Both the position numbers and the translations under genes were made by a program. Under the pieces are notes generated by a model. That model was not told the DNA's origin. It saw only the letters and a program-made list of their open reading frames with translations, and did not search any database. A DNA stretch of 42,056 nucleotides from positions 1-42,056 of the IMG/VR virus record IMGVR_UViG_3300035664_001001. The stretch is one strand, 5' to 3'. Positions 1 to 42,056 of the stretch are shown in pieces (the stretch's first letter is position 1; every line of letters starts with the position of its first letter). The stretch is from a virus.

Positions 1-36
1 GACCATTTCACGGTCCATTTGAGAAATAAGAGACAT
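1..36 (-). CDS. Start of a gene running off the left edge (partial)
   Basis: Only the first 12 codons are inside the window (MSLISQMDREMV). An AGGAGG ribosome-binding site lies 4 bases before the ATG, and a sigma70-like promoter sits just upstream at 58-86, so this is a convincing gene start. There is too little sequence to identify the product. Confidence 0.75.
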   Translation of the reverse strand, partial: MSLISQMDREMV

Positions 37-57
37 AAACCTCCTGACTTGATACTT

Positions 58-86
58 ATCATACTAAAGGGGGGAGTCTTTGTCAA
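58..86 (-). promoter_or_regulatory. Sigma70-like early promoter
   Basis: On the minus strand, TTGACA (81-86) and TATGAT (58-63) are separated by exactly 17 bp. The -35 box lies inside the pstS terminator hairpin. It drives the gene cut by the left edge. Confidence 0.75.
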
Positions 87-93
87 CCCCCCC
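69..93 (-). terminator. Terminator of pstS
   Basis: A six-pair G:C hairpin (69-74 with 87-92) follows the pstS stop on the minus strand and is followed by TTTAG. Its loop contains the TTGACA box of the next promoter. Confidence 0.7.
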
Positions 94-101
94 TATGTAT
101 A

Positions 102-1070
102 TTACTGACCGATACGATTTACAGCAAGTCGTGAACGATTCAAAATGCTTCCAGAAAGAGGGACATAACCCAAATCATCAGCAATTCCTTGCGCCTTACC
201 ACTCAAAGCATAATTGATGGCAGCACGAATATCACTTGCTTTAGCACCATTACCATTCTTATATGCAAGAATCCAAGTCAGAGTTGAGATTGGATATGCA
301 TTTACACCAGCAGGATTTGGGTCTTCACCAGCAAGAGTTACAGGGTCAAGTTTGATGTTATTCAATGCTGCAGCACCAGATTTTGCAGTAGGAAGAACAA
401 ACTTACCTGCCTTATTTTGAATTGCTGCTGCCTGAAGACGATTTGCCTTTACAAATCCAGTATTCACATAACCAATGGCACCAGGAGTTTGTCGGATGTT
501 TCCAGCAACACCTTCGTTGCCTTTACCACCAACACCAACAGTCCATTTGACTGCCTTACCTACACCAGGACCCCAACCACCAAAAGCATCCAGAGAATTA
601 GTGAATGCATAAGTCGTTCCAGACCCATCAGAACGGTATACAACCCTCATCGGACCTGCAGCACAACCGACTTGTTTCCAGTCCTTAATACGACCAGAGA
701 AAATGTCAACGGTCTGTTTCTGCGTCAGTTTCAGATTACAACCAGGTTTGTTATAAGCAACTGCAATCGTTCCTCCGACCATAGGAATCTGAACGACACC
801 GCGCTTGACCTTTGCTGCTTCCGATGCCTTGATAGGTTCATCAGAGGCACCAAAGTCAACAGTTCCTGCAATATATTGACGAACACCAGCACCAGAACCA
901 ACTGACTGATAATTTACACGATTACCAGTTTGTTGAGAATAATCTTGGAACCAACGTTGATAGATGGGTGCAGGGAAAGTTGCACCAGCACCATTCAGAG
1001 CAGGTCCAGCAAGTGCGGCAAAAGGAGTGGCAATAAGACTTGCTGCAAAAATTTTAGTAGCGAGTTTCAT
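102..1070 (-). CDS. pstS: PstS phosphate-binding protein
   Basis: This is the periplasmic substrate-binding subunit of the high-affinity phosphate ABC transporter. The 322-residue product has a signal peptide (about residues 1-21, ending ALA) and the family's phosphate-loop segments: GAGATFPAPIYQRW, SVGSGAGVRQ, GASDEP and RSDGSGTTYAF. It is known in many cyanophages as an auxiliary metabolic gene thought to keep phosphate flowing into infected cells. It lies downstream of the porin gene but has its own terminator-separated promoter with Pho-box-like repeats (1094-1134). Length is normal and no residue appears to be missing. Confidence 0.96.
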   Translation of the reverse strand: MKLATKIFAASLIATPFAALAGPALNGAGATFPAPIYQRWFQDYSQQTGNRVNYQSVGSGAGVRQYIAGTVDFGASDEPIKASEAAKVKRGVVQIPMVGGTIAVAYNKPGCNLKLTQKQTVDIFSGRIKDWKQVGCAAGPMRVVYRSDGSGTTYAFTNSLDAFGGWGPGVGKAVKWTVGVGGKGNEGVAGNIRQTPGAIGYVNTGFVKANRLQAAAIQNKAGKFVLPTAKSGAAALNNIKLDPVTLAGEDPNPAGVNAYPISTLTWILAYKNGNGAKASDIRAAINYALSGKAQGIADDLGYVPLSGSILNRSRLAVNRIGQ

Positions 1071-1093
1071 AAAAATTGAGAGACTACGAAAGA

Positions 1094-1134
1094 ATTATAG
1101 TATATGAAAGTTAAAGGATAGTTAAGTGTTAAGG
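1094..1134 (-). promoter_or_regulatory. pstS promoter with Pho-box-like repeats
   Basis: On the minus strand, two contiguous 11-bp units, CTTAACTATCC and TTTAACTTTCA (1105-1126), lie 5 bp upstream of TATAAT (1094-1099). A third TTAAC copy is at about 1127-1133. No TTGACA-type -35 is present, as expected for an activator-dependent promoter. TTAAC repeats on an 11-bp period match the cyanobacterial PhoB box known from the host; PhoB binding here is inferred. Confidence 0.75.
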
Positions 1135-1144
1135 AATCATAAAA

Positions 1145-1167
1145 AACCACCCCAGAAAGGGGTGGTT
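1145..1167 (-). terminator. Terminator of the porin gene
   Basis: A nine-pair stem (AACCACCCC with GGGGTGGTT) is followed by TTTT on the minus strand, 24 bp after the porin stop. Confidence 0.9.
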
Positions 1168-1190
1168 CCACTCAAGATGTGAGTAGTTTA

Positions 1191-2669
1191 TCAGAAGGTG
1201 AATTTCGTCTGAATCACACCACCAACGTTGCTGGAAGCACCAGAGAATGCTTGGTTGTTGGAGACATAGAACAGTGCAGGAGTGACACTGATATTATCAC
1301 TTACGCGATAACGATAGAACACTTCCCACATCGTTGCGTTTGCAGGGAGTCCTTGAGCATTTCCAGGTTGACCCACAGCAACACCAGCGGCATTACCCTT
1401 TGCAAAGACATCGCTCCACTGAAGACCTGCCATCCAAGTCTGAGAGTTGGTTGCGTTAGAAGGAGTAGAAGGTCCTGCAACATAGTTCCAACCATAGGCA
1501 GCAGACACCGAAGGAATCCAACCAGATTGAAGAGGTTGCCAGTAAGCATTCAGAGCATAACCGTTAGAACCTTGATTTGAACCCAGAGTTCCAGAAGCAC
1601 CATTCAGACCATTAAAGGTGCGAATACGAGTGCCTTGAGTGCCGTAACGATAACCGAAAGCAACACCCCAGTTAGGAGCACGATATCCAACTTGAGCAAG
1701 AGTATTCAGACCACCGGTGGAGTTGAATACGCCAGTTGAACTGTTATCACCGTCTTGTGCAACATAGTTGATACCCGCAACGATTCCACCCTTCTTACCA
1801 GGTTGAACATACTGAATACCAAAACCTTGACCAGTTGCCTTGTTGTAGACACCAGGAGCACCAGCAACAGCAAAGAAGTCAAGAATATCCGACTTATAAG
1901 CAGTAGGAATCCACGCCATTTCGGTGTTACGAACCAGAGCACCAGCAGTCAGAGTTACACCCTTTGCCAGAGCAGGGAAACTGTAATACAGACGGTCAAT
2001 AATTACACCATCAGCAGTGGTTTCTGCTTTGTCCAGTTTGAAGAGTGAAGACGAAGAACCGAAAGGTTGAGCACTGAAGTTACCACTACGCAGACGAGTG
2101 CGAAGCAGATCCTTACCAGTGAACGATGTATCAAAGTTCAAACGAAGATCATAGTTGAAAGCAGTGTTTCCAACTTGAGTTCCGTTACGAAGATTTGCAC
2201 CATTGACACCACCAAGAATGAAGTTTGCTTCACCCTTGAGTTTGGTAGTAGTAGAAAACTGCTGTGCTTCCAGAACACCAACTTTCTTTTCCAGACCATC
2301 AACACGACCACGAAGGACCGCAAGTTCCGATTGGAATTCTGCCAGAAGACGCTTCAGTTCGTCAGTGGTTTCAGTCACGCGGTCAAGGCAAGCATTCAGA
2401 AGTGCTGCTGCCTCAAAACGGGTCATTGCCCTACCACCACCATAGGTGCCATTAGGATAACCAGCAACGCAACCATAACGTTCTACAAGGTTACCAAGTG
2501 CCTGATATGCCCAGTCAGTAGGACGGACATCAGAAAATTGTGAAATGCTTGTAACCTGACTCTCCGAGTATTGATTGACTGCTACCATATTAAGGTCTGC
2601 GGCATTCGCAGTAACAGGAGCAACCATTCCCAGAGCAACAGGTGCAAGCATCAGTTGATTGAGCTTCAT
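1191..2669 (-). CDS. SLH-OprB cyanobacterial-type outer-membrane porin
   Basis: The 492-residue product has a signal peptide (MKLNQLMLAPVALG..., ending TANA|A), an SLH domain (SDVRPTDWAYQALGNLVERYG onward to ACLDR), a short coiled coil (about residues 90-125) and a long beta-barrel region ending in FTF, the usual C-terminal aromatic. This is the Som/OprB porin layout of cyanobacteria, in which the SLH domain anchors to peptidoglycan and the barrel forms an outer-membrane channel. The ATG at 2669 is preferred because the signal peptide starts there; an upstream TTG would add ten polar residues. It precedes pstS, as a som porin sits by pstS in some Prochlorococcus phosphate clusters. Confidence 0.9.
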   Translation of the reverse strand: MKLNQLMLAPVALGMVAPVTANAADLNMVAVNQYSESQVTSISQFSDVRPTDWAYQALGNLVERYGCVAGYPNGTYGGGRAMTRFEAAALLNACLDRVTETTDELKRLLAEFQSELAVLRGRVDGLEKKVGVLEAQQFSTTTKLKGEANFILGGVNGANLRNGTQVGNTAFNYDLRLNFDTSFTGKDLLRTRLRSGNFSAQPFGSSSSLFKLDKAETTADGVIIDRLYYSFPALAKGVTLTAGALVRNTEMAWIPTAYKSDILDFFAVAGAPGVYNKATGQGFGIQYVQPGKKGGIVAGINYVAQDGDNSSTGVFNSTGGLNTLAQVGYRAPNWGVAFGYRYGTQGTRIRTFNGLNGASGTLGSNQGSNGYALNAYWQPLQSGWIPSVSAAYGWNYVAGPSTPSNATNSQTWMAGLQWSDVFAKGNAAGVAVGQPGNAQGLPANATMWEVFYRYRVSDNISVTPALFYVSNNQAFSGASSNVGGVIQTKFTF

Positions 2670-2768
2670 AAAAAATTTGTTTTTAGTACTAAACGACAAT
2701 GTGAAGATTTACAACAAGGTAAATCTTCGATATTTAGGTGGTCTTAAGCAAACCTTAAGATTGAGAGT

Positions 2769-2813
2769 ATCTTAGAGCATTTTGGGTCTTATGTCAACTA
2801 AGATTTGGTTAAG
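2769..2813 (-). promoter_or_regulatory. Porin promoter with overlapping Pho-box-like repeats
   Basis: On the minus strand, CTTAACCAAAT and CTTAGTTGACA (2792-2813) are adjacent 11-bp units, and the second contains the -35 TTGACA (2792-2797). After 17 bp comes TAAGAT (2769-2774). The arrangement predicts basal sigma70 activity plus host PhoB activation. A further pair of CTTAAG sites lies in the leader (about 2743-2760). Confidence 0.65.
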
Positions 2814-2815
2814 AA

Positions 2816-2886
2816 AGCGTGATCACGGATTCGAACCGAGGAGATCTCCTTGGAAGGGAGGAATGTTACCACTACATCAATCACGC
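2816..2886 (-). tRNA. tRNA-Gly(TCC)
   Basis: The 71-nt cloverleaf has acceptor GCGTGAT/ATCACGC, discriminator T, anticodon loop CTTCCAA and a canonical T-loop TTCGAAT. One mismatch closes the anticodon stem (C-A) and one lies in the T-stem (T-T). No CCA is encoded. Confidence 0.9.
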
Positions 2887-2934
2887 ATTTGGAAGAGATT
2901 TCTCTCTTCCGAGCACTTCCTTCACACAAAAGAA

Positions 2935-2963
2935 AGTATATGACATAATGAGTATTATGTCAA
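2935..2963 (-). promoter_or_regulatory. Sigma70-like promoter between two tRNA genes
   Basis: TTGACA (2958-2963) and TATACT (2935-2940) are spaced by 17 bp on the minus strand. The -35 box begins exactly at the 3' end of tRNA-Thr, so tRNA-Gly can be transcribed separately. Confidence 0.7.
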
Positions 2964-3033
2964 GCCCCATAACAGAATTGAACTGTTCTCTGCAGTTTAC
3001 AAAACTGCTGCATCACCACAATGCTTATAGGGC
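2963..3033 (-). tRNA. tRNA-Thr(TGT)
   Basis: The acceptor GCCCTAT/ATGGGGC has one G-T pair. The anticodon stem is GCAGT/ACTGC around the loop TTTGTAA, giving anticodon TGT, and the T-loop is TTCAATT. The total is 71 nt. Confidence 0.92.
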
Positions 3034-3120
3034 AACGCGGGGGTGATCAAGTCCCCGACCTAACAAAGTTAGGATTTAGAAAGGAAGACCCGGACATTTC
3101 CAGACCTTCCAAGATTTATA
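3034..3120 (-). other. Structured leader RNA upstream of tRNA-Thr
   Basis: This stretch has no credible gene. Read on the minus strand it contains three consecutive hairpins: GGAAG...CTTCC with an inner CTGGA/TCCGG, CCTAAC-TTT-GTTAGG, and CGGGG...CCCCG. A late-like box TATAAATC (3113-3120) and the sigma70-like promoter at 3120-3148 both lie at its upstream edge, so it should be the 5' part of the tRNA-Thr transcript. It does not fold as a tRNA. Function unknown. Confidence 0.45.
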
Positions 3121-3148
3121 TATTATCATATTTACGAGTGTTTGTCAA
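3120..3148 (-). promoter_or_regulatory. Sigma70-like promoter for the tRNA-Thr unit
   Basis: TTGACA (3143-3148), a 17-bp spacer and TAATAT (3120-3125) lie on the minus strand, overlapping the 3' end of the HNH gene. The -10 is the weak part (4 of 6). Confidence 0.55.
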
Positions 3149-3698
3149 GTTTTTCTTGCCCTCTCATTATTCGTTTTCTTATAGCATTATCGCTACAATT
3201 AAATAATCTTCCAGTTCCAGTATATCCGTGCTTTTCAACTAAAGCAATTAATTCATCCAAAGGTGGATAATCCCTCGTTCTAGCAGCAGAAGCACACTTA
3301 TTTGAGCAATATTTTTGAGTTGTTAGTTTTTCCTTTCCGCACTGAGGACAATTATCCTTTTCTTTAGGTGTTGCTTTATTAGCATAATCCCATTTTGCAT
3401 AACTTTCATCAAATCTAATAATATTTTCAGGAATATTAGTTACTCCAGCGTGAACTTCACGATGACAATTTGAACATAAACACACACATTTACGAAGTTC
3501 GGAAGAAAGTATCTCCCAAGATCTAGTTACTCCACCCATAGATGGATTAAAAACTTTTTCTTCTGGATTTATATGGTGAAAATCTAATGCTTGGACACAT
3601 TTATCATAACCACATATACCACATTTAGACCCAAATGCCTTTGTAGCGTATGTTTTTGCCCTTTTTCTATAGTAAGAAACTGCTTCTTTATTAGACAT
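3132..3698 (-). CDS. HNH homing-type endonuclease
   Basis: The 188-residue product has an HNH fold: CGIC (26-29), DFHHINPEEK (39-48) and CLCSNCHREVHAG (73-85), whose two Cys pairs bind structural zinc and whose His residues bind the catalytic metal. A second zinc ribbon follows (CPQCGK ... CSNKC), then a C-terminal helix-turn-helix (VEKHGYTGTGRLFNCSDNAI) likely used for DNA recognition. It is free-standing between tRNA-Asn and tRNA-Thr and has a perfect late box TATAAATA at 3721-3728. It is probably a mobile nuclease acting on related phage genomes; the target is not visible. There is no clear ribosome-binding site. Confidence 0.88.
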   Translation of the reverse strand: MSNKEAVSYYRKRAKTYATKAFGSKCGICGYDKCVQALDFHHINPEEKVFNPSMGGVTRSWEILSSELRKCVCLCSNCHREVHAGVTNIPENIIRFDESYAKWDYANKATPKEKDNCPQCGKEKLTTQKYCSNKCASAARTRDYPPLDELIALVEKHGYTGTGRLFNCSDNAIRKRIMRGQEKLDKHS

Positions 3699-3720
3699 TT
3701 CTAACCAACAACTATACTTT

Positions 3721-3728
3721 TATTTATA
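3721..3728 (-). promoter_or_regulatory. T4-type late promoter for the HNH gene
   Basis: TATAAATA is present exactly on the minus strand, 22 bp before the HNH start codon. This is the recognition motif of the T4 late sigma factor gp55. Confidence 0.75.
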
Positions 3729-3746
3729 AAAATAATAATTTAAAAA

Positions 3747-3819
3747 CTCCCATCGTAGGTACTGCCCCTACCAATCTCCGATTAACAGTCGGGCCCGTTC
3801 GCTTGCTCGGTCGATGGGA
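3747..3819 (-). tRNA. tRNA-Asn(GTT), divergent, or tRNA-like RNA
   Basis: The acceptor TCCCATC/GATGGGA is perfect, with discriminator G as in tRNA-Asn. The anticodon arm CCGA-CTGTTAA-TCGG gives GTT. The T-stem GTAGG/CCTAC is perfect, but its loop is GGCAGTA instead of TTCRANY. The D-arm (CCG/CGG) has no GG in its loop and base 8 is G. Stems are conserved while the elbow loops are not, so this may be a modified tRNA, a tRNA mimic or a decaying gene. A six-pair hairpin at 3829-3844 precedes it. Confidence 0.7.
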
Positions 3820-3828
3820 TTACTAACG

Positions 3829-3844
3829 GGGGTGCTGCCACCCC
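3829..3844 (-). other. Stable hairpin upstream of tRNA-Asn
   Basis: GGGGTG-GCAG-CACCCC forms six G/C-rich pairs, nine bases before the tRNA-Asn 5' end. There is no U-tract after it, so RNA processing or structure is likelier than termination. Confidence 0.5.
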
Positions 3845-3850
3845 ACTTGA

Positions 3851-4048
3851 TTACCTAGAACTTACAAAGTTATTGATTTTTTCTGCAAGTTCCTCAATCC
3901 TTTCATAGGAAGGAAATGAGGGATAATCCCATTTATTTCCAGTATTTTGATTATGATTATCAACTATATTATATCTCGCAAGATATTCATCATTAGCATG
4001 AGCATATGCTTGCTTGAAAATTTCAAAGCGTAATTCAAAAGGTGTCAT
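3851..4048 (-). CDS. Small hypothetical protein (65 aa)
   Basis: The product is MTPFELRFEIFKQAYAHAN..., a mixed acidic/basic helical protein with no motif I recognise. The ATG has a good AGGAG site 6 bases upstream. It is co-oriented between tRNA-Arg and tRNA-Asn, probably on the transcript starting at the strong promoter 4247-4275. Similar short proteins are typical of cyanophage tRNA clusters, but no function is known to me. Confidence 0.8.
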   Translation of the reverse strand: MTPFELRFEIFKQAYAHANDEYLARYNIVDNHNQNTGNKWDYPSFPSYERIEELAEKINNFVSSR

Positions 4049-4097
4049 TGTTTTACTCCTGTGTGTTTGTGTGTGTTATGGAGAATAAATCTCCAAG

Positions 4098-4171
4098 CGT
4101 CTCAGGAGGGATTCGAACCCCCGACCCACAACTTAGAAGGTTGTTGCACTAATCCGCTGTGCTACTGAGAC
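4098..4171 (-). tRNA. tRNA-Arg(TCT)
   Basis: The acceptor GTCTCAG/CTGAGAC is perfect. The anticodon arm ACAAC-CTTCTAA-GTTGT gives TCT, and the T-loop is TTCGAAT. The total is 74 nt with no encoded CCA. Confidence 0.95.
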
Positions 4172-4246
4172 ATAAAGTAGGTTCCTATCGCCGCCACTCC
4201 TGAACCTACTGAAGGGAAGTGTCGCAGTTGATCTCTCAACCCTGAT
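4172..4246 (-). other. Structured 5' leader of the tRNA-Arg transcript
   Basis: No gene is present. Read on the minus strand, the RNA expected from promoter 4247-4275 starts with AGGG...CCCT enclosing a GTTGA-GAGA-TCAAC hairpin (GNRA-type tetraloop). An eight-pair hairpin GTAGGTTC/GAACCTAC with a 17-nt loop follows (4177-4209), then tRNA-Arg. Function unknown. Confidence 0.5.
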
Positions 4247-4275
4247 ATTATAAGGTCTTTTACGCCTTAGGTCAA
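4247..4275 (-). promoter_or_regulatory. Strong sigma70 promoter for the tRNA-Arg unit
   Basis: TTGACC (4270-4275), 17 bp and a perfect TATAAT (4247-4252) lie on the minus strand. The -35 overlaps the stop codon of the preceding gene. Confidence 0.85.
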
Positions 4276-4460
4276 GCCTTTGCTTCCTTACGGGCGTTTT
4301 TTTCTTCAGTAATTTCGGTTCTACGGGTCTTCACCAGTTTAGCAACTTCCTGAAGTGCCTTACGAGCACGAGTGCCTGCTGCATTATTTCCAGCAACAAA
4401 CTTTTCGTCTTCTACTTTCCAAGCTTCAACAGCATTCAGTAGTTCTTGTGATACAGACAT
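4272..4460 (-). CDS. Histone H1/Hc1-like small basic protein (62 aa)
   Basis: The product MSVSQELLNAVEAWKVEDEK... is helical, with the core AGNNAAGTRARKALQEVAKL and a Lys/Arg-rich C-terminus. This resembles short Hc1/H1-like histone proteins (GNKAAGxRxRKxLQ pattern), suggesting nucleic-acid or nucleoid binding; this is inference from pattern only. The ATG at 4460 is chosen because GGAG lies 7 bases upstream; an upstream TTG would swallow that site. A late-like TATAAACA lies at 4484-4491. Confidence 0.8.
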   Translation of the reverse strand: MSVSQELLNAVEAWKVEDEKFVAGNNAAGTRARKALQEVAKLVKTRRTEITEEKNARKEAKA

Positions 4461-4483
4461 AATAATCTCCAAAAAATAAGATA

Positions 4484-4491
4484 TGTTTATA
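4484..4491 (-). promoter_or_regulatory. Possible late promoter (TATAAACA)
   Basis: The motif has seven of eight matches to TATAAATA on the minus strand, 23 bp before the histone-like gene. Confidence 0.4.
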
Positions 4492-4498
4492 TAGTCGT

Positions 4499-4903
4499 TT
4501 AATTACAATCTTCCACCCAAGAGGCACATTTTCTCATTGGTGGAGCAAGTGCCTTACAGTCATCAGTATAACATAAGGTCTCATCATTTGGTTCTTCCAG
4601 ATACTTTGGTTGATACTTTCTATCATAATCGGAAATAATCCAATCATACTCTGGTGTTACATCACGAATTGCTCTGTCTACATCTCTTACAATTCTACGA
4701 TTCAGTTTTTCAGGATCTTTAAGTATAAACTCATTAAGGATAGTTTGTGGGAAATATTTTCTTTGAATTTCGTCCAATAAGTCCCAAAGTCCATTTTGCG
4801 ATACTCCTGTGCATTGTGAGAGTGCTGCAATGATAGATGATAATACAATTCCTATGATTGCATATTGTTTTATATCTGGTTTCTTTTTACCAAACTTAAA
4901 CAT
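4499..4903 (-). CDS. Membrane-anchored hypothetical protein (134 aa)
   Basis: The N-terminus is basic (MFKFGKKKPDIK) followed by one transmembrane helix (about residues 14-31, YAIIGIVLSSIIAALSQC). The remainder is soluble and charged, with five cysteines of which four are near the C-terminus (CYTDDC, RKCASWVEDC), which would suit disulfides outside the cytoplasm. It follows the tail-lysozyme-like gene and its terminator, so a role at the envelope during lysis is possible, but no family is recognised. Confidence 0.75.
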   Translation of the reverse strand: MFKFGKKKPDIKQYAIIGIVLSSIIAALSQCTGVSQNGLWDLLDEIQRKYFPQTILNEFILKDPEKLNRRIVRDVDRAIRDVTPEYDWIISDYDRKYQPKYLEEPNDETLCYTDDCKALAPPMRKCASWVEDCN

Positions 4904-4908
4904 AAGAA

Positions 4909-4932
4909 AAGGGAGAGCACAAACCCTCCCTT
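4909..4932 (-). terminator. Terminator after the tail-lysozyme-like gene
   Basis: AGGGAG/CTCCCT forms a hairpin followed by TTTTC on the minus strand, between 4938 and 4903. Confidence 0.75.
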
Positions 4933-4937
4933 ATATA

Positions 4938-5582
4938 TCAAACTTCTGTCTTAATCAGACGAGAAGCGTAATCATAGGCATATGAAGTGCGGGCGCCGTG
5001 ATGTCCCCACCCCAACCAGTTATGTGCGAGTCTCATATAGTAATTAATCGAGTTTCCAGGTCTTTTGAGTCTATGCTCGATTTCTTTCCATTGAGTCTCA
5101 TTAATCATATAATGAAGTTGTGTATCAAGTGTAGAAGGATTTCCACCATAACGAGCAGCAAACTCACCCAATCCATTATACCGATTTGATGAAGTCCACT
5201 GAATCAATCCGAATCCACCACTTCTACAACCTCTATAAGAGGTTCTAGAACCACCTTCACAGATATTCGGAACAAATGTTGATTCTTGTCGAATATTACC
5301 CATAACGGTGGCAAGGGCATATTTATCTTTAATACCACGATCCTGAAGAAAGTTCAGGGTCTTATTTTCGTATTCATTACACCCTTTACAAATTAACCTT
5401 GTCTCTTTAGGTTTTTCGGGAGCAACCTCGCGGATTGCTGTCTTTGTTGTAGGCTCCTCTTGAATAATAGAAAACGGTGGAGGACCACTCACAGGTGGAG
5501 GAGGAAACACTGAAGGCAGTGATGCCGTTGTGGTTGTAACCGTCGCCAAAAGAGGCAAGGTTACTGTAAAGAAATTTTGCAT
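4938..5582 (-). CDS. Tail-lysozyme-like cell-wall hydrolase
   Basis: Residues 75-214 match the phage tail lysozyme type of fold: NFLQDRGIKDKYALATVMGN, IRQESTF with Glu100 as likely catalytic acid, SGGFGLIQWTSSNRY, and a C-terminal Trp/His-rich segment (NWLGWGHHGARTS). The family cleaves the glycan strands of peptidoglycan. The N-terminus looks like a signal or anchor segment (residues 1-20, hydrophobic, Thr-rich) followed by a Pro-rich linker (24-60), so the domain probably acts outside the inner membrane. It has a long structured 5' leader (5583-5712). Whether it serves lysis or virion entry is not settled by sequence. Confidence 0.82.
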   Translation of the reverse strand: MQNFFTVTLPLLATVTTTTASLPSVFPPPPVSGPPPFSIIQEEPTTKTAIREVAPEKPKETRLICKGCNEYENKTLNFLQDRGIKDKYALATVMGNIRQESTFVPNICEGGSRTSYRGCRSGGFGLIQWTSSNRYNGLGEFAARYGGNPSTLDTQLHYMINETQWKEIEHRLKRPGNSINYYMRLAHNWLGWGHHGARTSYAYDYASRLIKTEV

Positions 5583-5680
5583 TTAAATTAATTGAACTCT
5601 ACATCCGTATAGAAGGGGGGTCCACCTCTTTCTCAAAAGGCACCTTCCACGGCTCTGGGTGTCACGGTCAAAGTCTCATA
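5583..5680 (-). other. Structured 5' untranslated region of the tail-lysozyme-like gene
   Basis: No gene is present. On the minus strand CCGT...ACGG closes a nested fold: GAAGG/CCTTC, then CCTTTTGAGAAAGAGG as an inner hairpin, preceded by GTGACACCCAGAG. It spans about 5610-5655 and ends some 25 bases before the start codon. It could be a cis-regulatory RNA. I cannot match it to a known riboswitch. Confidence 0.4.
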
Positions 5681-5688
5681 AAAAGAAA

Positions 5689-5705
5689 CCCTGCTCATAA
5701 CAGGG
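5689..5705. terminator. Bidirectional hairpin next to a promoter
   Basis: CCCTG-CTCATAA-CAGGG is followed by ATTTTT on the plus strand and by TTTCTTTTT on the minus strand. It lies right after the promoter at 5714-5742, so it may act as an early attenuator for the minus-strand unit as well as stopping read-through. Confidence 0.6.
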
Positions 5706-5713
5706 ATTTTTAC

Positions 5714-5742
5714 ATAATAAGTTAATATTTAGGATTTGTCAA
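5714..5742 (-). promoter_or_regulatory. Sigma70-like promoter upstream of the tail-lysozyme-like gene
   Basis: TTGACA (5737-5742), 17 bp and TATTAT (5714-5719) lie on the minus strand. The predicted start lies at the hairpin 5689-5705. Confidence 0.7.
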
Positions 5743-5765
5743 GTATGACAGTTTGTAAAGTGGCA

Positions 5766-5773
5766 CATAAATA
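5766..5773 (+). promoter_or_regulatory. Late-type promoter (CATAAATA) for the plus-strand island
   Basis: The motif has seven of eight matches to TATAAATA, 22 bp before the first plus-strand start codon. Confidence 0.5.
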
Positions 5774-5794
5774 AATTGTTATGCCTTCACACCA

Positions 5795-5899
5795 ATGGCA
5801 AAATCAGCAAACAAAGGTAAAAAAGGATCCAACGGATCCAAGCAAAATCAAGGTAATGCGACTGCGAAAAAAGCAAAGAACGGTGGCAAGAAAAAGTGA
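5795..5899 (+). CDS. Lys/Gly/Asn-rich basic peptide (34 aa)
   Basis: This short frame begins MAKSANKGKKGSNGSKQN and ends NGGKKK, with eleven lysines and no acidic residue. Such a composition suggests nucleic-acid or ribosome binding, but no family is recognised. It starts 22 bp after a late-like promoter and stops 6 bp before the next gene, whose ribosome-binding site (GTGAGG) overlaps its end. An overlapping frame from 5781 is less convincing. No clear ribosome-binding site. Confidence 0.6.
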   Translation: MAKSANKGKKGSNGSKQNQGNATAKKAKNGGKKK

Positions 5900-5905
5900 G
5901 GTCAT

Positions 5906-6097
5906 ATGCCACGAGAGTGGAATACACCAAAGCGTGAGCCTTGGAATGCCCCCATCCATCAGATTTTAAAAGCAATTGATAATCACACTCACGAATACTT
6001 CATGAGTGGTAATACTTGGCACCTAGAAAAAGCAGAGATATTAAGAAAATATGTTAGTGAATTAAAAACCTGGATTCATCAGCAAGAGGAAAAATGA
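5906..6097 (+). CDS. Small hypothetical protein (63 aa)
   Basis: The product MPREWNTPKREPWNAPIHQI... is hydrophilic, Trp-rich and predicted helical, ending in TWIHQQEEK. No family is recognised. It has a GTGAGG ribosome-binding site and overlaps the next start codon by 4 bases (ATGA), so it is translated with its neighbours. Confidence 0.8.
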   Translation: MPREWNTPKREPWNAPIHQILKAIDNHTHEYFMSGNTWHLEKAEILRKYVSELKTWIHQQEEK

Positions 6098-6333
6098 AAC
6101 TCAATCTCACCAAACTAATTTTTATAGTTTGTTTTTCTGCGATTGGGTTTGTCAGTATCAATTTTATTGCTTGTAACTTTATGATTCCAGGAACAATCAA
6201 TAGAGCAAACGTAAAAGGAGAATTGAAAAATCCTCCCCCTTTAGATTGCAAAGAATCTGAAAGAAGAGGATATGAAACACTTTTAACGATATTAACTACT
6301 GTGATTGCATTAAGAACTAAAGTAGAAGATTAA
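6094..6333 (+). CDS. Small membrane protein (79 aa)
   Basis: One strong N-terminal transmembrane segment is visible (about residues 6-30, LIFIVCFSAIGFVSINFIAC). A Pro-rich turn (NPPPLDCKESERRGYE) and a helix (LLTILTTVIALRTKVED) follow. Its place beside lysozyme and its size would suit a holin- or spanin-like helper, but there is no diagnostic motif. It converges with the lysozyme gene, overlapping it by 4 bases tail to tail. Confidence 0.78.
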   Translation: MKLNLTKLIFIVCFSAIGFVSINFIACNFMIPGTINRANVKGELKNPPPLDCKESERRGYETLLTILTTVIALRTKVED

Positions 6334-6794
6334 GACATCCAAAGTTTTCCTTCAGCAATTCTTCTTCTTCGTAGTCCTGCTTCTACTTTTGTGCCAGGAT
6401 TACGATACAATTCTAGAGTTGCAGGAATACCTTTCCAATCTTTTTCTCTTAACTTTCTGGAGATCGTATTGAATCCAGGAGCACCATAAAAATCAGACCC
6501 AAGATTATAACTGAAAGAAAGCAATGCTGATTTTTGATTATCATTCATTTCACTCCAATAAGGAATCTTGGATAATTTTGGAAGAAAACGATTAAGTAAA
6601 TCGTGCTCCAATAAACGATCCGCATAGTCTTGTGTAATGACTCTATCTCTCTTGAAAGGAGTATAGTCAAAATCACGAGTGCTTCCCCAACCGATTGTGA
6701 TTGGAAGTCCTCCGGTCAAAGGATCGGGATATGCTTTTAAGTGACATCCCTCAAACTCTTTAATTAATTTAATTCCGGGTGCTGGAATTTTCAT
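6330..6794 (-). CDS. T4-type lysozyme (GH24 endolysin)
   Basis: The 154-residue product has the GH24 active site: EFEGCHLKAYPDPLTGG with Glu15 and Asp24, then ITIGWGST with Thr33, matching the Glu-Asp-Thr triad of T4 lysozyme. The helical lobe keeps ALLSFSYNLG and ends GLRRRRIAEGKLW, a typical C-terminal signature. It hydrolyses the MurNAc-GlcNAc bond of peptidoglycan. There is no signal peptide, so it would need a holin. Its ATG overlaps the stop of the C39-like gene (ATGA). Confidence 0.93.
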   Translation of the reverse strand: MKIPAPGIKLIKEFEGCHLKAYPDPLTGGLPITIGWGSTRDFDYTPFKRDRVITQDYADRLLEHDLLNRFLPKLSKIPYWSEMNDNQKSALLSFSYNLGSDFYGAPGFNTISRKLREKDWKGIPATLELYRNPGTKVEAGLRRRRIAEGKLWMS

Positions 6795-7492
6795 TGCTTT
6801 TTTGCGTCAAAGATTCTCCCCCAACCATCATTACCTTTTGGGCACCAGCGGCGAACCAAGTCTGAACGCTTATAAACAACACCCTTACCATTTGTGACTG
6901 GACCAGTGTATCCATCATTCAGAGAACCATAAGGATCATTAATCACATAATCTTCTCCTCTTTTACCAATGACTACACATATGTGCCCACCAGTAGGTGC
7001 AGATAGAGAACCGCGATGAAGAATCCCGATACAGACAGGTCTACCAGCGGCAAGCTCCCTATCAAGGTTAGCAAAAGAAAGATTGTAACTAAACTGTGAC
7101 TTAATACCATAAGACGCAAGAACTTTGGTTTGAACTGCATGATCAGTTGTGTCGCCAACTGCAAAAACCTTACGAATGTATGCGTCATCGCCCTTTGGTC
7201 CAGAAAGTGTGCCTGGTTTAAAGTATTCTAATACCATTGCACAAGAAGATGAATTACAGGTTCTGTTCGCATCTCTGTAATTATCTGTTTGTGGATAAAA
7301 AGGAACGTCAAGAACGCCAGGAGTCTTTGGTGCTTCTACTTTGGATCTAAAAATTCTCACCCAATTTGCATCATCATCCATTAAGTCTTCTGCTTTTGCC
7401 AGAAGATCCTTTTCAAGTTGCTCTACTGCCGCAACGTGCTTTGGATTCTTCTCATCATAAAATCTAAAGAAGTTATGAAGATCGATTAGCAT
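6791..7492 (-). CDS. C39-like papain-fold cysteine peptidase
   Basis: Residues 60-215 look like a Peptidase_C39_2 domain: VPFYPQTDNY, NRTCNSSSCAMVLEYF with Cys79 as likely nucleophile, GGHICVVIG with His170, and INDPYG with Asp186. It may cut peptide cross-links of the cell wall or a protein target; the immediate neighbour is lysozyme, which favours cell-wall work. It has an AGGAG site inside the end of the upstream gene and an ATGA overlap with lysozyme, so the two are made together. There is no signal peptide. Confidence 0.82.
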   Translation of the reverse strand: MLIDLHNFFRFYDEKNPKHVAAVEQLEKDLLAKAEDLMDDDANWVRIFRSKVEAPKTPGVLDVPFYPQTDNYRDANRTCNSSSCAMVLEYFKPGTLSGPKGDDAYIRKVFAVGDTTDHAVQTKVLASYGIKSQFSYNLSFANLDRELAAGRPVCIGILHRGSLSAPTGGHICVVIGKRGEDYVINDPYGSLNDGYTGPVTNGKGVVYKRSDLVRRWCPKGNDGWGRIFDAKKQ

Positions 7493-7493
7493 T

Positions 7494-7670
7494 TTATTCT
7501 CCTATGTATTCGAGTGAAAAAATATCATGATTCTCAATATCAGGATTCAACCATTCACTAAACTCAGATTGAATTGAGTGTGCTGCTTCAATATCATATT
7601 CGGACAATTCATGAATTCGATCAATTGCCCAGTCATGCGAGTGACGAAGAGTTCTTTCAAGCGTGGTCAT
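7494..7670 (-). CDS. Small hypothetical protein (58 aa)
   Basis: The product MTTLERTLRHSHDWAIDRIHE... is acidic and helical, ending in SLEYIGE. The stop lies 1 base before the next start codon. The frame is open further upstream, but that part is antisense to the GIY-YIG gene, so the internal ATG at 7670 is preferred; no ribosome-binding site decides it. Family not recognised. Confidence 0.6.
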   Translation of the reverse strand: MTTLERTLRHSHDWAIDRIHELSEYDIEAAHSIQSEFSEWLNPDIENHDIFSLEYIGE

Positions 7671-7748
7671 AGTATTTAGAAAATCATTGATTTCTTCAAG
7701 TCTAGCATTTTTACCCTTCGATGACAAATCTAAATAGGTAAATAAAGA

Positions 7749-8180
7749 ATGCTTATGAATTGGCAATATAATGGAGAGGTCTTTACCGATGTTCCCAAAG
7801 GAATGGAGGGATTTGTTTACATAATTACGAATCTTACGAATAATAAAAAATATATTGGTAAAAAACATTTCTGGACAAGGCAAAAGGATAGAAAAACTGG
7901 AAGAAGAAAAACACTAGAAAGTGATTGGAAAAATTACTTTGGTTCTTGCGATGAACTGAATGAAGATGTAAAAAAATTAGGTAAAGAACATTTTCTTCGT
8001 GAAATTCTCTACCTATGCCCTCATAAAAAATCAATGAGTTACTATGAAACTTATGAACAGTTCAACCGCAATGTATTAATGAGTGAAGAGTATTATAATA
8101 CAAATATTGGCGGAACTTTTTATATGAGTGAATCTGAAAGAATTTATGGTGCTGCCCTTAAGAGCTCTAAGTATTATTAA
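7749..8180 (+). CDS. GIY-YIG nuclease-like protein
   Basis: The product is 143 residues (or 141 from the second ATG, MNWQYNGEVF). Residues 21-38 carry the signature (GFVYI ... KKYIGKK), followed by a basic stretch (RQKDRKTGRRKT), SDWKNYFGSCDEL and a conserved glutamate-rich helix (YYETYEQFN). This single-domain layout matches the Seg-like or putative endonucleases common in cyanophages. It is the only plus-strand gene for kilobases and is divergent from the lysis cluster, as expected of a mobile nuclease. Confidence 0.85.
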   Translation: MLMNWQYNGEVFTDVPKGMEGFVYIITNLTNNKKYIGKKHFWTRQKDRKTGRRKTLESDWKNYFGSCDELNEDVKKLGKEHFLREILYLCPHKKSMSYYETYEQFNRNVLMSEEYYNTNIGGTFYMSESERIYGAALKSSKYY

Positions 8181-8210
8181 ATATAAGTTATCTTCAACGG
8201 AGACAAACCT

Positions 8211-8240
8211 AGTCTAGCAATAAAAAAGGGGACTTGTCAA
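8211..8240 (-). promoter_or_regulatory. Possible sigma70-like promoter in a terminator
   Basis: TTGACA (8235-8240), 18 bp and TAGACT (8211-8216) lie on the minus strand. The -35 is in the hairpin at 8228-8245. It would read antisense to the GIY-YIG gene before reaching the 58-aa gene. Confidence 0.4.
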
Positions 8241-8245
8241 GCCCC
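8228..8245 (-). terminator. Terminator of the 445-aa late gene
   Basis: GGGG(A)CTT-GTC-AAGCCCC is followed by TTTTTT on the minus strand, 23 bp after the stop at 8269. Confidence 0.8.
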
Positions 8246-8268
8246 CCTGAAGTTATGTTAGAATAAAA

Positions 8269-9606
8269 TCAATTCTTTACGTAATACTCTACGATATCAT
8301 CCCAAGAATATTCCGAAAAATCATATCCTTCATCTAGAAGACCATTCACCCACTCTTGAATTTCCTCAGCAAGAAGATAATCTTCATACTCTTCAATAAT
8401 TGTTCCAACTGCATTTTCATCCATTTCTAACATAATGTAATTTGCCTCATCTACGGTGTCTGCATGACCCTCAGACAGCAGGTAATTCAAAATAACATCA
8501 TAGGGTTCATATGACTCTTTAGCAGTCATAGAAGTATTTTTTTGAGATTGTAGTTTTTGCTTTTGCTTTTCCTGTTCTGCTTTTATAGCAGCATCTACAC
8601 TTTTTGTATCAATCTTACCGGGACCTTCTGGACCACCCATTAAAGCACCTTGACGTTGTTTGGATCTATTCGCCATTTGACGAAGTTCTTCAGCACTTTT
8701 TTCCATTTCACTTTGCCCAGTTCCCTTTTGGGTTCCATCTGGATTTAACTTAGCAGCAAGTTTTGGATTTGCTTTTGCCCAAGTTGCCATATCCTTTGCT
8801 TTATTACCAGTCTGCTTCGAAGTAACGGGTGCTACTGGTTTTGATCTTGTCGCCCCACCACCAGAAGATGCAGATCCTCCCCCAGAACTAGATGATGCAG
8901 GTGGTAATTTAGGTGCTGCAGGTGCAGGAGTTTTTGTTGATGGTTTTGGAGATTCTGCAGATTTTTCTCCAGATCCAGCACCTGCCATTTTTGCCCCAAC
9001 ATAACCACCAGCAGCACCTAATCCAAAGATTCCAGCACCTTTAGCGATTCCTGGCAGTGCTTTTTTTGCCCCTTGAGCAATGTCTTTTGCTTTTTGAACC
9101 CCTTTTGATAGTGCTGGTCTTACCATAGCACTTGCTTTTGCTCCTTGCTGAGCAACTCTAGATGCTGCTTTTCCAGCTCCCTGCAACCCAGAACCAAGTC
9201 TAGTTAAAGGAGCAAGACCTTTTGCTCCTTTAGCATATTTTGCTGCTTTAAGACCTGCCCCAGCAATTCTAAGTGCAGCACCAATAATTTCATTTAATTG
9301 TTGAAATTGCTCCTCAATATATTCATCAGAAACATTACTTTCCAAAAGAACATTTTCATCAAAACTTAGATACTTTTCAATAATGGTTTCTTCTGAAGAA
9401 TCTGATAAGAAACCTATAATTGCTTCAGCACTATATCCTTCATAAACCATTGAAGTTGAGATAGTAGCAAGAATATCTTCTACTATTTCTGCTGCTTCCG
9501 CATCATAATACTCAGATTCTTCATTCAGAAAGTCATTCTGTTGAATGTTGATTTCCTCATACAAGTATCCAACACTGTTGATGAAATCTTGCGAAATTCT
9601 AGACAT
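8269..9606 (-). CDS. Late low-complexity protein with C-terminal shuffled domains (445 aa)
   Basis: The start is MSRISQDF. The N-terminal 105 residues are acidic and helical. A Gly/Ala-rich zone follows (about 105-215, including GAGIFGLGAAGGYVGAKMAGAG), which could insert in membranes. Next is a Pro/Ser linker, then two modules: X (366-408, YDVILNYLLSEGHADTVDEA) and Y (414-445, EEIQEWVNGLLDEGYDFSEY). X and Y recur in the genes at 11117 and 38192 (X only). A late promoter lies at 9637-9644. It is probably a virion or head-core protein; the function is not known. Confidence 0.85.
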   Translation of the reverse strand: MSRISQDFINSVGYLYEEINIQQNDFLNEESEYYDAEAAEIVEDILATISTSMVYEGYSAEAIIGFLSDSSEETIIEKYLSFDENVLLESNVSDEYIEEQFQQLNEIIGAALRIAGAGLKAAKYAKGAKGLAPLTRLGSGLQGAGKAASRVAQQGAKASAMVRPALSKGVQKAKDIAQGAKKALPGIAKGAGIFGLGAAGGYVGAKMAGAGSGEKSAESPKPSTKTPAPAAPKLPPASSSSGGGSASSGGGATRSKPVAPVTSKQTGNKAKDMATWAKANPKLAAKLNPDGTQKGTGQSEMEKSAEELRQMANRSKQRQGALMGGPEGPGKIDTKSVDAAIKAEQEKQKQKLQSQKNTSMTAKESYEPYDVILNYLLSEGHADTVDEANYIMLEMDENAVGTIIEEYEDYLLAEEIQEWVNGLLDEGYDFSEYSWDDIVEYYVKN

Positions 9607-9636
9607 GGTTATGAATTTAATACTTTTATATAATGG

Positions 9637-9644
9637 TATTTATA
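9637..9644 (-). promoter_or_regulatory. T4-type late promoter
   Basis: TATAAATA is present exactly on the minus strand, 30 bp before the gene starting at 9606. Confidence 0.8.
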
Positions 9645-9648
9645 AAAA

Positions 9649-11037
9649 TCACCCACCAGGCTTCATTTTAACACCAAGTGCTTTATTGCGAGCAGCATCA
9701 GATTGTCTAGCAGTGGCAAGTTTTTTAGCAGCGGCAGCAGCATCCGATTTCTTATATGCACCTGCAAATAAAGATCTTCCAATTCTTTCCAGTGGATTTG
9801 AAGAAGTTTTTGCAAGTGACTGAGCACTTGGTCCTGCTTTATAAACTGCTTTACCACCTTTATATGCAAGGTATCCTGCTGTTGATTGTCCACCTCTTTG
9901 AACAACACCAGTTTTAGCAAGTCCAACTGTTTTTCTTTGTGATCCAGAACCAGTGGTCATTGTATTCTTTTTGGTATCAAATGTTGTTTTTCCACCAATA
10001 CCTTTGATAGCAGTTCCTGCCTGGCGTTGACGATTTGCAGTTGCCATTGCTGATTTTTCTTTTCCAGTTGCTCCAGCAACTGTTTCAGATGCTTTTCCAG
10101 CAAGATTAGAACCTGCCACATATCCACCAATACCACCAAGTGCTGCACCTACTCCAGTTCCTATTGGACCAGCAAGTGATCCCAAAGCAGCACCACCAGC
10201 CGCACCTGCTTTAGCACCAGCCCATCCACCTGCTGCTTTTGTTGCACCCATTGCAATTGCAGAACCAGTTTTGCGACCTCTAGATTTTTGATCTAAAGTT
10301 TCTAAACCTGCTTCAAGTCCATAAGCAGCACGACCTAAATTCCTACCTAAACCGGAAGGAAATTTACCTGTAGTAGAACTTGGTTTTACGGCACTTAAAG
10401 ATTTTGGATTAACAGTTTTTCCTAAAGTAGGTGCTTTTGGAGCACTTGCTTTTCCAGCAGAAGGAAGTGCTTTTGGTTTTGCTGTAATATCTTTTACATT
10501 TACTGCTTGAATTGGTGGAGTTGTTGCTGGTTTGGTAGAAGATGTTGTTGCTAATGTTCCACCTTTTTGTCCGGGAGGTAATGCTTTTGTGGTTGGAGGA
10601 TTTGAAGTTTGTCTAATTACTTGTTGTCCCGGAGAAACTTTTGGTGCTTCTGGAGCAGCTGCAGGAAGGCGTTTTGTTGCTTTTACTGGTTCAGTCCCAA
10701 CAAAAGGAGTTCTTCCACCTGTAAAATTTTGTGCTTGACCACTTTTTGTAAGTAGTGATCCTTGTCTTGCTTCTCCAGCACTTCTAACTTGTGATCCAGA
10801 AACTTTAGTTGTTTTTGGTTCCGGAATACTCAATTGTCCTGAAGAAACTTTTGGTGCTTCCGGAGAACCGGCAGGAAGTCTTTTAGATGCTGGAAGTGGT
10901 GTGGGATCAGTTGCGGTGAATGGAGTTCTTCCGCCTTTAAAATTTTGTGGTTTTCCACTACGAGTAAATAATGATCCTTGCCTTGCTTCTTCTTCATTCA
11001 AATATGACTCTTCCAAAAACTGACTAAAGGACTTCAT
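9649..11037 (-). CDS. Late protein with capsid-targeting-like N-terminus and internal repeat (462 aa)
   Basis: Residues 1-11, MKSFSQFLEES, align without gaps to the capsid-targeting peptide of T4 internal proteins (MKTYQEFIAEA), with a candidate gp21-protease cut after Glu10. A roughly 50-residue unit is then repeated (18-68 and 89-138; both begin EARQGSL and end APKVS.GQ). The middle is Ala/Pro/Thr-rich. A glycine-zipper stretch follows (about 255-325, GGAALGSLAGPIGTGVGAAL), which could insert in a membrane. It has a late promoter at 11062-11069. A head-packaged, ejected protein is my inference. Confidence 0.82.
   Translation of the reverse strand: MKSFSQFLEESYLNEEEARQGSLFTRSGKPQNFKGGRTPFTATDPTPLPASKRLPAGSPEAPKVSSGQLSIPEPKTTKVSGSQVRSAGEARQGSLLTKSGQAQNFTGGRTPFVGTEPVKATKRLPAAAPEAPKVSPGQQVIRQTSNPPTTKALPPGQKGGTLATTSSTKPATTPPIQAVNVKDITAKPKALPSAGKASAPKAPTLGKTVNPKSLSAVKPSSTTGKFPSGLGRNLGRAAYGLEAGLETLDQKSRGRKTGSAIAMGATKAAGGWAGAKAGAAGGAALGSLAGPIGTGVGAALGGIGGYVAGSNLAGKASETVAGATGKEKSAMATANRQRQAGTAIKGIGGKTTFDTKKNTMTTGSGSQRKTVGLAKTGVVQRGGQSTAGYLAYKGGKAVYKAGPSAQSLAKTSSNPLERIGRSLFAGAYKKSDAAAAAKKLATARQSDAARNKALGVKMKPGG
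10624..10986 (-). repeat. Intragenic duplicated unit of about 150 bp
   Basis: Two copies (10834-10986 and 10624-10773) encode EARQGSLFTRSGKPQNFKGG and EARQGSLLTKSGQAQNFTGG with similar downstream residues. They are separated by about 60 bp. The copies have diverged but remain in frame. Confidence 0.85.
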
Positions 11038-11061
11038 GTTTCTTTCTTACTTTTTTAGTTA

Positions 11062-11069
11062 TTTATAAA
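11062..11069 (-). promoter_or_regulatory. T4-type late promoter fused to a terminator
   Basis: TATAAATA is exact on the minus strand and is continuous with the T-run of the hairpin at 11074-11096. It lies 25 bp before the gene starting at 11037. Confidence 0.85.
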
Positions 11070-11073
11070 AAAA

Positions 11074-11096
11074 GAGGGTTGGTTAGACCCTCTTAT
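11074..11096 (-). terminator. Terminator of the 369-aa late gene
   Basis: An eight-pair hairpin AAGAGGGT/ACCCTCTT is followed by a T-run on the minus strand. Confidence 0.9.
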
Positions 11097-11116
11097 GATA
11101 ATAATTTAAAAATAAT

Positions 11117-12226
11117 TTAATTTTTTTTCTTCTTTACTCCTCTTTTTTTGGCATGTGCCATTTGTCTCATTAATTGAGCATTTACTCCTGTAGGATTTCC
11201 ACTTGGTAGAGTTGGATTTTCTTCTCTATATCTATCGTTTCTTTCCCTTCTTCTTTCATCAGAACCCATTGTTTCACTAGCAACTTTTCCCTCAAGAATT
11301 TCTTGTCTCCATTCTTCACTCATATTTACCATAATAACTGCTGCTGCCTCTTCAGTTTCAGCATATCCTTCATCAATTAGATAACCCATAACAATATCAA
11401 AAGGATCAAAAGATTGAACTAAAGGAGTTGCAGGAGTTCCTCCTTGTGCAATTTGACGTTGCTGAGATGCTTGTCTCATTTTACGAAGTTCTGCAGTTTG
11501 CTGAGCAAGAGAAGGTCTGGGAGCAGCAGGAGCGGATGGTGCAGTCGCTGCAGGTGTTGGTCTTGGAGCAGCAGGAGCAGTTGCTGCAGGTCTTGCTGGA
11601 GCAGTTGCTGCAGGTCTTGCTGGAGCAGTTGCTACGGGTCTTGTAGAAGCAGGAGCAGATGCAACGGGACGAGCAGGAGCAGGTCTTCCCTGATCCATTC
11701 TATTCAGATTTGCTCTGCCCTGAGCAATTACCTGAGACGTTGTTTGACCCATTCCTCTTTGGGCAGCAGTATTTCCACCTCCTGCAGAGTATGCTGCTCT
11801 ATCAGCAGCAGAAAGACCAGAAACGCCGGTAGATGTTACTGATGATCCTCTAGGTGTAGTAGTTCCAAATCTAGATGGTGCTGGTCTTTGTGAAACAACT
11901 GGTCCACGAGATCCTCTTGCACCACCCATTCCACCACCAGCAGGGTTGTATCCAGTTGCTGCAGGTGTTGGTCTGGGGGAAGTTGTAGGACGAGGTGCAG
12001 TTTGTTGCCCTGTAGTAGGTCTGATAACTTCGTTCAAATATTCTTCATACATCTCTTCCCAAGTATACTCACTGAGGTCATGACCTTCTTCTACAAGTGA
12101 ATTTACCCAGTTCTCAAAGTCTTCTTGAATTTGTTCCTCAGTGAGTTCAACCTCTTCTTGAGGAGCATAAACAGCATTATATGCCTCTATCAAATTTGCA
12201 GCATCAAATCCAGTAATTCTAGACAT
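11117..12226 (-). CDS. Late Pro/Ala-rich protein with shuffled Y and X domains (369 aa)
   Basis: The start MSRITGFDAANLIEAYNAVY resembles that of the 445-aa protein. Module Y is at about residues 33-66 (EDFENWVNSLVEEGHDLSEY). A long Pro/Ala/Thr/Arg linker follows, including three near-tandem PARPAATAPA-like units (about 194-225). Module X is at 273-313 (FDPFDIVMGYLIDEGYAETE ... SEEWRQEILEG), and the tail is Lys/Arg-rich (KKRGVKKKKN). The order Y-X is opposite to the X-Y of the 445-aa protein. It has a late promoter at 12254-12261. It is likely a structural or head-core protein; function unknown. Confidence 0.85.
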   Translation of the reverse strand: MSRITGFDAANLIEAYNAVYAPQEEVELTEEQIQEDFENWVNSLVEEGHDLSEYTWEEMYEEYLNEVIRPTTGQQTAPRPTTSPRPTPAATGYNPAGGGMGGARGSRGPVVSQRPAPSRFGTTTPRGSSVTSTGVSGLSAADRAAYSAGGGNTAAQRGMGQTTSQVIAQGRANLNRMDQGRPAPARPVASAPASTRPVATAPARPAATAPARPAATAPAAPRPTPAATAPSAPAAPRPSLAQQTAELRKMRQASQQRQIAQGGTPATPLVQSFDPFDIVMGYLIDEGYAETEEAAAVIMVNMSEEWRQEILEGKVASETMGSDERRRERNDRYREENPTLPSGNPTGVNAQLMRQMAHAKKRGVKKKKN

Positions 12227-12253
12227 TTTTACTTTCTTAATTTCTTATAATTT

Positions 12254-12261
12254 TATTTATA
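12254..12261 (-). promoter_or_regulatory. T4-type late promoter fused to a terminator
   Basis: TATAAATA is exact on the minus strand and runs on from the T-tract of the hairpin at 12267-12284. It lies 27 bp before the gene starting at 12226. Confidence 0.85.
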
Positions 12262-12266
12262 AAAAA

Positions 12267-12284
12267 AGAGTCCCGAAGGACTCT
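12267..12284 (-). terminator. Terminator of the gp61-nrdA-nrdB unit
   Basis: AGAGTCC-TTCG-GGACTCT (stable UUCG tetraloop) is followed by a T-run on the minus strand. It begins at the stop codon of the small gene after nrdB. Confidence 0.92.
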
Positions 12285-12429
12285 AATAGACATCATTACC
12301 ATTCGTTTCTTTCCAAATATAAGAATAATCAAAATCTCCAAATAAAAATCTATCTGCTTCTGCTGCCTCTCTATAGGCAGTTTTCATTTCTTCAAGATTC
12401 CATTCTATTTCATGATGACTAGAAATCAT
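12283..12429 (-). CDS. Small protein coupled to nrdB (48 aa)
   Basis: The product begins MISSHHEIEWNLEEMKTAYR and ends ETNGNDVY; it is acidic and rich in aromatics. Its ATG overlaps the nrdB stop (ATGA) and its own stop lies at the terminator hairpin, so it exactly fills the gap between nrdB and the end of the transcript. No family is recognised. Given the coupling, a role with ribonucleotide reductase is possible but unproven. Confidence 0.75.
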   Translation of the reverse strand: MISSHHEIEWNLEEMKTAYREAAEADRFLFGDFDYSYIWKETNGNDVY

Positions 12430-13607
12430 AGTTTAAAGTTTGCAAAAGTATCATTTTTCATATCTTGCTTAATGCCACCAATCAAATACTGCTCAATCTC
12501 TACTTCTTGTGGGGCATTTTGCAGTCCTTTAGAATTCAACCAATGGTCGGTCCAAGGAAGAGGGTTATTCTTTGCAGAAACATCATAAAGTGGTTTTAGA
12601 CCAATCGCTTTCATTCTGCGATTTGCAACCCATTCAACATATTGCTGAAGAAGTTTATCATTGAGTCCAATCATGGATCCATTCTTAAACAGATACTCTG
12701 CCCAAAGTTTTTCTTGATTGACTGCCTTCTCAAAGGTCTTATAAACCCATTGTTCTTCTTCTTGTGAGATCTTCTTCATATCAGGGTCATCACCCTCTTT
12801 CCACTTGTTTAGAATGTTTTGTGTGATGACCAAATGTTGACTTTCGTCACGAGCAATCAATGAGATGATTTTTGCACTTCCTTCCATAAGCTTGAGTTCG
12901 CCAAATGCAAAACTGCAAGCGAAACTGACGTAAAAGCGAATACCTTCAAGAATATTAACGTTTGCAACTGCTCTGTACAGTTTTCTTTTAAGTTCATATC
13001 TTGTACTTTGTGCGGTGGGAACTTGTTCTAACGCATGAATCCAATCATTAGATGTTCCATATTGTTGAGCACTATTGATAAAGTCATTATAAGATTCAGT
13101 GACACTAATAGCACGTTCCATAATACGATCATCATTTAAAATCGTATCGAAAACTTCAGAAGGGTCTGAATATACATTTTTTATAATGTATGTATAAGAA
13201 CGAGAATGAATCATTTCCATGAACTCCCAGACCTTCATACATGCTTCCAATTCTGGAAGAGAGCAGTATGGGGCAAATGCCATACCAGGACCTCTTCCTT
13301 GAACTGAATCAAGCATAATCTGATATTTTAAGTTTGATGTAAAAATATGTTTCTGTTCTGGACGAAGAGTTTGATAATCTCCCCTGTCTTTCTGTAAAGA
13401 AATTTCTTCAGGTCTCCAAAAGTAACCTAATTGTTGTTGAGTTAATTTGTCAAATACTGGATACTTATATTGATCATATCTTTGTAGTCCTAATGGTTGT
13501 CCAAAAAACATAGGTTGTTTTTTAGTATCTACTTCTTGAGAATTAAAAACGGTCATTGATTCGACCATACTTTTTTCCTCTGAATTTGTTTTAAAATTAA
13601 AAACCAT
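12426..13607 (-). CDS. nrdB: Class Ia ribonucleotide reductase beta subunit
   Basis: The 393-residue product holds the diiron-tyrosyl radical cofactor that starts NDP reduction by NrdA. Visible ligands and radical site are Asp in LDSVQGRGPG, then EMIHSRSYTYIIKN (Glu, His and the radical Tyr), Glu in LEGIRFYVSFACSFAF, and ARDESQHLVITQ (Glu, His). It aligns well with E. coli NrdB from PMFFGQPLGLQRYDQYKYP onward, with an N-terminal extension of about 15 residues. GAGGG lies 5 bases before the ATG. It lies 48 bp after nrdA on the same transcript. Confidence 0.97.
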   Translation of the reverse strand: MVFNFKTNSEEKSMVESMTVFNSQEVDTKKQPMFFGQPLGLQRYDQYKYPVFDKLTQQQLGYFWRPEEISLQKDRGDYQTLRPEQKHIFTSNLKYQIMLDSVQGRGPGMAFAPYCSLPELEACMKVWEFMEMIHSRSYTYIIKNVYSDPSEVFDTILNDDRIMERAISVTESYNDFINSAQQYGTSNDWIHALEQVPTAQSTRYELKRKLYRAVANVNILEGIRFYVSFACSFAFGELKLMEGSAKIISLIARDESQHLVITQNILNKWKEGDDPDMKKISQEEEQWVYKTFEKAVNQEKLWAEYLFKNGSMIGLNDKLLQQYVEWVANRRMKAIGLKPLYDVSAKNNPLPWTDHWLNSKGLQNAPQEVEIEQYLIGGIKQDMKNDTFANFKL

Positions 13608-13655
13608 ACTTCCCTCAACAAATTAACTTAACTCACACTGTAATATTTAACTAAG

Positions 13656-15956
13656 TCAGATTTTGCAACTTTCACAATCATCTTCATCACCACTCATAAT
13701 GTCATCAAGAAGAGATTGGAGTTCTTGCTTTGGTTCTTCAACTACTTCATCAGTTTTAATATCATAAGTATTCTGATAATATGCAGTTTTCCATCCCATT
13801 TTATAGCACATTAGAAGATCTTGTGCCATTACGCTAACAGGGACTTCATTATCTGAATAATTTTGTGGGTTATAGGACCAGTTTCCACTAATCGCTTGAT
13901 CGAAGAATTTTTGCATAACAGCAACAATATTGATATAACCAAGATTGCTAGGCATATCCCAAAGAAGCGTATAATTGTTCTTAAGAGTTTGATACTGCGG
14001 AACAATTTGCTTGAGAGGTCCTTTCTTGGACTTCTTAACGGACAGGTATCCTCTAGGTGGTTCGATTCCGTTGGTTGCGTTTGACACAACGGAACTGCTC
14101 TCCGATGGCATCTGTGCGGACAATGTTGAGTTCCGGACTCCATATTTCTTAACCTGCTGCCGCAGTGACTCCCAATCATACTTAAGTTCGTTAGGTACAA
14201 TTTCATCCACATCTCGCTTATAAGTATCTATAGGAAGAATACCTTGAGCATATTTCGTTCGGTGAGAATACTCGCAAGGACCTTTTTCTCTAGCAAGTCT
14301 GACAGTTGCTTTAATTAAATAATACTGAAATGCTTCAGTCAGATCGTGTACCAATTGCCATGCTCTAGGATCCCCATAATGCTCTCCGTGCTTGGCAAGA
14401 TAATGAGCAAGACCAATATACCCCACTCCAAGAGAACGACGTGCTCTGGTGGCAATTTCTGCCGATTTGACGGGGTATCCTTGAAAGTCAATCAACTCAT
14501 CAAGAGAACGAACAGAAAGATCACAAAGAACTTCAAGTTCATCATTGGTTTTGATTTTACCAACATTAATTGCACTCAAAATACAGAGAGCAATTTCACC
14601 ATCAGGATCATCGATGTGTTGAATAGGTTTAGTTGGAAGAGTAATTTCTTGACAAAGGTTACTCATTTCAACCTTATCAATAAATGATGAATGAGAGTTG
14701 CAATGGTCAATATTCATAATGTAAATACGACCAGTCTCTGCTCTCTCTTTTAAGAGGTCCAAAAAGAGTTCCTGAGCTCCGATAGTTTTTCTTGGAATAG
14801 ACTCATCTCGTTCATAACGAACATATAGATCGTCAAATCCATCAGTGCCAAAAGCATCATATAAACCAGGAACTGCATGTGGGGAGAAGAGTGAAACCTC
14901 TTCATTTTTGATGAATCGTTCATAGAAAAGTTTGGAGATTTGAATAGAGTAGTCTAACTTACGAACACGATTATCTTCAGTTCCCTTGTTATTTTTCAAT
15001 ACTAAAATGTCTTCGATTTCTTGGTGCCAGATTGGGAAATGAACAGTAGCACTTCCACCACGAATCCCGTTTTGTGTACAACATCTAACAGTTGCTTCAA
15101 ACTTTTTGAGGAATGGGACAACACCTGTATGCTGAACTTCTCCACCTCTGATTTTAGAATTGATTCCCCTGATGCGACCTGCATTGATACCAATTCCTGC
15201 TCTTTGCGACACATAGCGACCAATTGCCATATCAGAACTGAAGATACTGTCAAGGGTGTCATCAACATCAACAAGAACGCAACTTGCATATTGGCGAAGT
15301 GGGGTTCTAACACCTGCCATGATTGGTGTAGGAATGTTGATTTTGTGCTTTGAGATTGCGTCATAATACTTCTTAACGTAATCTAAACGTGTCTCTTTTG
15401 GATACTTTGAAAATATAGTAGCAGCAATCAAAAGATACATGTATTGTGGAGTTTCATAAAGTTCGCCAGTGCTGCGATCCTGAACCAAATACTTATCTAC
15501 TACTTGACGAAGACCAGCATAAGTGAAGAGATAATCGCGATCATGATCAATAAAGGATTCTAATTTTTCAAATTCTTCTTCAGAATAAAGATTTAAAATT
15601 TCAGAATCATAAACTCCCATTTCCACACATTTACGAGTGTGTTCTAAAACGGTCAAACCATTATAGATTCTTCCAAAAATTTGCTTTCGAATTGAAAACA
15701 ACAAAAGACGGGCAGCAACAAACTGATAGTTTGGATGCTCAAGATCAATCAGGTCTGAAGCAGATCGAATTAGAATTTCTTGAATCTCTGCAGTAGTAAT
15801 TCCACTATAAAACTGAATCCCAGATTGCATTTCAACTTGAGATGCAGAAACCCCAGCAAGATCCCTACAAGATTCTTCGACCATTACATGAAGTTTATTC
15901 AGATCAAGAGACTCAACATTACCACTTCTCTTGACTACTTTTGTTCCGTTGCTCAT
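13656..15956 (-). CDS. nrdA: Class Ia ribonucleotide reductase alpha subunit
   Basis: This is the 766-residue catalytic subunit that reduces ribonucleoside diphosphates. It has an N-terminal ATP-cone-like segment (VVKRSGNVESLDLNKLH). The redox cysteines lie in RQYASCVLVDVDD and ALCILSAINVG, and the radical cysteine in SNLCQEITLPT with the flanking Asn and Glu. The radical-transfer tyrosine pair is in WKTAYYQNTYD, and a C-terminal CxxC (CESC) is available for thioredoxin/glutaredoxin. The ATG at 15956 overlaps the primase stop (ATGA); an upstream TTG would add four residues. The enzyme needs no cobalamin. Confidence 0.97.
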   Translation of the reverse strand: MSNGTKVVKRSGNVESLDLNKLHVMVEESCRDLAGVSASQVEMQSGIQFYSGITTAEIQEILIRSASDLIDLEHPNYQFVAARLLLFSIRKQIFGRIYNGLTVLEHTRKCVEMGVYDSEILNLYSEEEFEKLESFIDHDRDYLFTYAGLRQVVDKYLVQDRSTGELYETPQYMYLLIAATIFSKYPKETRLDYVKKYYDAISKHKINIPTPIMAGVRTPLRQYASCVLVDVDDTLDSIFSSDMAIGRYVSQRAGIGINAGRIRGINSKIRGGEVQHTGVVPFLKKFEATVRCCTQNGIRGGSATVHFPIWHQEIEDILVLKNNKGTEDNRVRKLDYSIQISKLFYERFIKNEEVSLFSPHAVPGLYDAFGTDGFDDLYVRYERDESIPRKTIGAQELFLDLLKERAETGRIYIMNIDHCNSHSSFIDKVEMSNLCQEITLPTKPIQHIDDPDGEIALCILSAINVGKIKTNDELEVLCDLSVRSLDELIDFQGYPVKSAEIATRARRSLGVGYIGLAHYLAKHGEHYGDPRAWQLVHDLTEAFQYYLIKATVRLAREKGPCEYSHRTKYAQGILPIDTYKRDVDEIVPNELKYDWESLRQQVKKYGVRNSTLSAQMPSESSSVVSNATNGIEPPRGYLSVKKSKKGPLKQIVPQYQTLKNNYTLLWDMPSNLGYINIVAVMQKFFDQAISGNWSYNPQNYSDNEVPVSVMAQDLLMCYKMGWKTAYYQNTYDIKTDEVVEEPKQELQSLLDDIMSGDEDDCESCKI

Positions 15957-16924
15957 ACTTTTTTCCAATTGTTAAACTTAATTTTTGCTTCTAAACCAGA
16001 GTAGATATTTGATTTTAACACATCCATAACATTAAGTCCAGCAAGCACCATATCATTAATATCCTTTTGTAAAATAGTTGCTGGCCAAATTACTATTTTA
16101 TCACCTCTGTCGATGGTTTTTGATATTCGTTTGACGATTTCTTGATTGCGTGGTTCATTATCAAAAACCCAAATATAATCGCTCCAACCAAACGACCTAA
16201 TATCAACATCGGACCCACACATAGCAACAGCGTTTTCAATGAAAGTGGAGTCGAAGGGACCTTCAACGATAAAAATCGTTTTTGATGTATCAATCTTTTC
16301 AAGACCGTAAAGTTTAGGAGAGTCATCAGAAATCATGACAGTGATGTATTTATTTGGAGAGGGTCCGAGTGCTCTTCCCTGAAATCCAATAAGATTTTTT
16401 TCAATGTCGTATAACGGTATGATAATTCTAGATTCATCCTTACCAATAGTGTTGAAGGTATGTTTTTGAGTGTTTGACCACTCTTTAAATTTGTCAGCAA
16501 AATAAAACTTTTCTGGATCAAGTTTTCTTTTTTCCAAATATTCGCAAGCAATCTGATTTTCTGATGCTTTGGGCAAATCAAGTTTTCTTTTGAATACTGG
16601 TTTTACAAACTCTAACTTCGGTTGCTCTACGATGAAGTTTTTACCAGTATGCCCTTCTTTAAACTTCTCCATCGAATATTGTTTGTGGAGAGTTGGATCC
16701 AATTCTTTAAGAAAATTATTGAAGGATAAACTTGCCCCACAATTATGACACTTAAAGTTTGTATTATTTTTGACTTGGTAAAAATACCCTCTCGTCTTAC
16801 TTTTGTTCTTTTGGGAATCGCCACAAAGAGGACACCGAAAGTTATAGAGATCCGCTTTAACCCTCTTAAATTTTTGCAGGCGTGATGAAACGAGTCCAAT
16901 ATACTTGGAGTCAATCAAATCCAT
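15953..16924 (-). CDS. 61: DNA primase (T4 gp61-like)
   Basis: The 323-residue product has an N-terminal zinc-binding domain (FRCPLCGDSQKNKSK and FKCHNCGASL) and a Toprim catalytic core with IFIVEGPFDSTF (acidic motif) and YIWVFDNEPRN (the D-type motif). It synthesises RNA primers for lagging-strand replication with helicase gp41. It is the first gene of the unit driven by promoter 16954-16982 and overlaps nrdA by 4 bases. Length matches T4 gp61. Confidence 0.95.
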   Translation of the reverse strand: MDLIDSKYIGLVSSRLQKFKRVKADLYNFRCPLCGDSQKNKSKTRGYFYQVKNNTNFKCHNCGASLSFNNFLKELDPTLHKQYSMEKFKEGHTGKNFIVEQPKLEFVKPVFKRKLDLPKASENQIACEYLEKRKLDPEKFYFADKFKEWSNTQKHTFNTIGKDESRIIIPLYDIEKNLIGFQGRALGPSPNKYITVMISDDSPKLYGLEKIDTSKTIFIVEGPFDSTFIENAVAMCGSDVDIRSFGWSDYIWVFDNEPRNQEIVKRISKTIDRGDKIVIWPATILQKDINDMVLAGLNVMDVLKSNIYSGLEAKIKFNNWKKV

Positions 16925-16937
16925 TATAAAGGTAGTA

Positions 16938-17351
16938 TTACTTCGTGCTCTCTATTCTAGCAGGTTGTGAGTCCGGAGTCAAGATGTCTACAACCATATG
17001 AGATTGAGAAAATGCGAAAGAAATTACAACCGCTGCTCCAAAAATTATCCAACGAAATTTTGCAACTTCTTCAACCTTTGCTTCTAAAACTTTAATTCTT
17101 TCTGTTACACTATGATGCTGCTCTCGATTCTCTTCTTTTAACTCACCAATCATTTTAGAAATCATCTCATCTGTTTTACTAGATTGCTCAATTTTTTCAT
17201 CATGGACTGCCAACATCTTACTAATGTTTTGACTAGTCTTACCCATAATCTGGATTGCTTCATCAATCTTTTTTAGCAAAAGTTCGTATGATGAAAGGCG
17301 TTCTTCTAAAACTGCAATTTTGGTGTCGGATGAGGTGTTTTGATTAAACAT
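16938..17351 (-). CDS. Coiled-coil protein with C-terminal membrane anchor (137 aa)
   Basis: A long heptad-type coiled coil covers about residues 10-95 (KIAVLEERLSSYELLLKKI and onward). One transmembrane helix follows (about 99-116, FRWIIFGAAVVISFAFSQ), then a short tail. This coiled-coil-plus-C-terminal-anchor design is like that of XhlA-type haemolysin/holin accessory proteins, but the similarity is only in layout. A late-like AATAAATA lies at 17392-17399. Its 3' end contains the promoter of the primase unit. Confidence 0.8.
   Translation of the reverse strand: MFNQNTSSDTKIAVLEERLSSYELLLKKIDEAIQIMGKTSQNISKMLAVHDEKIEQSSKTDEMISKMIGELKEENREQHHSVTERIKVLEAKVEEVAKFRWIIFGAAVVISFAFSQSHMVVDILTPDSQPARIESTK
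16954..16982 (-). promoter_or_regulatory. Early promoter of the gp61-nrdA-nrdB unit
   Basis: TTGACT (16977-16982), 17 bp and TAGAAT (16954-16959) lie on the minus strand, inside the 3' end of the coiled-coil gene. Confidence 0.75.
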
Positions 17352-17391
17352 TTTCTTCGGTGGTGAGATTTGCCCATAACAAATCTACTAT

Positions 17392-17399
17392 TATTTATT
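17392..17399 (-). promoter_or_regulatory. Possible late promoter (AATAAATA)
   Basis: The motif has seven of eight matches on the minus strand, 41 bp before the gene starting at 17351; it overlaps the stop of the upstream gene. Confidence 0.5.
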
Positions 17400-17598
17400 T
17401 TTCCCTTTTTCGCTGCCTTCTCACCATATCTTTAAAAAAGATATTCCATCTTCGCTTTTTTCTTAGATCAACAGGTGGCGATTCAGTATCAGGATTAAAT
17501 CCCAATCCAGCAGAATTTGCAGAATTAGTAGGAACAGAAGCAACCATTTCTTCTTTAATATTACGAATTGTAAAAATTAATTTTTCTAATTTATCCAT
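17395..17598 (-). CDS. Small hypothetical protein (67 aa)
   Basis: The product starts MDKLEKLIFTIRNIKEEM, has a Gly/Asn/Pro-rich middle (SANSAGLGFNPDTESPP) and a strongly basic C-terminus (KDMVRRQRKREK). The ATG at 17598 overlaps the preceding stop (TAATG), which decides the start. I recall similar short proteins beside this gene pair in other cyanophages; no function is known to me. Confidence 0.8.
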   Translation of the reverse strand: MDKLEKLIFTIRNIKEEMVASVPTNSANSAGLGFNPDTESPPVDLRKKRRWNIFFKDMVRRQRKREK

Positions 17599-17969
17599 TA
17601 AATTGTTTGCAATTGTGACAAACACTCTACATCTTCTTCAATATCATGCATATGTGTTTTTGGATATTCCGGAAATCTATTCAAAAATAAAAGAAAACTT
17701 TTTATTGTTGGCCATAAATCCTTGTCCAAATTATAGAATAACAATGGAACAGCGGCGTCATTAAAAACATTAAAAAGTATGGTCAAATGATTTAAAATAA
17801 GGTGAGTTCTAAGCTCACCCGTATTTCTATATTTTTTTAGTAATCTTTTGACATATCGTATTCTTTTCAAATCAGATTGAAAATCCTCCATAGTTAATGC
17901 TTGGGGATTATCATAGAACTTTATGGCGAATATCAAATAATTGTCTTCATTCAATTCATCAAATCTCAT
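17598..17969 (-). CDS. Hypothetical cyanophage protein (123 aa)
   Basis: This is an alpha-helical soluble protein (MRFDELNEDNYLIFAIKFYD...), with a basic middle (RIRYVKRLLKKYR) and a hydrophobic helix (LILNHLTILFNVFNDAAVPLLF). It resembles a conserved cyanophage family in the structural region. It lies 9 bp after the virion-protein gene and is coupled to the 67-aa gene, so a late role is likely. The biochemical function is unknown. Confidence 0.82.
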   Translation of the reverse strand: MRFDELNEDNYLIFAIKFYDNPQALTMEDFQSDLKRIRYVKRLLKKYRNTGELRTHLILNHLTILFNVFNDAAVPLLFYNLDKDLWPTIKSFLLFLNRFPEYPKTHMHDIEEDVECLSQLQTI

Positions 17970-17978
17970 ACCATATTA

Positions 17979-18542
17979 TCAGCTATCTGGATATCTACCG
18001 TCATCATCAGCGTCTCCAGTAATGCTAGATCCAGCAACTAGAGTCTCTGTTTTAACTCTGAAGTTTCCGTGATTATCAACATAAGTTGTAACACCAACCC
18101 AACCAGCGTGTGCTACGGCATAAGCAGCATTCTTACCACCAACCGTTCTACCAGCTGCTACAGTTGCTTCAGTAGTTCCTACACCAAAGACTGCGGAGAA
18201 TCTGTTTGACTTTACATCAGGAGCAAAATATTGCCCATCTTCAAGAGTATACTTTGGTTTTTGAGTTATAGTGTAAGCAACACCAACTGTTGCACCAAAT
18301 CCAACGGTGCCAATTCCAATGAGAAACTGAGTTGAACCAATTGAAAGTTGAGTATTGGATGTTACATCACTAATTACTGCTTGACCGTAAGTAGCACCAG
18401 CACCAACTACCAATATATCTCCAATAGAAATTCCTGCAGTTACAAAAGTTGTGCCACTACCGGTTACGGTTTCAGTAGCAAGATTAATCGTGATAGTTCC
18501 AGTAAGATTGCTTAAAGAATCTTTATTGCCCCAAAGAGACAT
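17979..18542 (-). CDS. Virion structural protein (187 aa)
   Basis: The product MSLWGNKDSLSNLTGTITIN... is rich in Thr, Gly and Val in alternating beta-type patterns (VTGSGTTFVTAGISIGDILV). Such beta-repeat proteins are typical of phage tail, neck or capsid-decoration components, and near-identical starts are common in T4-like cyanophage virion proteins. It has a perfect late promoter at 18574-18581. The exact location in the particle cannot be told. Confidence 0.82.
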   Translation of the reverse strand: MSLWGNKDSLSNLTGTITINLATETVTGSGTTFVTAGISIGDILVVGAGATYGQAVISDVTSNTQLSIGSTQFLIGIGTVGFGATVGVAYTITQKPKYTLEDGQYFAPDVKSNRFSAVFGVGTTEATVAAGRTVGGKNAAYAVAHAGWVGVTTYVDNHGNFRVKTETLVAGSSITGDADDDGRYPDS

Positions 18543-18573
18543 GTTTCCTTACCTATGAATTCTTTTCTAATGA

Positions 18574-18581
18574 TATTTATA
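18574..18581 (-). promoter_or_regulatory. T4-type late promoter fused to a terminator
   Basis: TATAAATA is exact on the minus strand and continuous with the T-run after the hairpin at 18588-18609. It lies 31 bp before the gene starting at 18542. Confidence 0.85.
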
Positions 18582-18587
18582 AAAAAA

Positions 18588-18609
18588 GGAGACCTTAAGT
18601 TTGGTCTCC
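18588..18609 (-). terminator. Terminator of the 58-aa late gene
   Basis: GGAGACC/GGTCTCC (7 pairs, 8-nt loop) is followed by a T-run on the minus strand. Confidence 0.9.
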
Positions 18610-18636
18610 AAAATATTAACTAAATTTTTACTAATT

Positions 18637-18813
18637 TTATCTTTGTGGTTGAAAAAGTTTTTCTTTTACAAGTTCATAAACTACATTATCAATACTATTG
18701 TCTGTGCTATCAACATACTTTTTAAGTAGGTCAAGAACAAGATTTTTAACTGCTGAATGTGTTGCAATTGAAATAATAAGTGGTTTAATTACCACCACTA
18801 ATGCATCTCTCAT
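18637..18813 (-). CDS. Small late protein (58 aa)
   Basis: The product begins MRDALVVVIKPLIISIATHS and ends YELVKEKLFQPQR. It has an amphipathic or hydrophobic N-terminal helix followed by charged helices. GGAG lies 7 bases before the ATG and a late-like GATAAATA is at 18844-18851. It sits between two virion-type genes and has its own terminator. No family is firmly recognised. Confidence 0.8.
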   Translation of the reverse strand: MRDALVVVIKPLIISIATHSAVKNLVLDLLKKYVDSTDNSIDNVVYELVKEKLFQPQR

Positions 18814-18843
18814 GATGTTCTCCGTGTGAAGAGTATCCTGTTT

Positions 18844-18851
18844 TATTTATC
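18844..18851 (-). promoter_or_regulatory. Late-type promoter (GATAAATA)
   Basis: The motif has seven of eight matches on the minus strand, 30 bp before the 58-aa gene, overlapping the stop codon of the 551-aa gene. Confidence 0.6.
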
Positions 18852-20502
18852 TTAAATTTGGATTTCTTTCTCTAGCAGTCAAAGAAGGATGATCACGATC
18901 ATCATCATAACTATCATCATCAGATTTTGATGGTGGAAAAATTGGTTTCATTTTCTTCTTTTGTTTTTGCGTTCTGCCATAGATTCCCATATGTGAAAGA
19001 TTTGTAGTTCCTTCAGAAGGTTTCTTTCTCGCCCTTTTTGGCATTTCTTCTTCAATCACTTCACCTTCTGGATCATATTGTGCTTTTTGAAGCGTAGGTA
19101 ATTTTGCCCCAGTTGCCTTTGGTTCTTGACCTTTAGGAAAAACTCTCCTTCCTTTTTCAGTAGGAAGAATTGGTCCAGATTCAATATTTTCAGAAGCAAC
19201 CATTACTAATGGATTTTTAGCACCCATTGCTCTTGCTTTATTTTTTGCAAGATTAATTGCTGTTGCAAGAGGACGACGATCTATCTCATTTTCTTTTTCA
19301 GGTCCACACTCAGTTTCTTCTTTTTGAACTTTTTTAGGAATTCCTTCGTGCTTAGTTTTAGCAAACTTGCGAATTTCTTTTTCACTCATCGAATCTACAA
19401 TTTTAAGAACTTCAGCACTTACTTCAGATCTTGGAGTTTTACCTCTTTTGACTGAAAGAGCAAGTCCAAAAAGTTTTTGCTGTTGCTCACTTTCTGCCTT
19501 TTCTTGAAGAGCATGAACTTTTTTAAGAAACTTAGAATAACCATTTTCAACAATTACATCACCACCCATTTCATGATGTGCCATTAATTTAGATTGCGAA
19601 TTATCAGTTGGATTTACAACAATTTTATTTTTTTTAGTAGTAAAATCAATTTGAGTGGAATTAGCATCTGAATTTACTATCTGAGGAGCATCAGTTTGAG
19701 GCAAATTTGCAGTTGCTGCTACCTCACCTAAAAAACCTTCTTTTACGCTTGAGGTATCTTTACCATCAGCAACTCCACCTTTCTTACGTTGAATAGCGTT
19801 ATGAACTGCTCCACGATATTCTTTAGCACCACTTTCTACTTTACCGTCACCATCATAATCTTTTTTTGCTCTGTTACCTAGAACCTCAGCAGTTTTTTCA
19901 CCTTTAGTTCTTTCACCTTCATATGGAGTTCCATATTCAGTCATTTCAACTTCAAGACCTTTTCCCCTAAGTTCACTGATTTTTTGGCGGGTAGCATACC
20001 TCACATAAGTAACGTTATTTTTAGGATCAGTGACTCTTACTTTATATTTTTTTCCTTCAGAAGTATCATTTACCTTTTCTTCTAAACCATACTTGAGTTG
20101 ATCATGATCAATTACTTCACTTTTCTTTTCTACAAATACTTTATAAAGTGCTTTAGAAACTGCATTTGAAGCAGATTCTTTCATATAATTATTGAAATCT
20201 TCCGATTGCATTCCACCCTTACCAAAAAGTTTATCTCTTACTGCAGATTTTTCCTGCTCAGACATTGAACTGTTTTGCATATATTGGGAGTATGCCTGCC
20301 TTAATGGAATTTCTTCTCTTCTGGCACGATAACGAATATCTGAGGCAGCTTGACTAATTCTTTCTTCTGGAGTTTTATCTCCACTGCCAGCATCCCCACC
20401 ACCAGGTTTGTTTTGAGGTCCTTCTGGTTTCTTTGCTTGTGCAGACATTTGAGCCTGTGGGTGCTTTCTTGCAGGAAGATCCTCAGCAATATGCTTTTTC
20501 AT
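18847..20502 (-). CDS. Large Lys/Glu-rich late protein (551 aa)
   Basis: The product starts MKKHIAEDLPARKHPQ, with a possible IAE cleavage site, and is hydrophilic and low in complexity. A calcium-loop-like segment, KDYDGDGKVESGAKEYRG (about residues 214-231), follows the DxDxDG pattern and recurs in cyanophage virion proteins. Other parts are helical (HALQEKAESEQQQKLFGLAL), and the C-terminus is basic then Asp-rich (SDDDSYDDDRDHP). It has a late-like promoter at 20538-20545. It is probably a head-core or virion protein; no enzymatic domain is visible. Confidence 0.8.
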   Translation of the reverse strand: MKKHIAEDLPARKHPQAQMSAQAKKPEGPQNKPGGGDAGSGDKTPEERISQAASDIRYRARREEIPLRQAYSQYMQNSSMSEQEKSAVRDKLFGKGGMQSEDFNNYMKESASNAVSKALYKVFVEKKSEVIDHDQLKYGLEEKVNDTSEGKKYKVRVTDPKNNVTYVRYATRQKISELRGKGLEVEMTEYGTPYEGERTKGEKTAEVLGNRAKKDYDGDGKVESGAKEYRGAVHNAIQRKKGGVADGKDTSSVKEGFLGEVAATANLPQTDAPQIVNSDANSTQIDFTTKKNKIVVNPTDNSQSKLMAHHEMGGDVIVENGYSKFLKKVHALQEKAESEQQQKLFGLALSVKRGKTPRSEVSAEVLKIVDSMSEKEIRKFAKTKHEGIPKKVQKEETECGPEKENEIDRRPLATAINLAKNKARAMGAKNPLVMVASENIESGPILPTEKGRRVFPKGQEPKATGAKLPTLQKAQYDPEGEVIEEEMPKRARKKPSEGTTNLSHMGIYGRTQKQKKKMKPIFPPSKSDDDSYDDDRDHPSLTARERNPNLR

Positions 20503-20511
20503 ATGAAGAAT

Positions 20512-21834
20512 TTAACCTTTTACTTTTTTCCTATTTTTATTTATCAAATTAACACCATAAGGTTTTCCACCACTTTGAATATTTTCCATACCAGTTCCAA
20601 TTGCACCCGGAGTCATCATTGCTGCATATTTAAATGCACCTAAAGTTCCCATTAATGTATTTGGTTTTCCAGGAAGTCTCATCATTCTATCCATGTGCTT
20701 TTCAGAATATGATTCTTTTACATCTTTAATCCACGATTTAAACATCATTCCATTTTCAGTTACACAAATTAAGTAATTAGTTCCTCTACGAATAATTTTA
20801 CCATTTAATCCAGTATTTAAATTTTCGACAAAAGTTCCAACTTTAAAAATATTTTTATCAATATAATTTTCCCTTAACGATTGTGAGTCGAATTTTGGTG
20901 CAATTTCCCAAGTATTATATCCTTCTTGTTGTATTTCTTGAATATCCATTCCTTGCCTAACAAGATCAAAAAGTTGAAGTGCTTCTTTATTTTTAATTTC
21001 AGAAGGAAGTCCTGATCTGAATGTTATGAAATCTCCTTCAGCTGCTGCAAGTCTAAGTCTGGATGCAGAAACTCCTTCCACGCCTTTATTACTATCAGGA
21101 TCTCTATCTCCCGATGAAATTACATCAATTACATCAAATTGATAAAGTTGTCCATTGTAATCATTGGATAATCTTTCAAATTCCTTAACCCTATCTGAAC
21201 CACCAACGATTCTAACATTGGTATATCCATCGTTATGTGCCTTTTTAAGGACATCAAAGATGGTTCTAAAATTTGAATCATTTACAATTCTTTCACTATG
21301 ATCAGGAAACATCCTTCTCATATATGAAATTTTTGTATCAGGATCTAATGGATTTTTCTTTTTATCCTGACTACGAGAAGGGACAATAATATAATCACCA
21401 TCATCTTCTATTGCTGCCATTGCAGCAGTATCCATCAATTGTTGATGACCAACTGTTGGTGGATTAAAGCGTCCAAAAGCAATTGTCAATGTTCCCTTAG
21501 TTTTAGGAACTGGTGGGGGCGTTGCAACTGGTGCTTCTTGAGGAATTTCTTCTTGAGGTTGCTGCTCTACAGGAACTTCTTGCGAGGATGCAGGTTGTTC
21601 CGGAGTTGAAGACCCAAGAGGAATATTTTTCTCAAACTCTCCCTGCTTAGGATCTTTACCACCAATAATTTGACGTTTGTTGAAATACTTCAATTGACCA
21701 CCCACAGTCTTTGCCTCAAATTCACCAGTGGCCCTATTATACCACCCCCCATGCCCATCGCCAACAAGACCAAGACGTTTTGCTTGAACTGATGCGGAGG
21801 TTGCTTCCGTTATGAATTGGTGAAATTTTTTCAT
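20512..21834 (-). CDS. Late protein: capsid-targeting peptide plus nucleotidyltransferase domain (440 aa)
   Basis: Residues 1-11, MKKFHQFITEA, match the T4 internal-protein capsid-targeting peptide (MKTYQEFIAEA) with an ITE|A site for prohead-protease cleavage. After a Pro/Gln linker (75-110) comes an HIGH-type nucleotidyltransferase domain (about 114-270): AFGRFNPPTVGHQQLM with TxGH (127-130), YIIVPSRSQDKKKNP, RIVGGSDR, and VSASRLR (255-261) as the second nucleotide-binding motif. The family includes NMN adenylyltransferases and phosphopantetheine adenylyltransferases; the substrate is not determinable. A small beta-barrel-like C-terminal region follows (KVGTFVENLNTGLNGKIIRR). The late-like promoter 21878-21889 supports virion packaging. 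Confidence 0.85.
   Translation of the reverse strand: MKKFHQFITEATSASVQAKRLGLVGDGHGGWYNRATGEFEAKTVGGQLKYFNKRQIIGGKDPKQGEFEKNIPLGSSTPEQPASSQEVPVEQQPQEEIPQEAPVATPPPVPKTKGTLTIAFGRFNPPTVGHQQLMDTAAMAAIEDDGDYIIVPSRSQDKKKNPLDPDTKISYMRRMFPDHSERIVNDSNFRTIFDVLKKAHNDGYTNVRIVGGSDRVKEFERLSNDYNGQLYQFDVIDVISSGDRDPDSNKGVEGVSASRLRLAAAEGDFITFRSGLPSEIKNKEALQLFDLVRQGMDIQEIQQEGYNTWEIAPKFDSQSLRENYIDKNIFKVGTFVENLNTGLNGKIIRRGTNYLICVTENGMMFKSWIKDVKESYSEKHMDRMMRLPGKPNTLMGTLGAFKYAAMMTPGAIGTGMENIQSGGKPYGVNLINKNRKKVKG
20538..20545 (-). promoter_or_regulatory. Late-type promoter (GATAAATA)
   Basis: The motif has seven of eight matches on the minus strand, 36 bp before the 551-aa gene and inside the 3' end of the 440-aa gene. 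Confidence 0.55.
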
Positions 21835-21877
21835 TCTTTAGTTATAACTACTACTTATAACAACTATTTTTATTATA

Positions 21878-21889
21878 TATTTATTTATT
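21878..21889 (-). promoter_or_regulatory. Late-type promoter (overlapping AATAAATA boxes)
   Basis: Two overlapping AATAAATA boxes lie on the minus strand, 5 bp after tRNA-Leu and about 44 bp before the gene starting at 21834. Confidence 0.6.
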
Positions 21890-21893
21890 TTAA

Positions 21894-21973
21894 TGCCCAA
21901 GAGAGGACTCGAACCTCCACGCAGAAGCACATGATCCTAAGTCATGCGTGTATACCAGTTTCACCACTTGGGC
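21894..21973 (-). tRNA. tRNA-Leu(TAG)
   Basis: The acceptor GCCCAAG/CTTGGGC is perfect with discriminator A. The anticodon arm CATGA-CTTAGGA-TCATG gives TAG. An extended variable arm (TGCTTCTGCGT region) and T-loop TTCGAGT complete an 80-nt class II tRNA. Confidence 0.95.
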
Positions 21974-21977
21974 AGAG

Positions 21978-22050
21978 TGGAAGCATCGAGTCTCGAACTC
22001 GAAACCTCTTGAATGCAAATCAAGTGCTCTTCCAATTGAGCTATGCCCCC
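21978..22050 (-). tRNA. tRNA-Ala(TGC)
   Basis: The acceptor GGGGGCA/TGCTTCC includes the G3-U70 identity pair of tRNA-Ala. The anticodon arm CTTGA-TTTGCAT-TCAAG gives TGC and the T-loop is TTCGAGA. Four bases separate it from tRNA-Leu. Confidence 0.95.
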
Positions 22051-22059
22051 AAGAAAAGA

Positions 22060-22088
22060 ATTATATCACCTAATTGGCATCAGGTCAA
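22060..22088 (-). promoter_or_regulatory. Strong sigma70 promoter for the tRNA-Ala/tRNA-Leu pair
   Basis: TTGACC (22083-22088), 17 bp and a perfect TATAAT (22060-22065) lie on the minus strand, overlapping the end of the HExxH gene. The box pair is the same as that of the tRNA-Arg promoter. Confidence 0.88.
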
Positions 22089-22464
22089 ATAATTCTGGAT
22101 GAAGTTTTCCATACTTCCGCATAATCTCACCTGCTTTTGCATTTGCTTCATTTTCAGCAGGACTTCCGGGATTTGACGAAATTTTTTTCCCATCCATAAC
22201 TTGCTTATAATGTATAAACTCGTGAGAAATAGTTCTTAAAATATCCACAGGATGGCGATTGACAACACTAATATAAAGTATTTCTCTATTCATCATACCG
22301 AAAGTCATATTAGTTTTGGCAAAATCAGAATCATCTATCAGCACATATGGAATATCATACGTCAAACGAATTTCCCTTTTAAGGAAGACAATGAATCTTT
22401 TAAGAATAGCATCAAACTGTATTCTTGTAGTTGGTCTTCCTTTTCTCTTACCAATCAAAGACAT
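22066..22464 (-). CDS. HExxH zinc-metallopeptidase-like protein (132 aa)
   Basis: The short protein carries ISHEFIHYKQ (about residues 79-88), the HExxH zinc site, with a downstream ENEANAKAGEIMRKYG that could supply the third ligand as in SprT/ImmA-like gluzincins. Its N-terminus is basic (MSLIGKRKGRPTTR). The target is unknown; a protease acting on a host or head protein is possible. AATAAATA lies at 22474-22481, only 9 bp upstream of the ATG, so if that promoter is used the mRNA would be nearly leaderless. There is no ribosome-binding site. Confidence 0.78.
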   Translation of the reverse strand: MSLIGKRKGRPTTRIQFDAILKRFIVFLKREIRLTYDIPYVLIDDSDFAKTNMTFGMMNREILYISVVNRHPVDILRTISHEFIHYKQVMDGKKISSNPGSPAENEANAKAGEIMRKYGKLHPELFDLMPIR

Positions 22465-22479
22465 TTTTTAAAATATTTA

Positions 22480-22650
22480 TTACTCACCAATTACACTACC
22501 GATACTTTCATCAAGATCTACAATAACTTTGCGAATATCAGTGATTCTTTCAGAAGCAAACTCATAACTATGTCCCCTCTGATGCTCAAAGAGGACTTGA
22601 CGAACTGCAGCGGCAGAACGAACATCCATTTTAATTGTTACTTTAGTCAT
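22480..22650 (-). CDS. Small protein coupled to mazG (56 aa)
   Basis: The product starts MTKVTIKMDVRSAAAVRQVL and ends DLDESIGSVIGE, a mixed helical protein. Its ATG overlaps the MazG stop (ATGA), which fixes the start. Its stop overlaps the AATAAATA box before the next gene. The helix and spacing fit the end of the gp41-mazG transcript. No family is recognised. Confidence 0.75.
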   Translation of the reverse strand: MTKVTIKMDVRSAAAVRQVLFEHQRGHSYEFASERITDIRKVIVDLDESIGSVIGE

Positions 22651-23060
22651 CGGTCGTCAGCAGCACGATTTTCGGAAAAATAAACATCAAAAGCACCTTC
22701 AGGATAACGCTTCAGAAGTTTTTGAACATTACGAGCAACAACTTCGTCAAGAGTGACATCAAGTGCAATACACGCTTGAGCAACATACCACATAATATCC
22801 CCCAATTCAATAATCAGATGCTCACGGTTGTCTTCACTATAAGGTTTGCCCTGAAAGATCATCTTCTTAACAATTTCCATAAACTCACCACCTTCCGCAT
22901 TGATACCAACAGCACCAGTTAGAAGTCGCTCAATATTTGCACCCTTTTCGTCCAGAGCAACCAGACGGTCAGAAAGTGCAAGAAAATCTTTAGATGCATC
23001 AGATGTGACTACATCCACAAATTCAGCATACTTGTCAAAATTAACGTGTTTGGTTTCCAT
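22647..23060 (-). CDS. mazG: MazG-like nucleotide pyrophosphohydrolase
   Basis: The 137-residue product has the all-alpha NTP pyrophosphatase pattern: GINAEGGEFMEIVKKMIF followed by ELGDIMWYVAQA, the Glu/Asp metal-binding sets. Cyanophage MazG was once thought to lower (p)ppGpp; published biochemistry instead favours dGTP/dCTP hydrolysis, consistent with recycling of host nucleotides. It starts at the gp41 stop (TAATG) and is coupled to the 56-aa gene. Confidence 0.9.
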   Translation of the reverse strand: METKHVNFDKYAEFVDVVTSDASKDFLALSDRLVALDEKGANIERLLTGAVGINAEGGEFMEIVKKMIFQGKPYSEDNREHLIIELGDIMWYVAQACIALDVTLDEVVARNVQKLLKRYPEGAFDVYFSENRAADDR

Positions 23061-24439
23061 TAAAATTTAAATCCCTCAAATGATTTTTTAGGTTTTTTGT
23101 CTTCGTAATCATTATACTCGTCTTCGTTTCCGGAGTCAAGTATATCTTTTTGTGCTGTTTGTTCGCAATCATAAAGACGCATTTTAGCACGGTCAATTCC
23201 TACAATAAAACGTTTGTAAATTGTAGGATCATTGTATCGGTTCTTCAACTGCTTCACCATAATCTGTCCCAACTGCTCAAGCTCTTCTGTACTAATAAGG
23301 GCAAACATAAGATCAGCAGTAGCAGGCAGACCAAAGGACTCACTAGTATCAGTAAGTTCAACATCAGAAGAACCAAAACCTGAACGAGTGGTCTGAGTAG
23401 CGGAGACAATTGGGACATTAAACTCGACGGCGAGTCCACGCAATTCCTCAGCAATTGCTTTGATATACGAATATGAATTAACAGAAAGATTTGATTTATA
23501 CCTACTGGAAGCACATATATTAAGGTAATCAATGAAAATAATATCAGGTCTAAATGACTTCTTAAGTGCAAGTTCGTTAAGAAGTGCTTTAAAATGTCCA
23601 CTATGTGCAGATGCAGTTGGATATTCCTTAATTATAAGGGTTCCTTGAGTTTTCTTGGATAGACTTGTGACCTTATTTTCAAACATTTGACGAGGAAGAT
23701 CTACCAGTTGCTGAATCGGGACATTCAATAAGTTTGCATCAATTCTTTCAGCAATGCGCTCTTCTGCCATTTCCATCGTAATGTACAAAACGTTCCGTCC
23801 TTGGAGCAAGACGGAGCTAGCCACATGGCACATGAATAGAGATTTCCCGACACCCGTACCAGCAAGAGCGATATTAAGAGTTTTATTAGGGATCCCACCT
23901 TTGGTAATTTTGTTAAAGTATTCAAGATCAAATTCGATTTTGTCTTCTTTTCGGTGATAAAACTCATATCGTTCTTCATAGTTTTCTAAGTAATCGTGTC
24001 CAATATTATTATCAAAAGATACTGCTAGAGCATCAGAAAGAATACTGGGAATAGCATCCCGATTCTTTTTTTCATTATTACCATCAGCAATATGGATTGA
24101 CTCCATAAGTGCCAGATAAATCGCACGGTCACGACACCACTTTTCAGTAGTATCAAGTAACCATTGTTTTTCTACAGTAGCATCATTTAGAGATTTGTTA
24201 ATTTCTCTAACTTCTTTTATCTGCTCTTCTGTTAAATCTGTGCGATTTTCTATTTCAATGCTGAGTGCTTCAATGGTGATTGCCGAACCATACTTAACAA
24301 TAAATTGGACAATCTCTTCAAAAATGACCTTTTCGGTCTTTTTCTCAAAATAATCTGGTTGTATGAAAGGAATAACTTTGCGTGAGTAGTCTTCATTAAA
24401 TATTAGGTTTCTGAGAATCGTGGTCTCAATTCGTTCCAT
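23060..24439 (-). CDS. 41: Replicative DNA helicase (T4 gp41, DnaB-like)
   Basis: The 459-residue hexameric 5'-3' helicase works with primase gp61 at the fork. It has Walker A AGTGVGKSLF (193-202), Walker B DIIFIDYLNIC, VSATQTTRSG (the sensor loop) and a C-terminal acidic tail (SGNEDEYNDYEDKKPKKS). The ATG at 24439 (MERIETTILRNL) is preferred to one ten codons upstream because it limits the overlap with uvsX to 14 bases and fits the family N-terminus. Confidence 0.95.
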   Translation of the reverse strand: MERIETTILRNLIFNEDYSRKVIPFIQPDYFEKKTEKVIFEEIVQFIVKYGSAITIEALSIEIENRTDLTEEQIKEVREINKSLNDATVEKQWLLDTTEKWCRDRAIYLALMESIHIADGNNEKKNRDAIPSILSDALAVSFDNNIGHDYLENYEERYEFYHRKEDKIEFDLEYFNKITKGGIPNKTLNIALAGTGVGKSLFMCHVASSVLLQGRNVLYITMEMAEERIAERIDANLLNVPIQQLVDLPRQMFENKVTSLSKKTQGTLIIKEYPTASAHSGHFKALLNELALKKSFRPDIIFIDYLNICASSRYKSNLSVNSYSYIKAIAEELRGLAVEFNVPIVSATQTTRSGFGSSDVELTDTSESFGLPATADLMFALISTEELEQLGQIMVKQLKNRYNDPTIYKRFIVGIDRAKMRLYDCEQTAQKDILDSGNEDEYNDYEDKKPKKSFEGFKF

Positions 24440-25439
24440 AAGAGAATTGCTGTTTCGCGGCAGCATCAAGTTGCTGCATTACTTCTTCGGTAAAATATTG
24501 TTCTGGATTTTTCAGAATTTCCTTTCCATAAATTTTCTTGCCATTAATCTCATAGCGACCCGCTACATTCTTCCAAAGTCCTGCAGTCTCACCGAGTTCA
24601 AGAAGACCATAATAACGATCGAGACCACGCTCATCATAATAGAGACGAACTTCCACATCTTGATTTTCCTTACTTAAACGCGACTTAAGACTCTTTGCCT
24701 TGATAATATTTCCAATGACTTCCGTTCCATCCTTTTCCTTTTTCTTACTGAGATGAATGATTGTAGAAGCAGCATACTTAAGACCGCTACCACCACCCAT
24801 TTCTTGTGTAGGAACATAAGATCCAATAACTTGATATACATGATTTGTTACAATCATTGGAATATTTGCTTGACCAAGTTTCAAAGTAAGCATACGGAAT
24901 GCACCTTTAATAAGTTGTGATTTGGTCATATCACGAACTTCTTTATCATTCAGAGCATCATTAATCTCCTTACTCGTGGAAAGCATCCCCAAAGAGTCTA
25001 GCACAAACATACAAGGACTACGCTCACCTTCAGGTTTTTTCATATAAAGATCTACCGCTTTGAGTGCCTTTCCACGAAACTCTTCTACGGTGACAACATT
25101 AACCACGACAAGACGTGATGTGTCGATGCCGCGTGACTCCAAGAGAGATTTAGTGATAGCAGCCTCAGTGTCAAAGTAGAGACAATAACCATTGGGATGA
25201 GTATCAAGAAAGTTCTTAACAACGGCGAGAGAGAAAAAAGTTTTTCCAGTAGAAGACTCTCCAGCAATAGCAGTAATCTTATTCCCAGATACACCACCAA
25301 ATATGCTGCCCGAAACCAGTGCATTAAAAATGTATGAACCCGTATCAACATAAGTCTCCGTCTCATCAATATCAGAAGCAAGTTGTGTATACTCACCGCC
25401 GATTTCTTTTACAATATCTTTAAGAAAATCCATAGTCAT
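24426..25439 (-). CDS. uvsX: UvsX RecA-like recombinase
   Basis: The 337-residue strand-exchange protein has Walker A GESSTGKT (60-67), Walker B CMFVLDSLGML, MIVTNHVY, and the QEMGGGSGLKYAAS loop typical of RecA/UvsX L2. It forms presynaptic filaments for recombination-dependent replication and repair. The ATG is coupled to the stop of the preceding 38-aa gene (ATGA), with AGGA 6 bases upstream. Confidence 0.96.
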   Translation of the reverse strand: MTMDFLKDIVKEIGGEYTQLASDIDETETYVDTGSYIFNALVSGSIFGGVSGNKITAIAGESSTGKTFFSLAVVKNFLDTHPNGYCLYFDTEAAITKSLLESRGIDTSRLVVVNVVTVEEFRGKALKAVDLYMKKPEGERSPCMFVLDSLGMLSTSKEINDALNDKEVRDMTKSQLIKGAFRMLTLKLGQANIPMIVTNHVYQVIGSYVPTQEMGGGSGLKYAASTIIHLSKKKEKDGTEVIGNIIKAKSLKSRLSKENQDVEVRLYYDERGLDRYYGLLELGETAGLWKNVAGRYEINGKKIYGKEILKNPEQYFTEEVMQQLDAAAKQQFSYGTN

Positions 25440-25552
25440 TTGTTCCTATTAAAATTAAAGGTCCACAATTTATTATACAACTGCTTTTCATCAGTTCTTT
25501 TAAGTAATTCTAGAATTTTTTCAAATTCACGTTTAGTAATCGGCAAATTCAT
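25436..25552 (-). CDS. Small protein between gp43 and uvsX (38 aa)
   Basis: The product starts MNLPITKREFEKILELLKRT and ends WTFNFNRNK. Its ATG overlaps the gp43 stop (TAATG) and its stop overlaps the uvsX start (ATGA), so it fills the interval exactly and is clearly designed for coupled translation. It is basic and helical. No function is known. Confidence 0.8.
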   Translation of the reverse strand: MNLPITKREFEKILELLKRTDEKQLYNKLWTFNFNRNK

Positions 25553-28059
25553 TAGATAAAAAATGAATCAAGACTTGTTGTTTTTTCCACTTTCCACCCA
25601 ATTGAATCGAGAATGGACTTAAGAGGGTCAATAAAACTCTTTTCAAATTGTAGGTCATAGTCTATGTATTTGTCAAGACCAAGTTCTTTGGGAAAATCTT
25701 GAATGAATGCTATTACATTTTCCTGAATAATATTAGGTTTTTTCAAGAAAATAAACTTAACTTTTTCACCATTAGCAATCAAAGAATATTTGTGGGTCAA
25801 TTTCTTTTCCTTTATATAATGATTAAAAAGAAGCGCCCCACGAATATGAATAGGAGTTTTTGAAGCGTAAATCGTTGAATGGGAATAATACTTACGAACA
25901 TCGGAAGCAGTGCGGGGAAATGCAATCTGTTCTGGTGGAAGTTTTTTGAAGGCATTACGGCACTTATCAATAAACTCAATCACCTCTTCTTCAGTTCCAC
26001 TCATCATCAACTTAAGTCCATCCTTAATCATCTGACGACACGGAGCAGGTGTAGAAGATTTAACTGCCTCAATGCCCATCATCTTCAGTTTAGGTTCTTC
26101 ATAACGAACACCCTCACTATCCCAGACATTCAAAATATAACGCTTTTTGGCAGTCCAGATTCCACGCTCGGCAATGTTCTCACGCTTCATCTGCATCTTC
26201 TGGTCGTAAGCATTTACATACTGAGCCAGTTCTTGGTAGCAACCTTCAATATACTTTTCAAGTTCCACTTTACAGATCTTATCAAGGAATGAAACAATGC
26301 CTTCAGTAGTTTTCTCTCTTCCCTTGTATACAGTCTCAACCAAAGGACCCATATTAAGATAAACAGAGTCAGTATCGGAAGCAATAACATAATCCACCTC
26401 TTCAGTTTTCAGAACTTTATTCAAATACTTATTAAGTTTATTTTCAATCCAACGAATTGCAACTTGCCCAGAAAGTGTAATTGCTTCAGCGTTTGCTAGT
26501 TTATAATAACGGAAGTACTGATTACCAATAGCACCATAAGCACTATTAAGTTGAATCTTCCTTGCCATTTGAATGTTATTACACCTTGCAATCTCCTTTT
26601 CCAGTTCTTTTGTTGGAGTTTTTTCATACTGTTGCTTTGCCAAAAGCATTTTCTTTTTATAGATGGTGCGGTCCTCATAGATTTTCTCCATCAATTCTGG
26701 AAGAAACCCACGAACATCTTTGCGATACATTGCACCATTAGCACAGACTGCATAATCCTTATAAAGTTCAAATGTTAATTCTTGATTAAGAATTTTATCA
26801 ACAGTCACTGTTGGGTGCCTATCATCAATAAGAGTTTCGGGACTCACATTGAATTGCATAATCAAATGTGGATATAGACTATTCAAGTCAAAACTCACCA
26901 CCCAGTCATACATTCCCGGAATAGGTTCCTTAACATAAGCGCCAGCATACTTTGAATCTTTATCAGAACGTTCTTTGGGGGGGATAACAATGTCCCGCTT
27001 TTTCAGATAGTTGTAGATGATTGTATCCCACATTCTAACTTGAGAAAAAACATCAGCATAGTTTGCTTTAGCGTCATATGCCATTGTAATTGCAAGTTCG
27101 ATTAGTTTCATCTTGTCCTCCATTCGGTCAACAAGTTCCACGTCGATGATGTTGTATTCTACAAATTTCTGCCACCCTTTAGTGTAAAAATCTTTAAAAG
27201 TATCAAATTCAGAGTGATCTAATTTTTTCTGACCAAGTTCAACATTAGCAATATAATCTAGACGATAAGATTCCTGTGCTTTATAAGTAAACTTCTTATA
27301 AAGATTCAGATAGTCAAGTTGAGTAATACCACCGACATCATAGGAAATGTGCTTACGTCCAGCAATATAAATTTCACTTTCAGTTACAAGTCCCCATGGA
27401 GACATTCTTTTCATTAACTTTTCACCAAGAATTCTATCAAGGCGACGAACAAGATATGGAATATCATATAACTCAATATTCCAACCAGTTACAACTTCTG
27501 GCGTATTATCTTCCGTCATCCACCAAGCAATAAAATCGTTTAATAGGTCTCTTTCAGTTGCAAAAGATTTATACATCACATTCTTTTGCTTGTTTTCAAA
27601 AGGACCAACACCCCAAGTGCGAATTTGCTTTGAAGCATAATCTTGAATTGTAATCAAAAGAACTTCCTCAGCCGCAGATTCTACATCAGGAAATCCATTT
27701 TCCGATGCGACCTCAATATCAAGAGTGGTTAATTTGATTTTATTAATATCAAATTTAATCTCCTCCTCCGGATACATATCAGAAATGTATTGATAGATAT
27801 ATCCAGTGTTTCCACAGATTTTAAAGTTTTCTACACCATCATACCTTTTAACAAAGTCACGACATTCCCTTACCGTTCCGGGATTAACTTCTTCTACATA
27901 CTCTCCAGTTAAAGTTTGATATTTAGTTTTCTTTTTTGAAGGGACAAAAAGAGTCGGGTAAAACTTCTCCCGAGTCATGAAATGTTTACCATTTTCATAA
28001 CCACGGACCAAGAAGTGATCTCCGACCATTTGAACGTTTGTATAAAATCTTTGAGACAT
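25552..28059 (-). CDS. 43: DNA polymerase (family B, T4 gp43)
   Basis: The 835-residue product has a 3'-5' exonuclease (TTLDIEVASE, Asp114/Glu116; NIELYDIPYL) and a polymerase domain with motif A SFDLNSLYPHLI, motif B KIQLNSAYGAIGN and motif C IASDTDSVY. The C-terminus SLDSFFI is a typical clamp-binding tail for gp45. It is the replicative enzyme of the phage. Its ATG overlaps the stop of the 84-aa gene (TAATG). Confidence 0.98.
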   Translation of the reverse strand: MSQRFYTNVQMVGDHFLVRGYENGKHFMTREKFYPTLFVPSKKKTKYQTLTGEYVEEVNPGTVRECRDFVKRYDGVENFKICGNTGYIYQYISDMYPEEEIKFDINKIKLTTLDIEVASENGFPDVESAAEEVLLITIQDYASKQIRTWGVGPFENKQKNVMYKSFATERDLLNDFIAWWMTEDNTPEVVTGWNIELYDIPYLVRRLDRILGEKLMKRMSPWGLVTESEIYIAGRKHISYDVGGITQLDYLNLYKKFTYKAQESYRLDYIANVELGQKKLDHSEFDTFKDFYTKGWQKFVEYNIIDVELVDRMEDKMKLIELAITMAYDAKANYADVFSQVRMWDTIIYNYLKKRDIVIPPKERSDKDSKYAGAYVKEPIPGMYDWVVSFDLNSLYPHLIMQFNVSPETLIDDRHPTVTVDKILNQELTFELYKDYAVCANGAMYRKDVRGFLPELMEKIYEDRTIYKKKMLLAKQQYEKTPTKELEKEIARCNNIQMARKIQLNSAYGAIGNQYFRYYKLANAEAITLSGQVAIRWIENKLNKYLNKVLKTEEVDYVIASDTDSVYLNMGPLVETVYKGREKTTEGIVSFLDKICKVELEKYIEGCYQELAQYVNAYDQKMQMKRENIAERGIWTAKKRYILNVWDSEGVRYEEPKLKMMGIEAVKSSTPAPCRQMIKDGLKLMMSGTEEEVIEFIDKCRNAFKKLPPEQIAFPRTASDVRKYYSHSTIYASKTPIHIRGALLFNHYIKEKKLTHKYSLIANGEKVKFIFLKKPNIIQENVIAFIQDFPKELGLDKYIDYDLQFEKSFIDPLKSILDSIGWKVEKTTSLDSFFI

Positions 28060-28313
28060 TAGGCAGTCAATTCAAAATACTTTTCAATGATTTCTTCTTT
28101 TGGGTCAACAATCGTAAGGATACTATCAGAGTGAATCATCATTTCAGTTTGATCTGTCACATCAGGCCAAGGAGTTAAATTTCCTTCAGCGTCGATTTGA
28201 TAAGGATTAATGAGTTTACAATCTGGTTCTCCAAGTTCAGAACCAACTTCAATAATCTCAGTGATAATTACATTATCAACCTTTAACAAAAGGCACTTAA
28301 CTGTTTTTTCCAT
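28059..28313 (-). CDS. Small beta-rich protein, paralog of the next gene (84 aa)
   Basis: The product MEKTVKCLLLKVDNVIITEIIEV... is beta-rich, ending with SILTIVDPKEEIIEKYFEL. It aligns by eye with the 102-aa neighbour: LLLK..N/ETVI, the NPY/KPY turn, and (V/L)TIV(D/E)P. The size and beta pattern would suit an Sm-like or small barrel fold, but that is a guess. It overlaps the upstream gene by 17 bases and gp43 by one. Confidence 0.8.
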   Translation of the reverse strand: MEKTVKCLLLKVDNVIITEIIEVGSELGEPDCKLINPYQIDAEGNLTPWPDVTDQTEMMIHSDSILTIVDPKEEIIEKYFELTA

Positions 28314-28605
28314 TTACTCTCTCCTCATAAAGATCTTTAACTGAATTAAGTGGTTCAACAATCGTCACTACCCAATCTAACGGAACTAGAATCTGATCGT
28401 CTTGTGTCAGAAGAATCCACGACGACAGAGATACTTCGATTTTAGCATCGTAATCTACCTCTTCAGTCAAAAGAATAGACCTTTCTGTAAGAACCTTATA
28501 TGGTTTATTAAAAATATATCCACAAGGTTTTTCATCAGAAACAATTTCCTTAATGTTGGAAATGACTGTCTCTCCAGATTTCAATAATGCAAGTTTAGTT
28601 GACAT
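28297..28605 (-). CDS. Small beta-rich protein, first gene of the gp43 unit (102 aa)
   Basis: The product MSTKLALLKSGETVISNIKE... contains NKPYKV and WVVTIVEPLNSVKDLYEE, parallel to segments of the 84-aa neighbour, so the two look like diverged duplicates. It is the first gene after the strong promoter 28628-28656. A nucleic-acid-binding small barrel is possible; no family is certain. Confidence 0.8.
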   Translation of the reverse strand: MSTKLALLKSGETVISNIKEIVSDEKPCGYIFNKPYKVLTERSILLTEEVDYDAKIEVSLSSWILLTQDDQILVPLDWVVTIVEPLNSVKDLYEERVNGKNS

Positions 28606-28627
28606 TTTTATTTTATTCCTTCAACCC

Positions 28628-28656
28628 ATTATAGCAAAAAAATGGGGGAGCGTCAA
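28628..28656 (-). promoter_or_regulatory. Strong sigma70 promoter of the gp43-uvsX-gp41 unit
   Basis: TTGACG (28651-28656), 17 bp and a perfect TATAAT (28628-28633) lie on the minus strand. The -35 lies inside the hsp20 terminator and the T-run is in the spacer. Confidence 0.85.
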
Positions 28657-28679
28657 CTGGATTTTGCCAGTTGCTCCCC
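28645..28679 (-). terminator. Terminator of hsp20
   Basis: A thirteen-pair hairpin (GGGGAGC...GCTCCCC and AACTGG/CCAGTT) with a 3-nt bulge is followed by TTTTTTT on the minus strand. Confidence 0.92.
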
Positions 28680-28701
28680 TTGCGGCGACGATACTTAATA
28701 T

Positions 28702-29142
28702 TTAGAGATAGTCCTTACGCTGATGGTGTTGAGGAACAATCTTTCTCAATTCAATTGAAAGCAATCCATCTTCAAAAACTACATCTTTGACTTCAGTATC
28801 GTCTGCAATTGTCCATACTCTCTTAAAACTTCTTTGGGCAAGACCTTTATGAACATATTGAGATTCGGTTTCTTTATCTTCTTTTTGACCTTCAACAAAA
28901 AGTTTACCATATTCGGTAAAAACATTAACTTCCGACTTCTTAAATCCTGCAAGTGCAATCTCTAAACGAGATTCAACATTGCTGACTTGAACAAGATTAT
29001 AAGGTGGATAGTTAGAAGTAGTTTCGTGAAGATTAAACAGACGATCAAAATATTCGTCCATTCCAATACTATTGCGAGTAATCCTATCCATCAGGGCAGG
29101 AAGATCCGCAGATGTAAACCTTGAGGTTGCAAGATTAGTCAT
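28702..29142 (-). CDS. hsp20: Hsp20 small heat-shock protein
   Basis: The 146-residue product has an N-terminal arm (MDEYFDRLFNL), an alpha-crystallin domain (about 48-135: YPPYNLVQVSNVESRLEIAL, GFKKSEVNVF, and FEDGLLSIEL) and a short tail. It is an ATP-independent holdase and a core gene of T4-like cyanophages. The ATG has AAAGGAG 9 bases upstream, which may be partly paired in a leader hairpin (29147-29165). It has its own promoter and terminator. Confidence 0.96.
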   Translation of the reverse strand: MTNLATSRFTSADLPALMDRITRNSIGMDEYFDRLFNLHETTSNYPPYNLVQVSNVESRLEIALAGFKKSEVNVFTEYGKLFVEGQKEDKETESQYVHKGLAQRSFKRVWTIADDTEVKDVVFEDGLLSIELRKIVPQHHQRKDYL

Positions 29143-29143
29143 T

Positions 29144-29208
29144 ATTGTAGCTCCTTTAAAAGCGAGTTTGTGTTTTGTGAACCCTTTCGGCGTTCACTAC
29201 TAATTATA
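29144..29208 (-). promoter_or_regulatory. hsp20 promoter and structured leader
   Basis: TATAAT (29203-29208) lies on the minus strand without a matching -35, 17 bp below the RegA terminator. The leader has a hairpin GTGAAC...GTTCAC with a GAAA loop (about 29174-29194). A weak CTCGCTTTTAAAGGAG fold pairs the ribosome-binding site with a U-rich arm. Confidence 0.55.
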
Positions 29209-29225
29209 CAATAAACATAAAAAAA

Positions 29226-29242
29226 GGGAGTGTTGAACTCCC
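29226..29242 (-). terminator. Terminator after regA
   Basis: GGGAGT/ACTCCC with a 5-nt loop is followed by seven T on the minus strand, 8 bp after the regA stop. Confidence 0.9.
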
Positions 29243-29249
29243 TACAAAA

Positions 29250-29690
29250 TCATTCGGTTTCTTCGTCCCTTTTCTTTTTAGCACCAATATTATACTTAGT
29301 TTCCAGAATCCAGTCTCCCTTGTCCTTATAGGCAAGAACTTTAATCTGGTTCAAAGGTGCAATATCTTGAATTTTATTAACATCTACAATCGTAATCAGA
29401 CCCCAATCTGCAATTAATTGAGCAATACGATTGCGACGCTGAATATCATTTACGGTTAAGTTGGCATGTTTACCATCCAGAGCAAAAAGTTCTTTAAAAT
29501 GGACAATAAAATATTTACCTTGCTTGTGAAGAATGTGGCAAGATTGATAGATTTTCTTTTCCTTTCTTGAAGCAACCCCGATACGAGTCAAAGTCTCACG
29601 AACTTTCAAAAAGTCATCAGGTTCATTCAACAAAACTTCAACCATCATATTAGGCGTCCAGTTTACAATAGGTTCTTGAACGACGCTCAT
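29250..29690 (-). CDS. regA: RegA translational repressor
   Basis: The 146-residue product aligns with T4 RegA from MVEVLLNEPDDFLKVRETLT onward (YQSCHILHKQGKYFIVHFKE, IADWGLITIV), with 13 extra N-terminal residues and a charged tail. RegA binds early mRNAs near start codons and turns translation down once replication proteins are sufficient. Its ATG overlaps the gp62 stop (ATGA). The AT-rich overlapped starts of the neighbouring replication genes are the likely targets. Confidence 0.94.
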   Translation of the reverse strand: MSVVQEPIVNWTPNMMVEVLLNEPDDFLKVRETLTRIGVASRKEKKIYQSCHILHKQGKYFIVHFKELFALDGKHANLTVNDIQRRNRIAQLIADWGLITIVDVNKIQDIAPLNQIKVLAYKDKGDWILETKYNIGAKKKRDEETE

Positions 29691-30067
29691 TGTTTTCCTC
29701 CAGTTTCAAATTTCGATTTTATAAAAGTAAGTTGTTCTTTTGAAAGAATTCTCAAAGCCTGTTTTGCCTTTTCATTACTATATCCATAATAACGTTTGAC
29801 ATAATCAAGATCTTTGATTTTATCTTGTCGGAGCCAGGGAGAAAATCTCTTCTTTTTCCTCAGACTATTTAGCAAAAAATCATATTGCATCTTCTTTGGA
29901 AGAAAATGATAGCGATTCATTTCATTCGCAAACATAATACAATCAATGTGCCCAGAAAAGCAACGATTGATGATATAAGGGGCGTATTCCTTCTCAAGTG
30001 AAGGATCTTCATCAATTAGATTCTGCTTCGTTTGATTGATCGAGTTTAACCAGTCCTTCAATTCCAT
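29687..30067 (-). CDS. 62: Clamp-loader small subunit (T4 gp62)
   Basis: The 126-residue product (MELKDWLNSINQTKQNLID...) has the gp62 pattern YIINRCFSGHIDCIMFANEMN and LPKKMQYDFLLNSLRKKKRF. With gp44 it loads the gp45 clamp. The ATG at 30067 is preferred; an upstream start would place 18 atypical residues inside the Dam gene. The gene overlaps dam by 56 bases, which is long, and regA by 4. Confidence 0.92.
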   Translation of the reverse strand: MELKDWLNSINQTKQNLIDEDPSLEKEYAPYIINRCFSGHIDCIMFANEMNRYHFLPKKMQYDFLLNSLRKKKRFSPWLRQDKIKDLDYVKRYYGYSNEKAKQALRILSKEQLTFIKSKFETGGKQ

Positions 30068-30896
30068 AATTAAAAAGCAATAGTTCTTTTCTTTGTTTTT
30101 GCTCACGCATATATTCACCAACAGAACGCATCGTATAAGTCAAATCAAACTCGGCAGCGTTCCAGTCCTTAAACCTATCTTTTACAAGTTGGTCAGAATT
30201 ATAACTAATCAACTGATCCATATTGTTAGAGTCGCAATCAGCAGCAAACTTATCGTGATCGAATCCTTTATGCATTGATCCCTTTCTCCCATAGAGATTA
30301 TCCTTAATGTCATAAGGAGGATCGAGATACATAAAAGCACCTTTGTTTCCATCCATCAGATAATCGTAGGAGTAATTAGTTATGCGCCAGTGAGCAATTA
30401 ACTTGGAATATTCGGGCAGTTTATAGATTCCTCGCAGGGAGAAATTGGAGTTACTTGCTTGCTCTGAAAAAGATGAACTTTCGGTAAGACCACTAAAAGA
30501 ACATTTATTAACAATATAGAAAGCGACAGCACGATTAAAGTTCGATTCAGACTCATTATTGATATGCTCCTTTGACTTCGTAAATAACTCTCTTGCCAAT
30601 TCTGGAGTATTGTATGCCGTTTTTAAATCCACCAATTCACTTTTTAAATCATATCCAAACATCTGGAGTTGTTGCCAGAAGTTTACAAGAGGTTCATAAA
30701 GATCATTGACCCATATATCTAGGTTGGGATATTTTTTAGTAATATAAATCGCAACGCTTCCACCACCAAGAAATGGTTCACGAAACTCATCATAATTGCG
30801 AAGGTCTGGAAAATAAGGTCCCATCTTTTCACAAGCACGGGATTTGCCACCAGGGTAGCGTAACGGAGTTTTAAGAGATTTTATATTACCACTCAT
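30012..30896 (-). CDS. dam: DNA adenine methyltransferase (Dam/D12 class)
   Basis: The 294-residue product has the D12 class N6-adenine MTase set: TPLRYPGGKSRA (substrate-binding N-terminus), EPFLGGGSVA (AdoMet motif I) and FMYLDPPYDI (catalytic DPPY, motif IV). GATC is the likely but unproven target. The ATG at 30896 overlaps the 189-aa gene by 11 bases, suggesting paired synthesis. It could protect phage DNA or act as the modification arm of an RM-like pair. Confidence 0.93.
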   Translation of the reverse strand: MSGNIKSLKTPLRYPGGKSRACEKMGPYFPDLRNYDEFREPFLGGGSVAIYITKKYPNLDIWVNDLYEPLVNFWQQLQMFGYDLKSELVDLKTAYNTPELARELFTKSKEHINNESESNFNRAVAFYIVNKCSFSGLTESSSFSEQASNSNFSLRGIYKLPEYSKLIAHWRITNYSYDYLMDGNKGAFMYLDPPYDIKDNLYGRKGSMHKGFDHDKFAADCDSNNMDQLISYNSDQLVKDRFKDWNAAEFDLTYTMRSVGEYMREQKQRKELLLFNYGIEGLVKLDQSNEAESN

Positions 30897-31455
30897 CAGA
30901 TTCATCCCCCCATTTGTAAAGTTCATCGACAATTTCATAATAAAGTTCTCGTACTTGCTTTTTAGGTGCGAGAGAAACATTTTTAGCAATATATTCAACA
31001 TCCCTCTTATCAACAACAATTTTCAGTCCAGATTTTTTAAGATTTTTTTTAGGATTAAAATTTTTAAGAGCATTTTCAAAAGATACAATTCCAAAATGAC
31101 GTTGAGTTTGATCGATCAAAATCATTTCATCAAACTTTTGTTCTGGAAAATAATTGTTTACATTCCCTTGAAAGTTTTTAAGAGTAATTTCTTTGGTATT
31201 AAAAGTTCGGTCAGTTTGAAATAACCCATCAAGACCTTTTGCTTCTAGTCGCCAAACTTCTTCATTTACTTTAGTAGTAAAATCATGCCCCAAAGAATCA
31301 TTTAATCCAACATATACTAAGTTTTTGCTGGTTTTTTCAATTGCCTTTTCAATAAACAGTGCTCGACTAAATTTTTGTCCACCAAATCGTAGACGGCGAG
31401 TGTATTCAACTACACCCATTACCATTTCAAAATCAAATTTAATTTTAGTTTTCAT
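30886..31455 (-). CDS. Hypothetical protein, candidate PD-(D/E)xK nuclease (189 aa)
   Basis: No firm family. A candidate nuclease core is visible: Asp58 (GHDFTTKVN), then VWRLEAKG with Glu71-x-Lys73, and KFDEMILIDQTQRHFGIVSF forming two further predicted strands. This beta-D...ExK-beta order is that of many restriction endonucleases. The gene precedes dam with an 11-base overlap, the classic RM arrangement. It could equally be an unrelated replication accessory protein, as it sits between gp44 and gp62. Confidence 0.72.
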   Translation of the reverse strand: MKTKIKFDFEMVMGVVEYTRRLRFGGQKFSRALFIEKAIEKTSKNLVYVGLNDSLGHDFTTKVNEEVWRLEAKGLDGLFQTDRTFNTKEITLKNFQGNVNNYFPEQKFDEMILIDQTQRHFGIVSFENALKNFNPKKNLKKSGLKIVVDKRDVEYIAKNVSLAPKKQVRELYYEIVDELYKWGDESDEW

Positions 31456-31651
31456 AATCTTTAGGATGATACTTCAAATATTCTCTAAAAGTCAGTTTCA
31501 TTTCTTTCTGCGTCATACCACAATGCTTTGCAGCAGCAGGAAGATTTAATGTAGCACGAAACAAACCTTCATTTGCTTCTTTTACATTTTGAGGATTTGT
31601 TTTTACTGGCACATCATAAAGAGATGCCTTATTGATTTTATAAAGACTCAT
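31445..31651 (-). CDS. Small HTH-like protein after gp44 (68 aa)
   Basis: The product MSLYKINKASLYDVPVKTNP... has a C-terminal helix-turn-helix-like stretch (LPAAAKHCGMTQKEMKLTFR), suggesting DNA binding. Its ATG overlaps the gp44 stop (ATGA), which decides the start over a GTG two codons upstream. It overlaps the 189-aa gene by 11 bases. I recall small proteins in this position in other cyanophages; function unknown. Confidence 0.8.
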   Translation of the reverse strand: MSLYKINKASLYDVPVKTNPQNVKEANEGLFRATLNLPAAAKHCGMTQKEMKLTFREYLKYHPKDYEN

Positions 31652-32592
31652 CTCCACTCACACTCACACATTATTTCAGTCAATGCTGCCAGAAGATTAA
31701 TCTCTTGATCAGCAACAAAACTACTTTGATAAAGATACTTTGCAATTACAAGAACTGCAGCAGGGATTGTCTGTGGAGTCAGATGATTATAACAAGAATC
31801 ATATACCCTACGGAGAATCAAGTTAGCATCATTATCTAAATTAGAAACAACCCACTTTCGAACTTCTGTAAAGTTCTTCTCTTTAAGATATTTGATCAAC
31901 TCATCTACAGAGATGTCTGAGAAAGATGCAAGAATGCCTGAGTCAATTTTGCCCCCCACCGCATATCTTTGGCACTCGTTAAGGACTCTCCTGAAGTCGG
32001 GGAAATGTTTAGAGATGATTTCAACAAGGACTTTTTGATCATATTCGATGCGTTCCTCATCCAAGATGTTCTGTAAACGCTTGAAAAAGGATCCCGCCAA
32101 CTTGGTTTTTTCTTTCCCTTTGATTGTGAAGTCAATGACTGCACATCGGGAATGGAGTGGTTCAATGATTTTGTTTTTGTAATTGCAGGTAAAGATGAAT
32201 CTACAGTTGTTATAAAATGTCTCAATATTCGCCCGTAGAAGGAGTTGAACGTCGTTGCCCGTGTTATCTGCCTCATCGATGATGATGACTTTGTGTTTAG
32301 AAGATTCCGTAAGTGATACGGTCGAAGCAAAGTTCTTTGCTTGGTTCCGCACAGTATCCAAGAAACGTCCTTCGTCGGATCCGTTGATGACATAAAAATC
32401 TGCTCCTAACTCATTACACAACGCTTTTGCAATAGTTGTCTTACCAATACCGGGAGGTCCTGCAAGAAGAAGATTTGGAATCTCTCCTTTTGCAACAAAC
32501 TCCTTAAATGTCTTTTTAGTATCATCAGGAAGAATACAGTCGTCAATAGTTTTTGGGCGATATCGCTCCACCCAGATAAAATCACTGCTCAT
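31648..32592 (-). CDS. 44: Clamp-loader AAA+ ATPase (T4 gp44)
   Basis: The 314-residue product has Walker A AGPPGIGKTT (44-53), Walker B KVIIIDEADN, sensor 1 FIFTCNYKNK and the trans-acting arginine motif HSRC. It forms the gp44(4)-gp62 loader that opens and places gp45 on primer ends. Length matches T4 gp44. It lies 3 bp after the 40-aa gene. Confidence 0.96.
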   Translation of the reverse strand: MSSDFIWVERYRPKTIDDCILPDDTKKTFKEFVAKGEIPNLLLAGPPGIGKTTIAKALCNELGADFYVINGSDEGRFLDTVRNQAKNFASTVSLTESSKHKVIIIDEADNTGNDVQLLLRANIETFYNNCRFIFTCNYKNKIIEPLHSRCAVIDFTIKGKEKTKLAGSFFKRLQNILDEERIEYDQKVLVEIISKHFPDFRRVLNECQRYAVGGKIDSGILASFSDISVDELIKYLKEKNFTEVRKWVVSNLDNDANLILRRVYDSCYNHLTPQTIPAAVLVIAKYLYQSSFVADQEINLLAALTEIMCECEWR

Positions 32593-32595
32593 AAT

Positions 32596-32718
32596 TTAAA
32601 TCCAATCAGGTTTTTTCAAATAAGAACTTGGGACAATTTCCCACCATTCTTTCCCATCAAAAATATACAACTTGCGCGTATCTTTGTCTAGGAAAACATC
32701 ACCTTTTTCATAGTTCAT
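32596..32718 (-). CDS. Small protein upstream of gp44 (40 aa)
   Basis: The product begins MNYEKGDVFLDKDTRKLYIF and ends YLKKPDWI. It is a beta-type peptide with GxVxxD...YIFDGKEWWE. Its ATG overlaps the preceding stop (ATGA), and the stop is 3 bp from gp44. No function is known. Confidence 0.75.
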   Translation of the reverse strand: MNYEKGDVFLDKDTRKLYIFDGKEWWEIVPSSYLKKPDWI

Positions 32719-33224
32719 ACCCATTCAGGTTTGCGTTCTGGCATACGAAGGTAATTGTCTTTTACCCAAGTTTTAGAAGCAATATACCTTTTATATGCCT
32801 CAAATGTATCTATTGAAGTATCATATTTAAGTTCATCCGGCATCGCTCTTGCAAATGGGGTTACATTAGTCAATTTTCCTTTTGGAAACAAATAGTATGC
32901 CTCTAAAAGAGTATTATAGCACGAATGTGCTTTGCCATACCGCAGTTGAAACTCATCACAAAGATTCATTCCATGTTTAATTAACCAGTAAGCATTATCA
33001 ATAGATTTTGCTGCCCACTGGGTGCAAGGATGGTTACGAAAAGCACCTTTTTCAGTAGCATAAGGATTTCCATCCTTTTTATGAAGTTGCCCATAATTAT
33101 GATACCACTTTGATGCCACAATAGAAAGCATTTGGCAGCATTCAAGGGGCATCTTTGTTATATGGCGGTCAGGAAGTGTAATAGCACTTTCTGCAGGAAA
33201 TTGATGCGTAACAAAAATATTCAT
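32715..33224 (-). CDS. Conserved cyanophage protein, pyrimidine-dimer-glycosylase-like pattern (169 aa)
   Basis: Features are DRHITKMPLECCQMLSI, FRNHPCTQWAAKSIDNAYWL, and TPFARAMPDELK with EAYKRYIASK. The RNHP...W and MPDE...AYRxYY elements resemble a family annotated as pyrimidine-dimer DNA glycosylases, so a repair role is plausible in a phage of sunlit water. This is a weak match by eye. The ATG at 33224 overlaps the upstream stop (TGATG), which decides the start. Confidence 0.75.
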   Translation of the reverse strand: MNIFVTHQFPAESAITLPDRHITKMPLECCQMLSIVASKWYHNYGQLHKKDGNPYATEKGAFRNHPCTQWAAKSIDNAYWLIKHGMNLCDEFQLRYGKAHSCYNTLLEAYYLFPKGKLTNVTPFARAMPDELKYDTSIDTFEAYKRYIASKTWVKDNYLRMPERKPEWV

Positions 33225-33652
33225 CAGAAACAATACTTTTGAATAACATACTTTACTTTTTCAGGTTTATCTTCCATCCAGAATGCTTCCCTGTCAATAT
33301 TTTTCAAGTTTCTATCAAAAGCAATAACTTTTTTCAAATCTGCCTCTTTTTGATAGTTTAAATACATGCTCGAAGAATTAATTCCGAAAGGAGTCAAATA
33401 TCTAAAGTTGGTCCTACAAGATTGAGCAACATGAACAGATTCGTGCAACAAAGTTTCATTTACATTTTTTTCAATACTTGGATAACTTTTAATTTTATCA
33501 GTGCATATTGAAAGTGTTTTTTGGGAAGCGTTATAAAACCCAAAGACATCGTATTTTCGACAAATAGAAGAATTTTCAACTACTCGAACTTTTTTAGATA
33601 TCATTTTATAGACATCCATTTGTTGAGTAGAAAGATAAAAAAGAAATTCCAT
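33224..33652 (-). CDS. Second HExxH metallopeptidase-like protein (142 aa)
   Basis: ETLLHESVHVAQSCR (about residues 65-79) gives an HExxH zinc site, followed by EADLKKVIAFD and REAFWMEDKPEK, which could hold the third ligand. It is short, has six cysteines and shows no signal peptide. It is coupled on both sides by TGATG overlaps (with gp45 and the 169-aa gene), so it is made with the replisome. The substrate is unknown. Confidence 0.78.
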   Translation of the reverse strand: MEFLFYLSTQQMDVYKMISKKVRVVENSSICRKYDVFGFYNASQKTLSICTDKIKSYPSIEKNVNETLLHESVHVAQSCRTNFRYLTPFGINSSSMYLNYQKEADLKKVIAFDRNLKNIDREAFWMEDKPEKVKYVIQKYCF

Positions 33653-34317
33653 CACTCAAAAGTAGAATCAGGTTCTAGAGCAATATAATACGTCAGATTA
33701 TACTTACTATTCTTAAACTGTGACAAAAGTTTAGAAGACACCACAACATCATAGGGACCGGGAATGATCTTGATGTTTTCAACTTTGAAGTTGAATGTAA
33801 ATTCTTTATCGGTTTCACCAACAACGATAGAATATTCGTTAGAAGTATCATTCTTCTTATCACGAACCACAAGGCGAATTACACCCGCTTCACCAACTGC
33901 AGAAAGATCGGGAAGTTGATAAACTGCTGCTGCCTTGAGGAGTTTCTCCAAAGTCACACTCTCAAGTTGAAAACAAACATCTTTGGAAGGAAGTTGAATC
34001 TCTTTATCGGGAGGTGAGATAATTACATTTGGATCGGCATAGAAATACTTAACCCTACGCTTACCTTCACGAATCATAATGTGAGAATTTTCGCCAAAGT
34101 CAAGGTCAGGGTCTTGATGAAGTCCCAGTCCATTCAAAAACTGGTTTAGATCATAAATTGCAAACTCACGGGGAAACTCTTCTGTAATATCTGCTTCAGC
34201 AAGAATGTTTTTTGCTACAGAAATTGTGCGGAGTTTATTTCCTTGCTTAACAAGAATAGAGTTATTAATACCAGCAAAGTTTTTAAGAACAGTCAGAGTG
34301 TTATCAGAAAGTTTCAT
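33652..34317 (-). CDS. 45: Sliding clamp (T4 gp45)
   Basis: The 221-residue product starts MKLSDNTLTVLKNFAGINNS as in T4 gp45, with AIYDLNQFL and YADPNVIISPP. It forms a trimeric ring that holds gp43 on DNA and, in T4, also activates late transcription with gp33/gp55. That matters here because late TATAAATA promoters are abundant. It overlaps the upstream gene by 4 bases (ATGA). Confidence 0.95.
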   Translation of the reverse strand: MKLSDNTLTVLKNFAGINNSILVKQGNKLRTISVAKNILAEADITEEFPREFAIYDLNQFLNGLGLHQDPDLDFGENSHIMIREGKRRVKYFYADPNVIISPPDKEIQLPSKDVCFQLESVTLEKLLKAAAVYQLPDLSAVGEAGVIRLVVRDKKNDTSNEYSIVVGETDKEFTFNFKVENIKIIPGPYDVVVSSKLLSQFKNSKYNLTYYIALEPDSTFE

Positions 34318-34715
34318 TTTTGTTCAACAAGATTCAGATGATTGATCAGAAGAATAGTATAGTGCAAAACTTTGAAGAGATCTGCACGAGGAGTGCCTTT
34401 CGTATCGTAACGATCAATATACTTGGTTACATTACCTGCACAAAATCCCTCACGACGATTGTGTTTGATTTTATCAAGTGTCTGTTCCGTTCCACCACCA
34501 GTTCGATCGACATAATGCTGACTATAAGTTCCAGCAATATATTGTTCAAGTTGTTTCAGGATTTGGTCTTCATTGTATTTCCAAAAATGATTCGCGTTGT
34601 CGTTCATAGTCAATGATTTTTTTGTAAGGTCCAAATATCCACTATGTTCATTCATAGTGAGTGTAAATTCATTTGTAGAATAAGGATGTTCATCCATAAT
34701 AAAGGGGAAGGTCAT
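34314..34715 (-). CDS. DUF3310-like protein, first gene of the gp45 unit (133 aa)
   Basis: The C-terminal half has DKIKHNRREGFCAGNVTKYI DRYDTKG...DLFKVLHYTI, matching the DUF3310 helical pattern found in phage nucleotide-kinase-like proteins. The start is ambiguous: the ATG at 34715 lies in the loop of a nine-pair hairpin, and another ATG at 34697 (MDEHPYSTNEF) lies just after it. Promoter 34732-34760 drives this unit (this gene, gp45, HExxH, 169-aa gene, 40-aa gene, gp44). Confidence 0.82.
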   Translation of the reverse strand: MTFPFIMDEHPYSTNEFTLTMNEHSGYLDLTKKSLTMNDNANHFWKYNEDQILKQLEQYIAGTYSQHYVDRTGGGTEQTLDKIKHNRREGFCAGNVTKYIDRYDTKGTPRADLFKVLHYTILLINHLNLVEQK

Positions 34716-34730
34716 AGTTTTACCTTCCCC
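34704..34730 (-). terminator. Hairpin around a start codon: terminator or translation switch
   Basis: On the minus strand GGGGAAGGT-AAAACTATG-ACCTTCCCC is a perfect nine-pair stem followed by TTTATT. The loop contains the ATG of the DUF3310 gene and the 5' arm contains its ribosome-binding site. It ends transcripts coming from the CobS-like gene or hides the start. Confidence 0.8.
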
Positions 34731-34731
34731 A

Positions 34732-34760
34732 ATTATATCAGAACGGAGCAGGTTGGTCAA
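34732..34760 (-). promoter_or_regulatory. Strong sigma70 promoter of the gp45-gp44 unit
   Basis: TTGACC (34755-34760), 17 bp and a perfect TATAAT (34732-34737) lie on the minus strand, within the end of the CobS-like gene. The predicted start lies inside the 5' arm of hairpin 34704-34730. Confidence 0.85.
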
Positions 34761-35871
34761 GGTCATAAGTTACGTGCTCACCGCCTTCAGAAGGCATTTT
34801 GAAATCAGCATCCACCTTGTCATAAAGTTCCAGGAAAGATTGCTTGGTCTCATCGTCAAAGCGATTCACACACACTTGAATTGCCTTTGCCTTATCACTG
34901 AAGATGCTGTAGGCACGGATGATGTGAACCAGACGGCGGGTGCTAATGATTTCCTCAATACCACCATCGTAGAAGGTCTTGCGGATGATGTCTGCCCAAT
35001 CAACCAGACGCTTACAAAAGTCGCGGTCTTCCACACCAAGATCCAGAGCGATGCCTTCCAGAATGCGCTGTTCGGTTGCAGGAGCAGGATACGCTTGCTC
35101 AAAGGTCACAGGGAAACGCTCAAGGAATGCTTCATTAAGCACGTTGGTGCCGATAAAGCGACCGTCATCAGAACCCTTACCTTTGGTGTTTGCAGTGGCA
35201 ACAACGTTGAATCCAGCGGCAGGTTTCACAAACCGACCAATTTTTTTCAGGAAAACACCTTTGCCTTCCAAAACGGATTGGAGACACAGAATCTTGTTGG
35301 AAGCAAGGTCAATTTCATCCAGAAGAAGAATTGCACCACGCTCCAGTGCCTCAATCACAGGGCCATTGTGCCAGGCAGTTTCACCATTCACAAGACGGAA
35401 ACCGCCAATCAGGTCATCCTCATCAGTTTCAATGGTAATATTGACACGAATCAATTCACGCTTAAGTTGAGCACACGCTTGCTCCACAGAGAACGTTTTA
35501 CCATTACCCGAAAGACCCGTAATGAACGTAGGATAAAAGAGACGGGACTGAATAATTTTTTTAATATCGTTAAAGTTACCAAACTTGACGAAGGTATCAT
35601 CTTTATCAGGAATAAGGTTTTGTTCAGCAGCAGGAAGCACAGCAGGAGCACTGAAAGAACGCTCAATCTCTTCAACACGTTCTTGAGTCACTTCCAGATT
35701 CCAACGACCACGAGCAGTCTTATAACTCTCAAGACGACGACTAACAGTCTGATAGTTAAGACCACGAGAGGCACAAAAACCTTTCAGGTCTCCAGAAGTA
35801 ATTTCAGAACCATACAGTTCTTGAATAGACTCAATCAGTTGGGCGTCGTTCACAGAAGACTTGCGAGACAT
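34738..35871 (-). CDS. cobS: CobS-like MoxR-type AAA+ ATPase
   Basis: The 377-residue product has an N-terminal HTH-like domain (about 8-50, SDLKGFCASRGLNYQTVSRR region) and a AAA+ core: Walker A GLSGNGKT (119-126), Walker B AILLLDEIDLAS, sensor 1 NVVATANTKG and arginine finger LNEAFLERFP. CobS is an ATPase of the aerobic cobaltochelatase and a core gene of T4-like cyanophages. It pairs with the upstream VWA gene, as MoxR ATPases pair with VWA proteins, so a protein-remodelling role is an alternative to cobalamin synthesis. The promoter is at 35904-35932. Confidence 0.92.
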   Translation of the reverse strand: MSRKSSVNDAQLIESIQELYGSEITSGDLKGFCASRGLNYQTVSRRLESYKTARGRWNLEVTQERVEEIERSFSAPAVLPAAEQNLIPDKDDTFVKFGNFNDIKKIIQSRLFYPTFITGLSGNGKTFSVEQACAQLKRELIRVNITIETDEDDLIGGFRLVNGETAWHNGPVIEALERGAILLLDEIDLASNKILCLQSVLEGKGVFLKKIGRFVKPAAGFNVVATANTKGKGSDDGRFIGTNVLNEAFLERFPVTFEQAYPAPATEQRILEGIALDLGVEDRDFCKRLVDWADIIRKTFYDGGIEEIISTRRLVHIIRAYSIFSDKAKAIQVCVNRFDDETKQSFLELYDKVDADFKMPSEGGEHVTYDLDQPAPF

Positions 35872-35903
35872 AATGTAGTTAGGTGTTTTGTTTGAACTCT
35901 CAT

Positions 35904-35932
35904 ATTATACACACAAAAAAGGGGCAGGTAAG
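35904..35932 (-). promoter_or_regulatory. Promoter of the CobS-like gene
   Basis: CTTACC (35927-35932, weak), 17 bp and a perfect TATAAT (35904-35909) lie on the minus strand. The -35 is in the loop of the terminator 35921-35938. Confidence 0.6.
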
Positions 35933-35938
35933 TGCCCC
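35921..35938 (-). terminator. Terminator of the CobT-like gene
   Basis: GGGGCA/TGCCCC is followed by TTTTTT on the minus strand. Confidence 0.88.
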
Positions 35939-35960
35939 CTGTGACGGTTTGGAAAGTGGT

Positions 35961-38114
35961 TCAAGCAATGAGTTCCACAAACTCCCCAAGAATACGCTTG
36001 TTCATTTTTTTGGATTTCAAACTCTTGACAAAAGCGTTTTTAATCTGCGATTTAGAAGCATCTTCCGACACAGCAAACTCAGAATCTTGTGCAAGTGCAT
36101 TCGCAGAAAGTCCAAAGTAAGTATGATACCCAGACTTTTTAATCGAAAATGCTTTTTCCTTCCTCCAAGAACCCATCACCTTATCATAATCCGGACCATA
36201 ATAACCACAGTAACGACGAATAAAAGAACCGGCATCACCAGATTCAAGGACACGAATACCAATAAAATTAATATCAGCAAACTTATCTCTCAAATTGCGA
36301 AGGAAAACATCAGTCATTTGATGCCATTCACATTCCAGAGAATAAGTATTGCCAGTTTTGCGGTCACGCAAGAATGAATTAGTGCCAATATGAGAAGTGC
36401 CCAAGTAAGGACCATCTTCCCAGTGACGCTTCACTTCACGATGATACTTAATACCACACGCCTCACCATCAGTCAGAATCACACACTGAACTTTTTGAAG
36501 TTTATTTTCTTTTTGAAATTTGGGAAGAATCTGATGAAGAGCAATCATAGATTCATTTAAAGGAGTGCCCGAAAGACTCATACCCAAAGGAGTAGGATAG
36601 GAATGATAAGAATGGCGCCCAAAAGAAACTGCAAGACGGAAAATATTTTTCATTTGATTTTCCAGAGTCTTGCCATTTACTTTACTGGTGAGAAGATTCA
36701 TCATAGAAAACCATTCACCAACCTGAATCAGACCATCTTTCTTTTGATAGGCAAGTTCGCGCATATTTGCCCTACCATTCTCATCATAAGTCACCAAAGG
36801 ATAATCGGTTGTAAAAGCATAAACATCAAAAGGAATTGCAACTTTCTTACAAAACCAAACAAGATTGAAGAGTTGTTTGACGGTATCCAGCATTACCTCA
36901 CCCATAGAACCAGACCAGTCAAGAACGAATACGAGACCGTGATTCTTACCAGTAGCAAGCGTAGTGACCTTTTTGAAAAGATCCTCATTGTATTTGTAGG
37001 TATGAAGTTTGGAGCAATCAAGTACACCAGTGCGAGCAGTGGTGGCACGTGCATAAGAATCTGCTGCCTTACGACACTCAAACTCTTTCACAAGATAATT
37101 GACTTCCTTTTGAGCAGAGCGTTTGAATTCCACAAACTGCTTATCAACCTCACCAAAAACACATTCATAAGTGCGGTCACTGTTTTCCAAGTATGCATTC
37201 CACGACTCACTACATTGAGAATGAATCTCTGCATTTGAAACAATAATCTTTTTCAGGTCAAGTTGAGGAATTTCCAGATAGACATTCTCATATCCGTCAT
37301 TGTTGACAAGATCTTTAAGTGCCTCTTCCAGAGACTCCATTGTTTTCACTTCAGGATCTTCATTCTTCTCACCACCTTGATTGTTGGGATTGGGTTGTTG
37401 TTTCTGATCTGAAGATTCATCAGAAGAAGCACCTTCGGAAGCACCAGATTCGGGTTGGTCATTTTCACCCTGTTGTTGGTCAGTAATATCAGGAGAAGGT
37501 TGATTATCTGCACCACTGTCCTGTGATTCCAGATTATCAAGATTAATTTTAACTTCTTCTTGCTGTTTTTGCTTACAATACTTATAGAGTGCCTCCGATG
37601 CAATCAAGACATCGGAAAAAGTTTCGGCATCAGCAATCAGATTGATAATATCAGTCTCTTTACCACGCCCAATCGGCACATCAACAAAGTTTCCAACCTT
37701 AAACCAAAGGTTTGCACGGTCGGCAAGATTATAAGTTTCCAGATTGTCATCACCAATCTGAAAGAAATCATCGTCAGCAAGTTCTTTATAACCGTTAAAG
37801 AAGGTCTTGCCAAGACCAGCATAACGACGCTTCATCAGTTTCTCAATACGAGCATCCTCAACCACATTCACAAACTGGGGGGGAATACTATATTGTTTTG
37901 TCCAATCCTCATCGGGCGTATAGAGAGCGTGACCCACTTCGTGACCCACCAGAAGGTCATATACGGTGTTGCTTGCCTTCTCCCACATCGGCAGAGTCAG
38001 CACACGAGTATGGACGTTAAAGCAGGCAGTCTCTACCTTCTTGTGCTCAACCACAAGGTCTTCGGTGGCAAGAAGTTTGGCAAGTTGGGACTTGATTTCG
38101 TGGCGGACAGACAT
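35961..38114 (-). CDS. cobT: CobT-like VWA protein with HEVGH site
   Basis: The 717-residue product (MSVRHEIKSQLAKLL...) has three parts. The N-terminal part has VGHEVGHALYTP (HExxH, 58-62) and VVEDARIEKLMKRR (Glu86 as possible third zinc ligand; this piece also resembles the CobT ExARxE motif). An acidic, Gln/Asn/Ser-rich linker spans about 195-258. The C-terminal VWA domain has MIDAS DWSGSMG (399-405) and VILTDGEA. It acts with the CobS-like ATPase. The ATG at 38114 is used; an upstream TTG would lie in the -10 box. No ribosome-binding site. Confidence 0.9.
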   Translation of the reverse strand: MSVRHEIKSQLAKLLATEDLVVEHKKVETACFNVHTRVLTLPMWEKASNTVYDLLVGHEVGHALYTPDEDWTKQYSIPPQFVNVVEDARIEKLMKRRYAGLGKTFFNGYKELADDDFFQIGDDNLETYNLADRANLWFKVGNFVDVPIGRGKETDIINLIADAETFSDVLIASEALYKYCKQKQQEEVKINLDNLESQDSGADNQPSPDITDQQQGENDQPESGASEGASSDESSDQKQQPNPNNQGGEKNEDPEVKTMESLEEALKDLVNNDGYENVYLEIPQLDLKKIIVSNAEIHSQCSESWNAYLENSDRTYECVFGEVDKQFVEFKRSAQKEVNYLVKEFECRKAADSYARATTARTGVLDCSKLHTYKYNEDLFKKVTTLATGKNHGLVFVLDWSGSMGEVMLDTVKQLFNLVWFCKKVAIPFDVYAFTTDYPLVTYDENGRANMRELAYQKKDGLIQVGEWFSMMNLLTSKVNGKTLENQMKNIFRLAVSFGRHSYHSYPTPLGMSLSGTPLNESMIALHQILPKFQKENKLQKVQCVILTDGEACGIKYHREVKRHWEDGPYLGTSHIGTNSFLRDRKTGNTYSLECEWHQMTDVFLRNLRDKFADINFIGIRVLESGDAGSFIRRYCGYYGPDYDKVMGSWRKEKAFSIKKSGYHTYFGLSANALAQDSEFAVSEDASKSQIKNAFVKSLKSKKMNKRILGEFVELIA

Positions 38115-38135
38115 AGGTTTGATTCGTATGAAATC

Positions 38136-38141
38136 ATTATA
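38136..38141 (-). promoter_or_regulatory. Promoter -10 of the CobT-like gene
   Basis: A perfect TATAAT lies on the minus strand, just below a terminator T-run. No convincing -35 is found at 16-18 bp. The predicted leader is about 15 nt. Confidence 0.5.
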
Positions 38142-38147
38142 CAAAAA

Positions 38148-38169
38148 AAGAGGGTGGTGAGACCCTCTT
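38148..38169 (-). terminator. Terminator of the 163-aa late gene
   Basis: AAGAGGGT/ACCCTCTT (8 pairs) is followed by a T-run on the minus strand. Confidence 0.92.
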
Positions 38170-38191
38170 ATGTGCCAGTTTGGGAAGTGTC

Positions 38192-38683
38192 TTAATTTGG
38201 GCGACGCTTCTGCATCATTTCCGCATTCTTCTTATCACCCACACCAAGAACTGCTTTTGTAGCACCCTTTATAGCAAACCCAATTGGATCAGTAATGTTC
38301 TTTTGAGATGCTTTTGTTGCTTGTGCTTCAGGGGTTCTTGAATTTGCTGCAAGTTTTCCAATTAATTTGGCACCACCTACACTCAAACCCATGCCTTCAT
38401 TAATACTCTGTCTCCACTTTTCACTCATCGCACCAGCGATTGCTTGTGCTGACTTCTCATCCGATGCAAAACCTTCACCAAGAAGATAATCGACAAGAAC
38501 TTCTTCACGAACTGAACGAGGATTAAAATTTGGACTTACATCGGATCTATAAGTTCTCCCACCAACATTTTGACCTAGATTTTCCCTTCTCTTCTTTTCA
38601 AACTCATGTTGCTTTTTAGGAGATCTTTTCTTTTTGGGAATAGGTTTACCGGTAATACCAATTTCGGTTTCGTCCTTTGCCAT
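38192..38683 (-). CDS. Late basic protein with X domain (163 aa)
   Basis: The N-terminus is very basic (TGKPIPKKKRSPKKQHEFEK). Module X is at residues 58-99 (VREEVLVDYLLGEGFASDEK ... MSEKWRQSINEG), the same module as in the 445-aa and 369-aa late proteins 26-30 kb away. A Gly/Ala/Lys-rich tail follows. A perfect late promoter at 38704-38711 indicates late expression. It is likely a DNA-binding head or core protein; function unknown. Confidence 0.82.
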   Translation of the reverse strand: MAKDETEIGITGKPIPKKKRSPKKQHEFEKKRRENLGQNVGGRTYRSDVSPNFNPRSVREEVLVDYLLGEGFASDEKSAQAIAGAMSEKWRQSINEGMGLSVGGAKLIGKLAANSRTPEAQATKASQKNITDPIGFAIKGATKAVLGVGDKKNAEMMQKRRPN

Positions 38684-38698
38684 TTGACCAAAATATTT

Positions 38699-38845
38699 TC
38701 AAATATTTATAAAAGAAGAAGCGTCCCCGTGTTGGAGACGCTTCTTGAGTGCTTGGCGACGTGCCTTTGCTTGTCGGAGTGCCTGCGGTTTCAGTTTCCG
38801 CTTCTGCTCCTTCTTGGAGTGATGATAGCGATTGGGAACTTGCAT
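38699..38845 (-). CDS. Small Lys/Arg/Gln-rich protein after gp46 (48 aa)
   Basis: The product begins MQVPNRYHHSKKEQKRKLKP and ends GDASSFINI, very basic in its first 40 residues. Its ATG overlaps the gp46 stop (TAATG). Its 3' end runs through the terminator hairpin 38716-38746 and the late promoter 38704-38711, so early transcripts stopped at the hairpin would lack the stop codon. It may be real with a truncated message, or it may end differently from this reading. Confidence 0.55.
   Translation of the reverse strand: MQVPNRYHHSKKEQKRKLKPQALRQAKARRQALKKRLQHGDASSFINI
38704..38711 (-). promoter_or_regulatory. T4-type late promoter fused to a terminator
   Basis: TATAAATA is exact on the minus strand, directly after the T-rich tract of hairpin 38716-38746 and 21 bp before the gene starting at 38683. 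Confidence 0.85.
38716..38746 (-). terminator. Terminator of the gp47-gp46 unit
   Basis: A ten-pair stem (AAGAAGCGTC/GACGCTTCTT) is followed by a CTTTT-type tract on the minus strand. Confidence 0.85.
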
Positions 38846-40572
38846 TAGTCTTGTGCTTGTTGGGACATCATACGTGAAAAACCTTTGACTTTTTCGAATC
38901 GGAGGACACTTTCAAATTTGTCATGTAAATCAGACTTATGAGAAATCACAAATATATTAGCATCCTTAATCACATAACGGATAATCTTAAGGAACTCATC
39001 GGTGCCGAAACCATCAAGAGAGGAATCAAATACTTCATCCATAATCAGCAGATTAGTATTAACAGAGTTTTTGACTCGGGCAACTTCTCTCCAAGTGAAA
39101 AGTAGTGCCAAATCGATTCTCATTTTTTCACCCTCACTAAAAGAACTATAAGAAAAGTCTTCGTGAATAGGCGACTTCACAGTTTCATTGAACTCACTAT
39201 CAAGATGGAAATTAATATAAAAGTCCATCATCTGTAGATAACGATTCACCTGCTGATTTATAAACGGAAGATACTTTTTAATAATCTTCGTCTTTACACC
39301 ATCATCCTTGAGTAAGGAGTAGGCAAAATCGTAATAAACGATTTCTTCTTTTTTCTTGGAAAGGTCTTCAAATGTTTTTTGGAGATTTTCTCTGAACTCT
39401 TCTAACTTCTCATGTTCAGTATTTCTGTTTTTAAGTTGTTGGGTAAGAGTTTGAACTTCATTTTCAAGATCTCGGATTTGTCTTTGGTTAAGGGAAATGC
39501 GAGTATTGTTTTGAGAAATCTCATGGTTGAGTTTTGTGATCTCCTTTGAAAGAACGGTAAATTGACGCTCTCTCTCCTGCTCTAATTTTATAGTCTCCTC
39601 AAGATCTTGATAACCTTTTTGGAGTTCCTTTGCCTTATTTTGAGCGTCCTTAATTCTATTTAACCGAAACTCCTCCTCAATTGTTTGTGTGCAGGTAGGA
39701 CAAACCGTATTCTCAGTAAAGAACTTATGCTCTTTAGTAATGACTGATACTTTTTGAGAGATTTTACCTTTGAGATTGTTTAACTTTACTAACTTATCAC
39801 CAGCACCAAGAACCTCTTCTTGCTCCTTTGTATACTTAAAAATATCCTCTTCGGTTCTAGCATTTTCAGTCATATAAACACCAACTTCTGCGTCTAACTT
39901 GGCAATCTTTTCTTGATTGGCATTGATGTTTGCATTTCCACGACTCTCAAGTTCTTCAATAAAACTCTCTTGCATTTTCATCTTATCTTTGAGAGTCTCT
40001 TTTTTGAGATCTAAAGATTTGATTTGATCTTTCTTTTCCCGAATCTTATCTTTAATGAGAGCATTCATCGCAGAAAAAATGCGAATATCTAAAAGGTCCT
40101 CAATTACCTCACGACGATGTGCCGTAGTCAACTGCATAAAAGGCACAAAGGTGCTACTACCCAGAATTACAATTTGAGTAAAGGATTTATAATTGACCTT
40201 AAGAATATTTTCTTCCAAGATTTTTTGATTTGCACGGTCATCCGCTTCCTTATGAAGAGGAACACCATTCACTTCGATATCAAAAATATTTGGTTTGATT
40301 CCACGTCGCACCAAATAGTCACGATTATTAACTGTAAACTCAATCTCAACTAAACAATCTTTTTCATTTGTTGTATTAACAAGTTGAGGTTTGTTAATTT
40401 TACGAAACGGACGATTAAAAAGCACAAAGGTCAGAGCATCCAAAACAGTGGATTTACCTGCTCCATTTGTGCCAATAATCAGATTTGTATGATTCTTTTC
40501 AAAGTCAATTTCACTCCACTGATTGCCAGTAGAAAGAAAATTTTTCCATTTAATCTTATGAAATACTAACAT
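38845..40572 (-). CDS. 46: Recombination nuclease ATPase subunit (T4 gp46, SbcC/Rad50-like)
   Basis: The 575-residue product has Walker A GTNGAGKST (about 34-42), long coiled coils around a zinc-hook CPTC (near residue 293), the ABC signature FSEGEKMRIDLALLF and Walker B LLIMDEVFDS. With gp47 it resects DNA ends for recombination-dependent replication and host DNA breakdown. It overlaps the 89-aa gene by 17 bases. The ATG is uncertain by a few residues because there is no ribosome-binding site. Confidence 0.95.
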   Translation of the reverse strand: MLVFHKIKWKNFLSTGNQWSEIDFEKNHTNLIIGTNGAGKSTVLDALTFVLFNRPFRKINKPQLVNTTNEKDCLVEIEFTVNNRDYLVRRGIKPNIFDIEVNGVPLHKEADDRANQKILEENILKVNYKSFTQIVILGSSTFVPFMQLTTAHRREVIEDLLDIRIFSAMNALIKDKIREKKDQIKSLDLKKETLKDKMKMQESFIEELESRGNANINANQEKIAKLDAEVGVYMTENARTEEDIFKYTKEQEEVLGAGDKLVKLNNLKGKISQKVSVITKEHKFFTENTVCPTCTQTIEEEFRLNRIKDAQNKAKELQKGYQDLEETIKLEQERERQFTVLSKEITKLNHEISQNNTRISLNQRQIRDLENEVQTLTQQLKNRNTEHEKLEEFRENLQKTFEDLSKKKEEIVYYDFAYSLLKDDGVKTKIIKKYLPFINQQVNRYLQMMDFYINFHLDSEFNETVKSPIHEDFSYSSFSEGEKMRIDLALLFTWREVARVKNSVNTNLLIMDEVFDSSLDGFGTDEFLKIIRYVIKDANIFVISHKSDLHDKFESVLRFEKVKGFSRMMSQQAQD

Positions 40573-40825
40573 TTTTAGGGGGAATTACAATATCGTCAGG
40601 AGTGACCACAGCATACTTATAATTGTAGCGTTTGCAGGTCATAATTGCAAGATCGTCATCAACTTCCACAACATCCATTATGGTTTTTTCTTGATCTTCT
40701 AGCATCAAAGCATAACGAGTTGCGTCATCTTCTTCCTCAAACAAAAATAAGACCTTTTCACCGTATCGGTTTTGAACTGCGTATGCTCCGTCGTCTTTTC
40801 TGTTTTTGAGAGTGAGAAGAAACAT
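40556..40825 (-). CDS. DUF3110-like protein between gp47 and gp46 (89 aa)
   Basis: The product MFLLTLKNRKDDGAYAVQNR... contains VLFLFEEEDDATRYALMLED, the pattern of the cyanobacterial DUF3110 family, whose function is unknown. Its ATG overlaps the gp47 stop (TAATG). The conserved position suggests a link to the nuclease complex, unproven. Confidence 0.82.
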   Translation of the reverse strand: MFLLTLKNRKDDGAYAVQNRYGEKVLFLFEEEDDATRYALMLEDQEKTIMDVVEVDDDLAIMTCKRYNYKYAVVTPDDIVIPPKNVSIS

Positions 40826-41862
40826 TATTCTACTTCGCAAGCTTGCCTATAAAGATCTTGGAAAATACCTTTGATTACATTTTTATCAAACTGAAACTCC
40901 GATTCTTCAATATAACGATTTAGAATTGTAAGAGTGTTTTCATCTTCACTGATTTCAAACTCCTCATTTTCTTGAATCTCAAAGTTTTCAATAATCTTAA
41001 GGTCTTGAATACCGACTGTGTAAAGTTTATCAATGAACTTTTCAAAATCCTTTGGTTTGGATTTTTTACGCACAATCACTTTCACAATTTTATTTGCATA
41101 CTCTGTAGCATCAAACATTTGATGTGGAGTATCCTCATAGTAAATGTTATAGAATAATTTATAAGGATTGTTGATTGGAGTATGCTCTAATGTTTCAGTA
41201 TCAAAAATATGAAAACCACGAGTGTCGTTTACATCGTTCCAATACATCTCATAAGTGTTTCCAAGATAATAGATTTTTCCATTATCGGAACGAGTATGAT
41301 AATGACCTGAAAATACTTTTGTAAACTTATCAAAAATCTTTGGATCAGTTCCGTGCTCTTCCATCACAAGATTACGATTCACTCGAAAACCTTGAAGTTC
41401 TAAATGACCCATCGCAATCTTTGCTTTGGACTTTTTGATTTGTTTTAGCGTCTCATCATAGTTTTCACTACAAATCCACGGCAGCATCATAATATCAATA
41501 CCACCAATCTTTGCTGTTTGTGGAGAACTGTAAGTCTTAATATTTGAATAATTTTGAAGAAGCAGTGAAGGTGAATTGACGTGATTGGTATTCTTAAAAT
41601 AACAATCATGATTGCCCACAATCATATGAACTTCGTGATTTTTAAGAGGTTCGAATACTACACGCTTTGCCCATTCTAAACTTTGATAATCAATTGACTT
41701 GCGACTATCAAAGGCATCACCCATATGAATGACTGTTTTAATTCCATGCTCCTCTAAAGCAGGAAAGAAAACATTCTTATAGAAGAGTTCAAAGTGGTCG
41801 TGGAGATACTTGGAACCCTTCCGGGCGCCGAAATGAGTGTCAGTAAGTATGGCAACTTTCAT
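40825..41862 (-). CDS. 47: Recombination nuclease (T4 gp47, SbcD/Mre11-like)
   Basis: The 345-residue metallophosphoesterase nuclease has ILTDTHFG (motif I), HMGDAFDSR (II), VGNHDCY (III) and SGHYHTR (V), which hold two Mn/Mg ions. It partners gp46. Its ATG overlaps the stop of the upstream 65-codon fragment (ATGA). Confidence 0.96.
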   Translation of the reverse strand: MKVAILTDTHFGARKGSKYLHDHFELFYKNVFFPALEEHGIKTVIHMGDAFDSRKSIDYQSLEWAKRVVFEPLKNHEVHMIVGNHDCYFKNTNHVNSPSLLLQNYSNIKTYSSPQTAKIGGIDIMMLPWICSENYDETLKQIKKSKAKIAMGHLELQGFRVNRNLVMEEHGTDPKIFDKFTKVFSGHYHTRSDNGKIYYLGNTYEMYWNDVNDTRGFHIFDTETLEHTPINNPYKLFYNIYYEDTPHQMFDATEYANKIVKVIVRKKSKPKDFEKFIDKLYTVGIQDLKIIENFEIQENEEFEISEDENTLTILNRYIEESEFQFDKNVIKGIFQDLYRQACEVE

Positions 41863-42056
41863 CGGTTATTTCGGTATTGAATAGCATCCTTCATACTATT
41901 ATAGTCGGAATTGTTTCCAGAAAGCAAGTTGTCATCAATCATCATAACCTCATCATAACCAGTGCGTTCGATAATCTTGGTCTTAATTTCTAATTGCTTT
42001 TTCTCCTTTTGAATACGACGGAGAAATGCATAGTGAATAATTTGAGTAAAGTAGGC
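41859..42056 (-). CDS. C-terminal part of a gene entering from the right edge (partial)
   Basis: An open frame of 65 codons (AYFTQIIHYAFLRRIQKEKK ... IQYRNNR) ends in a stop overlapping the gp47 start (ATGA). It is basic then acidic and helical. The start lies outside the window. Coupling to gp47 supports it as real; no family is recognised. Confidence 0.75.
   Translation of the reverse strand, partial: AYFTQIIHYAFLRRIQKEKKQLEIKTKIIERTGYDEVMMIDDNLLSGNNSDYNSMKDAIQYRNNR

Follow-up and report, generated by a model that had tools for sequence, protein, structure and literature searches.

A putative capsid-targeting peptide on a nucleotidyltransferase of a freshwater T4-like cyanophage

Does a T4-like cyanophage carry a nucleotidyltransferase inside its head and deliver it to the host along with its DNA? 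The question is raised by a minus-strand gene in a 42 kb stretch of a virus record, the whole of which was analyzed and is referred to here as the window. This window covers part of the genome of a freshwater T4-like cyanophage, a near relative of Synechococcus phage S-SRM01, whose gp258 (94.5% protein identity) is the closest annotated relative of the encoded protein in the phage collection. Genes for tRNA-Ala and tRNA-Leu lie directly before the open reading frame (ORF). A first-pass annotation had proposed that the protein begins with the peptide that targets T4 internal proteins to the capsid, that this peptide is followed by a prohead-protease site, and that the remainder is an enzyme, perhaps an NMN adenylyltransferase, injected with the genome. 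The features on which our evaluation of this proposal is based are collected in the table.

Table. Features of the nucleotidyltransferase gene, with coordinates in the window
Feature	Position	Strand	Basis or content
Whole ORF, 440 aa, ATG at 21834	20512..21834	-	Targeting peptide, small beta domain, disordered linker, HIGH-type nucleotidyltransferase and C-terminal beta domain
Putative capsid-targeting peptide MKKFHQFITE, residues 1-10, predicted prohead-protease cut E10|A11	21805..21834	-	T4 ipII/ipIII identity; N-terminal enrichment; conserved F4, F7, E10, A11
Small beta-rich domain, residues 12-50 (AKRLGL..GHGGWY..EAKT)	21685..21801	-	AlphaFold2 pLDDT about 83-90; alignment gap (missing in shorter relatives)
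Pro/Gln-rich disordered linker, residues 51-111, length variable	21502..21684	-	pLDDT 40-55 over most of it; alignment
HIGH-superfamily nucleotidyltransferase domain, residues 112-296, GRFNPPTVGH ... NPL ... GxDR ... SASxxR	20947..21501	-	Pfam, alignment, AlphaFold2, Foldseek, profiles
C-terminal beta domain, residues 330-376	20707..20847	-	phrog_4808, 6e-13; separate gene in S-RSM4-like phages
Pair of overlapping AATAAATA boxes resembling late promoters, about 45-55 bp before the start codon	21878..21889	-	Strand bias; upstream conservation

The N-terminal peptide and its distribution

The protein begins MKKFHQFITEA. The T4 sequence with which it had been aligned, MKTYQEFIAEA, is borne out by the genome record NC_000866, in which the starts of ipII (MKTYQEFIAEAR) and ipIII (MKTYQEFIAEAS) both contain it. 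In T4 IPIII, ten N-terminal residues are enough for packaging, with residues 4 and 7 serving mainly in targeting and residues 8 and 10 in processing (PMC9026906), and the cyanophage peptide agrees with that of T4 IPII and IPIII at every position known to matter. In a set of 37 non-redundant tagged relatives, F or Y occupies position 4, F position 7, one of I, L, V, or F position 8, and E position 10, with A at position 11 in 36; the anchor of this count partly enforces the pattern and allowed Y or D at the aromatic or acidic places. Positions 3, 5, 6, and 9 are variable. An independent MAFFT alignment likewise reveals near-invariant F4, F7, E10, and A11, and a version shorter by one residue, MRFRQFIIEA, still keeps the F..F[IL].EA spacing. 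Judged by these correspondences, the first ten residues represent a T4-type capsid-targeting sequence, which would be expected to serve the same function in this phage.

In S-SRM01, this type of start is far above chance: K.[FY]..F[ILM].E is found at the N-terminus of 4 of 309 ORFs but at not one of 69,060 internal positions. S-SCSM1 has it at 2 of 254 N-termini and 0 of 70,853 internal positions. Of 348 relatives collected, all members of four groups bear the tag (79/79, 21/21, 80/80, and 80/80), and F..F[ILVF]xE(A) is kept in all 260 of these proteins, in which tag and enzyme are separated by about 25 to 125 residues that cannot be aligned between groups. Because no N-terminal pattern entered the scans from S-SM1 and S-N03, the presence of the tag in 101 of the 101 proteins that they yielded is not an artefact of the search; the scans from P0001 and P-RSM6 each included one such pattern. 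The tag is found in none of the 80 members of an S-RSM4-like clade, whose proteins begin at the enzyme motif, and homologues in enterobacterial jumbo phages likewise lack it. In a tree of the enzyme domain, the distribution of tagged and untagged states requires two changes, which, given the long branches leading to the jumbo-phage and S-RSM4 proteins, may be gains or losses. The tagged and untagged clades constitute a natural comparison.

The late-type promoter boxes that had been noted upstream of the gene survive in part. No TATAAATA box is present upstream of the ORF, and it is AATAAATA that occurs there, twice. The NATAAATA type is strongly biased toward the coding strand in S-SRM01 (30 versus 2 for AATAAATA, 32 versus 3 for TATAAATA) and is found within 120 bp upstream of the gene in 76 of 79 close relatives, against a background of 7.5%; the same interval contains almost no such box in the other groups. 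Boxes of the TTATAAGTA and TATAACTA types show no strand bias (4 versus 7 for the former) and are not credible as late promoters.

The enzyme domain and its substrate

The TVGH and SASRLR motifs by which the domain had been assigned to the HIGH-type nucleotidyltransferases are present, and the pocket, for which degeneracy had been named as a point against the proposal, is intact. Residues G121, P125, G129, H130, N161-P162-L163, K168, G212, R215, and R261, which cover the GxxxP..GH loop, NPL, K168, GxDR, and the arginine of SxSxxR, are invariant in 32 relatives. The Pfam model CTP_transf_like scores above its curated cut-off (1.8e-6) and matches all 32, with the GxxxPx(H/T)xGH and SxSxxR motifs located in a Rossmann-like domain. 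In the AlphaFold2 model, this domain has a pLDDT mostly above 90, and the linker and tail are disordered (overall pTM 0.49). Its motifs and profile matches place the domain in the HIGH superfamily of nucleotidyltransferases. The C-terminal beta domain, which forms its own gene in S-RSM4-like phages (L087:3034-3288), is often annotated as a ribonucleotide reductase alpha subunit or NrdB, in what looks like a misannotation.

Adenylyltransferase activity is likely, and NMN or NaMN is the leading guess for the substrate at a little under even odds; neither can be put more strongly because all scores fall far below curated cut-offs (22.7 bits versus 341 for TIGR01526, 16.3 versus 112 for TIGR00482). 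Among the 32 relatives, model matches correspond to NMN/NaMN adenylyltransferase in 25-27 cases, PPAT in 4, and FAD synthetase in 2, and the best PDB profile match is an archaeal NMNAT (1f9a, E 0.0075). Direct searching of the PDB with the single protein returned only chance matches. The specific activity proposed at first pass is retained as the nearest match among sequence models, but neither a curated cut-off nor the fold singles it out.

It is a substantial possibility, though one we would not favor, that the protein is packaged and cleaved as proposed but is a PPAT-like enzyme, an FMN/FAD or other nucleotidyltransferase, or a cytidylyltransferase rather than an NMN adenylyltransferase. 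The structural comparison did not separate NMNAT from PPAT or FAD synthetase: Foldseek retrieved NadD, NMNAT, PPAT, and FAD synthetase at similar levels, and once scores were normalized to the length of the target, the fit of PPATs (0.65-0.70) was no worse than that of NadD. Moreover, the first histidine of HxGH is replaced by threonine in this protein, and TxGH occurs in place of HxGH in PPATs. The family label (PHROG 395) is cytidyltransferase, but SxSxxR is of the ISSTxxR type characteristic of adenylyltransferases and not of the RTxGISTT type of CTP enzymes, and the sequence models favor NMN/NaMN adenylyltransferases in most relatives.

A mainly structural or scaffold-associated head protein, in which the fold is kept for binding and not for catalysis, is unlikely. 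The extra N- and C-terminal domains and the position of the gene among those for other virion proteins in S-SCSM1 would fit such a role, but the pocket residues remain invariant down to about 35-40% identity, and the S-RSM4-like clade and jumbo phages have the same pocket in a stand-alone protein that lacks the tag.

Virion presence and predicted processing

Three relatives have been detected in CsCl-purified virions in published proteome studies, and all three carry the tag. S-SCSM1 ORF91, which is 48% identical and starts MKSFLQFLKEA, was called an NMNAT by authors who proposed that the virion carries it and that it affects NAD (PMC9602691). For S-SZBM1, the cytidylyltransferase, ORF140 (MRFRQFIIEA), was the only enzyme detected (PMC9146016), and S-CREM2 ORF154 (MKNFSSFLTEA) was identified by three unique peptides (PMC10665884). 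Few peptides underlie these mass spectrometry detections, 2-3 for two of the proteins. A rival account, in which the N-terminus is amphipathic by chance or for some unrelated reason and the detections are carry-over of an abundant infection protein, is very unlikely. Two of the three author groups do warn of such carry-over (PMC9602691, PMC10665884), but the account is opposed by the motif statistics, the complete conservation alongside differing linkers, the match to the positions mapped in T4 (PMC9026906), and the lack of any other enzyme among the proteins detected in S-SZBM1 virions (PMC9146016).

The tag alone is not fully predictive of virion detection. One of the two tagged S-SCSM1 proteins is in the virion list, which is too few for an enrichment of tagged proteins to be assessed, and the other, of 106 aa, may have been missed. 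The S-SCSM1 nucleotidyltransferase gene resides within five consecutive virion-flagged genes (ORFs 89-93, L097:38358-43836), the other four of which encode no tag. In our window, the downstream 551-aa gene was considered as a homologue of the S-SCSM1 virion protein at the same place, but no BLASTP match was obtained.

With regard to processing, the first-pass annotation had placed an [IL]xE|A cut after residue 10, and ITE|A is indeed present there, with E10 and A11 kept in relatives; no [ILV]xEA site other than ITEA is retained throughout the family. A gp21-type head maturation protease adjoins the scaffold and capsid genes in the close relative S-SRM01, in a region outside this window. The major capsid protein sites of S-SRM01 (RSFLSE|AS) and S-SCSM1 (SFLAE|AP) have the same form, and a cut at ITE|A would therefore fit a gp21-type enzyme. 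Predicted cleavage between Glu10 and Ala11 is thus well motivated. Separately, a [VLI]xE sequence (residues 372-374, window 20713-20721) is kept at the end of the C-terminal domain in 29 of the 30 relatives having that domain. A second prohead-protease cut here, like that reported at the T4 Alt C-terminus, is conceivable, but we rejected it as a conserved site: the residue at E374 is kept and that at +1 is not, and the sequence is present even where almost no tail follows.

Because the tag is conserved and three tagged relatives have been detected in purified virions, packaging of the protein in the head is very likely, and this part of the first-pass proposal is strongly supported. We propose that the tag would bind the protein into the prohead core of this T4-like cyanophage as an internal head protein, that a gp21-type protease would cut after Glu10 during head maturation, and that the 430-residue mature protein, from Ala11 onward, would be left among the packaged DNA and be ejected into the host together with the genome. 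There, the HIGH-superfamily domain would catalyze nucleotidyl transfer, with ATP as the most likely donor and NMN or NaMN as the most likely acceptor, and would be at hand at once, before phage genes are expressed. To packaging, processing, and delivery of a nucleotidyltransferase we assign a probability of roughly 0.75.

Several other proteins start in the same manner. In the window, a 462-aa Ala/Gly/Pro/Lys-rich homologue of S-SRM01 gp270 (9649-11037, minus strand) has the same targeting peptide (MKSFSQFLEESYLNEEEA) and is a candidate internal head protein. A conserved family of about 105 aa encoded near the terminase gene, phrog_1742, includes S-SRM01 gp208 (L093:28583-28891) and S-SCSM1 ORF30 (L096:44215-44535); its members start MKSFKQFISES or MKTFKQFMSES and are candidate packaged proteins, although the S-SCSM1 virion list does not contain this one. 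S-SRM01 gp061 (L091:47292-47495), a Cys-containing 67-aa protein from a small-gene region, has a tag-like start (MKSFQEFLFEEE), and P-SSM7 encodes a Lys-rich protein of 172 aa with the start MKTYSQFIEEG (L090:4491-5009) near its tagged nucleotidyltransferase gene.

NAD supply and comparison with known systems

The first-pass annotation speculated that the enzyme might support NAD supply at entry or counter NAD-depleting defenses. TIR-type NADases release nicotinamide and ADP-ribose derivatives, which NMNAT alone cannot reuse. A NAPRTase-fold partner, either a nicotinamide phosphoribosyltransferase or an ADP-ribosyltransferase, was sought with the Nampt/NAPRTase model PF04095 and was absent from seven complete related cyanophage genomes (control positive in 6 of 14 genomes); a NUDIX partner was likewise absent apart from one in S-SCSM1. 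The lack of a phosphoribosyltransferase in these seven genomes weakens a stand-alone role against NAD depletion, which is speculation. Since NMN or NaMN would have to come from the host, the enzyme would more probably support the NAD supply in general at entry than form a dedicated anti-defense pathway. That T4-like cyanophages as a family use a cleavable T4-type tag to deliver a pre-made NAD-synthesizing adenylyltransferase from the virion in the first minutes of infection, with a sister clade keeping the enzyme untagged and expressed only inside the cell, is a tentative generalization that we consider less probable than not.

Virion presence of relatives and the NAD idea are already published. 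What appears to be new is the packaging signal, together with the division into tagged and untagged clades. Neither the targeting peptide nor the predicted cut is mentioned in the accessible text of the S-SCSM1, S-SZBM1, and S-CREM2 papers, and a literature search on capsid targeting and cyanophages, which covered few subscription papers so that an earlier mention may exist, found no link to this protein. The tag explains why such relatives are found inside purified cyanobacterial viruses. Two of the three proteome papers could not rule out contamination, and the conserved packaging signal goes far to settle that doubt. T4-type head targeting probably operates in Kyanoviridae, and with the tag as a ten-residue marker, further injected proteins could be sought in phages of marine and fresh waters.

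Phages known to supply NAD encode Nampt/NAPRTase or Namat (PMC7824862, PMC12774641). Such systems (vibriophage NAPRTase plus NMNAT; NARP1 Adps plus Namat) share NAD-making chemistry with this protein if the NMNAT assignment holds, but differ in that no packaging signal is described for them in the text consulted. The cyanophage virion proteins of PHROG 395 share homology with it in the enzyme and C-terminal domains. Three of them were reported from purified virions, with a NAD role proposed by some authors, whereas virion presence of the protein described here is predicted. T4 IPI, IPII, and IPIII share the N-terminal MK.[FY]..F, and IPII and IPIII also the [IL]xE|A directly after it, but they are small, basic proteins whose mature parts are unrelated to this one, with IPI being a restriction inhibitor. 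The T4 Alt ADP-ribosyltransferase is a different enzyme, and its propeptide sequence differs from this tag. Like the proposed product of this gene, however, Alt is an enzyme that travels in the head, undergoes processing by gp21, and enters the host by injection (PMC9026906).
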